A DNA stretch of 64,000 bases from a bacterium (GTDB taxonomy: Bacteria; Armatimonadota; Zipacnadia; Zipacnadales; UBA11051). Both the position numbers and the translations under genes were made by a program. The stretch is taken from the NCBI GenBank assembly GCA_030604405.1, contig JAUVVY010000017.1:1-64000 (forward strand), written 5' to 3'. The notes under the pieces are model-generated. The model saw only the letters and a list, made by a program, of their open reading frames with translations. It made no database searches and was not told the DNA's origin. Numbering within the stretch: position 1 is the first letter of the stretch; the number at the start of each line of letters is the position of its first letter. Shown piece after piece: positions 1 through 64,000 of the stretch.

Positions 1-2
1 AA

Positions 3-80
3 AAACTGCGAGCTCTAATCAAGATTTACGAAACGACCAACGATATCGACCAAGTCTTTGCTGCCGCCGGCTGTGCATAG
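3..80 (+). CDS. C-terminal end of a gene cut by the left edge
   Basis: An open frame enters from the left edge and ends at TAG 78-80, giving about 25 residues that finish ...VFAAAGCA. The stretch IYETTNDIDQV has the general look of the C-terminus of class V aminotransferases or cysteine desulfurases, where a Tyr-Asn-Thr-x-x-x-Ile-Asp segment is common, but the piece is too short to decide. A repeat block begins directly after the stop. It could equally be a detached gene end like those seen elsewhere in this window. Confidence 0.35.
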   Translation, partial: KLRALIKIYETTNDIDQVFAAAGCA

Positions 81-92
81 AACCTACAAAAT

Positions 93-345
93 TTGCATAA
101 CTACAGTGGAAGCCCGACCCACGGGATTTCTTGGGAGGTGCGGGATCCTCAGGTACGCTGGCCCGACCTAACGAGAGCCCTCACCCCTTTGATTCCCCTC
201 TCCCACAGGGAGAGGAGAGCAGGGCAACAGAGTCGGGCTGGAAGCCCGACCCACGAGATTTCTTGGGAGGCGGGGGTGAGAAGCGGGGCATCGGGCCTGC
301 CGCTTTTTCTGAGGACCAAAGCCAGGTTCAGGTAGGGAAAACTCT
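93..345. repeat. Intergenic repeat block: inverted CTGTAGTTATGCA motif, two A hairpins, one B hairpin
   Basis: The 343 bases between the left-edge gene end and the NHL lipoprotein hold no convincing gene. Bases 93-106 are the reverse complement of a CTGTAGTTATGCA motif that recurs at 11447, 44529 and 56083. Family A hairpins (GGGCTGGAAGCCC core followed by CCACGG/GATTTCTTGG) lie at about 107-140 and 232-270. A family B hairpin (CCCTCTCCC-aca-GGGAGAGG) is at about 197-222. The frames crossing here are repeat translations. Confidence 0.7.
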
Positions 346-423
346 ACACATGATGAAGTGGATGGTGGAAAGATCTGGCTTCGGGTTGGAAAAGATCAGT
401 TGAATCTCACGATGGAAAGGGAG

Positions 424-1404
424 ATGGCAATGAAAAGAGCAATGCCATGGAAGCTGCACTATGGAGTTGTGCTGACGTTGATGGTTGGAATTGCATGTGT
501 ATTGGGATGCGGAAGTGGGGATGCTGCGCCGACTCCCACCGAGGTGTACGCGTATCTGTCGCAGTGGGGCTCCCAAGGCAACAACGACGGACAGTTCAAC
601 ATCATCGGCGGCATCGCGCACATTAGTAACGCGGTGTATGTGAGCGACTCCGTTGGCGGTCTCGCCTCGCGCATTCAGATATTCGACAGCGACGGCGTCT
701 GGCAACTGTCTCACGTGGACTGGAGCCCGGCCCCGTGCCGGGGTGCGACCGGGGGCATAGATGTTGACGGTCTCGGGACTATGTACACCTCGGTGGTGGA
801 CTGCTTCCAGATTCTGTCGGCGAATATCCAGGCGATCATCACCTGGACCAGGAACGACTTTGCGCCGCCACGAGCCCAGTTCAAGCCGACCGACTTTGCC
901 ATTAACTCGCAGGGAAATGTTTACGTCACCGAGGCCGTACTGCTCCATCAGGGGGACGTGTTCGACAATACCGGCAACTATGTCACCAAGTGGGGCAATC
1001 AGGGGAGCGGCGACGGCCAGTTCGAATTCCCCTGGGGCGTAGCCGTAGGGCCAAACGACCACGTGTACGTGGCGGATATGCTCAACCACCGGGTGCAGAA
1101 GTTCGATTCGAACGGCACCTTCATCACCAAGTGGGGCTCTCAGGGAGCCAGTAACGGGCAGTTCAGCTCGCCGCGAGGGGTGGATGTGGACGGCAACGGC
1201 AATGTCTATGTCGCTGACTCGATAAACCACCGCGTGCAGAAATTTGATTCCAACGGCACCTTTATCGCCGTCTGGGGTTCCGCAGGAAACGGCAACGGGG
1301 AGTTCAGTTTTCCCACCGACGTCGCAGTGAGCGACGACGGCACGGTCGTTTACGTCGTTGACTCCTTAAACTACCGGGTCCAGAAATTCGAGTTGACGCC
1401 CTAA
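424..1404 (+). CDS. NHL-repeat beta-propeller lipoprotein
   Basis: Predicted exported beta-propeller protein of 326 residues. An upstream ATG at 358 is open, but ATG 424 (or 430) follows a GGAAAGGGAG ribosome site and starts a basic, hydrophobic signal peptide ending in a lipobox (VLGC, Cys about residue 29), so anchoring to a membrane surface is likely. Residues 165-326 carry at least three NHL repeats of the form WG..G..(D/N)GQF..P.G(V/I)AV......YVAD..N.RVQKF. NHL propellers bind proteins, sugars or RNA; the ligand here cannot be told. It stands alone, with repeat DNA on both sides. Confidence 0.85.
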   Translation: MAMKRAMPWKLHYGVVLTLMVGIACVLGCGSGDAAPTPTEVYAYLSQWGSQGNNDGQFNIIGGIAHISNAVYVSDSVGGLASRIQIFDSDGVWQLSHVDWSPAPCRGATGGIDVDGLGTMYTSVVDCFQILSANIQAIITWTRNDFAPPRAQFKPTDFAINSQGNVYVTEAVLLHQGDVFDNTGNYVTKWGNQGSGDGQFEFPWGVAVGPNDHVYVADMLNHRVQKFDSNGTFITKWGSQGASNGQFSSPRGVDVDGNGNVYVADSINHRVQKFDSNGTFIAVWGSAGNGNGEFSFPTDVAVSDDGTVVYVVDSLNYRVQKFELTP

Positions 1405-1424
1405 CGGAGATGGTGAGGAGTCGA

Positions 1425-1605
1425 CAGAGTCGGGCTGGAAGCCCGACCCACGGGCTTTTTTTGGATGCCCGTGCCACGCGGGCCCACAGGCTGGAAAGCC
1501 CCGCCTTCGCTGAAGCTCCCGCCTCCGCCAAGGCTCCCGCCGTCGCTAAAGCTATGGCGGACGAGATGGCGGACAGGACGGCGGGCAAGCCTGTGCCACG
1601 AAAAA
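1425..1605. repeat. Repeat block: family A hairpin followed by family E block
   Basis: Directly after the NHL gene lies a family A hairpin (1428-1450, GTCGGGCTGGAAGCCCGAC) followed by a T-run (GGCTTTTTTTGG) that could end transcription of the NHL gene. It is followed by a family E block (CCCCGCC..TCGCTGAAGC ... GCGGACGAGATGGCGG) that recurs at about 4505, 31969 and 46210. Open frames across this block in both directions are low-complexity shadows. Confidence 0.65.
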
Positions 1606-1626
1606 GTAGATGAGTGGCCCCGACCT

Positions 1627-1944
1627 CTAGTTGCGCTTCTTCGATGAGAATATTACGATCTCCCTGGATCGCATCTGATAGACGCCAGGGATGTTGGCCG
1701 GGTCCGCTTTGTCCTTGTCATCCAGCGTGCGGTTACGAGGCTTGGGATGAGAGCCGTTCATCGCCGGCAGCCAGCCCGGAGCCTGGCCCCACGTGTCATA
1801 GGCGGGAGTGACCATAGCAGGCATGAAATAGCTCTTGCTGACCACATTCTTGTAGCCGGATGCGGCATTCTCCGCATGCACGGCAGCACAAAGTCCAAAC
1901 AACAGTACGCAGATAATCAGCATGATGCCAAAGTGTCTCGTCAT
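1627..1944 (-). CDS. Small secreted protein of unknown function
   Basis: A 105-residue protein starting at ATG 1944 behind a strong GGAGGA ribosome site. Residues 1-24 are a classic signal peptide (hydrophobic core IMLIICVLLFGLCAA, cleavage after VHA). The mature part has about 80 polar residues with no cysteine and no recognised domain. A YDTWGQAPGWLPAM stretch suggests surface-exposed aromatic residues. Its stop is 322 bases downstream of the Gfo/Idh/MocA start on the same strand, but its own start lies just after that gene's end (1979), so the two could share a transcript. Function unknown. Confidence 0.65.
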   Translation of the reverse strand: MTRHFGIMLIICVLLFGLCAAVHAENAASGYKNVVSKSYFMPAMVTPAYDTWGQAPGWLPAMNGSHPKPRNRTLDDKDKADPANIPGVYQMRSREIVIFSSKKRN

Positions 1945-1978
1945 AGCGTTTCCTCCATTATTCTGTCATCCGGCCTCT

Positions 1979-3046
1979 TCACAGTTCGACGATGCCGCCG
2001 GTTTCCACGCTCTCGTGAACAGCACAAGCTAGCTTCGTCGCCTGCAAACCGTCGTAGCCCGCTGGGTAATCGCCGATGTCTTCAAGGCTGCCGCCGTCAA
2101 GCAGCACATTAACATTATGCGCGAAATCGGCGATGGAGTCCATGCCGTAACCTTCCCAGATCTCGCGGCCCTGCTTGTCGGTGCGCTGGCGCAGGAAGCT
2201 CTCGTTGTGCGTCATCATGCCCTCGTCCACGCAGCAGGTGATAGTGCCCCGGTCCTGGCTGTCACACTCCAGCAGGCCCCTGGTGCCGACCAGCCGGATG
2301 CCCTGATTCACAATGGCCTCGAACTCGTAAGGGAGAATCCAGGAAGTGTCAAAAGCGACGGTTGAGCCGTTGTCGAACTCGACCTTTGCCGAGATCGAGT
2401 CATAGCTGTCAATGCCGAATTCGAGCAGGCACTTTTTGACGCCGGTGGCCCACACGCGGACCGGCTCGGTCTCCATCACGTAGCGGGTCAGGTCATAGAG
2501 GTGGATGCCCAGAAACCACGCTGGTGAGGAGTTCTGCGCCCACTCCGCGAACCAGTCTTTGGGCACCTCGATGCGGTCCTCCATGTACGCGTATCCGTAC
2601 TCGATCTCGCCGAGGTCGCCGGCGCCAAGCTTCTGCTTCATCGCGATGTGGTACTCGTCATAGCGCTTGTGGAAGTCCACCATCAGCAGGACATCGTTGG
2701 CCTCGGCGGCGTCAATCATCTGCTGGCAGCCATCAACGGTGACATCCAGCGGCTTCTCAGATAGTACATGCACGCCGGCCTCGGCGGATTTGATGGCAAT
2801 CTCGCGGTGAAAGGGGTCGGGAGTTACCACCGTGACCGCGTCGAGATTCTGCTCTGCCAGCATCTCTTCGTAGTCGGTGTAGGGGGCAAAGTCGAACTCC
2901 TGGTTGCGCTCCTGCAGCAGCTCTTCGTTGATATCCGCTGCGGCCACCAGTTGCGCCACTCCAATGTAGCCAAGCTGGCGGAAACAGCGGAGATGGTTGA
3001 TTCCAAACGTTCCAACTCCGATTACACCGACGCGACACTGTGCCAT
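1979..3046 (-). CDS. Gfo/Idh/MocA family NAD(P)-dependent oxidoreductase
   Basis: A 355-residue cytosolic oxidoreductase of the glucose-fructose oxidoreductase/inositol dehydrogenase family. The N-terminus has the Rossmann dinucleotide motif VGVIGVGTFG (residues 6-15), then the family signature SEKPLDV with the conserved Lys (about residue 97), and a C-terminal alpha/beta substrate domain (GFO_IDH_MocA_C) from about residue 125. Length is normal. Start ATG 3046 follows GGAGG. These enzymes oxidise or epimerise sugars and cyclitols; substrate cannot be read from sequence. A second, distant family member is at 26394-27380. Confidence 0.9.
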   Translation of the reverse strand: MAQCRVGVIGVGTFGINHLRCFRQLGYIGVAQLVAAADINEELLQERNQEFDFAPYTDYEEMLAEQNLDAVTVVTPDPFHREIAIKSAEAGVHVLSEKPLDVTVDGCQQMIDAAEANDVLLMVDFHKRYDEYHIAMKQKLGAGDLGEIEYGYAYMEDRIEVPKDWFAEWAQNSSPAWFLGIHLYDLTRYVMETEPVRVWATGVKKCLLEFGIDSYDSISAKVEFDNGSTVAFDTSWILPYEFEAIVNQGIRLVGTRGLLECDSQDRGTITCCVDEGMMTHNESFLRQRTDKQGREIWEGYGMDSIADFAHNVNVLLDGGSLEDIGDYPAGYDGLQATKLACAVHESVETGGIVEL

Positions 3047-3156
3047 TTTCAGGCCTCCAATATCTGAATCTTGGTGTCGGGCTGGAAGCCCGACCTACGC
3101 GGGAAATGGAACTGCCAAAGCCCTGCCGGCGCGGCTGTCCGCTGCTTATCATTCTG

Positions 3157-4401
3157 CTATGCGCACCAGCGGGACAGGGCCAGTGCCAGGGCCTTAGCGC
3201 CGACGATGACCTGCTGCCACTCGACCTTCTCGCCAGCGGCGTGGGCATCTGCAATGGTGCCGGGGCCATAAACCATCGCCGTCAGACCAGCCAGCTTGGC
3301 GTATAGACGGGCATCACAACTCACGTTCCAGCCGAATATCTCCGAATCAATACCACATTCTATTGCCGCCTGGTTCAGCCCCGTGACCAGCGGGTGATTG
3401 GGATCGCTCTCGTAAGCGTCGTTGTGGAGCTTGTCGAAAGTGAGCTTGTAATGCGACTTGAGCCATTCGTCGTCGGTCTGCAGGATGGCGTCTTCAAGCT
3501 CCTGCCTAATCTGCGGCATCTGCTTGTTCGGCAAGAAGCCTACGCCGCCCTCTATGGTGCACTCGTCCGGCACCATCGAGGGCCAGTTGCCAGCATCAAT
3601 CATGCCAATACATACCTGGACCGGGGCCTCGTAGCGCTCGAACAGCGGATAGTTCTGGCTGTCGGCAATTAGCTCTTTTTCGTATTCGAGGATATGCGAG
3701 ATGGCCTCCATCATCTTCTCGATGGCATTCTCGCCTTCATTGCGGCGGCCCATGTGCAACGATTTGCCGTAAGTGATGAGCTTGAACCAGATTGCGCCGC
3801 GGTTGGCAGGGAAAACATTGAGCAGCGAGCCCTCACCGATTATCACCGCGTCAGCAGTGCAGCCCTGGCGGATGAGTGCCAGCGCTCCATTGCCCCCGGG
3901 CTCCTCTTCGATGACAAACTGCGTCTCGATGCGTCCGCCGGGGTTAAAGCCGAGGTCTTTGAGTGCAGCGAGCGCCAGAAGCATCATGACGATCTGGCCC
4001 TTGTCATCAGTAGCGCCGCGGCCATATACATACTCGCCGTCAAATCGCGGGGTGAAAGCCTCCTGCCACTCGCCGCCGGGGATGACGTCAACGTGGGATT
4101 GGATGATCGCGCTGTTGCCCTCATCGCGGCCCCATTGGGCCACGAGGTTGTAGCGGCCTTCGTACGACGTTTCGTTTTCGTTGTGGCTGTACTCAGGGTC
4201 GTCCATGAGGCTGTCAGGGATCTCGCGAAACTCGGGCGACAGGCCGATGTCAGTCATCACCTGCCTGGTGTACTCCTGCATCTCCATCTCATTGCCCTGC
4301 ACGCTCTCGAATTCGATCATCTCCTGCAGCCACCGCAGGCCCTTGTCGTTGAGAGCGTCCACAGCGGAGCTGACCTGTTTGCAGCCCAGCGCTTCAGGCA
4401 T
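3157..4401 (-). CDS. M20 family metallo-deacylase/peptidase (ArgE/DapE type)
   Basis: A 414-residue zinc-dependent amidohydrolase of the M20 family (ArgE/DapE/ACY1 group), which removes acyl groups from amino acids or cleaves peptides. Metal and catalytic motifs are in order: SHVDVIP (His and Asp), YGRGATDDKGQ (bridging Asp), EEEPGGNGA (catalytic Glu pair), and a late His in the DAHAAGEKVEW segment. A dimerisation domain lies in between. Start ATG 4401 follows GGAGTG. The exact substrate is open; the neighbouring alr and thrB genes hint at amino-acid metabolism but are separated by repeats. Confidence 0.88.
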   Translation of the reverse strand: MPEALGCKQVSSAVDALNDKGLRWLQEMIEFESVQGNEMEMQEYTRQVMTDIGLSPEFREIPDSLMDDPEYSHNENETSYEGRYNLVAQWGRDEGNSAIIQSHVDVIPGGEWQEAFTPRFDGEYVYGRGATDDKGQIVMMLLALAALKDLGFNPGGRIETQFVIEEEPGGNGALALIRQGCTADAVIIGEGSLLNVFPANRGAIWFKLITYGKSLHMGRRNEGENAIEKMMEAISHILEYEKELIADSQNYPLFERYEAPVQVCIGMIDAGNWPSMVPDECTIEGGVGFLPNKQMPQIRQELEDAILQTDDEWLKSHYKLTFDKLHNDAYESDPNHPLVTGLNQAAIECGIDSEIFGWNVSCDARLYAKLAGLTAMVYGPGTIADAHAAGEKVEWQQVIVGAKALALALSRWCA

Positions 4402-4464
4402 CGCAATTCACTCCGGTTTCTATTGGTAGTAATTATTGGTATGTGTAAGTTCTTTGCAGGGTAA

Positions 4465-4636
4465 GGGGAATCCTGCACGAGGCAAGATAGGATCGGGATT
4501 TGTGCAAAGCCCCGCCTTCGCTAAAGCTTTGGCGGGCAAGCTTGTGCCACGCGATTATGTTTGGGCTCACAGGCTGCAAGACCTGTGCCACGCGACTATG
4601 TTTGGAAAACCCGACCTACGCGTTTGTGGATTATTC
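4465..4636. repeat. Family E repeat and related short repeats
   Basis: Between thrB and the M20 gene lies a block with CCCCGCCTTCGCTAAAGC (about 4508-4526), two copies of a GTGCCACGCGA(C/T)TATG unit (4547-4560 and 4586-4599), and a tail GTTTGTGGATTATTCGGG that recurs near 30545, 49647 and 54426. No gene is evident. Repeat units with this TTATTCGGG tail always occur beside a gene end. Confidence 0.6.
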
Positions 4637-4639
4637 GGG

Positions 4640-5551
4640 TCAGGTCAGTATCTTAACACCATGGCTGTCGAGCGACAGAATCATGCCCGTCCAGTTCTTG
4701 CCGGTGCGCGGACCGGCTTGCAGCATCGCCGCCTGCACGCGCTGTGAGTTGTCGTGCTCGGCCAGAGCGACGATCGTAGGGCCGGAGCCGCTGAGCGCCG
4801 CACCCCTGGCACCGGCCTCTATCGCCGCCTGAATCAGCTCATCCATCCCGGGCACCAGATGCGCGCGGTAAGGCTGATGCAAGCGGTCGCGCATGGCGTC
4901 GGCAAGGCCGTCGTACTGGCCGCTGGCAAGCATCGCCACTACCGCCGCCGCCTGTCCGGTGTTGAATACCGCGTTGCACATCGGCACCTGGTCGGGCAGC
5001 ACATCGCGCGCATGTTGAGTGTTGACCTGGAAATCCGGGATGGCCAGGACCGCGACGAGGCCCTCCGGCGCATCCAACGCCACGGCAGCCTTGGTCCCGT
5101 CATGCTGCTCAAAACAGACAGTCAGCCCGCCGAAGAGCGCGGGAGCAACATTGTCGGGATGGCCCTCCATCTCGACAGCAAGCCTCAGGGCTTCCTGGCG
5201 GTCAAGCGGGTAGTCAAGGGCCTGGCTTGCGGCGATGATTCCGGCTACGATGGCGGCGGAGCTGCTGCCCAGGCCGCGAGCGAGAGGGATGCTGTTTTGC
5301 TGGCACAGATGCCAGTGGCCGCTGTAGCCGGCCTCTTCAGCGAGGCGCTGGGCCGCACAGTAGCACAGATTCGTTTCATCCGTGGGGAGCTCGCCGGCTC
5401 CCTGGCCGGTTACCTCAACGCGTGGACCGGACGCCGGCTGTAGCTCCACGGTATTGTGCAGGGCCAGGGCGATGCCGAGAGAGTCAAAGCCCGGCCCCAA
5501 ATTGGCCGTGGTCGCGGGTGCCTGTACCTTCGCGAAACGCTCAGTTTGCAT
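4640..5551 (-). CDS. thrB: Homoserine kinase
   Basis: A 303-residue GHMP-superfamily kinase that phosphorylates homoserine with ATP, the step before threonine synthase. The N-terminus KVQAPATTANLGPGFDSLG is diagnostic for homoserine kinase, and the GHMP phosphate loop PLARGLGSSSAAIVAG lies near residues 90-105. The C-terminal GAALSGSGPTIVA motif completes the family signature. Length matches. Start ATG 5551 follows AGGAG. It begins 8 bases after the end of alr on the same strand, so the two are almost certainly cotranscribed. Confidence 0.95.
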   Translation of the reverse strand: MQTERFAKVQAPATTANLGPGFDSLGIALALHNTVELQPASGPRVEVTGQGAGELPTDETNLCYCAAQRLAEEAGYSGHWHLCQQNSIPLARGLGSSSAAIVAGIIAASQALDYPLDRQEALRLAVEMEGHPDNVAPALFGGLTVCFEQHDGTKAAVALDAPEGLVAVLAIPDFQVNTQHARDVLPDQVPMCNAVFNTGQAAAVVAMLASGQYDGLADAMRDRLHQPYRAHLVPGMDELIQAAIEAGARGAALSGSGPTIVALAEHDNSQRVQAAMLQAGPRTGKNWTGMILSLDSHGVKILT

Positions 5552-5559
5552 AAGGCAGC

Positions 5560-6672
5560 TTACTCCTGATATATTCGAGGCAGCCTCTTGCCCATGCAGG
5601 AGAAGGTCTCCTCGGGAATGGTGCCAGCGCGGCGGGCCAACTCGTCAACAGTGATCTGTTCTCCGCCTTGCCGACCCATCAGTACAACTTCGTCGCCGGG
5701 CTTGCAGTCAGCCTCCTGGCCGACGGATACGACCGTCACATCCATGGACACGCGCCCGAGCATTGGCCGCCTCCGCCCGCGGATGATGACATCGGCGTTG
5801 TTGGAAAGATGCCGCGAATAGCCGTCCGCATAGCCGACCGGCACTATGCCGATATGTTGGAGTTGCTTGACTTCGTAGGTGCAGCCATAGCCGATCTTGT
5901 CGCCTGGCACAACGCGCTTGACTAGCGCCAGTCGCGCCTTCAGCGTCATCGGCTGTTTCAGTGGCGGCCGCTGGTCACCGGTGACCGCTTCGACTGCGCC
6001 GTAGAGACTGATGCCGGGCCGCACCATGTTGAAAGGCTTGTCGTGGTATAACAGCAATGCGGCGCTGGCGGCCATGTGCCGCCACTTGAAAGGGCCAAGT
6101 ATCTGCTCGGCGACACTGACGGCCTGGCGGAAATTGTCAATCTGAAAAGCCGAGAATTCGGGGTTCAGCCCGGCATCAGCAAAGTGCGAGAAGATGCCCT
6201 CGAAGTCGAGATTGTGCAGGTCCCTGACCTGCCGGCAAAAGTCGGCGATCTGATCGTGACGCACGCCCATCGGGCACATGCCGGTGTCAATCTTGATGTG
6301 AACCGGCAGCGGCTGATTAGCGGCGGCCTGGGAAAAGGCGTGGGCCTCGGCGGGGCTCATGACAGCGGGAGTGAGGTCTGCGGCCACAATCTCCCTGGCC
6401 CGCTGTGGCGCACTGCATCCAAGAATCAACATCCTGCCGCGTACGCCCACGCCGCGCAGCTCCAAACCCTCGTCAACAGTCGCCACCCCGAACCATCCGG
6501 CTCCGGCCTTCTCCAACTCCTGGGTCACCGGCACCGCACCATGACCATAGGCATCGGCTTTGACCACCGGCATTACCGTCGTATGGCCGCCAACACGTTC
6601 CTCTATTATATGGAAGTTGTGGATTATCGCGCCGATGTCAATCTCTAGCCAGGCACGGTCGCGTTTGCTCAT
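5560..6672 (-). CDS. alr: Alanine racemase
   Basis: A PLP enzyme that converts L- to D-alanine for peptidoglycan. The open frame reaches 6810, but the first 46 residues look non-coding; the start ATG 6672 gives MSKRDRAWLEIDIGAIIHN, the usual N-terminus, and 370 residues, the usual length. The PLP lysine sits in VVKADAYGHGA (about residue 38), the phosphate-binding region follows in GISLYGA, and the second catalytic base Tyr is in KIGYGCTYEVKQ. Its stop is 8 bases before the thrB start, forming a two-gene operon. Confidence 0.95.
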   Translation of the reverse strand: MSKRDRAWLEIDIGAIIHNFHIIEERVGGHTTVMPVVKADAYGHGAVPVTQELEKAGAGWFGVATVDEGLELRGVGVRGRMLILGCSAPQRAREIVAADLTPAVMSPAEAHAFSQAAANQPLPVHIKIDTGMCPMGVRHDQIADFCRQVRDLHNLDFEGIFSHFADAGLNPEFSAFQIDNFRQAVSVAEQILGPFKWRHMAASAALLLYHDKPFNMVRPGISLYGAVEAVTGDQRPPLKQPMTLKARLALVKRVVPGDKIGYGCTYEVKQLQHIGIVPVGYADGYSRHLSNNADVIIRGRRRPMLGRVSMDVTVVSVGQEADCKPGDEVVLMGRQGGEQITVDELARRAGTIPEETFSCMGKRLPRIYQE

Positions 6673-6782
6673 GTCAAAGCGCTCTCTGGGTCCAGGGGAT
6701 ATGCGGCATATCGGGTGACCAAACTGCGGATGAATTGTAATGGGCGTAGTGCGGCAAGTCAAGCTTGGGCAGAGGAGCAGCG

Positions 6783-7892
6783 TCAGCGGGCCTCGACTTC
6801 GGTTACCCACATGTAACCGGGGGCGTTGTCGGAGCCGGCCCGCGCGCCCTGATAAACGCGGATGCGGTCAAGCTCGATTGGCTCGAACTTGAAGGTGGTG
6901 ATGCAATTGTCGCCGCTGCCATCTATTCGCTTGGCATCCAGCTTGACCCAGTCCTCGCCCTCGGGGATCCGCACATCAGTCTCGCGGGGAAGATGATGCC
7001 TCCCCCGGTACAGGGTCCAGAAAACGACCAGCTCGCCGATGGTTCGGGTCTGGCCGAAGCGGATTTCGAGCCAGTGCTCGGCCGAGCTGTCGGCCGAGGC
7101 CCATGAGACATCGTTCAAACGGCCCGGCCCGGGAGGGTAGGCGACCCCGTCATTGAGCGATGTCAGCGATTCGTAATTCGAAAGACAACTGTCCGCCGCT
7201 AAAGTCGCGCCCTGGGCCGCCAGAGCGTAGTTGGTGGCATCGAAGACGTCAAAGCGCACCACGGCTGTCAGCGTGTTCGGTAGCGGAGCCTCGTCGCTGA
7301 CGGACATCTCCACCTTGTGCTTGCCATAACTGAGGTCTGCGGTCAGGACGTAAATGCGCGCCTGGCGCAGACTGATTACGGAAAAAGGCATGTGGCTGGC
7401 ATCAACCGGCTGGTTGTTGATCTTGGCGCTGATCGAGTGCAAGTCAAGCGGGTTCTCGCGCTCGGCCACACCGAAAGCGATCGTTTGCGGGGGGTTTGGG
7501 AACTCGCCGATGTGCTGATCAGTGGATAGAGGCAAGGGGTTGCCATCAACCTTCACGCCCAGAAGTAGCGGCGGCTTGGTGTCATTGAGGTCAATGTGCG
7601 GGCGCGGATTGATGAGGAAGTACATCCGACTCGACCCCGTCTTTTCGGGGTTGAGCTGCAGGACTATCATGCCATCCTGGTGCTCGAAATCCGCTGGACC
7701 CCAATGTCCCTGAGCATCCCTGGTGAATATGCGCAGTTCGCCTGCGGTGTCTGGCGCTGCGACGGCCACCCGGGCCGGCAGTTGACAACTGGCGCTGATT
7801 AGGGTCTCGGCCCGTATGGGCGATGCAAACAGGGCACAAACGAGCAGCGCCGCGACTACGCAGGCATCGGCCACGGCTTTGAACAAGCGCAT
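6783..7892 (-). CDS. Secreted discoidin-like (F5/8 type C) protein, paralogue 1
   Basis: A 369-residue exported protein. Residues 1-28 are a signal peptide ending SPIRA. The N-terminal part is a beta-rich domain, the middle is another beta-sandwich-like stretch, and residues about 235-369 match a discoidin/F5-8 type C carbohydrate-binding fold (DVSWASAD...HWLEIRFGQTRTIGELVVFW ... RIRVYQG). It is preceded by an AGGAGG site and lies 49 bases after its paralogue on the same strand, so the two are likely one transcript. A role in binding polysaccharide or surface glycans is inferred. Confidence 0.8.
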   Translation of the reverse strand: MRLFKAVADACVVAALLVCALFASPIRAETLISASCQLPARVAVAAPDTAGELRIFTRDAQGHWGPADFEHQDGMIVLQLNPEKTGSSRMYFLINPRPHIDLNDTKPPLLLGVKVDGNPLPLSTDQHIGEFPNPPQTIAFGVAERENPLDLHSISAKINNQPVDASHMPFSVISLRQARIYVLTADLSYGKHKVEMSVSDEAPLPNTLTAVVRFDVFDATNYALAAQGATLAADSCLSNYESLTSLNDGVAYPPGPGRLNDVSWASADSSAEHWLEIRFGQTRTIGELVVFWTLYRGRHHLPRETDVRIPEGEDWVKLDAKRIDGSGDNCITTFKFEPIELDRIRVYQGARAGSDNAPGYMWVTEVEAR

Positions 7893-7941
7893 CTTTGTCG
7901 TCCTCCTGTATCAGCGAGGCGTGACTAACAAGGGTCGGCGT

Positions 7942-9039
7942 TTAGCGTGCCTCGATCTCGGCCAGCCACATCAGGTCAGGGCGGCCGGCAGCGCCGCCAC
8001 CGGAATGTTGAAAGACGCGGAACTTGTCTGTCTTCACCGGCGCAAAGCGGAAAGTGGTGCAACGGCTGACGGGATGCTCGTCCTCAGGGGAGGAGTAGAT
8101 GGCACGCCAGTCGCCATCCTCTGGGACCTGGATTTCAATCTTCCGGCTGGTATGATAGGCGCCACCGTAGTACGCCCAATAGACCGTGACTTCCTTTATG
8201 CTCTTCGGCTCAGGGAGGGTCACCTCAACCCAGTGATCGCCAGGACCCTCGGCCGAAGCCCACGACACGTCATTTTGGCAGTGAACGCCGGTTAAGTCCT
8301 TGAAGCCGTCATTGAGCGGCTCAAGGATCTCGTAGTTCGGGAAGCAGCTATCAGTCCGCATCTTGATGTCGGCCAGCGCCGCGAGCAGGAAATTGGTGGT
8401 GTCCACATAGTCAAAGGCGACGACGACCTGCAGCGCGTTGACCTGCGGCGAGGCGTCGGGGATGGAAACAATGGCCCGGTGCCTGCCATACTCGATGTTG
8501 CGCAGCCGCACGCTGACCGTAGCTTTGCTCGGCTCTGTGGACTGGATATTGATGTCCTTTTCACGCACAGTCAGTTCGTCCAACTTAGCGCGGACGGAAG
8601 TAAGGTCAAGCGCGTTCTCGGCATCGGCCACCTCGATGCGAATCAGGCGAGGAGCTCTGTTGGAAAGGCCGAGATGGACGACGCTTTCGGTCGGCAGTTG
8701 CCTGGCGTCCACCTTAAGGCCGGTCAGAGCCGGCGGGTTGCTGTCATAGATGTCAAGGTCTCGAGGCGGGTTGAGCAGCAGCATTATGTCCGAACCGCCC
8801 AACTTCGCAGGCTGCAGATGGAAAATGATGCGGCCGTCCTGCAGCTCATACTGGGCCGGCTGCCACTGACCCTTGCCGGCCTTGATGAAGACGCGAAACG
8901 GTTCGGCCTGCTGCACGAGAGGCATGACAAGATGGGCCGGCACATTACAGATAGCACGGACGGTCGCTGCACAAGCCGACATGCTACAAAGCATGACACC
9001 CACGCAGAGTCCGAAGCTCAACATCCTTGTCAATCGCAT
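7942..9039 (-). CDS. Secreted discoidin-like (F5/8 type C) protein, paralogue 2
   Basis: A 365-residue exported paralogue of the following gene with the same domain order: signal peptide (MLSFGLCVGVMLCSMSACA, possibly a lipobox at SAC), an N-terminal beta domain, and a C-terminal F5/8 type C domain (NDVSWASAEGPGDHWVEVTL ... FRVFQHSGG). The frame extends to 9246, but ATG 9039 follows a strong AGGAAGGA site and begins the signal peptide. It overlaps nothing; the divergent hydrolase starts at 9236, so the 200 bases between hold both promoters. Confidence 0.8.
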   Translation of the reverse strand: MRLTRMLSFGLCVGVMLCSMSACAATVRAICNVPAHLVMPLVQQAEPFRVFIKAGKGQWQPAQYELQDGRIIFHLQPAKLGGSDIMLLLNPPRDLDIYDSNPPALTGLKVDARQLPTESVVHLGLSNRAPRLIRIEVADAENALDLTSVRAKLDELTVREKDINIQSTEPSKATVSVRLRNIEYGRHRAIVSIPDASPQVNALQVVVAFDYVDTTNFLLAALADIKMRTDSCFPNYEILEPLNDGFKDLTGVHCQNDVSWASAEGPGDHWVEVTLPEPKSIKEVTVYWAYYGGAYHTSRKIEIQVPEDGDWRAIYSSPEDEHPVSRCTTFRFAPVKTDKFRVFQHSGGGAAGRPDLMWLAEIEAR

Positions 9040-9235
9040 CGCTGGCAATCCTTCCTCAGTACGGTGGTAGCAGACAACGATGCAATATTCCGCTCGCAAC
9101 CCCTGGTCACCTGCTTTTGTGAGACACAAATAGGAGCCGCGCTGTTCGAGGGGCGTGCAGGATTTTCGCCGGCAGTGTAGTAAAGTATAATGGAGGCTGG
9201 CGGGCAAACCTGAGAATATGCTGGATGGGAGAATA

Positions 9236-10282
9236 ATGGATTTCAAACTGGGCGACTGGCCAAGCTATGCAGAGGACGAGTGGTGGCGGCAGTGGGCGAC
9301 ACAAAGCAGCGGGGAATTGTCACTGCTGGCGCGCTGGAGTGATGACTGGGAGCAGTGGCAGAGGCTGCTGCGCGAGAGAGTCGCCGAGCTGCTTGGCTGG
9401 GAGCAGCAAGATGGCGAAGTCGAAGTGCAGCTTCTGGGGCAGAAGGACGCGCAGAACTTCAGCCTGCAGAAGATAAGCTTTGGCGCCGACGACGGGACGC
9501 AGATTCCCGCGTATGTATGCGTGCCGCATGATAATGAAACGCCGCTGCCGGCAGTGGTGCTGAGCCACGATGCCGGCACCTCGAAGGAGGCGATGGCGGG
9601 CTTGCTGGACGCGGGCAACCCCGAGGCGGCACCGGGGTCGCGCCTGGCCGCCGCCGGGTATGTAGTCTGCTGCATGGATCGCAGGGGCTGCGGGGAGCGT
9701 CCGCGCAGAGACGAGGCGGCGCAGATGTGGGATTGGCTGGGCAGGCCCGCTGTGGGCCGGGACGCCGCAGACCTGGCAGCGGCCTATCGGGTGCTTTGCC
9801 AGCGGCCGGACGTACAGAGCGAGCGGATCGGAATCGTCGGCATCGGTAAGGGCGCAGCGGCGGCACTCTATGCGGCGATAATGGAGACGGGGCTGCAGGC
9901 GACGGCACTGTGCGGGTACCTTGCCCGCTACCGGTCGCTGCCGCTGGTGGCAAGCGAGGAGCAGCGGCGGGCGCTATGTGAAGTGGTAGCTGGCACGGTG
10001 CCGGCGGGTCTGTTAGCCTATGCGGACTTCGAGGACCTGGCGTGTCTCATCGCGCCGCGGCCGCTTTGCCTGTATCAGCGCCACGAACCGAATTTGCCCC
10101 CGGAGTTGGCCGCCGAGGCGGCCCGGCGCATCTCTGAAGGCTACGATCTTATGGGCGAGAAGATCAGGTTGAGGATAGATGTTGCGGAACAGACAGCCGA
10201 ACACCAGGAGCGGACGGTGGTGGACTTTTTCGACGACTGGCTGAAACTGCCGGTAGCGGAAAAGCCATCACAAGGCAATTGA
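9236..10282 (+). CDS. Alpha/beta-hydrolase family protein with a missing nucleophile serine
   Basis: A 348-residue protein of the dienelactone-hydrolase/acetyl-xylan-esterase-like group. An N-terminal alpha-helical region of about 80 residues is followed by the alpha/beta core (PAYVCVPH ... PLPAVVLSHDAG ... YVVCCMDRRGCGE). The nucleophile elbow, normally G-x-S-x-G, reads G-I-G-K-G, so the catalytic Ser codon is a Gly codon (GGT). A late His (AEHQER) is present. Start ATG 9236 follows GGGAG; ATG 9218 is open but lacks a site. A TATAAT at 9186-9191 may be its -10. Either inactive as an esterase or using different chemistry. Confidence 0.75.
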   Translation: MDFKLGDWPSYAEDEWWRQWATQSSGELSLLARWSDDWEQWQRLLRERVAELLGWEQQDGEVEVQLLGQKDAQNFSLQKISFGADDGTQIPAYVCVPHDNETPLPAVVLSHDAGTSKEAMAGLLDAGNPEAAPGSRLAAAGYVVCCMDRRGCGERPRRDEAAQMWDWLGRPAVGRDAADLAAAYRVLCQRPDVQSERIGIVGIGKGAAAALYAAIMETGLQATALCGYLARYRSLPLVASEEQRRALCEVVAGTVPAGLLAYADFEDLACLIAPRPLCLYQRHEPNLPPELAAEAARRISEGYDLMGEKIRLRIDVAEQTAEHQERTVVDFFDDWLKLPVAEKPSQGN

Positions 10283-10372
10283 TCGCGACTGGTGTGGGGA
10301 GTATGCTGTCTAAGGAATGGACGGCTGAAGCTGAGTGTGCAAATGCCCGGATTAAGAGGAGTTGAATGAGAA

Positions 10373-11419
10373 ATGCAGCAAGCGTTGTCCAGAAACAGGC
10401 TGGGAGCGACATTGACGGCTGTGGTGCTGGTGGCGATTTTGAGCGGCTGCGCGGGCGGACTGCTGGGAATGGTGCTGCAGTTGGTAACCGTTGGGAAACT
10501 GGTTGGAGACGTGCAGGATCTGAAGGACAGGTTTTTCAAGGACCCCGATGAATACCAGGTGTTTTTTGACGGCTATCTGCTGGGGAAGCGGCCCGAGAAA
10601 AGCGGCGAGCTGGAACTAGACGGGCTGCCCAGCGGCCGGCACCTGATATCGGTGATTGACGAGGACTACCGCACCGGGTTCCATCAGTCGGTTGAGATCA
10701 CCCCTGGGCAGGCGGGCCTGCAACTTTCTGATTACAACGCCCTGGAAGGAGCTGTGATCAGTGGCAAAGTGGAGCGCCAGGCTGGTGGCGGCCGTGTGGG
10801 AGTGGCTGACCTGCTGGTGGTCGCGGTCTTCGATGGCGCCAGTGCGCTGCGGGAGAATGGTGGCGTTATCATCACGATCCCGCCGACCGATGACACGACC
10901 TATGTGATGGGCTACACCAACAGCGCAGGCAACTATCGGCTAGGCCCGTGTGCGTATGGAAGCTGGCTTGTGACCACCGCACTGCCGGGCTATTACGCTG
11001 ACGCGCGGGTGCTAGTCACAAGCGCGGGGAGCGATGGCCGGAACGAAGACCTGTACCTGGCCGGTCAGCCGCTTGACAATTCGGCGACGGTGCTGGGCTC
11101 GGTGACGCAGAACGGGCTTGAGGGGCTGGCTGATGCGCTGGTCTATACCGACCTGGACGCGGCCTATGAGGGTCAATTGACGGCCGAGCGTGCGACCGAA
11201 GTCGAAAACCTGGCCGGCTTCAGCCTCATAGACGGGCCGTGGTTTGCCTGGACGCGGCTGGGTACGGTGAGCGACGCGGCAGGAGCCTACTCGCTTCGCA
11301 CCAACACGGGCCAGCAGACGATCATCGGCTTCAAGTACGGCTACCAGGCCAAGGCGATGGATCTGAATCTGGGTCCTGACGACGCTTTTCAGCTAGATTT
11401 CGATCTGTCGAGACCGTAA
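10373..11419 (+). CDS. Lipoprotein with carboxypeptidase-regulatory-like beta-sandwich repeats
   Basis: A 348-residue predicted lipoprotein: signal peptide with lipobox ILSGC (Cys about residue 25), then a PEGA-like segment (EYQVFFDGYLLGKRPEKSGE) and two carboxypeptidase-regulatory-like units (GYTNSAGNYRLGPCAYGSW and SDAAGAYSLRTNTGQ). Such beta-sandwiches are structural or binding modules on exported proteins. The ribosome site AAGAGGAG is 11 bases upstream. It follows the hydrolase by 90 bases on the same strand. Function unknown. Confidence 0.72.
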   Translation: MQQALSRNRLGATLTAVVLVAILSGCAGGLLGMVLQLVTVGKLVGDVQDLKDRFFKDPDEYQVFFDGYLLGKRPEKSGELELDGLPSGRHLISVIDEDYRTGFHQSVEITPGQAGLQLSDYNALEGAVISGKVERQAGGGRVGVADLLVVAVFDGASALRENGGVIITIPPTDDTTYVMGYTNSAGNYRLGPCAYGSWLVTTALPGYYADARVLVTSAGSDGRNEDLYLAGQPLDNSATVLGSVTQNGLEGLADALVYTDLDAAYEGQLTAERATEVENLAGFSLIDGPWFAWTRLGTVSDAAGAYSLRTNTGQQTIIGFKYGYQAKAMDLNLGPDDAFQLDFDLSRP

Positions 11420-11696
11420 GGCACGGCAATTGGCGTCGGGCTGGAACTGTAGTTATGCAGATTTCTGGTCTGTGGCTCATGCATCTGTAATTGTAGGCGC
11501 TGGTACTGTGATGCGCCTTGGGCCGGATAGGGAACCCGAATTTTGCTTTCGCAAAATCCACCCTATTCGGCCCCTCCAAACGACTCAACCACCACGGCGT
11601 CGGGCTGCCCTTCGGCAGGCTCAGGGCGCACACGGCAGGGCGTGCGGGAAGCCTGACCCACGCCGCTGGCGTGAGTGCCGACGTGGCGTTAATGAC
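11420..11696. repeat. Composite repeat with variable-hairpin element C1
   Basis: This 290-base gap holds GGCTGGAA followed by CTGTAGTTATGCAG (11442-11460), then family C copy 1 (11520-11577): outer arms GGGCCGG / CGGCCCCTCC enclose ATAGGG/CCCTAT arms and an apical AATTTTGC-tttc-GCAAAAT hairpin. A constant tail (AACGACTCAACCACCACGGC) and a family D unit (CTTCGGCAGGCTCAGGGC) follow. The reading frame of the ceramidase-like gene stays open across the block, which misleads automatic start calling. Confidence 0.75.
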
Positions 11697-11711
11697 AGGG
11701 AGGTCCCCACC

Positions 11712-13007
11712 TTGCTGGCTGGTTTTCAAGTAGTTGATATTACGCCGCCGCTGGGCGTGCATCTGGCCGGGCATTTCAACGCCAGGCCGTCGAATGAAGT
11801 GCACGACCCGCTAACGGCGTACGCGATGGTGCTGGATGACGGGAACACCAAGGTGGCGCTGGTCGGCACGGACCTGGTCGGTTTACCGGCAGAGTTGGCC
11901 GGCCAGGCACGCGCGCTGGTCTCACAGCAAACCGGCATAGGGCAGGACGCGGTGATGATATGGGCTACGCACACCCACGCCGGGCCGGAATTGGGAGACC
12001 TTGGGTGGTACCCCGAGGCGCCGCAGTATAATGCGCTGCTGCCGAAACTTCTGGCTGGGTGCGTGGCCGGAGCAACGCAGAAAATGCAGGAAACTACGGC
12101 ACGAGTGGCGTCGGGCAGCGAACAGCGCATCTCATGTAACCGGAATTACCGGATGCTCGGCGGTGACACGGGCACTAACCCGGGAGTAGGGAACCCCGGC
12201 GTGTCCGCCTTTGATGGGCCGATTGACCCCGATGTGGGCGTGCTGCTGCTGGATCAGGAGGGCCGCAGTCGGGCCGCGCTGGTCAATTTCGCCTGCCACC
12301 TGGACGTGATCGGCAGCGGCAACTATCGGTACTCGGCCGATTACCCGTACTATATGCGCGAGATGCTCGGGGATGTCTATGGGGCCGATTTTGTGGCCAT
12401 GTTCGCCAACGGGGCCTGCGGCAACCTCAATCATATCAACGTGTTTGGCAACAAACGTCAGGGCGGCTATGACCATGCGCGCATGATGGGACGGACTCTG
12501 GCCGGTGAAGTGATGAAGGTTGACCACAGCGCCCGGCCTGTAGAGCTGAAGCCGCTATGGTATAGATCCGAAAAGATCGAACTTGGATTACGCGAATTCA
12601 CGGACAACGAGATCGCGCAGTTTCGCAGAGATATAGAGGAGACGGAAGCTACCGCCTCGCAGATGTCGTCGGCTAACTTTGCGCGTGGCCGGGCCCTGCG
12701 CGCCCTCAAAATCGTTGAATCCGGGATTACCTCGGAAGAAGTGGAAGTGCAGGTGCTGGGGCTGGGGGCTCTGGCAATCGTCGGCATCCCCGGCGAGTAC
12801 TTCGTGGAGTTCGGGCTGCAGATAAAGGAGCAAAGCCCGGCTGAGGCGACCTTTGTAATCGAGCTTGCCAATGGGTCGATAGGATATATTCCGACGGCCG
12901 CGGCGCTGGAGCAGGGCGGCTACGAAGGCTCCAGCGCGCGTTTCAGGCCTGATGCGGGGCAGAGGCTGGCCGACGCAGCACTGCAGATGCTGACGGCCAA
13001 TCTATAG
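11712..13007 (+). CDS. Neutral/alkaline non-lysosomal ceramidase-like protein
   Basis: A 431-residue hydrolase-like protein matching the neutral ceramidase N-terminal domain: an opening QVVDITPPLGVHLAGHF, the zinc-site motif WATHTHAGPELGD, a second metal region NFACHLDVIG, and FANGACGNLNHIN. No signal peptide is visible, so it may be cytosolic; many bacterial members have unknown substrates. The frame is open from 11430 but that part is a repeat. The TTG at 11712, 8 bases after AGGGAGG (11697-11703), is the best start. Neighbours do not fix a substrate. Confidence 0.85.
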   Translation: MLAGFQVVDITPPLGVHLAGHFNARPSNEVHDPLTAYAMVLDDGNTKVALVGTDLVGLPAELAGQARALVSQQTGIGQDAVMIWATHTHAGPELGDLGWYPEAPQYNALLPKLLAGCVAGATQKMQETTARVASGSEQRISCNRNYRMLGGDTGTNPGVGNPGVSAFDGPIDPDVGVLLLDQEGRSRAALVNFACHLDVIGSGNYRYSADYPYYMREMLGDVYGADFVAMFANGACGNLNHINVFGNKRQGGYDHARMMGRTLAGEVMKVDHSARPVELKPLWYRSEKIELGLREFTDNEIAQFRRDIEETEATASQMSSANFARGRALRALKIVESGITSEEVEVQVLGLGALAIVGIPGEYFVEFGLQIKEQSPAEATFVIELANGSIGYIPTAAALEQGGYEGSSARFRPDAGQRLADAALQMLTANL

Positions 13008-13035
13008 GCAATGACATGAGACGAGGACGATCACG

Positions 13036-13734
13036 GTGAGAACAATCGGCCTCATCGGCGGCATGAGTTGGAATTCTTCACTGGAGTACTATCGCATCAT
13101 AAATGAGAGCATCCAGGAGAGGCTGGGCGGATTGCACTCCGCCAAGTGTATTCTCTATTCTGTTGACTTCGGAGAATTGGGGAAACTGCAACGTGAAGGA
13201 AAATGGGAAGAACTCGCCGGCCTAATGGTTGAGGCTGCCGAGAGACTGCAGGGGGCAGGGGCTGACTGCATAGTCATCTGCACAAACACTATGCACAAAC
13301 TGGCAGATGACATCGAAAGCAGCATCAACGTTCCGTTGATTCATATCGCCGATACGACTGGTGATGAGATTCGGAAATCAGGATTGAGTAGAGTTGCTCT
13401 ATTAGGGACACAGTTCACGATGGAAGAGGATTTCTACAAGACCAGGTTAGAGCAGAAGTATGGCGTTGAGGTCGTCATACCCGGTCAAAAGGACCGGCAG
13501 GCAATCCACAACGTTATCTATGAAGAATTGTGCCTGGGAGTGATAAAGCAATCATCAGCAGAGATGGTGACGGCAGTAATCGGGGGTCTGGTGGCAAGCG
13601 GCGCGGAGGGTGTAATCCTCGGATGCACGGAACTGCCACTTCTCATTAGACAGGAAAGCATCGAAGTTCCCGTATTTGACACGACGGCAATTCATGCACA
13701 GGCGGCGGTTGATTTTGGACTTCGGGCATCTTGA
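13036..13734 (+). CDS. Aspartate/glutamate racemase family (broad-specificity amino-acid racemase)
   Basis: A 232-residue PLP-independent racemase of the Asp/Glu racemase superfamily, close to the YgeA/aspartate racemase branch. The N-terminus TIGLIGGMSWNSSLEYY is typical. Both catalytic cysteines are in place: VICTNTMHKLAD (about residue 82) and VILGCTELPLLI (about residue 196). The start is GTG 13036, 28 bases after the ceramidase-like gene ends, suggesting cotranscription. A part in D-amino-acid supply is inferred. Base composition is lower in G+C than the flanking genes, hinting at transfer. Confidence 0.9.
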   Translation: MRTIGLIGGMSWNSSLEYYRIINESIQERLGGLHSAKCILYSVDFGELGKLQREGKWEELAGLMVEAAERLQGAGADCIVICTNTMHKLADDIESSINVPLIHIADTTGDEIRKSGLSRVALLGTQFTMEEDFYKTRLEQKYGVEVVIPGQKDRQAIHNVIYEELCLGVIKQSSAEMVTAVIGGLVASGAEGVILGCTELPLLIRQESIEVPVFDTTAIHAQAAVDFGLRAS

Positions 13735-13810
13735 GCTGTGTCATCGGCGCACAGGGGGCCATGGGAGCCAGCATAATCACGTGACAAAGCGCTGAAGTGT
13801 TGGAGCAACA

Positions 13811-14731
13811 ATGGCGGCCAGGGTATATACAAAACGTTTTAGACGCCAAAATCGGCTGATTGCAGCGACGGTGACGATGGCCGCCGGTGTGGCGCCTTTT
13901 ATGCTGACACTGGCGGTCCTGCAATTCTGGAGCTCGCCTGCCCGCTACGCGGCGGGGCTGTTGACGGTGGCGACTTTCGTTGCTGCGGGCCTGGCGGCAT
14001 GGTACAGCAGAGGGACACTGGCCTTGCTGGGGAACTATGGGCTGAAACAGCGGTTGGGTAAGCTCACTGAAGCCGAGCTTGGCAGCGGCATCGAGCAGGC
14101 CGGGGCGGCTTTTGTCGGCTTCTCTCCCGGTGAAGAGATGCGGGTCTGGGACGGTGAAACCGACCGCGACGTGGGATTCCTGGCGGTGGAGAACAATACG
14201 TTGATTTATGTGGGCGATGAATATAAGTGGTCGCTGCCGAGGGAGCAGATTGACCAGGTGGAGTTGGCGGCGTCGAGTTCGGGAGTGCGACGGATCATAG
14301 TGCGCTGGCACGCGCCGCGTGAAGGGCCGAGAGCTTTCAGCATAGTGTGCCGGGAGGCGAACACCCTGGAGGGCGTCGGGCTGGTCAACCTGCGGCTGTA
14401 CGCGGCGCTGCGCGACTGGGTGTGGTCAGATGCGCCGCCGGCGCGTCAGAATACGCTAAGATGGGGCTATCCGCCGACGGATACTTCCGGTGGCTGGGCC
14501 ATTGACCAACCGCTCTCCGGAAGCTGCACGAGCGTGCTGGCGATGACAGTGATCGTGGTGCTGACGATATGGCGAGTGAGCGGCGCGCTGTTGGGCATGG
14601 GGGACTACTACGGGGCAATACTGTGGGCCGGTCTGCTCGCTGTGGTCGGGGCGGTATTCACCGCCTACCTGCTGAGCTATCTGCACTTCTGGCACGCCGA
14701 AAAGAGCCGACCGCGCCGCGGCGACGGTTAA
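13811..14731 (+). CDS. Hypothetical four-helix membrane protein with a soluble middle domain
   Basis: A 306-residue protein beginning at ATG 13811 behind GGAG. Two hydrophobic helices (about residues 20-45 and 48-68), a soluble domain of about 140 residues rich in beta-strand pattern (FLAVENNTLIYVGDEYKWSLPREQIDQVEL, reminiscent of membrane-associated PH-like domains), and two C-terminal helices (about residues 238-260 and 265-290). No known family could be named. It may be transcribed with the racemase, 76 bases upstream. Confidence 0.6.
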   Translation: MAARVYTKRFRRQNRLIAATVTMAAGVAPFMLTLAVLQFWSSPARYAAGLLTVATFVAAGLAAWYSRGTLALLGNYGLKQRLGKLTEAELGSGIEQAGAAFVGFSPGEEMRVWDGETDRDVGFLAVENNTLIYVGDEYKWSLPREQIDQVELAASSSGVRRIIVRWHAPREGPRAFSIVCREANTLEGVGLVNLRLYAALRDWVWSDAPPARQNTLRWGYPPTDTSGGWAIDQPLSGSCTSVLAMTVIVVLTIWRVSGALLGMGDYYGAILWAGLLAVVGAVFTAYLLSYLHFWHAEKSRPRRGDG

Positions 14732-15009
14732 ACAGCCGCTACATACATTGCTCGCGGCACAACCCAGCAGGCTACACGATTAAGCAGCGTGGCGCTACGA
14801 TATCCTCAGCAGGAGAAAGGCCGAGTGTCGCCGAAATGTAGGGCAAATGTCGCAGTTGGGGTGCAGTCACAATAGCGTGGACTGAGTTGGCGCGCATAGT
14901 AGCTTGTCGCCAATCTATTCTCAGGCCGATCGTGGCTAAGGTAGTTCGGCAATGTACTGCCGGGTATGACACGCTTGACTGCAAGTTGATAGCGCGGTTT
15001 TGAGAGAAG

Positions 15010-17322
15010 GTGACCACGTTGTCAGAGGATGGCGAGGACCGCGGCGACGAACTTCAGCGGATGGCAAGCCGTCTCGAGTGGATAGAGGAGACGGTTGCAG
15101 GGCTTGTCAGGCGCGTTTTCTCTCTGGAGCAGTCTCTAAGGCCGCCGGCCACCGAACAACCGCCCCCGGAAGCAGCGGTCGCAGAGCCACCCCCGGTGTC
15201 TGCGGTGCCCCCCGTCGAAGAATGCCCGGCCAGCGTGCGCGATGAAACGGAGCAGCCTCCTGAGCAAGCTGCCCCCGCAACACCGCAGCCTTCTGTAGCT
15301 CCCAGCACTGCTGCGCCCCCCACTCCGCCGGTTCCCGCCAGGGCACGAGGATTTCGCGCACAGGATTTCGAGGCGGAGATCGCCCTCAAATGGCTGGCGC
15401 GGGTTGGCGTCGTGGCCCTGACTATCGGCGCTGCGTTCTTCCTGCAACACGCCTTTGCCAGCAACTGGATCGGCCCCGTCGGCCAGGTATCGCTGGGTAT
15501 CATTGTCGGCCTGGTGCTGTTGGCCATCGGCGAGCAACAACGGCAATTGGACAGAGACGCTTTCGGCCAGGCGCTAGTCGGCGGCGGCATAGCGATACTG
15601 TTCGCATCAATCTACGCCGCATACGCGGCTTTTTCTCCGCGGCTGCTGGCCCAGCCGCTGGCATTCGCGCTGATGGCTCTGGTCACGGCTCTTGCAGTCA
15701 CACTTGGCGTGCGCGCCAATGCGCTGAGCACCGTGATACTGGCGACGGTGGGTGCCTTTCTGACTCCGGTACTAATCCGGCAAAGCGGCACCGGGGCCGG
15801 GATATCGGGCATGGTTATGCTGTTTGGGTACATCGCAGTCCTCGATCTGGGCCTGCTTGCGCTGTCCTTCTTCAAGCAGTGGCGGGTGCTGCAGTTTCTC
15901 AGCTTTGTGGGCACATGGGCGATGATGTGGGGGTGGCTGGGGTCGAAATACGACACTCACCTGGCCTGGCCCGCATACATAACTATGGGCCTGTTCTTTC
16001 TCATCTTCGCCTTCGTGCCGGTCGTGCGCAACCTGTGGCAGCGCAGCCGCACGCGCCAGGATGATCTGTGGCTGATACTGCTGAACGCGGCGTTCTTCTT
16101 CCCCACCGTCGCCCTGCTGCCGACTGCTACGGACCTCAACGAGTATCTCGGGTTCTATGCAGTGGTCATGTCCGTCTTCTATCTGGGCCTGGGCGGCCTG
16201 GCCCGCGAACGCAGCCCGGACGACAAGCTGCTGATCCTGTCCTGGCTGGGCCTGGGGCTGACCTTCATCATCCTGGCCGTCCCGCTGCAACTGCGCGGCC
16301 ACTGGATCATGGTCGGCTGGGCAATTGAGGGAGGCGTAATAGTGTGGATGGGCCACCGCCTGCGGCATGTCGCGCTGCGCGTGGTCGGCTTGATTTTGCA
16401 GACCGTGGCGGCAACGGTAATGCTCTTGGGCTACCTACCCGTACTCGCGTACCGCGGCCCCGATACGCTTGTGTTCCTGAATGCGACCTTCCTTTCATTT
16501 GCCATCTGTGTGCTGGCGCTGGCGGCGTCATTATATATCTACAGAGGCTCAGCCCAACTTGAGAGGGAAACCGAGGGGGCTGGCACCTTCCTGGAGGTGG
16601 CGATAGCCGTTCTTACGCTGTGGGGTGTGACCGTGGAGATGCTCCGTGACGGGGTGGGCGGCCCTATCGTCATGCTCACCTGGGCGGCGGCTGGTGTATT
16701 CCTGGTGTGGCTGGGCATCAGGTGGGAACGACCCATCTTTCGCACTGGTGGTCTGCTTGTGCAGGCGGTCGTGGTAGCCTGGCTGCTGCTCATATATGAC
16801 ATTGCCCAGCCCCATCGCGCAGGCTGGTACATACCGATATTCAACCAGGTATTCGTGTGTTTCTTCGGCTCTCTGGCAGCCTTCGCTATGACGCTGAGCT
16901 TATACGCCAAGAGCGGGGACCGCTTCGGGGAAGCGCAGGCAGTTCGGTCACCGGTGCCGGCAATACTGATCGGGGTGATAGTGCTGTGGGGTCTGACCAA
17001 GGAGCTGGGTGGGGCATTGACCTGGGCCAGCGTGCCCCATGACAGCCGGGGGTTTGCCATATCGGCGCTGTGGTGCATTTATGCTGCGGCGATGGTGGGT
17101 ATCGGGATGAGCCGTCGGTCTCGGCCCGTGCGTCTGTTCGGATTGGCCGTGTTCGGCGCGGCTATAATCAAAGTCTTCGTTTTTGACCTCGCCGGTCTGC
17201 AGACGATCTGGCGGATTCTTTCATTCGTCTGCCTTGGCCTGATCCTGATCGGGGCGGGCTATCTGTACAACCGCTACGGAGATCTGTTGCTGGGCGGCGA
17301 GAGGGAGGACGATTCCGCTTGA
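15010..17322 (+). CDS. DUF2339 family polytopic membrane protein
   Basis: A 770-residue membrane protein. An N-terminal coiled-coil (residues 15-45) and a Pro/Glu/Ala-rich linker (about 45-112) precede the DUF2339 core, which starts EIALKWLARVGVVALTIGAAFFLQ and carries more than 20 predicted transmembrane segments. Function is unknown; family members are often paired with DUF3999, as here. The start may be GTG 15010 or, better spaced from AGAAGG at 15004-15009, TTG 15019. The end overlaps the next start by 4 bases. Confidence 0.88.
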   Translation: MTTLSEDGEDRGDELQRMASRLEWIEETVAGLVRRVFSLEQSLRPPATEQPPPEAAVAEPPPVSAVPPVEECPASVRDETEQPPEQAAPATPQPSVAPSTAAPPTPPVPARARGFRAQDFEAEIALKWLARVGVVALTIGAAFFLQHAFASNWIGPVGQVSLGIIVGLVLLAIGEQQRQLDRDAFGQALVGGGIAILFASIYAAYAAFSPRLLAQPLAFALMALVTALAVTLGVRANALSTVILATVGAFLTPVLIRQSGTGAGISGMVMLFGYIAVLDLGLLALSFFKQWRVLQFLSFVGTWAMMWGWLGSKYDTHLAWPAYITMGLFFLIFAFVPVVRNLWQRSRTRQDDLWLILLNAAFFFPTVALLPTATDLNEYLGFYAVVMSVFYLGLGGLARERSPDDKLLILSWLGLGLTFIILAVPLQLRGHWIMVGWAIEGGVIVWMGHRLRHVALRVVGLILQTVAATVMLLGYLPVLAYRGPDTLVFLNATFLSFAICVLALAASLYIYRGSAQLERETEGAGTFLEVAIAVLTLWGVTVEMLRDGVGGPIVMLTWAAAGVFLVWLGIRWERPIFRTGGLLVQAVVVAWLLLIYDIAQPHRAGWYIPIFNQVFVCFFGSLAAFAMTLSLYAKSGDRFGEAQAVRSPVPAILIGVIVLWGLTKELGGALTWASVPHDSRGFAISALWCIYAAAMVGIGMSRRSRPVRLFGLAVFGAAIIKVFVFDLAGLQTIWRILSFVCLGLILIGAGYLYNRYGDLLLGGEREDDSA

Positions 17323-18593
17323 GAATCGCGGGAGTACTGGGGGCTGTGTTGCTCGGGGCTTTGGCCGCACATGGCGACTTCGATGCCAGGCAGTGGCGCT
17401 ATTACAAGGAGATATCAGGGGTCGGAGCCGCCGGCTTCTATGCCGTTGATCTGGACGCGGATGTCATGGCCCGGGCGCAGTATCAGCTCGCGGACCTGCG
17501 TATCATTTCCGGCGAAGCCACCGAGCAACCGTACGAGGTGCGAATTGACCGCGGCGAGCGCACCGTCGCGGCGGTGGCTGCAAAGGTGTACAATCTGTCC
17601 CGCGTTCCGGCAAAGGGCACGCGCTTCGAGTTGGATTTGCAGACACGGGAGAAGTTCATCCGCGAGATCACCATCAATACGCCCGACCACGATTTCCGCT
17701 ATCAGGTGGCAGTCGAGGGCAGCCATGATGCACGCAACTGGGCGATGCTGCGCGACGATGGCGCCATCTTTGATTTCAGCGGTGACGTGCGGTCCCGCAG
17801 CACCATTGTCAAGCTCCCGGAGACCAATTTCCGGTATCTTCGCGTGACCATAAGGGACACTGGAGAAAAGCCGATAGAGGTGAGCGGGGCGCAAGTTAAC
17901 AAGCTGCTCTTCCGGGCTGCTCGCCGCGTGCAGATTAGCCCCGTCAAGGAACGCATTGAGCTGAACGCTGAGCGCAATGCCAATGAGGTGTACCTGGACC
18001 TGGGCCGCGCGGGACAGCCGTTTGACGAGGTTGAGGTCGCGTTCTCGGACGACAACGTCCGCCGCCCATGCTATGTGCGGGTCTCCAATGCCCCGGAAGA
18101 AGCAGGCTGGCGTACCGTAGCCTCCGATGTTGTGTTCCGGTATCATACCGCCACGTTCGTTGGCGAGCGCGCCACGATGGCGATTCCTGAAACGCGCTCC
18201 CGCTACGTGCGCGTGTCGGTGTTGAACTTCGATGACGAGCCGCTTAACGTCACGGGCGTCACGCTCTATGGCAAGCCCCGGACCGTGGTTTTCGAATGCG
18301 ACCCCAAAACGCGGGTGAGGCTTTACTACGGTGGCGAAAGCGCCGGCTCACCCCGCTACGACCTGTCCACGTTTCTCCGCTACGAGCAGCTTCAGCCGAA
18401 GACGGGCCTGAAGCTTGGTGCTGAGACTAACAATGAGGCGTACGTGGGCGACAGGCCGCCATGGACGGAGGCCAATTTCTGGGTGCTGTGGGTGGTCATT
18501 GCTGCGGCAATAGTTGTAGTGGGGAGCATGATAGTCCGGCTGATGGCGGCCGTCGGCACCGAGCACGAACCACCCGATGGCGCTGGTGAGTGA
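17319..18593 (+). CDS. DUF3999 family exported protein, partner of DUF2339
   Basis: A 424-residue exported protein with an N-terminal signal (VLGAVLLGALAAHG), long beta-rich periplasmic domains (two discoidin-like units: FRYQVAVEGSHDARNWAML and VEVAFSDDNVRRPCYVRVS), and a C-terminal transmembrane helix (FWVLWVVIAAAIVVVGSMIV). This matches DUF3999, which commonly follows DUF2339. TTG 17319 overlaps the DUF2339 stop (TTGA), so translation is coupled and the two products probably form one envelope complex. Mechanism unknown. Confidence 0.82.
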   Translation: MRIAGVLGAVLLGALAAHGDFDARQWRYYKEISGVGAAGFYAVDLDADVMARAQYQLADLRIISGEATEQPYEVRIDRGERTVAAVAAKVYNLSRVPAKGTRFELDLQTREKFIREITINTPDHDFRYQVAVEGSHDARNWAMLRDDGAIFDFSGDVRSRSTIVKLPETNFRYLRVTIRDTGEKPIEVSGAQVNKLLFRAARRVQISPVKERIELNAERNANEVYLDLGRAGQPFDEVEVAFSDDNVRRPCYVRVSNAPEEAGWRTVASDVVFRYHTATFVGERATMAIPETRSRYVRVSVLNFDDEPLNVTGVTLYGKPRTVVFECDPKTRVRLYYGGESAGSPRYDLSTFLRYEQLQPKTGLKLGAETNNEAYVGDRPPWTEANFWVLWVVIAAAIVVVGSMIVRLMAAVGTEHEPPDGAGE

Positions 18594-18773
18594 AGTGCGC
18601 GGCGGCACTCGGCAGGTTGCCGGGTGATGATCTGCGCCCTTAAAGAGGACAGTCAGCGGCCCCTTGACCTCGCGGACAGTCGTTTCGGGAAGGCGCAGGC
18701 CCCGCTCGGTTACAATTGCAACTTGGGGACGCAGAAGGTGGGATTGGTAAGTCCGTAACCATGTGCAGTCATG

Positions 18774-18797
18774 CGGCCGCTGGTGAGGCGGCCGTTT
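18774..18797 (+). terminator. Hairpin with short T-run in the gap after DUF3999
   Basis: Bases 18774-18780 (CGGCCGC) pair perfectly with 18788-18794 (GCGGCCG) around a 7-base loop, followed by TTTGTCGTC. This is a plausible but weak rho-independent terminator for the DUF2339-DUF3999 pair. The remainder of the 303-base gap to the next gene shows nothing else recognisable. Confidence 0.5.
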
Positions 18798-18896
18798 GTC
18801 GTCAAAGGATTTCGGGCGCCGCCGGCGAAGATTCGATTAAGATTGCAGCCACCGGGGTAAGGGATGGCTGAGTGGCAACTGGAGGCAAAGCAGCCG

Positions 18897-20036
18897 ATGC
18901 GTGTCACCGATGTCGAGCCGATAGCGCTCACCTTTCCGATAGATCCGCCGCTTCCGCGCAGCACGGCGCGACCGGAAACAGCGGAGTTGAACATCTACGT
19001 GCTGCGCGTGACCACCGAGGACGGCACCTGCGGATGGGGTGAGGCATGGCTGAAGGAAGAAAGCAACTTCGGCCCCGCCGCTGAGGCGCTGAGGGATCTG
19101 ATCATCGGACAGGACCCGCTCGACCGGATGCTGTTGTGGGATCGGATGGCGCTGGTGGCCGGCGGCAAGGCTGCGAAGGAAGTCGGGCCACAGGGGTGTC
19201 GGGACCATCACGCGGTACTCAGCGGCATAGACACCGCTCTGTGGGACCTTGCCGGGAAAAGCCTTGGGGTATCGGTGGCGCGGCTGTTGGGCGGTGTGCG
19301 CAGCCGCCTGCTGGACACCTATGTAACGGGTCTGTACCTGGAGCCGGACGATGAGCTGGTGAGGAAGGCGAAGCGGATCGTGGACAGCGGCTCTCGGGCG
19401 CTGAAGATGAAGCTGGGCGGGGATCCCGCTAGAGATGTCCAAGCCGTAGCCGCGGTCAGAAAGATGGTGACAAATCAGGTGGTGCTGATGGCCGATGCCA
19501 ACGGCGCTTACGATGATTACGAGACCGCGCTTGCCGTGGGCCAGGAGCTTGCCAAGCATGACATATACTGGATCGAAGAGCCGTTGCCGGCCGGGCGCTG
19601 GGATGATTACCGGAAGCTGGCCGCTGCGCTGCAGCCGCCTATTGCCGGTGGCGAGACGCTGTACGGACTGAAACATTTTCACGAGGCGCTGCAGGGGCAG
19701 ACAATGCACGTGGTGATGCCTGACCCGAGGCTGTGTGGAGGGATCTCGGCGGCGCGGATAATCGGCGAACTGGCACCGCTGTACGAGGTGCGCATGTCGC
19801 TGCATAGTTGGATTTCACCGGTGGCGCTGATGACGGCGGCCAATATTTCGGCGACGATGCCGTATGCGGAGCGGCTGGAACTCGAAGGCAGCCAGACCGG
19901 CCTGATGGAGGCAATGCTGCAGGAGCCGCCGCAGTTTGAGGACGGCTTCCTGATCTTCGAAGACAAGCCGGGGCTGGGTTTTGAGATCGCCGAGAGCTTT
20001 ATCGAGAAGTACGGGCGGCCGGTTGCAGGCCATTGA
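18897..20036 (+). CDS. Mandelate racemase/muconate-lactonising family (enolase superfamily) enzyme
   Basis: A 379-residue TIM-barrel enzyme that abstracts the proton next to a carboxylate. Family landmarks appear in order: an N-terminal capping domain starting MRVTDVEPIAL, the base-bearing strand ALKMKLGGD (KxK), metal ligands in MADANGAY (Asp), WIEEPLPAGR (Glu) and AGGETLYG (Glu), and a late LHSWIS His typical of the mandelate racemase or sugar-acid dehydratase branch. An ATG at 18864 is also open, but ATG 18897 follows GGAGG and gives the usual N-terminus. Likely a sugar-acid dehydratase; substrate not determinable. Confidence 0.88.
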   Translation: MRVTDVEPIALTFPIDPPLPRSTARPETAELNIYVLRVTTEDGTCGWGEAWLKEESNFGPAAEALRDLIIGQDPLDRMLLWDRMALVAGGKAAKEVGPQGCRDHHAVLSGIDTALWDLAGKSLGVSVARLLGGVRSRLLDTYVTGLYLEPDDELVRKAKRIVDSGSRALKMKLGGDPARDVQAVAAVRKMVTNQVVLMADANGAYDDYETALAVGQELAKHDIYWIEEPLPAGRWDDYRKLAAALQPPIAGGETLYGLKHFHEALQGQTMHVVMPDPRLCGGISAARIIGELAPLYEVRMSLHSWISPVALMTAANISATMPYAERLELEGSQTGLMEAMLQEPPQFEDGFLIFEDKPGLGFEIAESFIEKYGRPVAGH

Positions 20037-20340
20037 CGGACCCGATTGCCAGCGCCCGAATCGCGTAGGTCGGGCTTTCTACAGCAGTTATGCAGATTCT
20101 TGGTTTGTGACCTGCGCACGGCTGGTTGTGGGCGATGGCGGGATGACAAGCCGTGGGCCGGATGGTCTGTGTTTTGCTTGGCAAAACACAGCCCATGCGG
20201 CCCCTCCGAACGACTCACCGACAACGGCGTCGGGCTGCGGTTCGACAAGCTCACCGCCCTGCCTGCCCTGAGCTTGCCGAAGGGGAGCAACGTCGAAGGG
20301 GAAAGCCTGGCCTACAGTCCTGGCCCGATGCCTCGGGCGC
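20037..20340. repeat. Composite repeat with variable-hairpin element C2 and family D units
   Basis: A 321-base gap containing CAGTTATGCAGATTC (20083-20098), then family C copy 2 (20155-20207) with arms GGGCCGGAT / TGCGGCCCCTCC and a perfect 11-base-pair apical hairpin (20167-20177 with 20181-20191, loop TTG). Family D units (TTCGACAAGCTCA and CCCTGAGCTTGCCGAAGGG) follow in opposite orientations at about 20241-20285, making a long inverted repeat. No gene is evident here, though the downstream frame stays open through it. Confidence 0.75.
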
Positions 20341-20357
20341 AACGGAAGGCAAGAGCG

Positions 20358-21467
20358 ATGGTGGGACACGAACTGGTAGAGGCGGTCCTGGCAGCTAATC
20401 AGAAGCTGGATGCCGTAGTCGAGCGGGTCTGCGGGGCCTGCGAGTATAGTTGCTGTCATACCGGCACGATGGTGGGCAGCCACGGCGTGCGCCGGCTATA
20501 CAAGGGGATGCGGCTGGACCGGGAAGTGGCAAGCCGCGTGCGGGACGGCCTGGACGAGCGGGCCAAGGAACTGGCCGCTGACCTGGATACGATCGAGCAA
20601 GTCACCGGGATGCTCAGGACCAGCTACGGGCAGGAGATGGCCGAAGAGCTTGCTGAAGTCGAGGCGTTGACTGACGACTGGCGCAAGTTCACGGATTTTG
20701 TCGCTTCGCAATTCGAGCCGAGCCCGGAAAATCTGAGGCGGCTGATTCAGTTTTCTGCAATACGCCACAACCTGCTGCGGCAAATCCGGGAGTTCCCCGG
20801 CGCGGAGGCGGCACTTGCCAACTTGTGCGCTCCGGGCGGCAGCTTCCATTTCCGCCGTCGCAAGCTGGCACCGCCGCGCTGCATGTTCCACGCCCAAGGC
20901 TGCCTGCTGGGCAGGTACAAGCCGGTCAAGTGCGCCAACTTCTTCTGCAGCGGCGACCCTAACCTGCTCGCAGAATGTCAGAGCGAAATGGATTTCGACG
21001 AATTCGTGCTGGCCAATATGTATGCGGAAAGCTTTGAGTTCGTAAAGAGTGCGACCGCGCTCGAGAACGAGCTGGGGCGGGAGTACTGGGAGCCGAAGAT
21101 TGCATTCACCTCGGACCCGCAGCAGCAGGCGCAACTGCAGGAACTGGTACGGCAACGTGATGGGAAGGTTGAGATTCGCCAGGAGCCCGGCAGCTTCTTT
21201 CTGTCAACCCAGGAGTTGCTGGACCTCACCTGGGAGCACGGTCGGGACAACACGCTGGTGTTTTGTGCCGCGTCGGTGGGCAGCCCGGCGCTGTACGAGC
21301 TGGCCGTGGCCCTGCAGCAGGGCCACAATGATGAGATCCTGGGCGGCTTTGTACTGATCGCGGAAAGCTTCACCACCCCGAGCTTCATGCCTCACCCGAT
21401 GTGGTCCGATCGTCTGATGAGCCAGCCGCTGGGGAGCCTGGACATCTACGCAGTGCGCGAAGACTGA
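20358..21467 (+). CDS. Cysteine-rich (zinc or Fe-S cluster) cytosolic protein
   Basis: A 369-residue protein of unknown role. Starting at ATG 20358, 8 bases after GGAAGG, residues 22-32 hold CGACEYSCCHTG (C-x2-C-x3-CC), and about residues 175-195 hold PPRCMFHAQGCLLGRYKPVKCANFFC, a pattern resembling YkgJ-type proteins that bind zinc or an iron-sulphur cluster. The middle is alpha-helical and the C-terminal third is an alpha/beta region. The frame is open upstream to 20046, but that part is repeat DNA. No partner gene is nearby. Confidence 0.65.
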   Translation: MVGHELVEAVLAANQKLDAVVERVCGACEYSCCHTGTMVGSHGVRRLYKGMRLDREVASRVRDGLDERAKELAADLDTIEQVTGMLRTSYGQEMAEELAEVEALTDDWRKFTDFVASQFEPSPENLRRLIQFSAIRHNLLRQIREFPGAEAALANLCAPGGSFHFRRRKLAPPRCMFHAQGCLLGRYKPVKCANFFCSGDPNLLAECQSEMDFDEFVLANMYAESFEFVKSATALENELGREYWEPKIAFTSDPQQQAQLQELVRQRDGKVEIRQEPGSFFLSTQELLDLTWEHGRDNTLVFCAASVGSPALYELAVALQQGHNDEILGGFVLIAESFTTPSFMPHPMWSDRLMSQPLGSLDIYAVRED

Positions 21468-21650
21468 GGCGGCCACGCCGTCAGTTTGCTGGCGGAAAAG
21501 ACCACACCCGGGCTCCCATGGGCAATGCACACCACTGGCCCCGCGGGTGCAACTGATGATATGTGCCGGCTGTACGTCTGCCAGACTTCGCAGCGCTTAC
21601 ACATAGCGGTTACATGCTGAGAGCTGGGCGCCAGATGCATGCCTCCGCTT

Positions 21651-22490
21651 CTAGTTCGATTCTATGTCCAGGGCTGTCTTGCGCGCCTTGGCTATTTTGG
21701 TCAGAGCAGGACAGTGGCTCCCCCAAGAGCAGTCCCGTGCGAGCCAGAGGTGTTTTTCACCTTGTTTGTATATCATCACCTCACCAAGCTCAGGATCGCT
21801 GTCCGCACGCCATACGTTATTGCCTTGGGCATCCGTGATAGAGCGGAATCTTCCGTCCGGGAAGAAACGCATCGTCTCTCCAGGGAGGAGAGCAAAGAAA
21901 GCGAAGCTCGGCCGCCAGTATGTGTCAACGGTTATCTCGCTCGTTCCGGACAGGCCCTGTTTATCCGCAGTCGGAATTGTGCCCGGCTCAAACTCTGCGT
22001 TATGCTGCTTCAACCGATTCGCAACAGCATTGTCAGGGTCCAATGCCAAGACCTTGTCCAAATACCCGTTCGACCTCTCCCAAGCCTGCTTGTTGAACCT
22101 GTCAAGGCCCCATTCCAAGAGACCGAGCTGAAGTAGGACGTAACGGTTGTTGGGTTCTTTGGCCAAGGTATTGTGGAGTTCCGCGCGCGCCTCTTCATAC
22201 GCTTCGTTCCCTAGAATCTCTGCGACAGCTTTCTCGAACTCAGCACGCGCGAGTGCTTCGCGGGTCTCCAACACTCTTGCGCGGGCAGCATCAGCGTGGC
22301 GTCCGCTCGGAAATCGCCGTAGGTACTCCTCGTATGTCCTGAGTACCACTTTGTAGTCCGGGTTTGTAGCCGCCACACGTTCTGCTGCTGTGAAGGTGTG
22401 ATCGTCCTGATAGCACGGCCCGAAATAGACTATGCTTGTAACGATGACAATTGCGACAAAAAGACCAACCGCGATGGCCCGTTTGCCCAT
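21651..22490 (-). CDS. Membrane-anchored TPR-like protein
   Basis: A 279-residue protein starting at ATG 22490 behind GGAGGTG. An N-terminal helix (AVGLFVAIVIVTSIVYFG) anchors it; residues about 35-160 are helical with tetratricopeptide-like spacing (YLRRFPSGRHADAARARVLE, ELHNTLAKEPNNRYVLLQLG, VLALDPDNAVANRL). The C-terminal 100 residues form a beta-rich tail of unknown type. TPRs mediate protein binding; partner unknown. It is separated by 231 bases of featureless DNA from the helicase upstream on the same strand. Confidence 0.65.
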   Translation of the reverse strand: MGKRAIAVGLFVAIVIVTSIVYFGPCYQDDHTFTAAERVAATNPDYKVVLRTYEEYLRRFPSGRHADAARARVLETREALARAEFEKAVAEILGNEAYEEARAELHNTLAKEPNNRYVLLQLGLLEWGLDRFNKQAWERSNGYLDKVLALDPDNAVANRLKQHNAEFEPGTIPTADKQGLSGTSEITVDTYWRPSFAFFALLPGETMRFFPDGRFRSITDAQGNNVWRADSDPELGEVMIYKQGEKHLWLARDCSWGSHCPALTKIAKARKTALDIESN

Positions 22491-22721
22491 CAGTACTCAC
22501 CTCCCGAAACGGTGCCCGTCTCCTTACGCACCGCGCATTCTCAACATATGCCATTAATAGGTCCAATCTTCTTTGGGCGTGCTCACGGCACCTGCATAGG
22601 TGCGACATTAGCTTGAAGGCACTGGACCGTTTCCCCACCCTTGCGTCTGGAAGGCCAGATGATGAGAAGAATGTGTCGATCCTACGTGGCCCCAGAGCCG
22701 GCCGCCGAACGACCTCTCCCG

Positions 22722-25424
22722 TCATTTCACCGCCACCTGATCCGCCGGCAGATTCAGCATGATGCCGTGGGTGCGGATGGTGACGAGCAGGTCGTCGGGA
22801 GTGTCGGCTTGTGTTTCTGCCGCGGCTTTTCGCAGCTTGCTTGCCAGGCGGCTGCGATGTGAGTAAAGCTGCCCGGGATATGCAAACTGCTCTTCACCCC
22901 ACATGGTGCTATACAACTCCTCATATTGCACACACTGCCCCGGCTTTTCGGCGAGTGTTTTCAACATGCGAAACTCGGCAGGCCGCAGCGGGACCTTGCG
23001 ACCGCAAAAGCTGGCCTCGTGTGGGCGTGCGGTGTATATCAGCAGCGCCGGGCCCCCGCCGCAAGCAGGTGGGTGCACAAAAGCCGGCTCGTCCAGGGGC
23101 GCGGTATGGCGCCGGCTGAGACCGTCGGCGCTGAGACGCCTCTGAGCCGCATGGTACAGGCGGCGGGCAAGCAGTGGCGGGATGAGTTCGGCGAGGCCGT
23201 CAGGGCCGGCCTTGAGTACCGCAGCGGGGCTAGCATAGCCGGCACCCAACAGCGCCTGCATCAGGTCGCGGTCCAGGCCGGAGACTTGCAGGTCGTACAG
23301 CGGCAGCGCCTCGGCCTCGATGCCGCCACAGAGGCGACGGGCGAAGGCGGCAAGGCTGTGCTCAGCAGCTTTCCCCCCAAGCTCGGCAGCGATGCGGGCG
23401 GTGATGTCCACCAGCCAGGCGATGGTCTCGGCGGCGTGCGCCAGGCGTGCGGCAGGAATGTGTAAAGCCTCTTCGAGTTCGGCAGCCGGCTCCGGCCCGA
23501 TCCAGCGCAATAATGCCAGCACCAGCGCGGCCGCAGCACTGCGGCGGGCGACTGGGATGGCTTGGTCGGCGAGAATGTCAGCCAGGCACTCAGCAACTTG
23601 AGAGCTCGTCCCGGACTGCTCGCAGGCAGTGGCGAGCAGTTCGGCACAGCAGTCGCGGTGGTCCCCAGTAGATGCCGGCAGGTAAATGCCATCTGCTGCT
23701 TCGGCAGTCAGCGCGCAGAGCAGCGCCGCGTGCCAGGGATGCGGCGGCTCGCCCACTGCTTTGCAGTGGTTACCCGCGGTTTTGACGCCGCGTACGAGCC
23801 ATGTGAAGCTTGCCAGGCAAAGGTCGCTGGTGCCAAAGATGCGGCCCAGCGCGGTAGCGGAGAAGCCCTCAGGGCTATCTGCGAGCAAGCCCAGATGGCG
23901 ACATTCGTCGGCGGCGTCTATGAGCTCTTGCGGCACACGCTCCGCAGACGAAGCGCCGCGCAGGAAGCCGGCACCGTATGTCCGCGACCAGGCGATGGCC
24001 AGGTCCGATTCAGTGCATGTGCCAAAGACGGCAGCAAGCTGCATCAGTCGGTGTGAGGGCGCGTAGTCGGGCGGTCCGGGCCGGTCGGAATCGTGCACCC
24101 TGGCATCAGGGGCCAGCACATACCGGCGCATGAGTGCTGCGGCGCGCAGTTCAGAATCTGCAGGCACAATGGCGCGCCCGAATTCGTCGCTCCAGCCGAG
24201 TCGCCCGGCGCGTCCGGCGCGGTTGTCAAACTCGGCGCGGGTCAGCGGCTGCACTGAAAAGCTGCTGCGGCCAAGCCCGTCGCGGCGGTGCCACAAGAAC
24301 GGGTCAACGAGCACATTACGAGCTGGCAGGTTGAGGCCCAGCGCAAGTGTGGACGTGCAGCATAAGACGCGGATGTCGCCGCGCAGAAAGCCGGCTTCAA
24401 TGGCTTGCCGCTCGGCGAATTGCAAGTCGGTGCTGTGAAAGGCTACGCCGTACAGAGCCAGCTCCGCAAGCCGGCGGCGGATATACGTCTGCGGCAGGCC
24501 ACGCAACTCGGCGACCGTCTGCGCTTCGTCATACTGAGTCATAGCTTCGACAAGCCGCGTGGCCAGTTCGATGGCGCTGCGGCGGTCGCGGACAAACACG
24601 AGCGTAGGTTCGTCGGCCAGTGCGAGGGCGATGATGCACAGGGCGTCGAGTAGTGACGAAGCATCGGCAACGTCAGCGTTCTCCCACGTCTCCACGCCGG
24701 CCGAGCCGCTGTTGTGCTCGACATAGCGGAACTCATCACCAATGAGCACGCCCTTGCGCAGCTCTACGGGACGCGCCTCGAGCTGCAACCACTGCGCGCC
24801 GAGCCACTCGGCGATTGATCGGTCGGTGCCCAGGGATGCCGACAAGCCGACGATCTGCACTCCGGAATCAGCGGCAAGACGGCTTAGCAAAAGCTCCAGG
24901 CACGGGCCGCGCTGAGGGTCGGTGACCAGTTGAAGCTCATCAGCAATTACCGATGCGAAAAGCGAGGGCAAAGCTGAACCGGATCCACTGCTTCGTAGCG
25001 AGTGGCCCGCCGGGCGGTCGAACATGGCGCGGATTTTCTCGGGGATGGCCACGACAAGGTCAAACTCGCCGCGCCTCACGGATTCTTCATCGGCGCGACG
25101 GTCCCTGGTGCATATTCTCACCCGCAAGCCAAGCGGCTCGTAGAGATGGCGAAAAAGCGCGTACTTGGCCTCGGCGAGGGCCTTGGTGGGGACGAGGTAC
25201 AACGCCCGGCGGCCCTCCATGGCGGCCCTGACCGCGGCCATTTCGCCGACCAGCGTCTTGCCGGAGCTGGTCGGCGCGCAGATCACAACTCTTTTTCCCG
25301 ATAGAACGCCACAGTGCTGCACCGCCTGCTGCTGCACTGGCAGCAGCGTGTCGCCATATTCGGTGCGCCAGATGTCAATCAGCTGGGTGGGTACACCGTA
25401 GGCCTCCAGAGATTGCATCAGCAT
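22722..25424 (-). CDS. Ski2/Hel308-like SF2 DNA helicase fused to an OmpR/PhoB-type winged helix
   Basis: A 900-residue helicase. Walker A is APTSSGKT (about residues 50-57), motif Ia VPTKALAEAKY, Walker B is the variant DELQ (about 162-165), motif III GLSAS, and motif VI FDNRAGRAGRLG. A helix-hairpin-helix-like region follows (ALLGAGYASPAAVLKAGPDGLAELIPPLLARRL), and the last 95 residues match an OmpR/PhoB DNA-binding winged helix (PAEFRMLKTLAEKPGQCVQY ... RSRLASKLRKA). Start ATG 25424 follows AAGGGGTG; the upstream 34 codons are likely untranslated. A consensus promoter with a LexA box lies upstream, so it is probably SOS-induced and used in repair. Confidence 0.85.
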   Translation of the reverse strand: MLMQSLEAYGVPTQLIDIWRTEYGDTLLPVQQQAVQHCGVLSGKRVVICAPTSSGKTLVGEMAAVRAAMEGRRALYLVPTKALAEAKYALFRHLYEPLGLRVRICTRDRRADEESVRRGEFDLVVAIPEKIRAMFDRPAGHSLRSSGSGSALPSLFASVIADELQLVTDPQRGPCLELLLSRLAADSGVQIVGLSASLGTDRSIAEWLGAQWLQLEARPVELRKGVLIGDEFRYVEHNSGSAGVETWENADVADASSLLDALCIIALALADEPTLVFVRDRRSAIELATRLVEAMTQYDEAQTVAELRGLPQTYIRRRLAELALYGVAFHSTDLQFAERQAIEAGFLRGDIRVLCCTSTLALGLNLPARNVLVDPFLWHRRDGLGRSSFSVQPLTRAEFDNRAGRAGRLGWSDEFGRAIVPADSELRAAALMRRYVLAPDARVHDSDRPGPPDYAPSHRLMQLAAVFGTCTESDLAIAWSRTYGAGFLRGASSAERVPQELIDAADECRHLGLLADSPEGFSATALGRIFGTSDLCLASFTWLVRGVKTAGNHCKAVGEPPHPWHAALLCALTAEAADGIYLPASTGDHRDCCAELLATACEQSGTSSQVAECLADILADQAIPVARRSAAAALVLALLRWIGPEPAAELEEALHIPAARLAHAAETIAWLVDITARIAAELGGKAAEHSLAAFARRLCGGIEAEALPLYDLQVSGLDRDLMQALLGAGYASPAAVLKAGPDGLAELIPPLLARRLYHAAQRRLSADGLSRRHTAPLDEPAFVHPPACGGGPALLIYTARPHEASFCGRKVPLRPAEFRMLKTLAEKPGQCVQYEELYSTMWGEEQFAYPGQLYSHRSRLASKLRKAAAETQADTPDDLLVTIRTHGIMLNLPADQVAVK

Positions 25425-25534
25425 GACATCACCCCTTTGCACGGCGGGCCGACTGCCACTGCGTGACTGCGACTGTGGGATTATCCCTGGCGGCGGATGT
25501 GCCTCGGAGCGCGAACAGCGACCCAAACCGAGGG

Positions 25535-25563
25535 ATTATATCAAACGTACGTTCGATTGTCAA
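25535..25563 (-). promoter_or_regulatory. Consensus sigma70 promoter of the helicase gene
   Basis: On the minus strand TTGACA (25563-25558) and TATAAT (25540-25535) are separated by exactly 17 bases, both perfect matches. The start of transcription would be near 25528, about 100 bases before the helicase ATG. The spacer contains a LexA-type operator. Confidence 0.88.
25542..25555 (-). promoter_or_regulatory. LexA/DinR box of Gram-positive type inside the spacer
   Basis: On the minus strand the 14 bases read CGAACGTACGTTTG, an exact match to the published Bacillus-type consensus CGAACRNRYGTTYG. It overlaps the spacer between -35 and -10, so bound LexA would block polymerase. This places the downstream helicase in the SOS response; lexA itself is not in the window. 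Confidence 0.85.
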
Positions 25564-25665
25564 GGCCACAGTGCAAAATAATATCATGTGGGCACAAGGC
25601 ATTCTTGGGTGAGTCGCTTGGGAGGGGCCGGCACGCTCTAGCAATCAGATTGCGCTGAGGACAGG

Positions 25666-25995
25666 TCACACAATGCGTCGGCCGGTCTTGAGGATATAGC
25701 CGTGGAAGTTGGTAGGACGGGCCTCTTCGAGGGCCTTCTTGGGATAGAGATGGAGTTCTATCTTCGAGTCACACTGCATTTGGATTTCGACAGCAATCTG
25801 TACGCGCTCGCGCAGCCCCATCTGTTCAACATCCTTAGAAAACACAGCGAGGTCTATGTCGCTATATTCGTGGGGTTCCCCGTTTACATACGACCCAAAC
25901 AGCACAGCGGCATCTATCGTGATGCGCTCGCGAAGGAATTCCAGGGCACGCTCGACGGCCTCACTTACTGCAGCTTCGCTCTCAGCCATTGCCAC
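25666..25995 (-). CDS. MNT-type minimal nucleotidyltransferase
   Basis: A 109-residue nucleotidyltransferase-fold protein of the MNT group. The active-site signature reads FGSYVNGEPHEYSDIDLAV: Gly-Ser followed by the D-x-D metal pair (about residues 39-51). Family members AMPylate partner HEPN toxins or act as their antitoxins. It overlaps the HEPN gene by about 30 bases and is translated after it, giving a HEPN-MNT pair. It may start at ATG 25995 or 25989. Confidence 0.85.
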   Translation of the reverse strand: MAMAESEAAVSEAVERALEFLRERITIDAAVLFGSYVNGEPHEYSDIDLAVFSKDVEQMGLRERVQIAVEIQMQCDSKIELHLYPKKALEEARPTNFHGYILKTGRRIV

Positions 25996-26348
25996 ACTTC
26001 CCTGGTCTTCTCTAGGACCTCACCGGCCAGTTCTTCGTTCACCTGGCCCCCAGGCTCTATGAGCTTGCTTGAATAACGTGTTTCGATGTAGTAGAGATTC
26101 AGCGCACGGAAGAGGCGCTCGTGTTCGTCATCAATCTCCACGTCCGCGCGGACTGCCAGTTCTATTAGATCATGTATCCTGGGAGGCATCTCACCGCTAC
26201 ACTGCGTTATGAGTGCCTTCAGGATCTTCTCCAGAGCCTGCTGGCACGCGAAGAGCACATAAACATATCGCCCCACAGCAAGCATGTCCTCCGCAGTGCC
26301 CAGGTCGTACTCCGAAATTGCCACCCAGTTGCGGACATCCTCATCCAT
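25965..26348 (-). CDS. HEPN domain protein paired with MNT
   Basis: A 127-residue all-helical HEPN protein (PF05168-like): FACQQALEKILKALI (helix 1-2 region), PRIHDLIELA, and LNLYYIETRYSSKL. The usual catalytic R-x4-6-H motif is not seen, which suggests a non-RNase or MNT-controlled member. Start ATG 26348 follows GGAAG; a GTG 9 bases earlier is open. The first gene of a two-gene overlap with MNT, 45 bases after the end of the oxidoreductase, so it may be read through from that gene. Confidence 0.82.
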   Translation of the reverse strand: MDEDVRNWVAISEYDLGTAEDMLAVGRYVYVLFACQQALEKILKALITQCSGEMPPRIHDLIELAVRADVEIDDEHERLFRALNLYYIETRYSSKLIEPGGQVNEELAGEVLEKTREVWQWLRAKLQ

Positions 26349-26393
26349 ATTATACACTTCCAGCCGTGAGGCGCTGATTCCTGCCTGTCGCCG

Positions 26394-27380
26394 CTACATC
26401 TCGCTGGCGTCAACGATGCGGCCCTCGCGCATTGATATCTTTGCCGCCTCCAGCAGGACCATCGTCTTGCGAACATCCTTGCCCGAGGCCTCGGGTTCGC
26501 GGTCCTCTCTGATGGCGGCGGCGAACTCGGCCAGTTGCTCGCGCATGCCGTTGAATTCCTGCAGTGGCACGTGCAGCTCGTCCTCGCCGACGATGATCTT
26601 GTCCCCGGCAATATAGAGACTGTCCGCGGTGCCGATGACGGTGCAGTCCCAGGCGCTCGTTCGCGAGTTTATGGAATGAGACTGCAGCGCCATAGCGCCG
26701 TTGGACAGCTCGATGTGGATGTGCATGTCGTCGAAGTCTTGCCAGTGCGGGTTGATTTTGCGGCCCACGGCGAACACAGATCTGGCCTCGGAGCGGGTGA
26801 GCCACAAGATTAGGTCCGCCGCGTGGGAGCCGAAGCCATAAAGCACCCATCCGCCGGCGAGTGACGGATCTGACGCCCAGGGGTCCTGTGCAATCTCTCT
26901 GACAAAACTCCAGCGGCGGCGGATGACGTTCTGAACTTTGCCGATGCGGCCCTCATCAATGAGCCGGCGCGCTTCGATATGCGGATCGCGGAAGCGCAGC
27001 ACCTGGGCGACCATGAGAATGACACCGTTGAGGTCCGCCGCCTCGATCATGGCGTCGCAATGGGCCAGCTCGGTGGCCATGGGCTTCTCTGTGATGATGT
27101 GAAGTCCCGCCTCGGCTGCCACGATCGCGGGCTCGTGGTGCAGCGTGTGCGGCGTGCAGATGTCCACTGCATCGAGCTCGGTATTCCGTATCATCTCGCG
27201 CCAGTCGGTAAAGACTGCTTCGGCGCCGGCTGCTTCGGCGAAGTCACGGGCGCGCTGCTTGTTGATGTCACAGGCGGCGACGACCTGAAATTCAGGTAGC
27301 GTTTCGTATGAGTGCAAATGACTATTAGCAATGCCGCCGCAGCCGATAAAACCGAGTTTGATAGAGCCGTTAGCTGGCAT
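26394..27380 (-). CDS. Gfo/Idh/MocA family oxidoreductase, second copy
   Basis: A 328-residue NAD(P) sugar-type oxidoreductase. Rossmann motif GFIGCGGIANSH starts at about residue 8, the family Lys is in ITEKPMATE (about 93), and the C-terminal beta-sheet domain follows. The frame starts at 27518, but ATG 27380 behind GGTGGGA gives the usual N-terminus. It differs greatly from the family member at 1979-3046, so it is not a recent duplicate. Substrate unknown. Confidence 0.9.
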   Translation of the reverse strand: MPANGSIKLGFIGCGGIANSHLHSYETLPEFQVVAACDINKQRARDFAEAAGAEAVFTDWREMIRNTELDAVDICTPHTLHHEPAIVAAEAGLHIITEKPMATELAHCDAMIEAADLNGVILMVAQVLRFRDPHIEARRLIDEGRIGKVQNVIRRRWSFVREIAQDPWASDPSLAGGWVLYGFGSHAADLILWLTRSEARSVFAVGRKINPHWQDFDDMHIHIELSNGAMALQSHSINSRTSAWDCTVIGTADSLYIAGDKIIVGEDELHVPLQEFNGMREQLAEFAAAIREDREPEASGKDVRKTMVLLEAAKISMREGRIVDASEM

Positions 27381-27475
27381 AGAATCCCACCCCGTATCTG
27401 CTTGCATAGTCTGGCTTTCTAGTATAATTCCAGCGGGGAGAGAGAGATTCCTGCCGAGATTGCGGGGACGACAAA

Positions 27476-27508
27476 TATAAAAGGCCCGCTCGAACGAGTC
27501 GGCGGGCC
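27476..27508 (-). terminator. Rho-independent terminator of tRNA-Ser
   Basis: GCGGGCC/GGCCCGC (27502-27508 with 27483-27489) forms a strong hairpin 22 bases after the tRNA 3' end. Read on the minus strand it is followed by TTTTATATTT, which completes an intrinsic terminator for the tRNA transcript. Confidence 0.8.
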
Positions 27509-27530
27509 GAGGAGGCACTGCAATATTGCT

Positions 27531-27616
27531 TGGCGGAGGGGGAGGGATTCGAACCCCCGGAGCTTTCGCTCAACGGTTTTCAAGACCGCCACCTTCGACC
27601 ACTCGGTCACCCCTCC
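27531..27616 (-). tRNA. tRNA-Ser(UGA)
   Basis: An 86-base class II tRNA read on the minus strand. The acceptor stem GGAGGGG/CCCCTCC, discriminator G and encoded CCA (27531-27533) are clear. The D arm, the anticodon stem-loop CTTGAAA with UGA at positions 34-36, a long serine-type variable arm (GAGC-gaaa-GCTC) and a T arm with TTCGAAT are all present. It has its own promoter and terminator. Confidence 0.95.
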
Positions 27617-27628
27617 GCGTAGATTATA

Positions 27629-27657
27629 ATTATAGAAGCTGGCGGCTAGAGTGTCAA
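27629..27657 (-). promoter_or_regulatory. Perfect sigma70 promoter of tRNA-Ser
   Basis: On the minus strand TTGACA (27657-27652) and TATAAT (27634-27629) have exactly 17 bases between them. The predicted start near 27622 lies about 6 bases before the mature tRNA, as usual for tRNA genes. Confidence 0.85.
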
Positions 27658-27739
27658 TCTATCAACGCAAAGTAGAAATGTCCGCTTTTGTGCAAAGTGA
27701 AAATGTCCTATTGTCGTTGGGATGTGAAGGCTCCTTTCA

Positions 27740-28062
27740 GGTTGTTGCGCCATGGGTGGTCGGGTGCGGGTGTGACGCCGGGGCGGGGGGCTGCTGCCCT
27801 GGAGCGAGGGCGAAGCCCGAGCGGAAGGGCAGCAGCGTCGGCGCGCTGGCGGGCCCCTCCACAATCCAACGGCTACGACAACTGCTGTCAGGCTGGAAAG
27901 CACCGCCTCCCCAAAATGTCAGATGCGAAGACAGTAAGAACCCAAGCGCCGGCCCTGGAAAAAATACGTCGGCGCAGTATTGACTTGCGGATGCGTTCCT
28001 GCTATACCACCGCAACAGAGTAACAAGATTCGGATAGTGCTGCCGGGCTGGAAGCCCGACCG
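27740..28062. repeat. Repeat-rich gap with variable-hairpin element C3
   Basis: The gap of about 470 bases from the tRNA to the MFS-HEAT gene has no convincing gene. It contains family C copy 3: a perfect 10-base arm pair (27791-27800 with 27826-27835) enclosing a second small hairpin (GGGC-gaa-GCCC), ending GGGCCCCTCC at 27851-27860 and the usual tail ending GGCTGGAAAG. A family A hairpin (GGGCTGGAAGCCC) is at 28045-28057, just before the next gene. Confidence 0.68.
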
Positions 28063-28088
28063 ACAGTCATCATTTCGGTTTGATCCTC

Positions 28089-30413
28089 ATGTCTGAAGAG
28101 CCCACTCTTCCGCAACAAGCAACGGCGCACGCATTGAGCAACTTCATTGCAGGGCCCGCACTATGGACGCTGTATAACCCCATCGTGATGCCCGCAACGG
28201 CCATCTTCACCGGCTATGCACTCTCGATCGGCGTGGCGGAGGCGCAGATAGCATTCCTGGTGGGTCTCGGCGGAATCATTGGGGTCTGGGAACTGTTCAG
28301 TTTCTATATCGGCCGGGATGTGGCGAACAAACCGCGGTTTCTCTTGACGCTGGGGCCGCTGGAGGTCACGATCGGCAGCGCGACCATTCTGATGGCCTTT
28401 GTGCCCGAGCAATACCGTTTCACAGGTATTGCCTGCTGCCTGGTGACTGCCTACCTGATCGGTCACACTGTGAGTCCGATGTATAGCACCTGGCTGAGCA
28501 ACGTGTTGCCTGACGAGTTCCGGGGCGGCTTCATGGGCAAGCAGATGAGTGTGACCACGATTGTGGCCATGGTGCATCTGTATCTGGCAGGCCTGTGGAT
28601 TGACCACATGGAGGAAAGCTACTACGGCTTTCTGACGATCTTCGCGATCGGCTGGATCGGTGGACTGGCCGGGTATGTGGTGGTATGCGCTACCCGATAT
28701 CCCAAGATTGAACCCTCCCCGGATGAGGGCAATTATGCCAGAAGCTTGCTCGCCCCGCTGGGCGACGCTTCGTTCCGCAGGCTGTGCCTGTATCTTTTCA
28801 CCAGACTGCTGCCGCTACAGATGGCCTCGGCATTTTACGGGGTCTATATGATTAACTACCTTGAGCTGCCCTACAGCCGGATCGCCATCTATACCAATCT
28901 GGCGCTGTTTTGCATGATGCTGGGTTACCTGGGCTTTGGCGCGCTGGCGCAGCGGTATGGCTCAAAGGCGCTGATCCAGATACTGGGTGTGCCGGTGGTG
29001 GTGACGCCGGTGCTGTGGGCGCTGGCGACCAAGGCCAACGCGGGCTGGCTGCTGCCACTGATCTTCTCGATAAACGGCATTGCGTTTTCGGGCATCTTTG
29101 TCAGCACCGTCAATCTGCTGTTCAAGCTGGTGCCGAGGGGTCAGGAGAACAGCGCGTATTTCGGGGCGTGGATGGCAGTGGCGTCAATCGCCGGTGCATC
29201 GGGGGCATTCGCCGGCGGCGTGCTGCGCAACACTTTGCCGCAGGAGCTGATGTTGTTCGGCCACAGCTTCAACAGCATCCAGGCGATATTCCTGCTGGCG
29301 TCTGTGTTGTTCGTGATCCCGCTTATTTGCGCAGCGTTTCTGAAAGAAGATGCGGCGGCCTCGCCCAAATATCTGCTGGGGCAGTTCCGGGGCAACCTGC
29401 TTTCGCTGGCCTACAACTTTGCAGTCTATAGCGTGGCGCGTGAGGACGAGACGCGTGCAGGGGCGATCCGGGGGCTGGGGCGTTCAGGCAGTCCGCTGGC
29501 TCTCAGCAGGCTGTTAGGTGCATTGAGCCATGTGTCCCACCATGTGCGTGCGGCGGCCGCGCGCGCCATCGGTGACGGCAGGTTCGCTGATGCGGTGGAC
29601 CCGCTGATCGAGACGCTGGAGGACGAGGAGTCGGACATCCGCCCGGAGGCGGCCGAGGCTTTGGGCAAGATCGGCACAGAGGCCAGCATCGGCCCGCTGC
29701 TGCACGCGCTGGAGGACCCGGACATAAGAGTGCGCACCTCGGCGGTGCAGGCGCTAGGCTATATCGGCACTCCGCCAGCCACGGAGGCGCTGCTGGAGCT
29801 ACTGTACGGGCCGTTCGACTTTAACCTGTTCCCCGCCCTGGCGGACGCGGCAGGGCGGACCAACGACCTGCGCATCGTGGAGCCTGTACTTGCCGGCCTC
29901 AAACGGCTGAAAAAGCCGGTAGTGCGACTGCAAGTGATCAATGCGGTGTGCCGCGTATTGGGCGAGAAGAACCATTTCTACCGCATCGCGACGGCCGACA
30001 AGCTGCAGCGGGCCGCGCTGCGCGAAGCCATGATGGAGCGAGTCAAGCGGCTGCTGCGGGGGGCTGATTTGCGGGATTGGGAGCTATATCCCGAACTGAT
30101 GGGAACGGTGAATGAAGCGATTGGGGACCTGGCCAATGACGACGACGAGGGCTTTGCCCGCCACTGCCTCAAGATGGCCGGTCTGATTAGCCGCCACGAG
30201 AGCCTTCCGCCACAGACAGAGCAGTCGGCATACGCCATCGAGACGTATCTGCAGGACGCCCCGGCTGAATTGCTGGCTTCGGAGGGTGTAGTGTTTCTGA
30301 TCGTCTGCCTCACGTCCCTGTCCCGGCACCTGCCGCGTGCCAGACGCGCCAACAACAAACGACAGTCACACCCGGGCTCGGACGCTCCCCAATCTGGCGA
30401 CGGCGACCACTAA
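28089..30413 (+). CDS. MFS-like transporter fused to HEAT repeats
   Basis: A 774-residue protein. Residues 1-430 form an MFS-like membrane domain with about 12 predicted helices, including signature-like loops (SPMYSTWLSNVLPDEFRGGFMG and the duplicate half near residues 230-420). From about residue 443 there are at least four HEAT/PBS-lyase-type repeats (RAGAIRGLGRSGSPLALSRL, VRAAAARAIGDGRFADAVDP, IRPEAAEALGKIGTEASIGP, VRTSAVQALGYIGTPPATEA), then a helical tail. HEAT repeats usually bind partners, so this is a transporter with a cytosolic docking module. The start ATG 28089 has no strong ribosome site. Substrate unknown. Confidence 0.8.
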   Translation: MSEEPTLPQQATAHALSNFIAGPALWTLYNPIVMPATAIFTGYALSIGVAEAQIAFLVGLGGIIGVWELFSFYIGRDVANKPRFLLTLGPLEVTIGSATILMAFVPEQYRFTGIACCLVTAYLIGHTVSPMYSTWLSNVLPDEFRGGFMGKQMSVTTIVAMVHLYLAGLWIDHMEESYYGFLTIFAIGWIGGLAGYVVVCATRYPKIEPSPDEGNYARSLLAPLGDASFRRLCLYLFTRLLPLQMASAFYGVYMINYLELPYSRIAIYTNLALFCMMLGYLGFGALAQRYGSKALIQILGVPVVVTPVLWALATKANAGWLLPLIFSINGIAFSGIFVSTVNLLFKLVPRGQENSAYFGAWMAVASIAGASGAFAGGVLRNTLPQELMLFGHSFNSIQAIFLLASVLFVIPLICAAFLKEDAAASPKYLLGQFRGNLLSLAYNFAVYSVAREDETRAGAIRGLGRSGSPLALSRLLGALSHVSHHVRAAAARAIGDGRFADAVDPLIETLEDEESDIRPEAAEALGKIGTEASIGPLLHALEDPDIRVRTSAVQALGYIGTPPATEALLELLYGPFDFNLFPALADAAGRTNDLRIVEPVLAGLKRLKKPVVRLQVINAVCRVLGEKNHFYRIATADKLQRAALREAMMERVKRLLRGADLRDWELYPELMGTVNEAIGDLANDDDEGFARHCLKMAGLISRHESLPPQTEQSAYAIETYLQDAPAELLASEGVVFLIVCLTSLSRHLPRARRANNKRQSHPGSDAPQSGDGDH

Positions 30414-30469
30414 CGCGCGTGATTTATCGCGCCGTGGGCGCCTACGTAATTGGGCGCAATCAATTGCCC

Positions 30470-30575
30470 CCCTACAACGGCGACGGAGTCGGGCAGGATG
30501 CCCGACCCACGGGATTTTTTTGGGGATGCCCGAGCCGGGCGTCTTGTGAATTATTCGGGCTAAGAGGTGTGTTGG
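30470..30575. repeat. Family A hairpin with T-run plus recurring GTCTTGTGAATTATTCGGG tail
   Basis: A GTCGGGCAGGATGCCCGAC hairpin at about 30488-30506 is followed by CCACGGGATTTTTTT, so it may terminate the MFS-HEAT transcript. The tail GTCTTGTGAATTATTCGGG (about 30540-30559) recurs near 4618, 49643 and 54422. Confidence 0.6.
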
Positions 30576-30613
30576 CAGTGTGTTACTGCGAGTTGTGGGG
30601 TAAAAGGAGCAGC

Positions 30614-30642
30614 TTGACAAGGCCCAAGCACTGAGTTATACT
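30614..30642 (+). promoter_or_regulatory. Strong sigma70 promoter of the zinc-ribbon gene
   Basis: TTGACA (30614-30619), a 17-base spacer and TATACT (30637-30642) form a near-consensus promoter. Transcription would start near 30649, about 40-50 bases before the zinc-ribbon protein start. Confidence 0.75.
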
Positions 30643-30701
30643 TGGCTCGATTCGAAGTGGCCCCGGCGTGACCAATACTATGCCCAAGGGTGGTAATCAA
30701 T

Positions 30702-31580
30702 TTGGCCGACAAGTACTGTATTAGGTGCGGTTGCCCCAACGATGAAGGACGCGGCGCTTGCCTGATGTGCTACACCTATCTGGACGATAGGGGGCACGGC
30801 AGCGTAGTGTGCCCCAACACCAACTGCAGTGTGGAGAACACCCAGGATGCTCTGTTCTGCGCTGCTTGCGGATCGACCCTCGTCGAGGGTGCGCCCAGCG
30901 CGGTGCCGGGCGTGCTGGAAGCGGCCGCGGCGATCATGGACGCGACTGGCGGCGAAGCATCCGATGATGAGGACGAAGAAGAATTCGACGAAGAAGCAAT
31001 GACCGAAGAAGAGCGGGCGGAGTTCGAGCGGTTCAGGGCCGAGCAGACGGACGCGGATGCAGCAGCGCCTGGCGGGCCCGCAGCCGCCGAAGATGAGGAG
31101 CAAGAGGAAGAGTTTGCCCCGCCTTCGGCCCTGTCGCTGGAAGCGGGCGCAATGGGCCCGTCTGAGGCGGAGGAGGAGGAGCTAGCGCCGCCACCACCGG
31201 CGGAGCCGGTCCTGGCAATGGAGGACGCCATGCCCGCGGCGGGAGACGCGCTTGCGATGGAAGATACCGCCCCGCCGCAGGAGGGGCAGCCGCTCGCGAT
31301 GGAGGAACCCAAGCCGGAGGAGGAGGAAGAAGACTTCATACCTCCCCCGCTGGCAGAACCCGAGGCGGCCGGCGAACTGAGCGAGCAAGACCTGGCGCCG
31401 CCAGTACCCGAGGACCTGCCGGGCTTTGATGACGATGCTACGGCTCCGGCAGCAGCCGAACCCGAGCCTGCCGAAGAGCTGCAGCCTCCGCCAGAGCTGC
31501 CAACAGAAGCGGCCGAGGAGGAGAAAGAGGAAGAAGAACCCCTGGACGGCTGGTCGCTTGATTTCGATGACGAAGAATAG
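30702..31580 (+). CDS. Double zinc-ribbon protein with long acidic Pro/Glu-rich tail
   Basis: A 292-residue protein. Residues 5-20 hold CIRCGCPNDEGRGACLMC and 35-55 hold CPNTNCSVENTQDALFCAAC: two C-x2-C...C-x2-C zinc ribbons. The remaining 220 residues are very acidic and proline-rich with no hydrophobic core, probably disordered. The start is TTG 30702 with AAGGGTGG upstream, or GTG 30690. It has its own strong promoter. A regulator or scaffold is possible; function unknown. The opposite strand gives a long Ser-rich frame that is only its shadow. Confidence 0.7.
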   Translation: MADKYCIRCGCPNDEGRGACLMCYTYLDDRGHGSVVCPNTNCSVENTQDALFCAACGSTLVEGAPSAVPGVLEAAAAIMDATGGEASDDEDEEEFDEEAMTEEERAEFERFRAEQTDADAAAPGGPAAAEDEEQEEEFAPPSALSLEAGAMGPSEAEEEELAPPPPAEPVLAMEDAMPAAGDALAMEDTAPPQEGQPLAMEEPKPEEEEEDFIPPPLAEPEAAGELSEQDLAPPVPEDLPGFDDDATAPAAAEPEPAEELQPPPELPTEAAEEEKEEEEPLDGWSLDFDDEE

Positions 31581-31599
31581 AGTCTTCGGGAAAGGCGCC

Positions 31600-32130
31600 C
31601 TCGGCCCCGGCCTCTCTCCCTGAGGGAGAGGGGAGAACGGCAACGGCAACGGAGTCGGGCAGGATGCCCGACCCACGGGATTTTTTGCGGATGCCCGACC
31701 CACGGGATTCTTTGGGAAGGCCGAGCCACGGGATCTGTTGAGAAGGCCGAGCCACGCCCAAAGGCGCCCTCACCCCCACGCCCCTCTCCCACAGGGAGAG
31801 GGGAGAACGGCAACGCCAAAGCCGCCCTCACCCCCACGCCCCTCTCCCGCAGGGAGAGGGGAGAACGGCAACGACAAAAGCTCACAGGCTGGAAAGCCTG
31901 TGCCACGCGATAATACTTGGGATGCGCGAGCTATCGGATAATAGTTGGGGCACTGTCAGGCTAGAAAGCCCCGCCGTCGCTAAAGCTCCCGCCTTCGCCA
32001 AGGCTTCGGCGGACGAGATGGCGGGCAAGCTTGACCTACGGGATTTTTTGGGGATGCCTGACCCACGCGATAGTTGTTTACGAAAGCCCGAGCCATGCGA
32101 TGATATTTACAATGGCCGAGCTACAGAATT
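31600..32130. repeat. Dense cluster of family A, B and E repeats
   Basis: The 575 bases between the zinc-ribbon gene and yggS contain three family B hairpins (CCCTCTCCC-nnn-GGGAGAGGGGAGAACGGCAACG at about 31615, 31787 and 31845), several family A hairpins and related GGATTTTTT tails, and a family E block at about 31969-32035. The yggS frame stays open back to 31922 through this region. No gene is evident. Confidence 0.7.
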
Positions 32131-32155
32131 GAATGGGAGCGCAAAGTCCTGCACA

Positions 32156-32872
32156 ATGTCTCAAATAGATATAACACAGAACTTCGGGCAACTCGCAGAT
32201 GAGGTCGCACAAGCGGCCAGCAATGCCGGGCGTGAGCCTCAAGACGTCGCTATCATAACTGTAACCAAGACGCGTAATGTGGCCGAGATATCGGAGGCGG
32301 TCGGCGCGGGCGCGCTCGACCTGGGCGAAAACTACGTCCAGGAAATGGTGCAAAAGCACGAGGAACTCGCCAGCAAAGATCTGCCGCAACAACCGCAGTG
32401 GCACTTCATAGGGCACCTGCAGCGCAATAAAGTCAAGTATATTGTGCACTTCTGCCACTTGATTCATGCTGTGGACAGCGTGCGGCTGATTACTGAACTC
32501 GACAAGCGGGCCGGGCAGAAGCAGCGCAAACAGCGAGTGCTCCTGCAACTCGACCTGGCCCAGGAGGAGACCAAATTCGGGGCCCCAGAGGAGCAATTGC
32601 CGGAGTTGGTGGAGGCGGCTGTGGACTCGCAACACCTCGACTGGCAAGGCCTGATGTGCATGGCCCCCTTCAGCGACAATCCGGAAGATGCACGCCCGTA
32701 CTACGCACGGCTGAGAGAACTGAGAGATAAGCTATCCGACGAAGGCGTCAGTAGCGAGCATTTGCGCCATCTTTCAATGGGCATGACTTCTGATTACAAG
32801 GTGGCCATAGAGGAGGGCGCAACACTGATAAGAGTGGGGCAGGCGATCTTCGGCGCACGGGACTACCACTAA
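32156..32872 (+). CDS. yggS: YggS/YlmE family PLP-binding protein
   Basis: A 238-residue PLP homeostasis protein (Alr N-terminal-like barrel without racemase activity). Landmarks: PLP Lys in ITVTKTRNVAEI (about residue 40), GENYVQEM, HFIGHLQRNKVK, MGMTSDYKVAIEEGATLIRVG and a C-terminal IFGARDY. Start ATG 32156; the in-frame extension to 31922 is repeat DNA. It heads the ylm-type group yggS-sepF-proC-yggT. The last 24 codons occur again at 33779-33849 behind the next gene. Confidence 0.92.
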   Translation: MSQIDITQNFGQLADEVAQAASNAGREPQDVAIITVTKTRNVAEISEAVGAGALDLGENYVQEMVQKHEELASKDLPQQPQWHFIGHLQRNKVKYIVHFCHLIHAVDSVRLITELDKRAGQKQRKQRVLLQLDLAQEETKFGAPEEQLPELVEAAVDSQHLDWQGLMCMAPFSDNPEDARPYYARLRELRDKLSDEGVSSEHLRHLSMGMTSDYKVAIEEGATLIRVGQAIFGARDYH

Positions 32873-32874
32873 AC
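32804..32874 (+). repeat. Direct repeat, copy 1: 3' end of yggS
   Basis: This 71-base segment (last 23 codons, stop and first bases after) matches 33779-33849 with 4 mismatches and no gaps, at a distance of 975 bases. Between them lies a single unrelated gene. It is the intact end of yggS. Confidence 0.85.
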
Positions 32875-33008
32875 CTGCATTGCTCATATCAACTGGGCCG
32901 TGGATGCCTAATCCCAGATGCAAGCGGGGGTGAGGGGCCCGACAACAGAGGCGAGCCGATTTGATATGCGTAATCCCGGTTGAAAGCGGAAGGGAAGGTG
33001 TGAGCACG

Positions 33009-33749
33009 ATGTCCGACCAGCCAAGTCGCCAGGTTCGAGTTGAGTTTACTGGTTCTGGTTTCGCCTTGTTGGGTTGGATGGTTCTAATGTGGTTGGCGAA
33101 CGCGGTCGTGATACCGGCCGCCTGGGCGGCGGCGGCCTTCAACCGCTGGCTCTTCAGCAATCTTAAGTTAAGCGACGGAACCCGAGTTGCCTTTGTCGGT
33201 CGGGGCGAGGAGATCTGGGGCTACTTCGTGGTTGCCGCGCTGCTGGGATGGCTGCCTCAACTGGGACGCTTGGCGGAAGATCAGATGGTGCAGTCTTTTG
33301 CCATCCTGGGCTTGAGCGTGCTCACCCTCCCTTTGACTGCCTGGGTTGGAGTCAAGATAGTTACCTGGTTGGTGCAGCGGATCGAACTCGGCTGCGGCAC
33401 TCGCCTGGACTTCACCGGCGCCTGGGGCGCCTATCTCGGCTGGATGGTGTTGTACTACGTCTCCGCCTACACCATCATCGGGTGGGCGTGGGTCCTCGTG
33501 GCGCTCTTGAACTGGTTCTGCAGCAACGTCCAGGCCGAGGGCAATCAAGTCCGCTTCACCGGTCGCGGAGCAGAGGTGCTATGGCGTGTTCTAGTGGGGG
33601 CGCTGGCCTGCGCGTTCATCATCCCCATCCCCTGGATACTGGCCTGGTGGTACGAATGGTTCGCTAGTTGCCTGGTGATCGAGCGCGCGCCGGCGGTATC
33701 GCCGATAGCTGCCCCTCCTGCGGTGGCCCCGCCGCCCAGCACGCCTTGA
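33009..33749 (+). CDS. Duplicated-half membrane protein, DUF898/YjgN-like
   Basis: A 246-residue membrane protein. Two similar halves each run F-T-G-x-G/W-x2-x-L-G-W-M-V-L ... (R/A)VRFTGRGAE with several transmembrane helices, reminiscent of DUF898/YjgN. Function is unknown. The best start is ATG 33009, 10 bases after GGGAAGG. It sits between yggS and a detached copy of the yggS end, which interrupts the usual yggS-sepF neighbourhood, so it looks like an insertion. Confidence 0.7.
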   Translation: MSDQPSRQVRVEFTGSGFALLGWMVLMWLANAVVIPAAWAAAAFNRWLFSNLKLSDGTRVAFVGRGEEIWGYFVVAALLGWLPQLGRLAEDQMVQSFAILGLSVLTLPLTAWVGVKIVTWLVQRIELGCGTRLDFTGAWGAYLGWMVLYYVSAYTIIGWAWVLVALLNWFCSNVQAEGNQVRFTGRGAEVLWRVLVGALACAFIIPIPWILAWWYEWFASCLVIERAPAVSPIAAPPAVAPPPSTP

Positions 33750-33778
33750 CTTGTGCTTAGAGGCGGTCGCGGTTGGCG

Positions 33779-33849
33779 GCCGTAGAGGAGGGCGCAACAC
33801 TGATAAGAGTGGGGCAAGCGATGTTCGGAGCACGGGACTACCACTAAAC
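33779..33849 (+). pseudogene. Detached 3' fragment of yggS
   Basis: A 71-base copy of the yggS end, in frame to the stop: E-E-G-A-T-L-I-R-V-G-Q-A-M-F-G-A-R-D-Y-H. Against the intact copy there are two silent changes and two conservative ones (Ile to Val, Ile to Met). It has no start codon or upstream part, so it is a remnant. Directly downstream the original order continues with sepF. Confidence 0.85.
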
Positions 33850-33993
33850 AGCTTGATTCGCAGAACCAGATAGTGTATATATACGTAGCAAGCCGTTGCA
33901 ATACAAAGATCGCTCGATCGTGAAGCATCTGCTGTTCGACATCTCGTGACACGACATCTTCACAGCAAGCATCACAGAAACGGAGGCGTTATG

Positions 33994-34461
33994 ATGTCGA
34001 AGCGACTTTGGGCACGTGTTGTGGACTTCTTTGCATTGCCCTCGCGAAGCCCGTACGACGACCCCTACGGCGACCCGAACTACCAGCCAGATCCCGACCC
34101 ACACCCGGATTCTGAGTCGAGAGCGATTCCCGCCCGCTCCGAGCGCAGCGAATTCGCGAACGTCACCATCATCCGGGCAGAACCGACAGATATGGAGGAA
34201 GCCACGGCAGTAGCCGATGAGATCAAACACCGGCTGCCCGTGGTGCTGAATCTGCAAGGGGCCCCGGAGCATGAAGCCACCCGCATTCGCGACTTCCTCG
34301 GCGGCGTAACCTACGGTCTCAATGGGCACATGCGGCGGATTGCGGAATGGGTCTATGTCTGCTCGCCCTTCGACATGCCGGTGGAGCGGCTGGTACTGAA
34401 GGGGACCAGCGTGGGCAGTCGCGAGAGCGAGGACGTCGTCGAGGCGCCGGAGGACTACTAG
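33994..34461 (+). CDS. sepF: Cell division protein SepF
   Basis: A 155-residue FtsZ-binding membrane-associated division protein. The N-terminal amphipathic stretch (LWARVVDFFAL), an acidic/proline linker (PYDDPYGDPNYQPDPDPHPD) and the C-terminal SepF core (ANVTIIRAEPTDMEEATAVA ... PVVLNLQGAPEHEATRIRDFLGG ... AEWVYVCSPFDM) are present. Start ATG 33994 (or 33991) follows GGAGG at 33982-33986. SepF is typical of Terrabacteria and archaea, supporting the taxonomic guess. Confidence 0.93.
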   Translation: MSKRLWARVVDFFALPSRSPYDDPYGDPNYQPDPDPHPDSESRAIPARSERSEFANVTIIRAEPTDMEEATAVADEIKHRLPVVLNLQGAPEHEATRIRDFLGGVTYGLNGHMRRIAEWVYVCSPFDMPVERLVLKGTSVGSRESEDVVEAPEDY

Positions 34462-34474
34462 CCAGCCGAAAGGC

Positions 34475-34620
34475 AGAGGCAAAGGCGCGCTCACGCCTTC
34501 AATTCCCCTCTCCCGCGGGGAGAGGGGAGCACGGCGACGGAGTCGGGCAGCCCTTCGACAAGCTCAGGGCCTGCGGGATGCCCGACCCACGGGATTTTTT
34601 GGGAAGGCCGAGCTACGCGT
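34475..34620. repeat. Family B, A and D repeats between sepF and proC
   Basis: A family B hairpin (about 34503-34533), a family A half with a family D unit (CCCTTCGACAAGCTCAGGG at about 34552-34570) inserted in its loop, and a GGATTTTTTGGG tail. An A hairpin whose loop is replaced by a D unit recurs at about 37322. Confidence 0.6.
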
Positions 34621-34679
34621 CTATGAATGATGCGCGATAGCGACATCCCCCGTGACGCAGCTATGGTTGTGTTTTGGTT

Positions 34680-35492
34680 ATGGCGAACTGCAAGTCCTAC
34701 GAACTGGCAGTAATCGGATGCGGCGCGATGGGCTCCGGAATGGCGAGCAGCCTCATCGAGGCCGGCGTCATCCCCGCGGAGCAGATTGTCGCGGCCGATA
34801 TTGATGAGGCGCGCCGCCAGGCCATGCAGGAGCTCGGTGTGGCGACCACTGACAGGGCCTCAGAAGCAGTGGCCCAGGCTGCCACGGTGCTGCTGGCGGT
34901 CAAGCCGCAAGTGCTCGATGAGGTGCTGGGCGACATCGCCGGTGCGGTCGGCAGCCGCCTGGTGGTTACAATCGCCGCCGGTGTGCGGATCGCCAGATAC
35001 GAGGCGATGCTGGGGGAGCAGACCAGCATAATTCGTGTGATGCCGAATATTCTGTGCACGGTTGGCGAGGCGGCCAGCGCGTACTGCGCCAATGCGGCCT
35101 GCAGCGCCGAGCAAGTGGCGCGTGTTGATGAGCTGCTCAACGCCGTGGGCACCGCAGTGGCCGTGAAGGAGGAATTGATGGACGCGGTGACCGGGCTTTC
35201 GGGCAGCGGCCCGGCGTTCGTGGCGGTGTTCGTCGAGGCCTTGATAGACGGCGGTGTGGCGGCGGGGCTGTCGCGGGATCAGGCCGCGACGCTGGCCGCG
35301 CAGACGGTGTCGGGCACCGGGCGGTGGCTGCAGGAAAGCGGCTGCTCGCCGAGTGCTCTCAAGGATATGGTAACCTCACCAGGCGGCACGACAATCGCCG
35401 GCATCAAGGCACTGGAAAAAGGCGGGCTGCGCGCTGCTGTGATAGAGGCGGTAGTCGCCGCCGCCAAACGCTCCCGTGAGCTGGGGAGTTGA
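34680..35492 (+). CDS. proC: Pyrroline-5-carboxylate reductase
   Basis: A 270-residue NAD(P)H enzyme making proline from pyrroline-5-carboxylate. The Rossmann motif VIGCGAMGSGMASSL, the MPN motif (VMPNILCTVGEAASAY) and the C-terminal signature SGSGPAFVAVFVEALIDGGVAAGL with SPGGTTIAGIKALE are complete. Start ATG 34680; the ribosome site is weak. yggT follows 6 bases after the stop, so the two are cotranscribed. Confidence 0.95.
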   Translation: MANCKSYELAVIGCGAMGSGMASSLIEAGVIPAEQIVAADIDEARRQAMQELGVATTDRASEAVAQAATVLLAVKPQVLDEVLGDIAGAVGSRLVVTIAAGVRIARYEAMLGEQTSIIRVMPNILCTVGEAASAYCANAACSAEQVARVDELLNAVGTAVAVKEELMDAVTGLSGSGPAFVAVFVEALIDGGVAAGLSRDQAATLAAQTVSGTGRWLQESGCSPSALKDMVTSPGGTTIAGIKALEKGGLRAAVIEAVVAAAKRSRELGS

Positions 35493-35498
35493 GCTGCC

Positions 35499-35786
35499 AT
35501 GCTCATGCCTAGCGCTGGCCTCCATATCGCTGACTGGATATTGCGCCTGTACGAACTGGTCCTGCTCATCCGCGTTGTGCTTAGCTGGCTGCGCCTGCCA
35601 CCTTACCACCCGGTAATGCGACGTGTGGAGCCTGCTATCCACGCAGTGACCGAGCCGCTGTTGGCCCCGATCCGCAGATGGCTGGCGCCTTACCAGCGCA
35701 ATTGGTCATTCGACTTTTCGGTTCTGATACTCTATTTCGCCATCGAAATCGTGCGCCGGTTGCTACCGCGACTGATGTTGGGATAA
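35499..35786 (+). CDS. yggT: YggT family membrane protein
   Basis: A 95-residue protein with two transmembrane helices and the YggT pattern: LYELVLLIRVVLSWLRLPPYHPV, then EPLLAPIRRWLAP and a second helix ending LILYFAIEIVRRLL. Its place after sepF and proC is the conserved ylm order. It is associated with division or envelope shape in other bacteria. ATG 35499 or 35505 may be the start. Confidence 0.9.
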   Translation: MLMPSAGLHIADWILRLYELVLLIRVVLSWLRLPPYHPVMRRVEPAIHAVTEPLLAPIRRWLAPYQRNWSFDFSVLILYFAIEIVRRLLPRLMLG

Positions 35787-35835
35787 TGTTGGAGGCAATC
35801 GGGGCAGGTCGGTGCCTACATTGCAGATGCCCCCC

Positions 35836-37305
35836 ATGAAATGGACAGTTCTGTTGCGTATTGCGTTGGTCGTAGCGGGCTTCGCAGCCGGTCTGACGAT
35901 CTACCGTGCGCAGGACCGGGCGCGGCAGGAGCAATCATCCCGGCTGCCGTATTCGGTGTGGCAGGAGCTGGCCCATCAGCAGTTGATTCAGCCGGATATG
36001 ACGATGCGACTTTCGTTTTTTGCCGAGCAGTTGCGCTTGCGTCTGGGCTTCGAGCCGCCCCGTTTGATGCACCCCGACTACCTCTACGACAAAGCCGTAT
36101 CCCGATACGAGCGGATAGTTCTGGCTCGCCGCCGGGGTCCGGATCCCGCCGAGGACAATCCGTACGCCAAGTACCGGCTCGGGATTATCTACGCGCTGCG
36201 GGATTATCCGGAGCAGGCACAACTGCTGTTTTTGGATGCGGCCAGGCGTGATCCAGACAATGGGCCGGTATATTTAGCCCTCGCGCGGCTGTTTTCCCCC
36301 GATGTCAAGGACGACAAGGAGCTCCGGGGCGTACTGCCGCAGTTGGAAAAACTGCCGCGCTGGCTGCAGGACATGACACTTCCGCGCTATTACAAGCTGA
36401 CAGACAATGATGCCCTGGCGGCGGCTGCGCGCAAGACGGCAAGGGCGCATCAGTGGTCATTCGGCGTGTGGGTGCTGATTCTGGCCGCGGTGCTATTGGT
36501 CGTGGCCGGTGTTGGCGTCCAGCTAATGGTGGCGGCGGTATGGCGGGGAGCATTCGGTACACTCAAGCGCACTGACGCCGGTCAGGCCCGAATACCGTTG
36601 CTGGTGCCGTGGCGTCTGCTGGATGCCGCCGAGGTGCTGCTGGTGTTGTTCGTGGCGCTGGTGCTGCTTGGCGTGTTGGGCGGGCTGGCTATCGGCTATC
36701 TCGGTCAAGCCGCCAGCGGCCCCGTCGCCCGAGCGGGGCTGATCGCTGCCCAATACCTGGTCTTCGTACTGATCGGATTTCTAATAATGATGCGGCGGGT
36801 CAAAGCACCCAGCGAGCAGAAGCTGAGCGTGCTGGGATTGCGCGCTGTGGGCCGGCTGGGGCCGCTGGTGTATGCCGGCGTGGCCGGCTATAGCATCTAC
36901 CTGCTGGCGCTCATAGCCCAAGGCCTGATCGTGCACAGCACGCCGCTGGCACAGCTCGAAGGTCTGCAAATGGGAGTGAGGCTTCTCGGGCAGCAAAGTG
37001 CGGTGTCCATCGTGGTGTACCTGGCGCTGCTGGGGCTGGTGGCTCCGGTCGCCGAGGAGCTGATCTTTCGCGGCTTTGTCTATGCCGCCCTGCGCCGCTA
37101 TCTGCCGCCGCTTGCGGCGGTGGGTCTGAGTGCAATCGTCTTCGGGGTAATGCACATGAATAGCCTGGCGCTGGTGCAGATTGTAGGCATCGGTATAGTG
37201 CTGGCCGTGCTGTACGAACGGACGCGGTCGGTGATACCCTGCATCGTGTGCCATGCGATGAATAATATACTGGTGTTCTGCTTGATGTTGCTGGTAAACT
37301 ACTAG
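35836..37305 (+). CDS. CPBP family intramembrane metalloprotease with N-terminal TPR-like region
   Basis: A 489-residue membrane protein. An N-terminal anchor helix is followed by a soluble alpha-helical region (about residues 70-190, AKYRLGIIYALRDYPEQAQLLFLDAARR, TPR-like), then a helix bundle with the CPBP/Rce1 motifs: EELIFRGFVYAALRRY (EExxxR), FGVMHMN (FxxxH-like) and HAMNN. These are glutamate/histidine metalloprotease residues. GTG 35812 and ATG 35827 are open alternatives; no ribosome site decides the start. Confidence 0.85.
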   Translation: MKWTVLLRIALVVAGFAAGLTIYRAQDRARQEQSSRLPYSVWQELAHQQLIQPDMTMRLSFFAEQLRLRLGFEPPRLMHPDYLYDKAVSRYERIVLARRRGPDPAEDNPYAKYRLGIIYALRDYPEQAQLLFLDAARRDPDNGPVYLALARLFSPDVKDDKELRGVLPQLEKLPRWLQDMTLPRYYKLTDNDALAAAARKTARAHQWSFGVWVLILAAVLLVVAGVGVQLMVAAVWRGAFGTLKRTDAGQARIPLLVPWRLLDAAEVLLVLFVALVLLGVLGGLAIGYLGQAASGPVARAGLIAAQYLVFVLIGFLIMMRRVKAPSEQKLSVLGLRAVGRLGPLVYAGVAGYSIYLLALIAQGLIVHSTPLAQLEGLQMGVRLLGQQSAVSIVVYLALLGLVAPVAEELIFRGFVYAALRRYLPPLAAVGLSAIVFGVMHMNSLALVQIVGIGIVLAVLYERTRSVIPCIVCHAMNNILVFCLMLLVNY

Positions 37306-37317
37306 GTGTTGATTGTG

Positions 37318-37530
37318 TGTTCGGCTGCCCTTCGGCTTCGCTCAGGGCCTGCGGGAAGGCCGAACCAGGCGCCAAAGGCCCCCTCACCCCTTCAATTCCC
37401 CTGTCCCTCAGGGAGAGGGGAGAACAGCAACGGCAACGGAGTCGGGCAGGATGCCCGACCCACGGAATTTTTGAGGAATGCACGAGCTACGCGGATAATG
37501 CTCGGGAAACCCTGTGCCACGCGATTATAC
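37318..37530. repeat. Repeat block before DUF167: D, B and A units
   Basis: Family D (CCCTTCGGCTTCGCTCAGGGC, about 37328-37348), a family B hairpin (CCCTGTCCC-tca-GGGAGAGGGG, about 37400-37420), and a GTCGGGCAGGATGCCCGAC hairpin (about 37441-37460) followed by GGAATTTTTG. No gene is evident. Confidence 0.65.
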
Positions 37531-37580
37531 TGGGGGAAGACCGAGCTACATGAGTTGAGCTGAGCTTGGCAAGAGTTACA

Positions 37581-37859
37581 ATGGCACCGGTAAAACTGTC
37601 GATCCGAGTGACACCAAGGGCGGCAAATGACGAGCTGTGCGGCTGGCAAGGCAAGCAACTGGCAGTGAAGGTGACCGCGCCACCAGTCAAAGGTGCAGCC
37701 AATAAGGCAGTCATCAAACTGCTGGCGAAGACGCTGGGTCTGCGGGCGGCCGACATCAGTATCATCAGCGGCCAAAGCTCGCGGAGCAAAATGGTGGCCA
37801 TAGAAGGTTGTAGCCGCCCCGAACTGCTGCAAAGGCTGCGAAAGGCGCTGCAAGAGTGA
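37581..37859 (+). CDS. yggU: DUF167/YggU family protein
   Basis: A 92-residue protein of the DUF167 (YggU) family, often near yggT/proC. Characteristic features are KLSIRVTPRAAND near the start, the central LAVKVTAPPVKGAANKAVIKLLAK, and a closing QSSRSKMVAIEG. Biochemical role unknown. TTG 37566 or ATG 37581 may start it; neither has a strong site. Its stop overlaps the next gene's GTGA start by 4 bases. Confidence 0.9.
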   Translation: MAPVKLSIRVTPRAANDELCGWQGKQLAVKVTAPPVKGAANKAVIKLLAKTLGLRAADISIISGQSSRSKMVAIEGCSRPELLQRLRKALQE

Positions 37860-38677
37860 CGGGCCTGCAGACCATCTATCTATACGATGACCCGGACAGC
37901 CAGGGGCTGGATATTGACTACCTGGCCGGCTACCTGGCCTCCGAGCTTCCGCGCGTTGAAGTGGGTGTGCGCACCGACTTCGTCACCCACCATCTGGGAC
38001 GCTTCAGTGAGGAGGAGCGTGACACGCTGGAAGCCGAACTGCGTAAGCAACTTGAGGGGGGCACAGTTGGGGCGGTGGCGCGCGCTCAGGAGCCGCCAAT
38101 CACGGAGAGCACGGAGGACAGCGATCTGCAAGAAATGTATGTTGCGCGATCGCTGCAGGCGGCGATGCGGCTGCTGATTCCTCAAGAAGAGGCGGACATG
38201 GCGCAGTTGCACATCATATTCTGTTCGGAGTTGCTTGGGGAATTCGACGTGCAAAACGGCCCGCCCTGCGACACGCTCCGGACACTGCAGGCGGGTGTGG
38301 CGGCCCTGGGAAGCCCGACCGTCATCTCAACCAGCGGACTGATCGAAGCGCCAAAACGACCCCGCGAGTACCACTTCAAACGGACACAGTACCTGATGTT
38401 TGGCGCCGATGAACACCTCGACGAGCTTGCCGAGCAGTTCGCGGATCGGACCGTGGGCTATGGTGATCCTCGCCTCAACGAGCTGCTCAAGGGCTACCTG
38501 TTGATTGCTGTGATCTATCGAGCCACCGGTGAGGGACCGTGCTCCGAGCCGACATGCCCACTCTACGCGGCCAGAACACAACAGGAGCTGCTCGAGGCAC
38601 AGGCGGGGGCGCAAAGTCGCATTTGCCAACGTCATCGGGAGATTCTCAACGCCCTCGGCGAGCCGCTGTACGAGTAG
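37856..38677 (+). CDS. Uncharacterised protein, possible DUF6775-like metallopeptidase
   Basis: A 273-residue soluble protein starting at GTG 37856, which overlaps the DUF167 stop. It opens TIYLYDDPDSQGLDIDYLAGYLASELPRVEV, has a central IIFCSELLGEF segment, and ends with CSEPTCPLYAARTQQELLE and a CQRH motif. The layout recalls DUF6775 putative metallopeptidases, but I cannot confirm an HExxH-type motif. Translational coupling suggests a shared process with YggU. Confidence 0.55.
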   Translation: MTGLQTIYLYDDPDSQGLDIDYLAGYLASELPRVEVGVRTDFVTHHLGRFSEEERDTLEAELRKQLEGGTVGAVARAQEPPITESTEDSDLQEMYVARSLQAAMRLLIPQEEADMAQLHIIFCSELLGEFDVQNGPPCDTLRTLQAGVAALGSPTVISTSGLIEAPKRPREYHFKRTQYLMFGADEHLDELAEQFADRTVGYGDPRLNELLKGYLLIAVIYRATGEGPCSEPTCPLYAARTQQELLEAQAGAQSRICQRHREILNALGEPLYE

Positions 38678-38789
38678 AAGACTGTCAGCGGAACTCATAG
38701 GCGGGCAGGTTGGGAGCACGTAAGAAGCGAATAGCATATAGAACCTAAGAAGCAGTACAGCCGATTCGGGCACAGGAGGGATCGTCGAA

Positions 38790-39590
38790 ATGTCTAAGTG
38801 CAGCAGAATCCGAGCAAGTGGCCTGTCGTTAGTCTTCACGGCGCTGCTGGTGGCCGGCGTTACCGCATTGGCAACGGCCGGCCCGCAGACCGAGTACAAG
38901 GAATTTCGCTATCACTCCGGCCTGCCCGGCAACAATTCGGGCGTTACCGCGGACGGCAAGGTCGGAGCGGTGGGCGCAGTACAGATGTGCGTGCCGGTAG
39001 CCTACACGCCATCCAAGAACACCTACGTGATTGATGCCAACGTTGGTATGCAGAAGAGTGGGCTGACGCTTGCTTATCGCGGCACAGAAGCCAACGGCAC
39101 TCTGAACTTCGGTCTAGGCTTTGGCCGTCCGGGCCGTGGCCTGTACTTCAGCTACATGGTCACCGCCTACCAGTGGGAACCAGTGTATAACGTGCAGTGG
39201 CAGGTTCGTCCCAAGGACGACGCCGGGCCGGCGATCGCTATCGGCGGGATTGACCTGACCAATCAGCGTGCCTCCTCAAGTAAGAGGCCGTTCGTCGGCG
39301 ACGCGCGCAGCTACTACGTAGTCGCCACCGAGCAGTTCGGGAGCGAGGAGCACCCGATTTACGCAACGCTTGGCCTCGGCACTGGCCGCTTCAAGGGCGC
39401 GTTCGGCGGGCTTTGCTACCGGCTCGACGAAAAGCTGGCGCTGTCGGCCGAATACGACAGCCTGGGTGTCAACGGCTGCGTCACCTACGGGCTCAAGGAG
39501 CCGACAAGTGACAGCAACCTGGTGCTGTTTTTCGGCATCGCCGACCTCGACAAGCTGTCCTACGGACTGACCTATACCAAGAACAATTAG
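38790..39590 (+). CDS. Exported beta-rich (possibly outer-membrane barrel) protein
   Basis: A 266-residue protein with a signal peptide ending LATAG (about residue 30) and a C-terminus of alternating aromatic/hydrophobic residues (LFFGIADLDKLSYGLTYTKNN), as in outer-membrane beta-barrels. Repeated strand patterns (GLTLAYRGTE, LNFGLGFGRPGRGLYFSYMVTAYQW, ALSAEYDSLG) support a barrel. Start ATG 38790 follows AGGAGGG. If so, the organism is diderm. Function unknown. Confidence 0.6.
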   Translation: MSKCSRIRASGLSLVFTALLVAGVTALATAGPQTEYKEFRYHSGLPGNNSGVTADGKVGAVGAVQMCVPVAYTPSKNTYVIDANVGMQKSGLTLAYRGTEANGTLNFGLGFGRPGRGLYFSYMVTAYQWEPVYNVQWQVRPKDDAGPAIAIGGIDLTNQRASSSKRPFVGDARSYYVVATEQFGSEEHPIYATLGLGTGRFKGAFGGLCYRLDEKLALSAEYDSLGVNGCVTYGLKEPTSDSNLVLFFGIADLDKLSYGLTYTKNN

Positions 39591-39614
39591 CAGCAGGGAC
39601 TCAACGAGTCAATC

Positions 39615-39690
39615 AAGACCTGAGGTCCAAAAGCATCCGGCCGCCATATCAAGCTGCCCGTTTGTGGCTGGGCGATAGTCAGGTCTTTGT
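39615..39690. other. Long-range inverted repeat after the barrel gene; rest of gap featureless
   Basis: AAGACCTGA (39615-39623) pairs with TCAGGTCTT (39679-39687), and the second arm is followed by TGTTGTTTG. The enclosed 55 bases include a small GCTGCCCG/TGGCTGGGC hairpin. It may terminate the barrel gene. The remaining bases up to the HTH operon promoter show no gene. Confidence 0.4.
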
Positions 39691-39890
39691 TGTTTGAGTG
39701 TGATGCGTGTAACCAAGTGGCCCGCACCCGCTACGGCTCTCTCTTCGGTCTGTGCACCAATCAACTACTAGGCATACTGAATGAGTGATCATGGGCGTCC
39801 ATGGAGCCTGAGGGCATCGTTCAACAGCCAGTATTCGAACGCCCATTCCCCTGCTTATGCACAAATGCAACCCTTCGGCTGCGTCACCTG

Positions 39891-39919
39891 TTGAAATTTG
39901 TTAGGGTATAATGTATAAT
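39891..39919 (+). promoter_or_regulatory. Promoter of the HTH-HEPN operon
   Basis: TTGAAA (39891-39896) and TATAAT (39914-39919) lie 17 bases apart; a second TATAAT at 39907-39912 overlaps the spacer. Transcription would start near 39926, leaving a leader of about 140 bases before the first gene, long enough to carry regulation. Confidence 0.65.
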
Positions 39920-40066
39920 AGTTAGTCGAAGTTCTGCAATAGGACGAAGGTCTTACGCGTCTCGCTAGATGCTTGCACGGGACTCGGCAGTCCAGGGTCG
40001 AATCGTGTTCTTGAGCATTTCCATTAGGTATCAGCAACAGAGCTGAAGGTTCAGGAGGCGGATAAC

Positions 40067-40411
40067 TTGGGAGACAATAGGCTATCGCAGGAGACGATTG
40101 CACTACTGCGTGTTGCTAACTACACGACAATATGTAAGCTCCTGAAACAGGAGTTGCGCGACGAAAAGACTCTTCGCGTCTATACTGCTACCGATGGTAA
40201 GCACACACAGACTGACATTGCGGCGGCTGCGGAGGTAAGCCAGCCTAGAGTGTCGCGGCTCTGGAACCGTTGGCTGCATCTGGGACTACTAGTCAAGAGC
40301 AAGGATGGGGAAGTTCGTTCCTTGTTTGATCCGGAAGTATATGGGATAACTCAATCCACAGTCGCCAAGAAAAAGCCAAAAGGGAAAGCAAATGCCGAAA
40401 ACCGAGAGTAG
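40067..40411 (+). CDS. Winged-helix DNA-binding protein, first gene of HTH-HEPN operon
   Basis: A 114-residue basic protein beginning at TTG 40067 behind an excellent AGGAGG (40053-40058). The middle is a winged-helix motif (TQTDIAAAAEVSQPRVSRLWNRW) followed by LHLGLLVKSKDGEVRSLFDPEVYGI, like MarR/ArsR-type regulators. It overlaps the next gene by 20 bases. Probably a DNA- or RNA-binding antitoxin or autoregulator; no close family recognised. Confidence 0.7.
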   Translation: MGDNRLSQETIALLRVANYTTICKLLKQELRDEKTLRVYTATDGKHTQTDIAAAAEVSQPRVSRLWNRWLHLGLLVKSKDGEVRSLFDPEVYGITQSTVAKKKPKGKANAENRE

Positions 40412-40631
40412 CGATAAAGACATGATTGAGCGACTGGACATCATCATCGGTCTCCTATGCGAAATTGCCACCAGCCAGCCGTCCGAGGCTAGGGGATCGA
40501 TAACGGAGCGGATCGGTCTACTTCTTGAACTCGGATTGTCGCCAAGCGATGTCGGCAAGGTACTGGGCAAGGAGACCGGTTACGTGACCGGCGTGAGGTC
40601 AAGACTAAAAAAACAGGGAAAACTGTCCTAA
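40392..40631 (+). CDS. Small HTH-like protein, second gene of HTH-HEPN operon
   Basis: A 79-residue protein starting at ATG 40392, inside the end of the first gene. An N-terminal helix (ERLDIIIGLLCEIATSQ) precedes a sigma-like/Xre-like HTH (ERIGLLLELGLSPSDVGKVLGKETGYVTGVRSRLKK). It aligns along its length with the next protein. No family could be named. The next gene starts 1 base after its stop if GTG 40633 is used. Confidence 0.6.
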   Translation: MPKTESSDKDMIERLDIIIGLLCEIATSQPSEARGSITERIGLLLELGLSPSDVGKVLGKETGYVTGVRSRLKKQGKLS

Positions 40632-40650
40632 CGTGAAGGAGCAAGTCAAT

Positions 40651-40947
40651 TTGGACAATGGTAAAGGTATTGAGGAGATCGTCACCAAGCTCGACAGCGT
40701 CATCCGGTTATTGGCGCTCGACATCATCATGCGTATGGACGCCGAGAGCTGCACGAAAACTGATCAAATCGCGCGACTCGGAGCGGCGGGCATTGATCGC
40801 AATACAATAGCCGACATTGTTGGCACAACGCCAGAGACGGTGAGCGTTACATTGAGCCAACTCAAATCAGAGCGCAGTAAGGCCTCGCGGCGAAAGCAGA
40901 ACAGGAAAGCTGAGGATGGCGACACAAATCAACAAGGAAGTCTTTAG
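40651..40947 (+). CDS. Small HTH-like protein, third gene of HTH-HEPN operon
   Basis: A 98-residue protein, a diverged paralogue of the preceding gene: both carry L-D-x-V/I-I-R/G-L-L, a spacer, then an HTH of the form I-A/G-x-L-x-x-x-G-I/L ... I/V-V/L-G. GTG 40633 is open, but AAGGAG (40636-40641) lies inside that gene and 9 bases before TTG 40651, so TTG is the better start. The C-terminus is basic (KSERSKASRRKQNRKAED). It overlaps the HEPN gene by 32 bases. Confidence 0.6.
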   Translation: MDNGKGIEEIVTKLDSVIRLLALDIIMRMDAESCTKTDQIARLGAAGIDRNTIADIVGTTPETVSVTLSQLKSERSKASRRKQNRKAEDGDTNQQGSL

Positions 40948-41755
40948 CCAACTCCGACAGGAGCTTGGAAGAGAACGCGGCAACCCCGTGAGCCGACAGG
41001 CCGTCTATCAGCGCATCGCGCGCCTTCGCGAGGACGACGGCACGTTGAGCAAGGAACAAGCGGCGTATGTGTTGGCGTATGACAATGGCATCAATCTGGC
41101 CGACTATCTTTCGGCGGAAGAGTGTGCAGATATTCGGGACATTGTAAGCAAGAGGGCCTCTCCACCGGCCCGAGCGTCACAGAAGCCGGCTGACAGAAAT
41201 CGTAAGGGCCACGGCAACTCTGGAGGCGTGACCATTCATTTGCCGAAACTGAAAGTACACGATCCATTTCTACCGAAACGGCTGGCCGAAGAGTGCAAAC
41301 GCATGACCGAGTTTTATCCATACATATACCTCTTTGAGAATTCCTTGCGTGTGTTTGTCCAGAAGGTAATGGAAGGGAAGTTCGGCTCCGACTGGTGGTC
41401 ATCAGATCACGTTCCGGTAGCCGTGAATCGTAAAGTCAATAGACGTAGAGAAAGCCACGCCGCTAACGTTTGGCACAGTTCCTCGAATGCACACGAGATC
41501 TACTATACTGACATTAAAGACCTGAAGAAGATTATGCAAACTAACCGTGGGCTCTTTCAACCGTTCTTCAAGAAGCTCCCTGACAAGCTAGAATGGCTCA
41601 CGACTAAAATGGGCCACATTGAACTACATCGCAATATACTTGCCCACAGCAATCCCCTTGATAGAGGCAACTGCACAGAACTGAAGCATTACTTCGAGCA
41701 ATGGCAAAGGCAACTCAAGAAGATTGCTGCGGAAATTGATGCTGGCGGCTCTTGA
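40916..41755 (+). CDS. Swt1-type HEPN protein, candidate RNase toxin
   Basis: A 279-residue protein, last gene of the operon. Residues 22-78 are a helical domain (VSRQAVYQRIARLREDDGTL ... AYVLAYDNGINLADYLSAEE) seen at the N-terminus of Swt1-associated HEPN proteins. A charged linker follows, then a HEPN domain (YPYIYLFENSLRVFVQKVM). The R-x4-H motif RNILAH (about residues 239-244) marks an active metal-independent RNase in this superfamily. Start ATG 40916 follows AGGAAAGCTGAGG. One line (41221-41280) is 28 of 60 G+C, versus 39 of 60 in the GH116 gene, so the operon is probably acquired. Confidence 0.75.
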   Translation: MATQINKEVFSQLRQELGRERGNPVSRQAVYQRIARLREDDGTLSKEQAAYVLAYDNGINLADYLSAEECADIRDIVSKRASPPARASQKPADRNRKGHGNSGGVTIHLPKLKVHDPFLPKRLAEECKRMTEFYPYIYLFENSLRVFVQKVMEGKFGSDWWSSDHVPVAVNRKVNRRRESHAANVWHSSSNAHEIYYTDIKDLKKIMQTNRGLFQPFFKKLPDKLEWLTTKMGHIELHRNILAHSNPLDRGNCTELKHYFEQWQRQLKKIAAEIDAGGS

Positions 41756-41826
41756 ATCTGAGGGAAGGCATATAATCTAGTCCAAGGGCTGCGTAACAGG
41801 CTCGTAGGTCTAGGAGCCGAATAGTT

Positions 41827-44472
41827 ATGAGCGAATTTGCCGGATGCAGTGAAAAAGATTTTGGCGAATGGATGAGCCATCTTTACGACAGCGAGCGGAT
41901 CGTGTACCGCGGCCAGGCGCTGCGGGCCGTAGCAATGCCCCTGGGCGGCATCGGCGCCGGCCAGATCGCCATCTGCGGCGACGGCAGCTTGCGGCAGTGG
42001 GAGATCTTCAATGACGCCAACCACCAGGCCCAGATCCCCCATAGCTTCTTCGCAATACGCGCCCAGAGCGGCGAGGAAACGACGGCTGCGGTGCTGCAGA
42101 CTGATATGCTCTACCACGACGACTTCGAACCGGTGCCGTCTGTCAGCGACTGGATAGTCCCGGAGGCCTGCAAAGAGCTTCTGGGCGAACTGCCGGGAGT
42201 CGCAGAGACGGAGTTTGTGGGCGAGTACCCCTTCGCCGAGGTCAAATACATTGATGAAAAGCTGCCAGTGGAGGTCAGCCTGAAGGCGTTCTCGCCGATG
42301 GTGCCGCTGGACGTGAAGAACTCGTCGCTGCCCGCGATTGTGTTCTCGTTTCACGTGAAGCATTGCGGAGACCGGGCCGTAGAAGTGGCGCTGATGGCGA
42401 GCCTGCAAAACGCAGTCGGCTACGACGGGGCTGCCGAGGTCTCGGGCGCGACATGCCACTGCTATGGGGGCAATCACAACACTGCGGTCGAGCTGGCCGG
42501 GATGACGGCGGTGAATATGGAGAACGCCTGGCTGCCGACAGACAGCGCAGGTAACGGGAGCATGACGCTGGCGGCACTGGGGCAGGCCGGAACTGTCAAG
42601 TCATCGTGGGATGACCTGCAGGCTCTGTGGGCGGAGTTCGCGGAAAAGGGCGAGCTGACCGATAACTTCATCGAGGAGCCAAGCGCGGAGAGCAATACCT
42701 ACAACGCGGCGGTGTGCCAGAGCGTGACCCTGCAGCCCGGTGAAGAGGTCGAGCTGGTGTTCGTCTATAGCTGGTATTTTCCCAACCACTACGTGAACTG
42801 GGATCAGACCGGCTTTGGTGTCAGCGATGAAAAAAGTAAGTTCTGGCTGGGCAATATGTATAACAACTGGTTTGAGGGTGCGCTGGAGGTCGCGCAGTAC
42901 GTGCAGGACAACTACGCCGAGCTGGCCGGCCAGACCGAGCTGTTCCGCCGGACCTTCTACGACAGTACGCTGCCGTACTGGCTGCTCGACTGCATAAGCG
43001 CCAATGCCGCCGAGTTGCGCTCGCCGACTGTGCTGTTCAACGAGGATGAGAACCTGCACGGCTTTGAGGGCTGCTGCGGAGCCAGCACCGGTCACTGTCC
43101 CGCACACGGCTGCTGCCCGCTGAACTGCACCCATGTGTGGAACTACGAGATGACGCTTGCGAAGCTGTATCCCTCGCTGGAGCGCACCATGCGGCACACC
43201 GATCTGCTGGCCCAGCAACGCGAAGACGGCGGGATCATCTTCCGCACCGTGCTGCCGCTTTATCTGCCGCGCTGGCCGGAGAAGGACCCAGACAGGCCGA
43301 CCGTGGCCTGTGACGGGCACTGGGGGACGATCCTGAAGACCTACCGCGAGTACCGGCAGTGTGGGGATGAAGAGTTCCTGGCGGAGCTATGGCCGAGTGT
43401 CAAGCGGGCCTTTGAATACGGCTTTGGCACCTGGGACGAGAACGGCGACGGGATGCTGGAAGGGCGGCAGTGGAATACATACGACCTGAACTACTGGGGT
43501 AAGACCACCTATACGACCGGATTGTACCTGGCGGCCTTGCGGGCCGGAGAGAAAATGGCCGAGGTGATGGATGATGCGGAGCTGGCCGCAGACTGCCGGC
43601 AGCGCTATGAGAAGGGCTACCAGGTGGTGGATGAGGAGCTATTTGACGGGGAGTATTACGTCCAGGATGTGGACGAAGAAGCGCATCCTGAAATGCAATA
43701 TGGCAGGGGGTGCCTGACGGACCAGCTCTTCGGGCAGTGGTGGGCGCATGCACTGGATTTGGGCCATATACTGCCCCGGGAGCATGTGGAAGAGGCACTG
43801 ATGTCAGTTTACAAGTACAATTTCCGTCGCGACTTTGTCGGGTTCGAGCAGCAGCCGCGCATCTTCGCCTCGCCGGAGGATAAGGGCCTGCTAATCTGCA
43901 CCTGGCCGCACGGCGGCCGTCAGGAAAAGCCGATGCTATACTGTGACGAGGTGTGGAGCTCCCTGGCCTATCAGGTCGCCGGCGGGATGATCTATGAGGG
44001 CATAATCGAGCCGGCGCTGGTGCTGGTGAAGGCCGCACGTGAGGTCTACGACGGCAGCCGGCGCAGCCCGTGGAATGAGGTGGAATGTGGCGACCACTAC
44101 GTGCGGCCGATGAGCAGTTGGCTGCTGCTGGAAGCCGCGCAGGGCTATCGCTATGACGCAGCAGAGGAGAGCCTGGGCTTCGGCCCGAAGATGACGCCGG
44201 AGGACTTCCGCTCATTCTTCATCGCCGCCGCCGGCTGGGGCAGCTTCAGCCAAAGCGTCAGCGACGGGCAGCAGCAGGTGACGCTTACTCTCAGATGGGG
44301 AGAACTCTCGCTGGCGCGGCTGGAGTTGGAGATAGCACAAGGGGTGCGGGCTGAGAACATCGAGGTCTCAGTACCGGCTACTACAGAGCAAATAGATGAC
44401 CGGCTGGTGGTGAGGTTTGCAGAGGTGGTGAAGCTGAAAGCTGGTGACGTAATCAAGGTAAGAATCGGATAG
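41827..44472 (+). CDS. GH116 non-lysosomal glucosylceramidase-like enzyme (GBA2 type)
   Basis: An 881-residue glycoside hydrolase of family GH116. The GBA2 N-terminal domain (AVAMPLGGIGAGQIAICGDGSLRQWEIFND) is followed by the alpha/alpha barrel. The nucleophile Glu is probably in HVWNYEMTLAKLYPSLE and the acid/base Asp in RGCLTDQLFGQWWA, by analogy with TxGH116. No signal peptide is seen, so it acts in the cytosol on beta-glucosides, xylosides or similar. Start ATG 41827 follows AGGAG. It is not clearly linked to the HEPN operon upstream. Confidence 0.9.
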   Translation: MSEFAGCSEKDFGEWMSHLYDSERIVYRGQALRAVAMPLGGIGAGQIAICGDGSLRQWEIFNDANHQAQIPHSFFAIRAQSGEETTAAVLQTDMLYHDDFEPVPSVSDWIVPEACKELLGELPGVAETEFVGEYPFAEVKYIDEKLPVEVSLKAFSPMVPLDVKNSSLPAIVFSFHVKHCGDRAVEVALMASLQNAVGYDGAAEVSGATCHCYGGNHNTAVELAGMTAVNMENAWLPTDSAGNGSMTLAALGQAGTVKSSWDDLQALWAEFAEKGELTDNFIEEPSAESNTYNAAVCQSVTLQPGEEVELVFVYSWYFPNHYVNWDQTGFGVSDEKSKFWLGNMYNNWFEGALEVAQYVQDNYAELAGQTELFRRTFYDSTLPYWLLDCISANAAELRSPTVLFNEDENLHGFEGCCGASTGHCPAHGCCPLNCTHVWNYEMTLAKLYPSLERTMRHTDLLAQQREDGGIIFRTVLPLYLPRWPEKDPDRPTVACDGHWGTILKTYREYRQCGDEEFLAELWPSVKRAFEYGFGTWDENGDGMLEGRQWNTYDLNYWGKTTYTTGLYLAALRAGEKMAEVMDDAELAADCRQRYEKGYQVVDEELFDGEYYVQDVDEEAHPEMQYGRGCLTDQLFGQWWAHALDLGHILPREHVEEALMSVYKYNFRRDFVGFEQQPRIFASPEDKGLLICTWPHGGRQEKPMLYCDEVWSSLAYQVAGGMIYEGIIEPALVLVKAAREVYDGSRRSPWNEVECGDHYVRPMSSWLLLEAAQGYRYDAAEESLGFGPKMTPEDFRSFFIAAAGWGSFSQSVSDGQQQVTLTLRWGELSLARLELEIAQGVRAENIEVSVPATTEQIDDRLVVRFAEVVKLKAGDVIKVRIG

Positions 44473-44514
44473 AGGGACGTTGCAGCAGACCCCTATGGAA
44501 AGCAAGCGTAACAG

Positions 44515-44856
44515 ACTCGGGCTGGGACTGTAGTTATGCAAATGCTGTTGACGGCTGGGCCGGATTCTCGGCGGAAGCTGCGCTTCCGCCTCGTATGCGG
44601 CCCCTCCAAAAGGCAACGGCTCGACTTCTTAGCGCGTGAGTCGGGCTTTCCAGCCCGACGCCGCTGTCGTTGAGTCGTCCGGAGGGGCCGCGTCGAGCAG
44701 CGCCCTGTCGTATCGGGCGCTGGGAGGCCGGCCCACGCAGAATGCTACCAGGGCAATGTCTCCACACCCAGACAGCCAACGACAACGGCTGGGCCAGGCT
44801 TGCAAGCTTCGCAATGCAAAGCTTGCTGCGACAGGCCCCTCCATTACGACTAACGG
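44515..44856. repeat. Variable-hairpin elements C4, C5 (inverted) and C6 in tandem
   Basis: Three family C copies occupy this block. C4 (44557-44607) has a 9-base-pair apical hairpin (44570-44578 with 44582-44590). C5 (44681-44733) is inverted, with arms CAGCGCCC/GGGCGCTG (44698-44705 with 44715-44722). C6 (44791-44842) has arms GCAAGCTT/AAGCTTGC (44802-44809 with 44819-44826). A CTGTAGTTATGCA motif lies at 44529-44541. The block, with the tandem array after it, fills the 631 bases from GH116 to the methyltransferase. Confidence 0.75.
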
Positions 44857-44897
44857 CTGTCAGGCTGGAAAGCCTGACCCACGCGATTACTATTAAG

Positions 44898-45035
44898 AAG
44901 CCCGAGCTACGCGACAGTATTTGGGAAGCCCGAGCTACGCGACGGTATTCGGGAAGCTCGAGCTACGCGGCAGTATTTGGGAAGCCCGAGCTACGCGACG
45001 GTATTCGGGAAGCCCGAGCCACGCGACAGAAGAAG
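44898..45035. repeat. 28-base tandem repeat, about five copies
   Basis: A 28-base unit (AAGCCCGAGCTACGCGACAG followed by TATTTGGG) repeats head to tail from 44898 with starts at 44926, 44954, 44982 and 45010, with a few substitutions and the last unit cut short. There are no spacers, so it is not a CRISPR. Bases 45020-45079 recur at 45993-46052. Confidence 0.85.
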
Positions 45036-45103
45036 GAATGCTCTACTGCAGCTAGCTATTGACGTACGCAGTCCGAACGCCAATGGCAACGGTGAGGCGG
45101 AGG

Positions 45104-45760
45104 TCAGTCGCGCTTGACGCCGCAGGCCAGCAGCACGGCGTACTCGCGCCTGGTGCCGAGATGATCCGTCTCTACCTCGGTGGCCGACTCAATCAGCGCC
45201 ACATGAAAATGGCCCTGTAACTCGTAGTGTAGCTCATCCTCGGAGTAAAAGTGCATGAGCTGGCCCGGGAGTACCTCGAAGGTGTCGGGTTCAATCTCGC
45301 GGCCATGGCCGTAGCGCTCGTCATGCACGGAAAGCACAGTGACTATCGCCACGCCGCCGGGCCGCAGGTGTTTGCTGAGCAGACGCAGGACGCGCTGCCT
45401 CTCCCGGAACTCAAACAGGTGCAGAATGTTGGGCGCAAACACTCCGTCAAACTTGCCCATGTCACGCGTGGGCAGCGAAGGATCGTCAACCAGGTAGCGG
45501 ATGGCGAGGTCGGCGGCCACGTCTCTAGTGGCAGCCACGCGGACAGCAACCGCCATCAGATCAAAAGCGGTGACGGAGAACCCGGCGGCCGCCAGATAAC
45601 GGGAACAGCGGCCGGCGCCGCAGCCGGGATGCAGTACCGAGTAGGCGCCCGCCTGGGCCAGGACCCTGGCTGCAACAGCCAGGACCTCGTCTTCGAGCTC
45701 CTCAACTGCTTGGTCGGTGCCGTCCTGCTGCTGGTCAGGTTCTTCGACGGGCACTGTCAT
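45104..45760 (-). CDS. SAM-dependent methyltransferase (class I, TehB-like)
   Basis: A 218-residue class I methyltransferase. Motif I is VLHPGCGAGRCSRYLA (about residues 43-58), an acidic ribose-binding Asp follows in FDLMAVAV, and motif IV is FDGVFAPNILHL; the C-terminus ends in a beta-strand pair. It resembles TehB and unnamed small-molecule methyltransferases; substrate unknown. Start ATG 45760 follows GAGGG. A 60-base direct repeat, 973 bases apart, flanks it on both sides. Confidence 0.8.
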   Translation of the reverse strand: MTVPVEEPDQQQDGTDQAVEELEDEVLAVAARVLAQAGAYSVLHPGCGAGRCSRYLAAAGFSVTAFDLMAVAVRVAATRDVAADLAIRYLVDDPSLPTRDMGKFDGVFAPNILHLFEFRERQRVLRLLSKHLRPGGVAIVTVLSVHDERYGHGREIEPDTFEVLPGQLMHFYSEDELHYELQGHFHVALIESATEVETDHLGTRREYAVLLACGVKRD

Positions 45761-45839
45761 CAGATTTCATCCCTCAAGCGAACGAATTGCTGCGGCCGTG
45801 TGGGCCGCTGCGACGGCAACGGCAGACGGCGATCGTGCT

Positions 45840-46300
45840 GTGGCAAGTCTTGGGCCGGATAGGGAACCCGGATTTTGCGAAAGCAAAATCCACCCTATTC
45901 GGCCCCTCCGAACGACTCAACAACAACGGCGTCGGGCTGGAAAGCCCGACCCACAGAATAGAAAAGGCATTGTCAGGCTGGAAAGCCTGACCCACGCGAC
46001 AGAAGAAGCAGTGCTTTACTGTAGCTACCTATTGACATACACAGTCCGAACGACTCAACAACAACGGCGTCGGGCTGCCCTTCGACAAGCTGCCCTTCGG
46101 CCCTTCGGCAGGCTCCCTTCGACAGGCTCAGGGCGCACGCGGCAGGGCGGACAGGGCAGGGCCTACGGGATGCCCGACCCACGCGCTAAAAGGTTGAGAC
46201 GTTGCCTTTCGGCTTGCCCGCCTTCGCCAAGGCTCCCGCCGTCGCTAAAGCTATGGCGGACGAGATGGCGGGCACGCTTGTGCCACGGGAACATATTTGA
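45840..46300. repeat. Repeat block: variable-hairpin C7, 60-base repeat, D and E units
   Basis: The 644-base gap before the PurS-like gene holds family C copy 7 (45852-45909; apical 9-base-pair hairpin 45870-45878 with 45883-45891 and ATAGGG/CCCTAT outer arms), a family A hairpin pair, the second copy of the 60-base repeat (45993-46052), several family D units (about 46078-46150), and a family E block (about 46210-46285). No gene is evident. Confidence 0.7.
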
Positions 46301-46404
46301 CATTTGCAGGCAGGCAGGTAGGAACTGCACAATCGGCGAACTATACTCTGCAGATAAAGTTCGCCACACGGATTCTAATTTCCTGCGGGCCGGTGAAATA
46401 AATT

Positions 46405-46935
46405 ATGCAAACAGTTGAACTGACAGTGGAATTGAAAATACCTGATGTGACGGCACTGACAGCGGCAAGTGCGCTGCGGCGTCTGCTGGGGTACGAAGAT
46501 GTCCTCGTGGAGCTGCGCAGAGCGGACTACTACCGTCTGAGCCTCGCAACCGACAGCGAGCAGGAGGCGCTGCAGCTAGCCGAGGACCTCGCGGAAAATA
46601 CCAACCTGTTTGTGAACCCGAACAAACACCGCTACGAGGTGGCTGCCGGGGCACACAACGCCGCGGCCGCTGGCGCGGACGGCACCTGTGCGGTCAATGT
46701 GCTGGTAACTGACCCGGAAAGTGGCTCCGGTGAAGCGGTACTGAGCGCGCTGCAGGGGCGACTCGGTTACCGGGACCAAGTCAGCGCGGTGGTGGCCGGG
46801 AAGCTGTGGACCCTGGTGCTGAAGGCCGATAGTAAAGAGCAGGCCAAGGCTATCGCCAAAGAGATCGCGGTAACTGAATCGCGCAGCGAAGGGCTGCTTG
46901 TGAATCCCCATTATCAGGAATATGAGATGTGGTGA
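46405..46935 (+). CDS. Tandem PurS-like domain protein
   Basis: A 176-residue protein made of two similar halves of about 85 residues. Each starts like PurS (VELTVELKIPDVTALTAASA; CAVNVLVTDPESGSGEAVLS), contains a central GYEDVL/GYRDQV segment, and ends with an N-P motif as in PurS (LFVNPNKHRYEV and LLVNPHYQEYEMW). PurS is the small subunit of formylglycinamidine synthase, usually a single domain of about 80 residues. purQ and purL are not adjacent, so function here is open; it may be a PurS fusion or a paralogue with another role. An inverted repeat upstream (46335-46342 with 46358-46365) may be an operator. Confidence 0.5.
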   Translation: MQTVELTVELKIPDVTALTAASALRRLLGYEDVLVELRRADYYRLSLATDSEQEALQLAEDLAENTNLFVNPNKHRYEVAAGAHNAAAAGADGTCAVNVLVTDPESGSGEAVLSALQGRLGYRDQVSAVVAGKLWTLVLKADSKEQAKAIAKEIAVTESRSEGLLVNPHYQEYEMW

Positions 46936-47035
46936 GGCGGGGCTGCTGTCCTACCGGGTGAGAGCAGCGATGGGTTGACTGGCATCGAAATGTGGCAGGG
47001 GATGTAAGCGGCTTTGAAAAGGTGAAGACGTTCCC

Positions 47036-48322
47036 ATGAAGACGCGCTGGCGGAGAGCAATTCGCTGGTTGCATCCGGGGCTGCGCGTAAAGCGCTGGTT
47101 CCTGCTGACGCTTGTGGGCACCGCGGTGGCCGCGATCGGCGTCGTGCTGGTGCTGAATCTTTTTGCCTATGAGCTGACGGTTTACAGCGGCGGCCCACTG
47201 AGCGCGAGCATCATCGGCACGGCGGCCATCGTGCTGGGGCTGATCCTGGTGGCGGTATCGCTGCGGCAGGTGGTCAGATCGGTGGCCACGGCGCTATTGC
47301 CTGACGAGGACGAACTTGTAGATGTGATGCTGACGCGGCGGCGGCGGGCGATGGGGCCGCTGATTGTGACTATCGGCGGCGGGACCGGCCTTTCATATCT
47401 GCTGCGCGGCCTGAAGAAGCGCACATCCAACCTGACGGCGATCGCGACGGTGTCGGACGATGGCGGCAGTTCGGGCCGGCTGACGCGGGAGATGTCCATC
47501 TTGAACCTGCCGCCGGGCGATATCCGCAACTGCCTGTTGGCGCTGGCTGACGAAGAGCCGCTGATGACGCAGCTTCTGCAATACCGCTTCAACGGCACCA
47601 GCGGGGGGTTGGAGGGCCACAGTCTCGGCAACCTGCTGATCGCGGCGCTGACCGACATCACCGGCGACTTCGAACTGGCTGTGAAGGAGACCAGCCGGGT
47701 TCTGGCCATCCGCGGGCGCGTGTTGCCGCCGACGTTGCAGCACGTTGAGCTGTGCGCACGCACAGTCAACGGGGCCGAGCTGCGCGGGGAGACCAACATC
47801 GCTACTTCTTCCGAGCCAATAGATTACGTGTATCTCGATCCGCCCGCCCCGCCAGCGGTGCCGGATGTATTGGAGGCGATCGCGGACGCGCGGATCGTAG
47901 TCATCGGCCCAGGCAGTACCTACACCAGCGTAATTCCCAACCTACTGGTACGGGGGGTGGCGGAGGCACTGGCGAACACGTCAGCGATGCGCATCTTCGT
48001 CTGTAACGTGATGACGCAGCCGGGCGAAACCGATAATTTCAAGGCATCCGACCATGTGGCGACCATTGACAGGCACGTTGATGCGCCGGTTTTTGATTAT
48101 GTCATAGTCAATACTCGGCGTCCGGACAAGTCGATCCTGGAGCGCTACAGTACGACGGGCGCAGCATTCGTAGAGCCTGATGTTGCGGTGATTGCGCGGA
48201 TGGGCTACATCCCGGTGGGAAGCACGCTGTTGTCGGAGGATGACTTCGCGCGTCACGACCCTAAGAAGCTATCGGATGCGATAATGCGGCTTGCTGCAGA
48301 GGAGACCAAGATAGGCTTGTAA
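47036..48322 (+). CDS. yvcK: YvcK/CofD-like gluconeogenesis factor with N-terminal membrane helices
   Basis: A 428-residue protein. Two transmembrane helices (about residues 20-45 and 55-78) precede the YvcK/CofD fold: VTIGGGTGLSYLLRGLKK, ATVSDDGGSSGRLTREM, PPGDIRNCLLALADEEP, GHSLGNLLIAALT and VVIGPGSTYTSVIPNLL. YvcK binds UDP-sugars and is needed for growth on gluconeogenic substrates in Bacillus. It sits 150 bases upstream of gap, matching that role. The membrane anchor is unusual for the Bacillus protein. Start ATG 47036 follows AAAAGGTG. Confidence 0.9.
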   Translation: MKTRWRRAIRWLHPGLRVKRWFLLTLVGTAVAAIGVVLVLNLFAYELTVYSGGPLSASIIGTAAIVLGLILVAVSLRQVVRSVATALLPDEDELVDVMLTRRRRAMGPLIVTIGGGTGLSYLLRGLKKRTSNLTAIATVSDDGGSSGRLTREMSILNLPPGDIRNCLLALADEEPLMTQLLQYRFNGTSGGLEGHSLGNLLIAALTDITGDFELAVKETSRVLAIRGRVLPPTLQHVELCARTVNGAELRGETNIATSSEPIDYVYLDPPAPPAVPDVLEAIADARIVVIGPGSTYTSVIPNLLVRGVAEALANTSAMRIFVCNVMTQPGETDNFKASDHVATIDRHVDAPVFDYVIVNTRRPDKSILERYSTTGAAFVEPDVAVIARMGYIPVGSTLLSEDDFARHDPKKLSDAIMRLAAEETKIGL

Positions 48323-48345
48323 AAGGCAGTAGGATATAGTATAAG
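48317..48345 (+). promoter_or_regulatory. Possible promoter of gap
   Basis: TTGTAA (48317-48322, overlapping the yvcK stop) and TATAAG (48340-48345) are 17 bases apart, followed by an A/T-rich leader. The match is imperfect; a start near 48352 would leave about 120 bases of leader before gap. Confidence 0.35.
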
Positions 48346-48472
48346 GTGAATGATATAACAATATATTCTTTGCAGAGTGCGCCACAGCACCGCTGTTGTG
48401 GGCTGGATGAGGAATTGCAGACAAGAATAGTGCATGTTTGAATCTGACTTGTCGCGCTAGGAGGACAAGACT

Positions 48473-49522
48473 GTGTCTGTCAAGGTTGGTATCAACGGTT
48501 TCGGTCGCATCGGTCGTCAAGTGTTTAAGGCTATCTACGAAAATTACTCTGGCGAAGTGGAGCTAGTGGCGGTAAATGACCTGACTGATGATGCGACGCT
48601 GGCGTACCTGCTCAAGTATGACAGCGTCTATGGCCGCTTCGATGCTGAGATTGCAGACGGCGATGGCGCCATCATCGTCAATGGCACGAAGATCAAGAGC
48701 CTGGAGGAGCGGGACCCGGCGAAGCTGCCATGGGCCGATTTGGGCGTTGAGGTGGTACTGGAGTCGACCGGCTTTTTCCGCGAGGTCGAGGATGACCCGG
48801 AGCAGGAGGCCCACAAGAAGTCGGCCTACCAGCACATCGAGGCAGGCGCTAAGAAGGTAATCATTTCGGCTCCTGCCAGAGGCAAGGCTGACTACCTGGT
48901 CACTTTGGTTCTGGGCGTCAACGACGATGCCTACGATCCGGCCCAGCATAGCCTGATCTCCAACGCATCGTGCACCACGAACTGTCTGGCTCCGATGTGC
49001 AAGGTGCTGCACGGGAACTTCACCATCGTCAACGGCATCATGACCACCGTGCACAGCTACACCTCTGACCAGAACCTGATGGACGGCCCGCACAGGGACC
49101 TGCGTCGTGCGCGCCACGCGGCAGAGAACATCGTGCCGACGAGCACCGGTGCAGCATCGGCCATCGGTGTGGTGATTCCGGACCTGGACGAGAGGCTGGA
49201 CGGCATCGCCTTGCGCGTGCCCACACCCACCGGCTCAGTTACCGACCTGGTGGTCAATGTCGAGAAGTCCACTTCTGTTGAAGAAGTCAACGCCGCCTTC
49301 AAAGCCGCCGCTGATGGCGAACTGGCCGGATATCTGGAATACACCGAGGCTCCCATCGTGCGTGCCGATATCGTCGGCAGCCCGGCCTCGTGCATTCTCG
49401 ACTCAGAGTACACTAAGGTCATTGACGGGACTCTGGTCAAGGTGCTGGGCTGGTATGACAACGAATGGGGCTACTCGATGCGGACGGCCGAACTGCTCAA
49501 GATAGTTGGGGAAAGTCTCTAG
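48473..49522 (+). CDS. gap: Glyceraldehyde-3-phosphate dehydrogenase
   Basis: A 349-residue glycolytic enzyme converting glyceraldehyde 3-phosphate to 1,3-bisphosphoglycerate with NAD. NAD fold NGFGRIGRQVFKA, catalytic Cys in SNASCTTNCLAP, and TGAASAIGVVIPDL are complete. Start GTG 48473 follows AGGAGGA. It is followed by pgk and tpiA on the same strand. Confidence 0.97.
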   Translation: MSVKVGINGFGRIGRQVFKAIYENYSGEVELVAVNDLTDDATLAYLLKYDSVYGRFDAEIADGDGAIIVNGTKIKSLEERDPAKLPWADLGVEVVLESTGFFREVEDDPEQEAHKKSAYQHIEAGAKKVIISAPARGKADYLVTLVLGVNDDAYDPAQHSLISNASCTTNCLAPMCKVLHGNFTIVNGIMTTVHSYTSDQNLMDGPHRDLRRARHAAENIVPTSTGAASAIGVVIPDLDERLDGIALRVPTPTGSVTDLVVNVEKSTSVEEVNAAFKAAADGELAGYLEYTEAPIVRADIVGSPASCILDSEYTKVIDGTLVKVLGWYDNEWGYSMRTAELLKIVGESL

Positions 49523-49542
49523 GCCCCATTATTCGAAAAACC

Positions 49543-49663
49543 CTCGGGCTGGAAGCTGAGAACGCTGACCCACGCCTCTGGCGTGGGTGTTGTCGCGTTC
49601 TCACCTGACCTGCGCCAAGCACAGGTCAGGCCGAGCCACGCGTCTTGTGAATTATTCGAGTCA
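49543..49663. repeat. Family F nested-hairpin repeat between gap and pgk
   Basis: CTGAGAACGC pairs with GCGTTCTCA around an internal CCCACGCC-tct-GGCGTGGG hairpin, followed by ACCTGACCTGCGC-caag-CACAGGTCAGG and the recurring GTCTTGTGAATTATTCGAG tail. A second copy at 54303-54442 keeps the outer parts but has a different inner hairpin. Confidence 0.7.
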
Positions 49664-49691
49664 GGCGGCACAATGAGAATAGATCACAAGC

Positions 49692-49723
49692 ACGGCGGCG
49701 GGCGCTCGGACATCCGCCGCCGT
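49692..49723 (+). other. Perfect 10-base-pair hairpin in the pgk leader
   Basis: ACGGCGGCGG (49692-49701) pairs perfectly with CCGCCGCCGT (49714-49723) around a 12-base loop; TTGTGTC follows. It could stabilise or end the gap mRNA, or regulate pgk. Confidence 0.55.
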
Positions 49724-49762
49724 TGTGTCATTGAGAGCCTTAGACGTCGGAGGAACGGGTGA

Positions 49763-50980
49763 GTGAGCATGCACAAGGCTACCGTTAGGGACCGCGACAT
49801 AAGCGGGAAGACGGCGCTGGTCAGAGTTGACTTCAATGTGCCGCTCAAAGATGGCCGAATAGAAGACGACACGCGCATAGTGGCTTCCCTGCCTACAATC
49901 GAGTATCTCCTGGAACACGGCTGCAAGGTTATCCTGTGTGCCCACCTGGGCCGACCCGATGGGGAGATCGCGCCTGGGCTCAGCCTGGAGCTGTGCGCCG
50001 ACCGGCTCCGTGAATTGCTCAGCGAGGCGCTCGGCAGGCCGGCGCAAGTGGAGTTCGTGGATGACTGCATCGGTGAGAAAGTCGCGGAGAAGGCCGCACA
50101 GATGCAGGCCGGCGACGTGCTGCTACTGGAGAATACCCGTTTTTACTGCGCTGAGACGTCGAAGAACGAAGGCGAGATGCTGGAGTTTGCGGAGAAGCTG
50201 GCCGCGCCGGCGGAGCTGTACATCAACGACGCTTTCGGTGCCGGCCATCGCAACCACGCCTCTACCTACGGAGTGACCAAGTACCTGAGCCCGTGTGTGG
50301 CCGGGCTGCTGGTCGAGAAGGAGATCGAGCAACTGAGTCGCATTCTGACCGCTCCGCAGGAAGGCCTTGTGGTCGTGCTGGGCGGGGCCAAGGTCGAGGA
50401 CAAGATCGGCGTAATCAAGGCCCTGCTGCCCAAGTGCGAGAAGATGCTGATCGGCGGTGCGATGTCGTGGGCGTTTTTCAAGGCGAAGGGCATGGAAGTC
50501 GGGCTGTCGCTGTGTGAGCCGGAAAGTGTAGAGTCTGCCGAGGATGTCCTTGCCAGCATGGGCGACGACTTGCAGAAACTGATGCTGCCGGTGGACGTGT
50601 ACATGCAAAACGTCGCCGGAGACCACCAGATAAGGTACGCGGCTGCCGACGCCATCGAGCCGGGCTGGGACGCCCTCGACATCGGGGACGAGACGCGCAA
50701 GACCTATGCCGACATCATCCTCAAGGCCGCCAACGTCTTCTGGAACGGACCGATGGGCAAGTTCGAGCGCAAACCCTTTGACGAGGGCACTTTCGCGGTC
50801 GCCAGAGCAATGGGGGATTGCCCGGGCTTCAACGTCGTCGGCGGAGGTGACTCGGTGGCCGCCGTCACGCAGATGGGTGTAGCCGACGCCATAGACCATA
50901 TCTCGACCGGCGGCGGCGCGTCGCTGGAATTCCTGGAAGACGGCGTGCTCTCAGCGATTGAGGCGCTTGACGACAAGTAG
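49763..50980 (+). CDS. pgk: Phosphoglycerate kinase
   Basis: A 405-residue glycolytic kinase. Landmarks are VRVDFNVPLKDGRI near the N-terminus, LLENTRFYCAETSKNEGEM, LGGAKVEDKIGVI, and the C-terminal ATP-binding GGGDSVAAVTQ and STGGGASLEFLE. GTG 49763, 7 bases after GGAGGAA, is the best start; ATG 49769 is in frame. The tpiA start follows 18 bases after the stop. Confidence 0.97.
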   Translation: MSMHKATVRDRDISGKTALVRVDFNVPLKDGRIEDDTRIVASLPTIEYLLEHGCKVILCAHLGRPDGEIAPGLSLELCADRLRELLSEALGRPAQVEFVDDCIGEKVAEKAAQMQAGDVLLLENTRFYCAETSKNEGEMLEFAEKLAAPAELYINDAFGAGHRNHASTYGVTKYLSPCVAGLLVEKEIEQLSRILTAPQEGLVVVLGGAKVEDKIGVIKALLPKCEKMLIGGAMSWAFFKAKGMEVGLSLCEPESVESAEDVLASMGDDLQKLMLPVDVYMQNVAGDHQIRYAAADAIEPGWDALDIGDETRKTYADIILKAANVFWNGPMGKFERKPFDEGTFAVARAMGDCPGFNVVGGGDSVAAVTQMGVADAIDHISTGGGASLEFLEDGVLSAIEALDDK

Positions 50981-50998
50981 GGCTTCTGGAGGAAGATT

Positions 50999-51814
50999 AT
51001 GCGAATACCGATGATGGCCGGAAACTGGAAGATGAATTGTGACAATCCTGCAGCCGTCGAACTGGCCAAGGGCATCGTCGAGGGCAGCGCCAACGCGTTA
51101 GGATGTGAAGTCATCGTCTGCCCGCCCTTCACCGCGCTGAGCGCAGTCAATGATGTAACCAAAGATAGCCCCGTGTCGCTGGGCGGCCAGAACTTCTTCT
51201 GGAAAGCCGACGGCGCATTCACCGGCGAGATTGCCGCCGATATGCTGCTTTGCTGCGGCTGCGAGTATGTCATCATCGGCCACTCCGAGCGCCGCGGCCG
51301 CTTCGGTGCGACTGACGAGGACTTCGCCGAAGAGCTGCAGTCAGTATTCGGCGACAACGACGCCACCGTCAGTATCAAGCTGAAGGCCGCCGTGGATGCG
51401 GGCCTCAAGCCGATCGCCTGCTGCGGTGAGCTGCTGTCCGAGCGCGAAAAGGGCATGACCGACGCCATCGTCAGCGACCAGGTGCGGGCCATGCTCGACG
51501 GCTGCAGCGAAGAGCAGTTGCACAGCGTCACTATCGCCTACGAGCCGGTCTGGGCCATCGGCACCGGCGAGGTCTGCGAGGCCGATGAAGCCAACCGCGT
51601 CTGCGGCCTGATCCGTGCCGTAGTGGCCGAGGTCGCCGGGCAAGAGACTGCTGACAATATGCGCATCCTCTATGGCGGCAGTGTCAAGCCGGACAACGTC
51701 GAGGGCCTGATGGCGCAGGCGGAGATTGACGGCGGCTTAGTTGGCGGGGCGTCGCTGAAGGCCGATTCCTTCTGCACGCTGATCGAGGTGGCGGGCAGAG
51801 CCAAGAGGGCGTAA
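50999..51814 (+). CDS. tpiA: Triosephosphate isomerase
   Basis: A 271-residue TIM-barrel enzyme that interconverts the triose phosphates. The Lys-containing GNWKMNC opener, catalytic His in YVIIGHSERR, catalytic Glu in IAYEPVWAIGTGE and phosphate loop ILYGGSVKPDN are all present. It lies in the gap-pgk-tpiA operon. Its last 44 codons have a diverged second copy at 52705-52836, behind the next gene. Confidence 0.97.
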   Translation: MRIPMMAGNWKMNCDNPAAVELAKGIVEGSANALGCEVIVCPPFTALSAVNDVTKDSPVSLGGQNFFWKADGAFTGEIAADMLLCCGCEYVIIGHSERRGRFGATDEDFAEELQSVFGDNDATVSIKLKAAVDAGLKPIACCGELLSEREKGMTDAIVSDQVRAMLDGCSEEQLHSVTIAYEPVWAIGTGEVCEADEANRVCGLIRAVVAEVAGQETADNMRILYGGSVKPDNVEGLMAQAEIDGGLVGGASLKADSFCTLIEVAGRAKRA

Positions 51815-51842
51815 TCCCCACCCCTGCACCATGCCAACGCGA

Positions 51843-51876
51843 AGGCGGCCTCCCGGCGAGGTCGCCTGTTTTCTTT
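51843..51876 (+). terminator. Rho-independent terminator after tpiA
   Basis: AGGCGGCCTC (51843-51852) pairs with GAGGTCGCCT (51858-51867) with one G-T wobble around loop CCGGC, and GTTTTCTTT follows. This is a strong intrinsic terminator 29 bases after the tpiA stop. Confidence 0.85.
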
Positions 51877-51974
51877 GCACCAGGGAGGAGAAACAGTCAT
51901 CGAGCGCGAAATTCATCGTCAAGATAACCCGTCGATGGTCAAGATGCGAAGTCTGCTCTAAAGGAATGAGAGCC

Positions 51975-52661
51975 ATGCGTTTTGAGCTTCCTCCCTTACC
52001 GCCTTCGCTGGAGGGCATCAGAGCCAGAGCGGAATGGGAAAGGCACGACCTGTTGACCCAGCAGCTTGAAGCCTTGCGCGCGCCTCGCCTCATGATCTTT
52101 GTCGACACAAATAATGTTCACCTCGGCTACTACCAGACGCTACACATAGACCTGAAGAAGAATCCGCCCGCGGAACCCCCAAAGCTCGACCCGGTGAAGC
52201 TCCTCGATCATCTTGTCGATTTTCCCCGACACCGCCTAATTCGGGCGTACTGGTATGACGCAGAAGTGGGCAAGGGTTCGTCACTGTACGAGGTTCAACA
52301 GTCCTTGCATGGCGCGGTGCGTGGAACCGCTTTCTGCGATCTCACGTTGGGCGAACATACGGGCGAACGTCAAGAGCGCCGTGAAAAGGGCGTTGACATC
52401 GCACTTGCGGTAGATATGCTGGAACACGCTTTTCGGGACAACTATGATACCGCGATACTGTGCAGCGGCGATTCGGATTTTGTCCCGCTCGTACGAGCCG
52501 TAAAGGCGACCGGGAAGCATGTAATGTGCTCATCATACACCTGCACACTTTCCCAGGACAAAGACATCTTAGAAAGCATAGATTACTTCATTCCCCTGGA
52601 TGGTGTGGACCTAACATGGGCGGAAGAAGAGGAAACGGTAAATGAAGAGGAAGTGCCGTAG
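51975..52661 (+). CDS. NYN-domain (LabA/PIN-like) nuclease
   Basis: A 228-residue NYN-fold protein, a PIN-related nuclease. The acidic metal residues appear in order: [14 protein letters not shown] (Asp), [15 protein letters not shown] (Asp and Asp), and [15 protein letters not shown] (Asp pair). ATG 51975, 9 bases after AAGGA, is the best start; the frame is open upstream through the tpiA terminator. It lies between intact tpiA and a detached copy of the tpiA end, so it is the cargo of an apparent insertion. RNA cleavage, perhaps in defence, is inferred. Confidence 0.85.
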
Positions 52662-52704
52662 CAGGAACATGCGCCGTGTTGTGAGGCGTCCTCTCCGCCT
52701 TAGA

Positions 52705-52836
52705 GTCAAGCCGGACAATGTGGGGGGCTTGATGGCGCAGGCGGAGATTGACGGCGGGCTGGTCGGCGGGGCGTCGCTGAAAGCCGACTCCTTCTGCGCG
52801 CTGATCGAGGTAGCAGGCAGAATCAAGGACCGGTAA
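52705..52836 (+). pseudogene. Detached 3' fragment of tpiA
   Basis: These 132 bases match the last 44 codons of tpiA (51683-51814) without gaps and stop at the same place. Fifteen codons differ; ten changes are silent and the remaining five are mostly in the last six codons. That is the pattern expected from a second, once-functional lineage rather than decay of a local duplicate. The open frame extends upstream to 52642 but has no tpiA similarity before 52705. Confidence 0.9.
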
Positions 52837-52900
52837 TTGCCAAGCGTGTGGCTCAGTAAACAGTTGAAGAACAGGGAGGCGTACGAGCGAGAGATACGAC

Positions 52901-53545
52901 ATGAGCGCAGTGGAAGTCGTTTTTGTGTCAGTAGCGCTGGGAGCAGCAATTGTGGCGTGGCTGTCGATGAGGCAGGCACAGCGCACTGCAGACATTATGG
53001 ATAGGCAATTCGCGCAAGAATATCGACCGTCGCTATACATTTGGCCACTGGACGGAAACGTTTGGGATGAGTGGGAGTGGGAATACAAGGTCGCTAATAC
53101 AGGGCGTGGGCCTGCTCTTAACGTTATCGTAGGTGCCCACTGGGGACCGGCCTGGCAGAAGAGAACTATTCCCGTGCTCATGGAGATAGATGAGGCGCGC
53201 CCGCGGGCCTCGGACCTCGATCACGCTCCCCCCTTGCAGCGCATCGCGGTACTTCCTGGAGGAGACACTCGAGTATTCCGCCTCCCTTTCCCACGGCATG
53301 ATGATGTAGCCGCTGACGACCCCCTGAGCCAATATGTGCTTCATGCCGAGTGGACGGACCCGACCAGCAATGAGCGGCTATATCGCTGTTGGGAAGTTCA
53401 CAAATGGAACCCTTCTGATAGGGCGGGAAGCATTCGGGCGACGGCTGAACAGTTGTCTTCTCCCCTTCCCGCCCATCCCGGCTGTGAGCAGTGCCCGGTG
53501 CGTAACAAACTGGAGCATTGTCCTATAGAAAAGGGTGACAAATAG
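52901..53545 (+). CDS. Hypothetical protein with one N-terminal transmembrane helix
   Basis: A 214-residue protein starting at ATG 52901. An N-terminal helix (VVFVSVALGAAIVAWLSM) is followed by QAQRTADIMDRQFAQEYRPSLYI, a beta-rich middle (KVANTGRGPALNVIVGAHW) and a C-terminal Cys pair (CEQCPVRNKLEHC). This resembles small membrane-anchored proteins of accessory regions; no family is recognised. It is tail to tail with the methyltransferase, 9 bases away. Confidence 0.6.
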   Translation: MSAVEVVFVSVALGAAIVAWLSMRQAQRTADIMDRQFAQEYRPSLYIWPLDGNVWDEWEWEYKVANTGRGPALNVIVGAHWGPAWQKRTIPVLMEIDEARPRASDLDHAPPLQRIAVLPGGDTRVFRLPFPRHDDVAADDPLSQYVLHAEWTDPTSNERLYRCWEVHKWNPSDRAGSIRATAEQLSSPLPAHPGCEQCPVRNKLEHCPIEKGDK

Positions 53546-53554
53546 CTGGCACCT

Positions 53555-54139
53555 TTAGCACCGGCGATCAGCGTTGCGGAACACGCCCGCGTACATCGGC
53601 GGCAAGAGCAGAGACCTGGACTCGCTGAATTCAGATTCCGTGAGGCCGGCGTTGTGCATCAGTTGACGGATCTCCGCCGCCGGTATGCCGTGGCTCTCTT
53701 TCGTCGGTTCGCGGATGAAAAGGGTGCCGGTGCTCTTCAGATTGCGCGAGAGCGCGTCTATCGTTTTCTGCCTTTGTTCGGGCTCGACTTCATGGAGCAC
53801 GAAGTGAATGACGATCACATCGAAACCGTCGGGGTCGGGATCGAGCCTGGTTATGTCGCCGACTTTGAAGTCAACGTTCGGAAAGTGCTTCAAGCGCTGT
53901 CTCGCGACGTGGGTCCAGGCTTCGGAAGTGTCGAGACAGGTTACTCGACCGCCGGCATCGAGCAATCGGCGGGCAATATGGCGGCTCAAGGCTCCTGAGC
54001 CAGAGCCGAAGTCGAGCACCTTCTCATCCCCCTGCAGACCGAGGCTATCGGCATACCTCCCGTAGAGGCTACTGACGAGGCCATGATGCAGCAGCCTATC
54101 CTTGATGACATCAAGGCGGCTGGGATTATCGAACTCCAC
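53555..54139 (-). CDS. Class I SAM-dependent methyltransferase
   Basis: A 194-residue methyltransferase. Motif I is VLDFGSGSGALSRHIA, the Asp of motif II is in VTCLDTSEAW, and the post-I acidic residue in FKVGDITRLD; motif IV is FDVIVIHFVLHEVEPEQ. The frame is open to 54385, but GTG 54139, 7 bases after GGGAGAA, gives a normal length. Substrate unknown. Confidence 0.75.
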   Translation of the reverse strand: MEFDNPSRLDVIKDRLLHHGLVSSLYGRYADSLGLQGDEKVLDFGSGSGALSRHIARRLLDAGGRVTCLDTSEAWTHVARQRLKHFPNVDFKVGDITRLDPDPDGFDVIVIHFVLHEVEPEQRQKTIDALSRNLKSTGTLFIREPTKESHGIPAAEIRQLMHNAGLTESEFSESRSLLLPPMYAGVFRNADRRC

Positions 54140-54302
54140 GATGCTTCTCCCTCGATTCGCCAAATCGGAAGAGCGGCTAGCCGAGACTATCCGTGAGTGA
54201 AATGGACTACGTATCAGAATTGGACAGGCAGACCGGTCACGGGCACATAGAGTGGCTTTTGCGAAGCAGCGTAAAATGACACACTGTAATGACCCCAACG
54301 AC

Positions 54303-54442
54303 CTCGGGCTGGAAGCTGAGAACGCCGACCCAGGCCGCACCCACTCCTGTGGAGTGGGTGGCCCTGGGTGCCCGCGCGTTCTCACCTGACCTGCGCCAAG
54401 CGCAGGTCAGGCCGAGCTACGCGTCTTGTGGATTATTCGGGC
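54303..54442. repeat. Family F nested-hairpin repeat, second copy
   Basis: Same outer layout as 49543-49663: CTGAGAACGC/GCGTTCTCA, then ACCTGACCTGCGC-caa-GCGCAGGTCAGG and GTCTTGTGGATTATTCGGG. The inner hairpin differs: CACCCACTCC-tgt-GGAGTGGGTG inside CCCAGGCC/GGCCCTGGG. The rest of the 302-base gap to the methyltransferase is featureless. Confidence 0.75.
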
Positions 54443-55989
54443 TATGGCTTGAGGCTGATGTCGGCGGTGACCATAGTGGTCTCGCCGTAGGCAAGGACGC
54501 GCTCGAGGCGCAGCAGCAGGTAGCCGCGGCCGGCATTCTGCGCCGCCTCGATCGCTTGCTCGTACTCAGCTAATGTCTGCACGTCAGTGCGGTTGACCTT
54601 CACGATGACATCGCCGGGGCTGACCTTGCCACGGGCAGGCGAGCTGCCTTTGACCTCAACTACCACCACGCCCTGGTCGCGTTCCAGTTCGAATTCTCTC
54701 TTCAATTCGGCGTCCAGGGCCCTAACCTCCAGACCGAGGCCGGGTTTCTTCTTGCGGCCTGTGGAGGGCTTTGGCTCGTCAAGGCCTGTGTACTTGGCGG
54801 GCATCGCGCCCAGTTTCGCAGGCAGATCTTTTTCTTCGCCATCGCGGACCACGCGGAGCTTGACCTGCGCTGGCGGCGGGTGACGGGAGATGGCTTTCTG
54901 CAGCTCCCAGGTGGAGGCGACTTGCTGCTCGTCAACCGCGGTTATGACATCATCCACTCGCAGTCCGGATTTGGCGGCGGGAGTCTCGGGGATTAGCCCG
55001 GTCACCAGCGCCCCGCCGGCGGGAGCCCCATAGAAGTCGCGCATGTTGGGGCTGAGGTCCTCGATGCCCACGCCCAACCAGCCACGCAGCACCTTCCGCT
55101 GGGCGATGAGCTTCGGCACTACGTAGGCGGCGGTGTCGGCGGGGATGGCAAAGCCGATGCCCACACTCACCGGCATCGCCCGGCCTCCGGGGGAGGCGAT
55201 GGCGACGTTGACCCCAACCACCTGGCCGTTGAGATTGACAAGCGGCCCGCCACTGTTGCCGATATTGATGGAGGCGTCGGTCTGGATGACGTCGCCGATG
55301 GTGATGTACTGTGACTGGCCGGGGAGCGGACGTCCCTTGGCGCTGACGATGCCGGCGGTTACAGTCTGGTGCAGGGCGAAGGGGCTGCCGACCGCCATCA
55401 CCCACGAGCCCACCTTCAAGTCCTGCGAATTGCCCAGCTCAAGCACCGGGAGTTTGCGGTCGGCCTCTATCTTGATGACAGCAAGTTCGCTCTTGGGATC
55501 GGTGCCCCACAGTTTCGCCGGGTAGTAACGGTCATCGTCTTCGCGGTCGTTGAGCCCCACCCGGATAGCTCCCGCGTTTCTCACCACGTGGGCGTTGGTG
55601 ACAATAAAGCCGTCAGACCTGTAGATCCAGCCGGAGCCCATGCTCATGGCCTCGGGGCCTTCGGCTTCTTCCTCATCATAGTCGCGCAAGTCCGGTGGCA
55701 TCGGGAATTCGTATTTCTTGAACCACTCGTAGAGTTGCTTGCGGTCAAGTCCGGCCGGCGGCGACTCGATTTCACAGAATATGCTCACCACAGCCGGCAG
55801 GGCCTGCTCCGCGATCTTGATGAAGTTGGCTTCGAGCGCGCGCAGTTGTGTGTCACTGCTGGAGCGGACAGGCTGGCGCAGAGGAGTGCTACAGGAAAGC
55901 GCCAGCGTTGCCAGTAGCGCGCAGACCACTATGCCCGCGAGGATTATGCGGCTGTGGCCGTGAGAATGATAGCCGTCCTGTGCTGACAC
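54442..55989 (-). CDS. HtrA/DegP-type serine protease with two PDZ domains, lipoprotein
   Basis: A 515-residue envelope quality-control protease. The start GTG 55989, 7 bases after GGAGGTC, gives a signal peptide with lipobox LALSC (about residue 33); the frame is open to 56049. Catalytic residues are His in VTNAHVV, Asp in SELAVIKIE and Ser in GNSGGPLV. Two PDZ domains follow (RGWLGVGIEDLSP ... KSGLRVDDVITAVD and GLGLEVRALDAELK ... GKVSPGDVIVKVN). It probably degrades misfolded exported proteins. Confidence 0.93.
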   Translation of the reverse strand: MSAQDGYHSHGHSRIILAGIVVCALLATLALSCSTPLRQPVRSSSDTQLRALEANFIKIAEQALPAVVSIFCEIESPPAGLDRKQLYEWFKKYEFPMPPDLRDYDEEEAEGPEAMSMGSGWIYRSDGFIVTNAHVVRNAGAIRVGLNDREDDDRYYPAKLWGTDPKSELAVIKIEADRKLPVLELGNSQDLKVGSWVMAVGSPFALHQTVTAGIVSAKGRPLPGQSQYITIGDVIQTDASINIGNSGGPLVNLNGQVVGVNVAIASPGGRAMPVSVGIGFAIPADTAAYVVPKLIAQRKVLRGWLGVGIEDLSPNMRDFYGAPAGGALVTGLIPETPAAKSGLRVDDVITAVDEQQVASTWELQKAISRHPPPAQVKLRVVRDGEEKDLPAKLGAMPAKYTGLDEPKPSTGRKKKPGLGLEVRALDAELKREFELERDQGVVVVEVKGSSPARGKVSPGDVIVKVNRTDVQTLAEYEQAIEAAQNAGRGYLLLRLERVLAYGETTMVTADISLKP

Positions 55990-56059
55990 AATGCCGACCT
56001 CCAAGAGCTTGAGCTGACCATGCTTGCCAGATACTAGAAGCGGTTTCAAAACCTCGTCT

Positions 56060-56746
56060 GCGGAGACTTACAGGCTGGAAACTGTAGTTGTGCAAATTCT
56101 GCTAACGGCTGGGCCGGATTCTCCGGTGCCGCCCACTGCGCACGCACACCGCCGGTGTGGGTACGCGTGGGTACCCGGCACCTCCGTATGCGGCGCCTCC
56201 CAAAGGCAAGGGCAACCTTCACCCCCGGCCCCTCTCCCTGAGGGAGAGGGGAGAACGACAATGGAGTCGGGCAGGATGCCCGACCTACGCGGATGTATTT
56301 GGCAAGCCCCGCCTTCGCCCCTTCGGCAAGCTCCCTTCGGCCCTTCGACAGGCTCAGGACTTTCAGCAGGCTCAGGGCGCACGCGGCAGGGCGCACACGG
56401 CAAGGCCCTGCGGCAAGCCCGCGCCCTACAGAACGCCGGCTGTTGTCAATAGGTTGTTGAAAGTTCCTAACAGATACGACAAGAATGTCGCGAAACAGCT
56501 ATCACGCACTCCGAGCTATTCAGGATTTAGTGGGGGACAGTCCCTAAAGGGACAGTCCCCGCATGCAGCGCATTTCAAAAAGCAGCAGCGTCTGCAAAAC
56601 CTGTGCCACGCGAGCGATGTGCAGACGGCGACCAGCCATTGAATCTCAGGCCTCCGCCGACCCAGATCGGGCTCTGAAGAGCCGCCCTACGGGGTTCTGA
56701 AACAGGTTCTGGTTCGTGGCCGCTCGAGAAGATCCGACTCCGAGCG
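56060..56746. repeat. Repeat-rich gap: variable-hairpin C8, B, A, D units and a GGGGACAGTCCC palindrome
   Basis: The gap of about 750 bases between the HtrA gene and the TIM-barrel gene holds CTGTAGTTGTGCA at 56083, family C copy 8 (56111-56200; arms GGTGCCG/CGGCACC at 56125-56131 and 56176-56182, and inner CACACC/GGTGTG), a B hairpin (about 56232-56252), an A hairpin (about 56266), D units (about 56327-56400) and GGGGACAGTCCC-taaa-GGGACAGTCCCC (56533-56560). No gene is evident. Confidence 0.7.
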
Positions 56747-57571
56747 TCAGCACAGCGGCTCGAGGATTGCAATGGCGCGTTTGATGTCCTCGATCTGCTG
56801 CGGGCCGCTGATCTCGCGCTCAATAGCTAAGACGCCGGTGAAACCCTTCGCCTTCAGCTTCGGCACCAGTACCGGGAAGTTGACCCGGCCCTCGCCCATC
56901 GGTTTCTCGACCCCCAGTTTGCTGCCATCGGTCGGGTACTCGCCATCCTTGGCATGCACGCCGCGCACGTACTGCCCGAAGACATCCAGGGCGTCCACCG
57001 GGTTCGCCCTGCCGTACATGAGCAGGTTTGCCGGGTCGAGGTTGACCCCCAGGTTGCCGGTGCCGACATCCTCGATGGTGCGCAGCAGCGTGACTGGCGT
57101 TTCCTGGCCGGTCTCGAACCAGAACTCGATGCCCTCGGCGGCGCAGACATTCGCGATGGATGCTATCGCGTGCACGGTGCCGTAGTAGTCTTCGTCGCCG
57201 GGATATTCGGGAATGAAGCCGAGGTGAGTGGTGATGGAGGGCACGCCGATAGCGGCGGCTACCTGGGCGGCTTGTATGAGCTCTGCGGTGCGCTGGCTGC
57301 GAGTAGCCGGCGGGACCAGGCCGATAGTCGTGGGGCCCTGGACGAAGTCCCAGACCGTGCGGCCCGTAGGCATCGCCCAGAGCGTGGCAATGTTGATGCG
57401 GTGTTTGTCGGCGGCGGCCCGCAACTCCTGCGCCGCCTCCAGGCTGCCCGTCGCTGACCAGTGGACCTGACAGGCTGTCAAGCCCAGTTTTGCAACCTTC
57501 TCCATCGCTTCGTCTGCCGTAGGTCGCGGGGACAACATGACGCCGATTTCTAATTTGTCAGCCATGTTCAC
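56747..57571 (-). CDS. Sugar phosphate isomerase/epimerase-like TIM barrel
   Basis: A 274-residue TIM-barrel enzyme of the xylose-isomerase-like/AP endonuclease 2 fold. Metal ligands lie in THLGFIPEYPGD (His), FETGQETPVTLL (Glu), LDPANLLMYGRANP (Asp) and HAKDGEYPTDG (His and Asp); AIEREI near the end supplies another Glu. Start ATG 57571 follows GGAGA. It sits beside the large putative glycosidase, suggesting a role in sugar breakdown. Confidence 0.85.
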   Translation of the reverse strand: MNMADKLEIGVMLSPRPTADEAMEKVAKLGLTACQVHWSATGSLEAAQELRAAADKHRINIATLWAMPTGRTVWDFVQGPTTIGLVPPATRSQRTAELIQAAQVAAAIGVPSITTHLGFIPEYPGDEDYYGTVHAIASIANVCAAEGIEFWFETGQETPVTLLRTIEDVGTGNLGVNLDPANLLMYGRANPVDALDVFGQYVRGVHAKDGEYPTDGSKLGVEKPMGEGRVNFPVLVPKLKAKGFTGVLAIEREISGPQQIEDIKRAIAILEPLC

Positions 57572-57671
57572 GGGTCTCCATTGTTAGTTGTCAAGCACGT
57601 TGCGAAAGCTGCACTGTAATTCGCCGCCGGGCTGGAAAACTCCTTGCCGACTCGGAGAAGAAGCGTTTCGT

Positions 57672-60335
57672 CTACTTTGCCTGCAGCCGCCACAGGCAGG
57701 CCTCCTGAGCGCCCAGGTCCAGATGCCGCTCATAGACTTCCCCCTTGCGCGTGAGGTTGAGACTGAGCTTCTGCAAGCTCCCATCCGGGCGCAAGCGATA
57801 ACCCCACAGCGTGGGCTTGCTGCCGACTAGGGGCAGGCGCAAATTGCAGCGGACAGTTTCGTCCTCCCAGTTGATAGTCAGCACCACCAGGTCGCCCTGA
57901 GCGTTGGTCAGGCACGTAACCTCCACGTCTTTACCTGGTGGCAATTCGTTGGCTACCCACGGCTCTTCGCCGCAGCCGCGCAGAAGCAATGCGTCCATGA
58001 TCGCTGCGTGGCCCGGCGCAATCGGGTCGGGGATGATGCGGCGCTCGCGGGTCCGCTCTTGATTATCCCGATTGGAAACCAGGTCATACCCGAACTGCCC
58101 GGCGAGGTATATCGCCTTGCCCGTGCGTAACGGATGTTCCCAGATTACGGGCCGGCCTTCGACCTTCGCCAAGACCGTTACGCCATCGGCGGGAGTAATC
58201 TCATCATAGACGGTGAACACCTCGTCTCCGGGATCAGGCAACAGGCCGGCAGTGGGAGTCAGTCTTCCAGCGGCTTGACCTTTGGGCGCATGTTTGAGCC
58301 CCAACAGGCGCAGCAGTGCTGGTGTCTCGTGCGGGAGGCCCTCTTCGTCCAACAGCCCAAATTCCGAGATGACAATTACCGTCTTGCCCTGGCGCGCCAG
58401 TGTTTCGAGCAAGTACGCTCGATCGTTACTGATTGCGAACGGGAAGGGAACCACGATCACAGGATAGTCGCGTAACTGGTCTTCCGTGACGGCTTCGAGG
58501 TAGAACAAGTCCGTGGGCACGCCGCGGCGGAACAGATAGTACAGGACTTCCTTCTGCGCGACGGCGGCGTAGCGCGGATCGTTGAGCGGATGACTGAGCA
58601 GGTTGGCGGGCTGTGGCTGGGTGTAGAAGCGCCAGAGGTCATCGCTGGCCTGTGAGTGCAGATAGGCCACTTTCTTCAGCGGCTGCAGCCCACCGAGCCA
58701 GTCGTCCGCTTGCTTCAACAGCTCATACACGCCCCTGACGCACGCGTAGCTGACCTCAGCGCGATCAGTGGTATGGCTTTCGTCCGTGATGTGCACATAG
58801 TGCCACCAGGCCAGCTCTTTGGCACCGTGGCAGACCGCCGACAGCGCGCTGCCGTAGATTTCCACCGGGTCCATCTCACGGAATTCTTTGCGCAGCCGGC
58901 TGGCCTCCAGCACAATGCCGCACTGTCGCTTAGGCGTGCAGCCGGTGAGATGCGCCGCGGTCTCGGTGACGTACCAGTGAGTGCTGTCGCCGAGGTAGTT
59001 ATGAAGCTGGATATAGGGGTCGGTGGTCGGGAAGTCTATGTCGGTCTCACAGCCGATGCGCTGCCAGGCCACTCCCGTGCCCCACCAGAAATCGCTGCAG
59101 ATTGGCGAAACACAGATTAGACTGTCGGCGCGAATCTGCGGATTGACCTGCTTGATCGCAGCCGCGCTCCGCTTCATCCAGTTGGTGGTGCTGTCGTAGC
59201 GGTGGTTCAGATATTGTAGATATGTCGCAGTCTGCGCCGGAAAGGTCATTCCAGGGCCCAATTCGGGCAGCTCTTCTCCGAATTGCTCGTGGTAGAGCTT
59301 CCGGCAGACCGGGCAATTACACATCACCGGCAGATTCTTGTAGAACTCGACCACGCGCGGGTCGGAGTGCTTGGTGTAGCTCTGCTTCAAACGGCCGTAG
59401 CTCCAGTTGTACTCATCCGGCACCAGCGAGATACCGGCAAAGTCATAGGCAGCGGCAAGCTCCAGCGTCCGTGTCCAGGCCTCGCCCCAGGGGCCATTGA
59501 CGCATTGGTACTGGGGGAAGTTGGGATCATCGGCGTCCTTGAAGGGCGGCGTCGGCGGGTGCCCTGTTGTCAGCCACACGCCTATGCCCCTGTCTTTGGC
59601 CATGCTGAGAAAGTCGCGAAGCTGGGGGTTGCCGTTGCCGTCTTTTCCCAGCCAGAAGCTGTGGCTTCCAGACAGATATGTGTGCAGGGCATCGGCGTTG
59701 AGGTCTGCAAGGGTGGCGTACATGCTGTCTCGCGCGGCGAAGTTCTGGCGGCCCTGCAGCTCAAAGCCAGGATTCTTCAGCAAATTCTCGCCGTCAGGCG
59801 GGCCGAAGAAAAGGTCATCGAAATACACGGTTCCTGTCTTCCCACGCAGGAAAGCATGGAAGCTCGCCAGGCGCACCGGCTTTTCCGGCTGGATGATGGT
59901 CTCGGAGTATTCCCAGTCGTGCGAGCCGGGTGTGAACTGCGCAATCTGCATGTGCCACGGGGTGCCGTCGGTGTATTGCAGATCAACATACAGCGAATAC
60001 TCCGAGCTTTTTTCTTCGGCCTCCACACCCACAGCCTTGCTCCAGCCGGCGATCTTCAGAGGTGCGGGTTGCGGCTGGCCGATTTCGACCCTCTGTGATA
60101 CACCGGCCCCGCTCCTCGGCTGCCCTTCGCCGTCGTACACACACTTCACACTCCAGCCCCCGGAATGCGCGGCTTCCTGGGTGAACGCATATCCGGTGTC
60201 ATACTCCGCCCAGACGTGGGTGCTGAGTAGCGGCGTAGCCCTCGCGTAAATGCCACGGGTGATGTTGCTTCCCGGCGCGTAGGCCAAGGCTGCCGCACAG
60301 ATGAGCGTCATGATAAGCAGAAATGCTATTCGCAC
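57672..60335 (-). CDS. Large secreted putative glycoside hydrolase
   Basis: An 887-residue exported protein. GTG 60335, 8 bases after GGGAG, starts a signal peptide (IAFLLIMTLICAAALAYA). Residues about 20-160 form a carbohydrate-binding beta-sandwich (YFDDLFFGPPDG). A TIM-barrel-like domain follows (LLTTGHPPTPPF ... VPDEYNWSYGRLKQ), then a Rossmann-like glutamine-amidotransferase-type domain (YPVIVVPFPFAISNDRAYLL) as in beta-galactosidase trimer domains, and a beta-sandwich tail. The layout resembles GH42-like enzymes, but catalytic residues were not assigned. Confidence 0.7.
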   Translation of the reverse strand: MRIAFLLIMTLICAAALAYAPGSNITRGIYARATPLLSTHVWAEYDTGYAFTQEAAHSGGWSVKCVYDGEGQPRSGAGVSQRVEIGQPQPAPLKIAGWSKAVGVEAEEKSSEYSLYVDLQYTDGTPWHMQIAQFTPGSHDWEYSETIIQPEKPVRLASFHAFLRGKTGTVYFDDLFFGPPDGENLLKNPGFELQGRQNFAARDSMYATLADLNADALHTYLSGSHSFWLGKDGNGNPQLRDFLSMAKDRGIGVWLTTGHPPTPPFKDADDPNFPQYQCVNGPWGEAWTRTLELAAAYDFAGISLVPDEYNWSYGRLKQSYTKHSDPRVVEFYKNLPVMCNCPVCRKLYHEQFGEELPELGPGMTFPAQTATYLQYLNHRYDSTTNWMKRSAAAIKQVNPQIRADSLICVSPICSDFWWGTGVAWQRIGCETDIDFPTTDPYIQLHNYLGDSTHWYVTETAAHLTGCTPKRQCGIVLEASRLRKEFREMDPVEIYGSALSAVCHGAKELAWWHYVHITDESHTTDRAEVSYACVRGVYELLKQADDWLGGLQPLKKVAYLHSQASDDLWRFYTQPQPANLLSHPLNDPRYAAVAQKEVLYYLFRRGVPTDLFYLEAVTEDQLRDYPVIVVPFPFAISNDRAYLLETLARQGKTVIVISEFGLLDEEGLPHETPALLRLLGLKHAPKGQAAGRLTPTAGLLPDPGDEVFTVYDEITPADGVTVLAKVEGRPVIWEHPLRTGKAIYLAGQFGYDLVSNRDNQERTRERRIIPDPIAPGHAAIMDALLLRGCGEEPWVANELPPGKDVEVTCLTNAQGDLVVLTINWEDETVRCNLRLPLVGSKPTLWGYRLRPDGSLQKLSLNLTRKGEVYERHLDLGAQEACLWRLQAK

Positions 60336-60528
60336 CTGAAACACTCCCTGTGTTCCCGCATCGTATGCTCCTGTGTAGTTTCGCGATTGGCAGGTGTTTC
60401 GCCTGCTGCGGCCGGAGAGTGATTCCCTATACCTTCGCCTCTGTTTGGAAGGAAACTGGGTAGCCGACGGACAATATTGCGTCCAGCACGGCGCTATACT
60501 GCAAATCTCCCTCAGAATGGACAGCACG

Positions 60529-61686
60529 ATGGAAATCAAAGAGATTGCGCGGCATGTCGTTCTGGATGGGCGCAACAACAATATCAGTTGGTTTCACCCC
60601 AAACCAGCGGTAATTCCTCCGCGGCATGTTGGTGAGGCTCCGACAGTGCTGGTGACTCTGGCAACGCAAAACGGTGATGATGTCTATTCGCCGCCGTTTG
60701 AAATCGTTACCAGCGATCTGGGGCAGAGCTGGACCGATCCGGTCTGGCATGTGAATACTCTGGGACGGAGGATGATTGCGGAGAATCTGTTTGAGGGCTT
60801 TTGCGATTTTGTGCCAGCGTACCATAAGGCAAGCGGGAAAGTGCTCGGAATCGGTCACACGACCCGTATCAGCAACGAGGTACTCGACCGCCACGTGAAG
60901 ATCGAGCGCCTGGTTCATGTGAATCTGAATCAGCCCGGCATATACACGAGCAGAGACGTGGATACCGGGCGTTGGAGGCCGTGGGAGTTCATCCCCTACC
61001 CAGATGACAAGCCCCCGGACGAAGCTACATACAGCCCGGGATGCCCGCAGTGGGTGGAGCTTCCGGATGGCAATATCGTGTTGCCGATGTGTGTCAAGGG
61101 CCTGGAGGAGGAGCGATATCGGGTATGCTCGGCCCTGTGCTCCTTCGACGGCCAGCAATTCAGGATGCTCGAAGTGGGAAATGACCTGCGGCTTGATGTC
61201 GGCAGAGGCCTTTGCGAGCCCTCAATGGTGGAGTTCGAAGGCAGGTTCTACGTGACCATCCGCGCGGAGGACTTCCGCATGTATCATGCCGAGAGCGACG
61301 ACGGACTGCATCTGGACAATCTCGCACCGTGGCAGTGGGACGACGGAACGGACATCGCAACTGACCAGACCCAGCAGCACTGGGTGAAGCGCCATGACGC
61401 GCTCTACCTGACATATACCAGGCAGACAGGGAGCAACGAGCACATCGTGCGCAGCCGGGCCCCGATGTTCATTGCCCGGGTTGATACCGACAAGATGCAG
61501 CTCATCCGTGAAACCGAGCAGGTGGTGATCCCGGAAGAAGGAGCGGCGCTAGGTAACTTCATGGTCGCGAATGTCACGGCTCACGAGACCTGGCTGACGG
61601 TCGGTGAATTCCTGCCAGATAGCTACTACGGCGACTTCCTCCTGGCGAGAATCATCTGGGAGGAGCCGAATCAGGCACTAAGTTGA
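60529..61686 (+). CDS. Sialidase/BNR-repeat-like protein
   Basis: A 385-residue six-bladed propeller-type protein. An Asp-box reads TSDLGQSWTDPVW (about residue 60), with further blade patterns HESDDGLHLDNL and SLCSFDGQQFRM. No signal peptide is visible, so it may act in the cytosol. ATG 60517 and 60529 are both possible; neither has a clear ribosome site. Divergent from the putative glycosidase, with which it may form a sugar-breakdown group. Confidence 0.7.
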   Translation: MEIKEIARHVVLDGRNNNISWFHPKPAVIPPRHVGEAPTVLVTLATQNGDDVYSPPFEIVTSDLGQSWTDPVWHVNTLGRRMIAENLFEGFCDFVPAYHKASGKVLGIGHTTRISNEVLDRHVKIERLVHVNLNQPGIYTSRDVDTGRWRPWEFIPYPDDKPPDEATYSPGCPQWVELPDGNIVLPMCVKGLEEERYRVCSALCSFDGQQFRMLEVGNDLRLDVGRGLCEPSMVEFEGRFYVTIRAEDFRMYHAESDDGLHLDNLAPWQWDDGTDIATDQTQQHWVKRHDALYLTYTRQTGSNEHIVRSRAPMFIARVDTDKMQLIRETEQVVIPEEGAALGNFMVANVTAHETWLTVGEFLPDSYYGDFLLARIIWEEPNQALS

Positions 61687-61748
61687 ATGGCGCGCATTCG
61701 GGTTTGTGCCACTGAGGTTTGCTGACGCCCGGATATGCTCGGTACATG

Positions 61749-61789
61749 AGACGAGAAGAGGGCTGGCCGAGTTGCCAGCCCTCTCGTCT
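61749..61789. other. Strong hairpin next to the glyA remnant
   Basis: AGACGAGA and GGGCTGGC pair with GCCAGCCC and TCTCGTCT around a 6-base loop, with a 3-base bulge. It is 24 bases beyond the glyA remnant stop on the minus strand but lacks a T-run. It may be the native terminator or structured end of glyA. Confidence 0.55.
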
Positions 61790-61812
61790 TGGTCTGCAAG
61801 TCCGTGTTGCGG

Positions 61813-61896
61813 TCAGTCGTCCAGGTCCAGGTAGATCGGGAACTGGGCGCACAAGTCCGCCACCTCGCCGCGGATGCGGGAGATCACGCTCTCGTC
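61813..61896 (-). pseudogene. Detached 3' end of glyA (serine hydroxymethyltransferase)
   Basis: On the minus strand 27 codons plus TGA read D-E-S-V-I-S-R-I-R-G-E-V-A-D-L-C-A-Q-F-P-I-Y, then LDLDD. This matches the C-terminus of GlyA (compare the E. coli end [20 protein letters not shown]). The in-frame codon just upstream is a stop, so the piece is a cut-off end. The intact gene would lie to the right of the window. DNA from here to the right edge looks like inserted accessory DNA. Confidence 0.85.
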
Positions 61897-62158
61897 CTAG
61901 AGCCCGGACCGCAGGGCATTAGGTCGCACGGGCGGCGCGTCTGAAGGTTTGTACGTTGAAGGGCAGGGGGTTGTGTGTGCGATGACGAAAGTTATAGTCA
62001 CTTGGCGGTTGCCGTATCGGAGTGGTTTACCACAATAGTGCGAGCACCAGAGGCCTCCCGGTTTGGCGGGCCAATATTTGACTGTCGAAGTACGGCGAAC
62101 TGCACCTTCTCTCAGTATGTGCAACAGCTGGTCGGGGACAAAAAAGCGCGGGTGCGCT
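61897..62158. other. Element end next to the glyA remnant: no gene seen
   Basis: About 260 bases between the glyA fragment and the first predicted gene of the accessory region. No repeats of families A-F appear from here to the right edge, in contrast to the rest of the window, which supports a foreign origin. Confidence 0.5.
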
Positions 62159-62707
62159 CTAAAGCCGGGCAGCCCGAAAGCCCAAGTGGATAAGGTGCGA
62201 TGTCGCGGGTATCGGCGGGCGAGCAAAGTACTCAAGTAGCTCTTCCAGCAGCGCGCGGCAATCAGATAGGAATCGCTCGTAGTCAGCATAGCGTCGCGCA
62301 GGTTTCATCTCGAAGTGGGCGCGCTCCAGTGCTGCGAGCAAAAGGGCTCGAGGGTCTAAGTCATCGGCCGTGAAGCACAGAAAATGTACATATCGCTTCC
62401 TGTCAGGGTCACGAGGGAACTCCCTGAACAGCTGGCCGAATCGATGGAGAGTTGGGGGCTTCTCTGGGTACTGGATAACGAAAAGGGAGTGTGGATTAAG
62501 GGTGCGTGCCTGTTGGCGCTCATGCTCAGTGCTTGAACTGGGGGTTTGGTGCCGTGGGCTGCACGCGGGCAGTGACCAAGCTGAAGGGCCGACCAGTTCA
62601 CGAAGCGCTTGCCGTTGGACCGCGCGAGAGAGGTACCCATCCACCGACACCGCCCTCCACGGACTTCCGAGCGGATCCGCCACTACTACGTAGGACATGT
62701 TTGTCAC
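62159..62707 (-). CDS. Hypothetical protein of the accessory region
   Basis: A 182-residue frame with a protein-like C-terminal half: FVIQYPEKPPTLHRFGQLFR, VHFLCFTADDLDPRALLL and YERFLSDCRALLEELLEYFA suggest alternating strands and amphipathic helices. The N-terminal half is less convincing and no ribosome site marks the start. No known family. Moderately likely to be real. Confidence 0.4.
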   Translation of the reverse strand: MTNMSYVVVADPLGSPWRAVSVDGYLSRAVQRQALRELVGPSAWSLPACSPRHQTPSSSTEHERQQARTLNPHSLFVIQYPEKPPTLHRFGQLFREFPRDPDRKRYVHFLCFTADDLDPRALLLAALERAHFEMKPARRYADYERFLSDCRALLEELLEYFARPPIPATSHLIHLGFRAARL

Positions 62708-62776
62708 ACTGCCTATATATCTAGTTGCCGCTATGTCTCGTCTACATGGATTGTACCCGTAGAAATAGCCAACATA

Positions 62777-62809
62777 TTCTTAAGATATTCTCAAGATACT
62801 CTCAAGGAC
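62777..62809. repeat. Three 11-base direct repeats (iteron-like)
   Basis: TTCTTAAGATA (62777-62787), TTCTCAAGATA (62788-62798) and CTCTCAAGGAC (62799-62809) stand head to tail in an A/T-rich stretch. With one helical turn per unit they look like iterons or a multi-site operator. The winged-helix gene starts 250 bases downstream. The rest of the 352-base gap has no gene. Confidence 0.55.
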
Positions 62810-63059
62810 CGGGCTGTATGTTTATGTATTCGGAACGTAGATTCCCTGATGGCATGATGCTGCAATTTCCGGACCAACTCCATCCGCTGATGTCCGCAAA
62901 ACGCTTTAGCAGAGGAGCGGCCCAGATGCAGCGCCCGTTACGATGTATAGCAGCACGTCGGGGCAGCCGCTCGGCGGCCGTATGAAATGACGCGTGTAGA
63001 TGAAGTGACGGACTCTCGGCGGAGATGGCGAGGACCGCGCAGAGAGGAAGGGAAAGCCG

Positions 63060-63368
63060 ATGGGTGATCAGCAGGCCACTTCGCACAAGATGATCGTTGT
63101 TCCAGCGCAACTATTGGACGTCCTCTCAAAGTCCAGCATGGGAGTGGCGAGGGTCCTCCTCTGTATCGCGCGCATTACCCTAGATCCTAATACCGGCCAA
63201 CAAGTCAGGGAAGCAGAGGTGTCTCTGACCAGTCTAGCACGGCGAACGCAGCTCGGACGCAGGACCGTCGCTAGAGCGGTCAAGCAAGCCGTTGAGGCCG
63301 GCTACCTCGTGAAAAAGAGTGACGTTCACATATCTCGGTATAGGTTGAAGCTCAGTCATCGAGGTTGA
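63060..63368 (+). CDS. Winged-helix protein, plasmid/phage replication-like
   Basis: A 102-residue protein starting at ATG 63060 behind AGAGGAAGGG. After MIVVPAQLLDVL it has a winged helix (VSLTSLARRTQLGRRTVARAVKQAVEAGYLVKKS) of the kind found in replication initiators and accessory regulators, with RVLLCIARITLDPNTGQ as the first helix pair. The iteron-like repeats lie upstream. Probably part of the glyA-associated element. Confidence 0.65.
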   Translation: MGDQQATSHKMIVVPAQLLDVLSKSSMGVARVLLCIARITLDPNTGQQVREAEVSLTSLARRTQLGRRTVARAVKQAVEAGYLVKKSDVHISRYRLKLSHRG

Positions 63369-63895
63369 ACCTATTCCGAGCAGTGACCGTCGGCTAGGGC
63401 ACGGCCACCGCGGGTGGTTGCGAAAGGTCCAAAGACAAAGCCACAGTGACCGTGCGACGGTGCACCCGCCGTCTGGTCGTCAATGCCTGTCTACTTCGGC
63501 AAGTGAGAGGGCGGGTGCTGGGCGAGGCAGATCTCTTAGCTCTCTGTCTAAGACATCAAAGTTGTCCGTCACTTGGTACGCACGACCCGAAACCAGTCTG
63601 CCAAACCGTGTGGCACACGTCAAGGGTCGGTTTCATCTACGTAGGCAACCTGCGTCGGCACTTTGTGTGCTAGTGCTGCTTGAGATAAGAGGAACTACCT
63701 CCTTGCGGCTCTTGCAGGATGCCGCTGCGCAAGTGGCAAGAGTGGAGCGATTAATTGGTGCAAGTATGGCACCACTTTTCTTGTGCTCGGTTGACCTTGG
63801 GAGGTCACGTAGCTTAGTCTGTGCAATAACATACCTTGTGCGGACACGCAGCACGCCACCGCACTGCAGTTGATCATCGAAGGGGGTCACTACGC
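63369..63895. other. Unassigned accessory DNA
   Basis: 527 bases without a convincing gene. Open frames on both strands here have no ribosome site and no protein-like pattern. No window repeat families occur. Confidence 0.4.
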
Positions 63896-64000
63896 ATGCC
63901 GTGCTTGTCGTGTTCCAGCACAGACCAGATCTCGGTAGCTTGGCTACACGAACTTGTGCTCCTCAATCCGGGGCTCCAACATCCCCCGCAGGCGGAATTG
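63896..64000 (+). CDS. N-terminal part of a gene running off the right edge
   Basis: ATG 63896, 9 bases after AGGGGG (63881-63886), opens a frame of 35 codons with no stop to the edge: CLSC near the start (C-x2-C), then ISVAWLHELVLLNPGLQ. The CxxC could be the first half of a zinc finger. Function unknown. Confidence 0.45.
   Translation, partial: MPCLSCSSTDQISVAWLHELVLLNPGLQHPPQAEL

Follow-up and report, generated by a model that had tools for sequence, protein, structure and literature searches.

A single gene apparently gained behind yggS between two copies of the yggS end, and the same scar at other gene borders of an Armatimonadota genome

How does a single gene come to lie between yggS and sepF with the end of yggS on both sides of it? 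The question is raised by what we call the window, that is, the whole 64,000-nt stretch of DNA analysed here, which belongs to a genome (G000; a MAG of 4.37 Mb, 97% complete, in 96 contigs) of an uncultured Candidatus Zipacnadia/WS1 lineage in the Armatimonadota. Every genome compared with it is likewise a MAG. Chiefly it is compared here with the genome of a sister species in the same genus (G005, 87% complete with 8% contamination), a Candidatus Zipacnadia MAG whose corresponding locus is L002 (JALGTY010000024). The locus behind yggS is made up as follows.

32156..32872, plus strand: yggS, intact, encoding a PLP-binding protein of the YggS/YlmE type (238 aa; Pfam Ala_racemase_N, 1e-19; sister protein 88% identical)
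32800..32874, plus strand: proximal copy of the repeat, comprising the last 69 coding nt of yggS, the stop codon and 3-4 nt
32875..33774, plus strand: 900-nt insert, present neither in the sister, where the site is empty, nor in any other relative searched
32875..32990, plus strand: leader of the inserted gene, predicted to form a long hairpin; positions 32894-32980 match, at 86% identity, C63:79161-79247, which lies upstream of another gene on a different contig of this genome
33009..33749, plus strand: inserted gene for a DUF898-like membrane protein, internally duplicated and about 246 aa long (below the Pfam cut-off for DUF898, E 3e-4)
33775..33849, plus strand: distal copy of the yggS end, without start or body; 5 differences, of which 4 or 5 are derived
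33991..34461, plus strand: sepF, the native downstream neighbour (Pfam SepF, 5.5e-18), collinear with the sister
34674..35492, plus strand: proC (Pfam P5CR_dimer, 9e-42)

According to an earlier note on this DNA, the last 71 bases of yggS (32804-32874) recur at 33779-33849, offset by 975 bases and with 4 mismatches, and the repeat was indeed found there. Extended, it spans 75 nt (32800-32874 and 33775-33849, offset 975 bp) with 70 of 75 positions identical (93.3%); a self-BLAST E value of 4e-25 excludes chance, and these two are the only occurrences of the 75-mer within the 2.40 Mb of the window's genome that were read. Codon comparison also agrees with the two silent and two conservative changes previously described for the 71-nt core, CAG/CAA and GGC/GGA being silent and ATA/GTA (I/V) and ATC/ATG (I/M) conservative. 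A fifth mismatch, GTG/GCG (V/A), lies within the 4 bases added on extension. Copies that differ at 5 of 75 bases, and that are far shorter than a read pair, are hardly what a misassembly would produce. An assembly artefact might be suspected in a MAG of 96 contigs, one of whose candidate sites (C22/C23) resembles two alleles of one locus, but we find this reading scarcely credible, since the same anatomy recurs at many sites and in another phylum (locus L028, see below) and the flanks are collinear with an independent assembly.

The best public match of yggS is in the Candidatus Zipacnadia MAG locus L002 (88% protein identity), which is identical to the locus of G005; WS1 and Armatimonadetes MAGs come next. 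The sister's site is empty: its yggS ends in one repeat copy and then runs directly into AGCTTGATTCGCAGAACC, the sequence found 3' of the distal copy in the window. Apart from the insert, yggS, sepF, proC and yggT are collinear between the two genomes (about 89-93%), and Pfam confirmed YGGT near yggS alongside Ala_racemase_N, SepF and P5CR. The previous description of one gene interrupting the yggS-sepF-proC-yggT order is thus borne out, as in the sister sepF follows straight after a yggS with a single end. Conservation of both fragments across a whole phylum, which would have pointed to vertical inheritance, was not seen: in a survey of 46 genomes of the class, 45 of which have yggS, a second partial yggS match, namely the distal fragment, turned up in the window's genome only (1 of 46), in keeping with insertion. 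Taken together, the empty site in the sister, the restriction of the second fragment to the window's genome and the lack of a counterpart of the gene in the four other genus genomes searched place the insertion behind yggS in this lineage, after its split from the sister.

The opposite direction, an ancient gene order from which the sister lost the repeat-flanked gene, has some mechanistic appeal, because direct repeats this long permit a clean deletion that leaves a perfect single copy. The direction of change at yggS is nevertheless one of gain. Two more distant relatives in the genus have no space for a gene between yggS and sepF, the rest of the class has no extra fragment, and the sister's copy equals the proximal copy throughout, with no left/right mosaic, so that we regard ancestral presence followed by loss as very improbable. 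We consider it likely instead that some 900 bp with one accessory gene were gained behind yggS after the sister split, leaving 75 bp of the target on both sides.

Which of the two copies has changed could be read from an alignment with the sister. At all five differing bases (5/5) the copy attached to yggS carries the sister's base, which places the changes in the distal copy, and outgroups side with the attached copy at 4 of the 5. Both copies trace back to the one host gene. In the distal copy, A stands in place of V, while one I is replaced by V and another by M, and two further changes are silent; this is a near-neutral mix of replacement and silent substitutions, and the copy appears to be a drifting scar that adjoins native downstream DNA. 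It had been asked whether yggS originally ended in the distal fragment. Native downstream DNA is indeed attached to that fragment, but it is not the better preserved end, given the agreement of the attached copy with the sister at every differing base.

The DUF898-like gene is the sole ORF between the yggS-end copies and encodes a membrane protein whose halves are 42% identical over 60 aa (E 6e-13). The label DUF898-like, taken over from the earlier note, holds as a weak resemblance only, since the score against DUF898 (PF05987) is 20.3 bits and the gathering cut-off of the family is 28. The gene is single-copy in its own genome and was not found in the four other genus genomes searched; the closest relatives of the protein (40-41% identity) are encoded in two genomes of the same order, among different neighbours. 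A donor was sought in the genome itself, in the four genus relatives and in order-level relatives, and none was found in these. When the ends of all inserts known to us in this genome (see below) were compared with five genomes, a single partial match resulted, that of the leader of the yggS insert to C63:79161-79247. We rejected this stretch as the source of the insert, as it covers 87 nt only, with unrelated sequence on both sides. The leader hairpin itself has a predicted energy of -37 kcal/mol, and its C63 counterpart (L282:1501-1587; 86% over 87 nt) lies upstream of a DUF302-like gene. An Rfam scan of the window, L282 and L243 returned a tRNA only, and the leader matched no Rfam family.

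The same layout had been noted at tpiA, and we found it there as described, with an NYN-domain gene between the copies; glyA provides a third case.

51680..51820, plus strand: tpiA end, proximal copy
51831..52661, plus strand: inserted NYN-domain gene (Pfam NYN, 6e-23)
52702..52842, plus strand: tpiA end, distal copy
61757..61896, minus strand: glyA end with terminator, distal copy; the attached copy is at contig position 65543-65682

At glyA, 3.6 kb separate the copies, the attached one lying just beyond the window; the whole arrangement runs from 61757 to the end of the window and on through C55:64001-65682 (L091). In the sister, the contig ends inside the tpiA repeat. Two relatives have contigs that are interrupted within or close to the tpiA stretch (51680-52842).

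We scanned 2.40 of the 4.37 Mb (55%) of the genome for direct repeats of 60-350 nt, spaced 0.5-5 kb apart and with dissimilar flanks. The census yielded 8 strict cases plus 3 that fail only the uniqueness filter, giving eleven sites with target repeats of 75-261 nt and inserts of 0.88-3.6 kb. Besides yggS they comprise tpiA, glyA and six to eight other gene borders, and both 3' and 5' gene ends are involved. With the outer edges of eight further sites as queries, the sister was found to be empty not only at yggS but also at glyA, C44:70 kb, C44:14 kb, C2 and C3 (six sites in all), and at both C44 sites and C3 the spacing of the flanks in the sister equals exactly one repeat. At C3 the repeat extends beyond the stop codon and takes in the first part of the following gene. 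The anatomy seen at yggS is repeated at many unrelated borders and around unrelated cargo, the insert proteins recognised being NYN RNase-like, apiosidase-like, YfhO-like, zinc-ribbon and carboxypeptidase-regulatory-repeat proteins.

Several other repeats were set aside. The tandem paralogues C29, C44:30 kb and C64 were taken out of the census, and C22/C23 was rejected as a further case (C23), its cyclase genes being allelic or paralogous. Contigs C22 (L118) and C23 (L119) end in the same 127 nt, begin almost identically and carry cyclase genes that resemble two alleles, one of them with an ankyrin-repeat gene. Contig C5 (L103; 4.4 kb) has identical 125-nt ends around chromosomal genes such as glyQ and is probably an assembly loop. 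In the window, a 73-nt repeat (45007-45079 and 45980-46052; 86%, 973 bp apart) surrounds a methyltransferase gene and was left out of the count owing to its overlap with dispersed repeats. Many such dispersed intergenic repeats occur in the window at, for example, 95-271, 1424-1468, 30483-30527, 31588-31873 and 44867-45037, with cores such as GGAAGCCCGACCCACGGGATTT and CCCTCTCCC...GGGAGAGGGG.

Repeats at gene ends bring to mind site-specific integration. Many islands that integrate into tRNA and protein genes target gene ends and bring a replacement end, and islands in 3' gene ends likewise duplicate the gene end around the insert. An integrative element of this kind, possibly mobilised in trans, would account for the position of the repeats and for one border that holds a different insert in the sister; the 3.6-kb glyA insert moreover encodes a small HTH protein that weakly resembles phage replication initiators and replication-initiator domains. 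The same insert encodes several proteins without known family. However, neither Pfam nor PHROGs scans gave an integrase, transposase or recombinase match among the main proteins of most inserts, including those at yggS and tpiA, and across the 11 sites there was no junction motif, no k-mer being common beyond random windows; att-type integration is therefore unlikely. In addition, the repeats vary in sequence and length (75-261 nt), and the cargo is unrelated and ordinary. Unlike islands in 3' ends, the sites lack an integrase or a fixed attachment sequence, and lie in different genes and at both gene ends. We thus hold a site-specific element to be very improbable, and infer that the event at yggS was an accident of recombination or repair and not the act of an enzyme encoded by the insert.

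One border is occupied differently in the two sister species. At C33 they carry unrelated inserts (G005, L243:1607-2876; G000, C33:34679-37419), each flanked by duplicates of one and the same gene end with its terminator. The last 320 nt of the sister's insert match C24:9265-9583 of G000, and the insert meets the tail across a 6-nt microhomology (GGGCTG), the one junction with a known source. It is conceivable, if rather unlikely, that the lineage has an unusually active route for adding single genes at core-gene borders, by which borders are re-used by different genes in sisters in the manner of integrase-free, cassette-like docking.

For comparison we scanned 0.83 Mb of yggS loci from other phyla. 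This gave two hits, of which L019 was rejected as a control case for being a REP/RAYT-like element, and L028 was retained. The resulting enrichment, about 4.6 versus 1.2 per Mb, is indicative only, since this rough control covers little sequence and was selected by way of yggS. In L028, from a Bacteroidota MAG, 179 nt of the yggS end (6436-6614 and 7579-7757) flank a gene for a 235-aa protein without known family, and the copies differ by 6-7 silent and 2 replacement changes.

How such a scar might arise can be put as follows. At yggS, about 900 bp comprising the DUF898-like gene and its own leader would have been added behind the gene after the sister split, so that the yggS end, 75 bp of target, came to flank both sides of the insert. 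The duplicated stretch spans the yggS end, and because of this both yggS and the sepF side would be left undamaged; the distal copy, having no start, would now drift. We favour recombination in which one end was guided by homology or by copying of the target and the other was joined by chance or microhomology. Candidate routes are homology-facilitated illegitimate recombination, integration of a small circle, and template switching, and they fall into two families. In the first, the target would be copied in the event itself, through template switching at a broken fork or small-circle integration, leaving identical ends that later drift; the pattern of changes at yggS, the C3 repeat that overruns the stop codon and the C33 case support it. 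In the second, a homologous gene end carried by foreign DNA would recombine while the other end of that DNA joins illegitimately; in its favour are differences at tpiA and L028 that are mostly silent, the want of nearly identical pairs and the presence of ComEC in the genome. The two families can coexist and are not mutually exclusive. Ku was not detected in the genome, which within its 97% completeness argues against Ku-dependent capture in a staggered break; taken with the presence of ComEC, this negative result fits uptake followed by recombination more readily than end joining that depends on Ku.

Applied to the locus in question, the foreign-donor route says that a donor with a DUF898 gene behind its own yggS recombined within the yggS end while its other end was joined just upstream, so that one of the two tails is foreign. 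That the copies differ would then simply reflect that two species differ. We consider this proposal possible but short of probable. The conserved part of the tpiA copies differs by about 11 silent and 2 replacement changes, and these, like the counts at L028, look as though the copies had diverged under selection; over 104 nt, the attached yggS end shares 99% identity with the sister, compared with about 91% for the whole gene; and this mechanism is also the one proposed for gene ends displaced in Vibrio T6SS clusters (PMC5361080). Yet the derived changes of the distal yggS copy, about 3 replacement to 1-2 silent, are what neutral decay gives, a repeat that reaches into the following gene, as at C3, is to be expected if the target was copied and not if the tail came from a donor, and no donor with such a gene order was found.

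Gain with duplication of the target, our preferred account, also meets with observations that sit uneasily with it. Within pairs the copies are 4-14% apart, and the 2.40 Mb read held no young pair that is still nearly identical, contrary to what a steady course of duplication followed by drift should produce. Nor, when all sites are taken together, do the changes clearly gather in the distal copies: displaced copies have about 15 polarised replacement changes and 12 silent ones, attached copies about 11 and 7. Lastly, the mostly silent differences at tpiA and L028 look as if both ends had formerly belonged to functional genes. Over all sites, replacement and silent changes number 41 to 35, and these counts do not separate the two leading mechanisms.

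Homology-facilitated illegitimate recombination was reportedly described by de Vries and Wackernagel in 2002, Prudhomme et al. in 2002 and Meier and Wackernagel in 2003. It adds foreign DNA via one homologous anchor and one illegitimate junction, whereas at the sites here anchor and foreign donor are putative. Apart from the Vibrio T6SS clusters, it has been proposed for displaced 3' ends at Rhs loci (PMC2884548). In Arabidopsis, transposed genes are single non-transposon genes flanked by direct repeats of target sequence that occurs once in the empty site of the sister, and the authors propose insertion of a circular product; that system differs in being eukaryotic and in that parent loci were often found, while none was found here (PMC2869330).

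Among the closest precedents is what has been termed insertion with long target duplication. It was recognised when two H. pylori strains were compared, needs no transposase and often involves restriction-modification genes (Nobusato et al. 2000, Gene 259:99-108, which we know through PMC1643837, PMC3031569, PMC3154945 and PMC4978471); the target duplications are long and variable in the accounts of later papers (PMC1643837, PMC3031569, PMC3154945). As those later papers give the definition, the anatomy here fits it: the sister has an uninterrupted target with one repeat copy (six sites), the repeats of 75 to 261 nt far exceed the target duplications of transposons and vary by site, and scans of the main proteins of most inserts gave no transposase or integrase. 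It departs from the H. pylori cases, as they are described there, in its cargo of DUF898-like, NYN, apiosidase, YfhO and zinc-ribbon proteins, restriction-modification genes being a frequent but not obligatory cargo of such insertions, and in its occurrence many times in one genome of an uncultured Armatimonadota lineage. What stands out is thus the number of sites in one genome, the cargo other than restriction-modification genes and the phylum; the kind of mechanism appears to be already known but little studied.

To our knowledge, most bacterial gene gain leaves no visible mechanism. Here, about eleven dated and non-disruptive insertions in a single genome can be read from their scars, with empty sites in the sister and cargo unrelated to mobility or restriction. 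Long target duplication is, by this evidence, not peculiar to Helicobacter or to restriction-modification genes, and the entry of single genes into chromosomes becomes testable by the comparison of strains.
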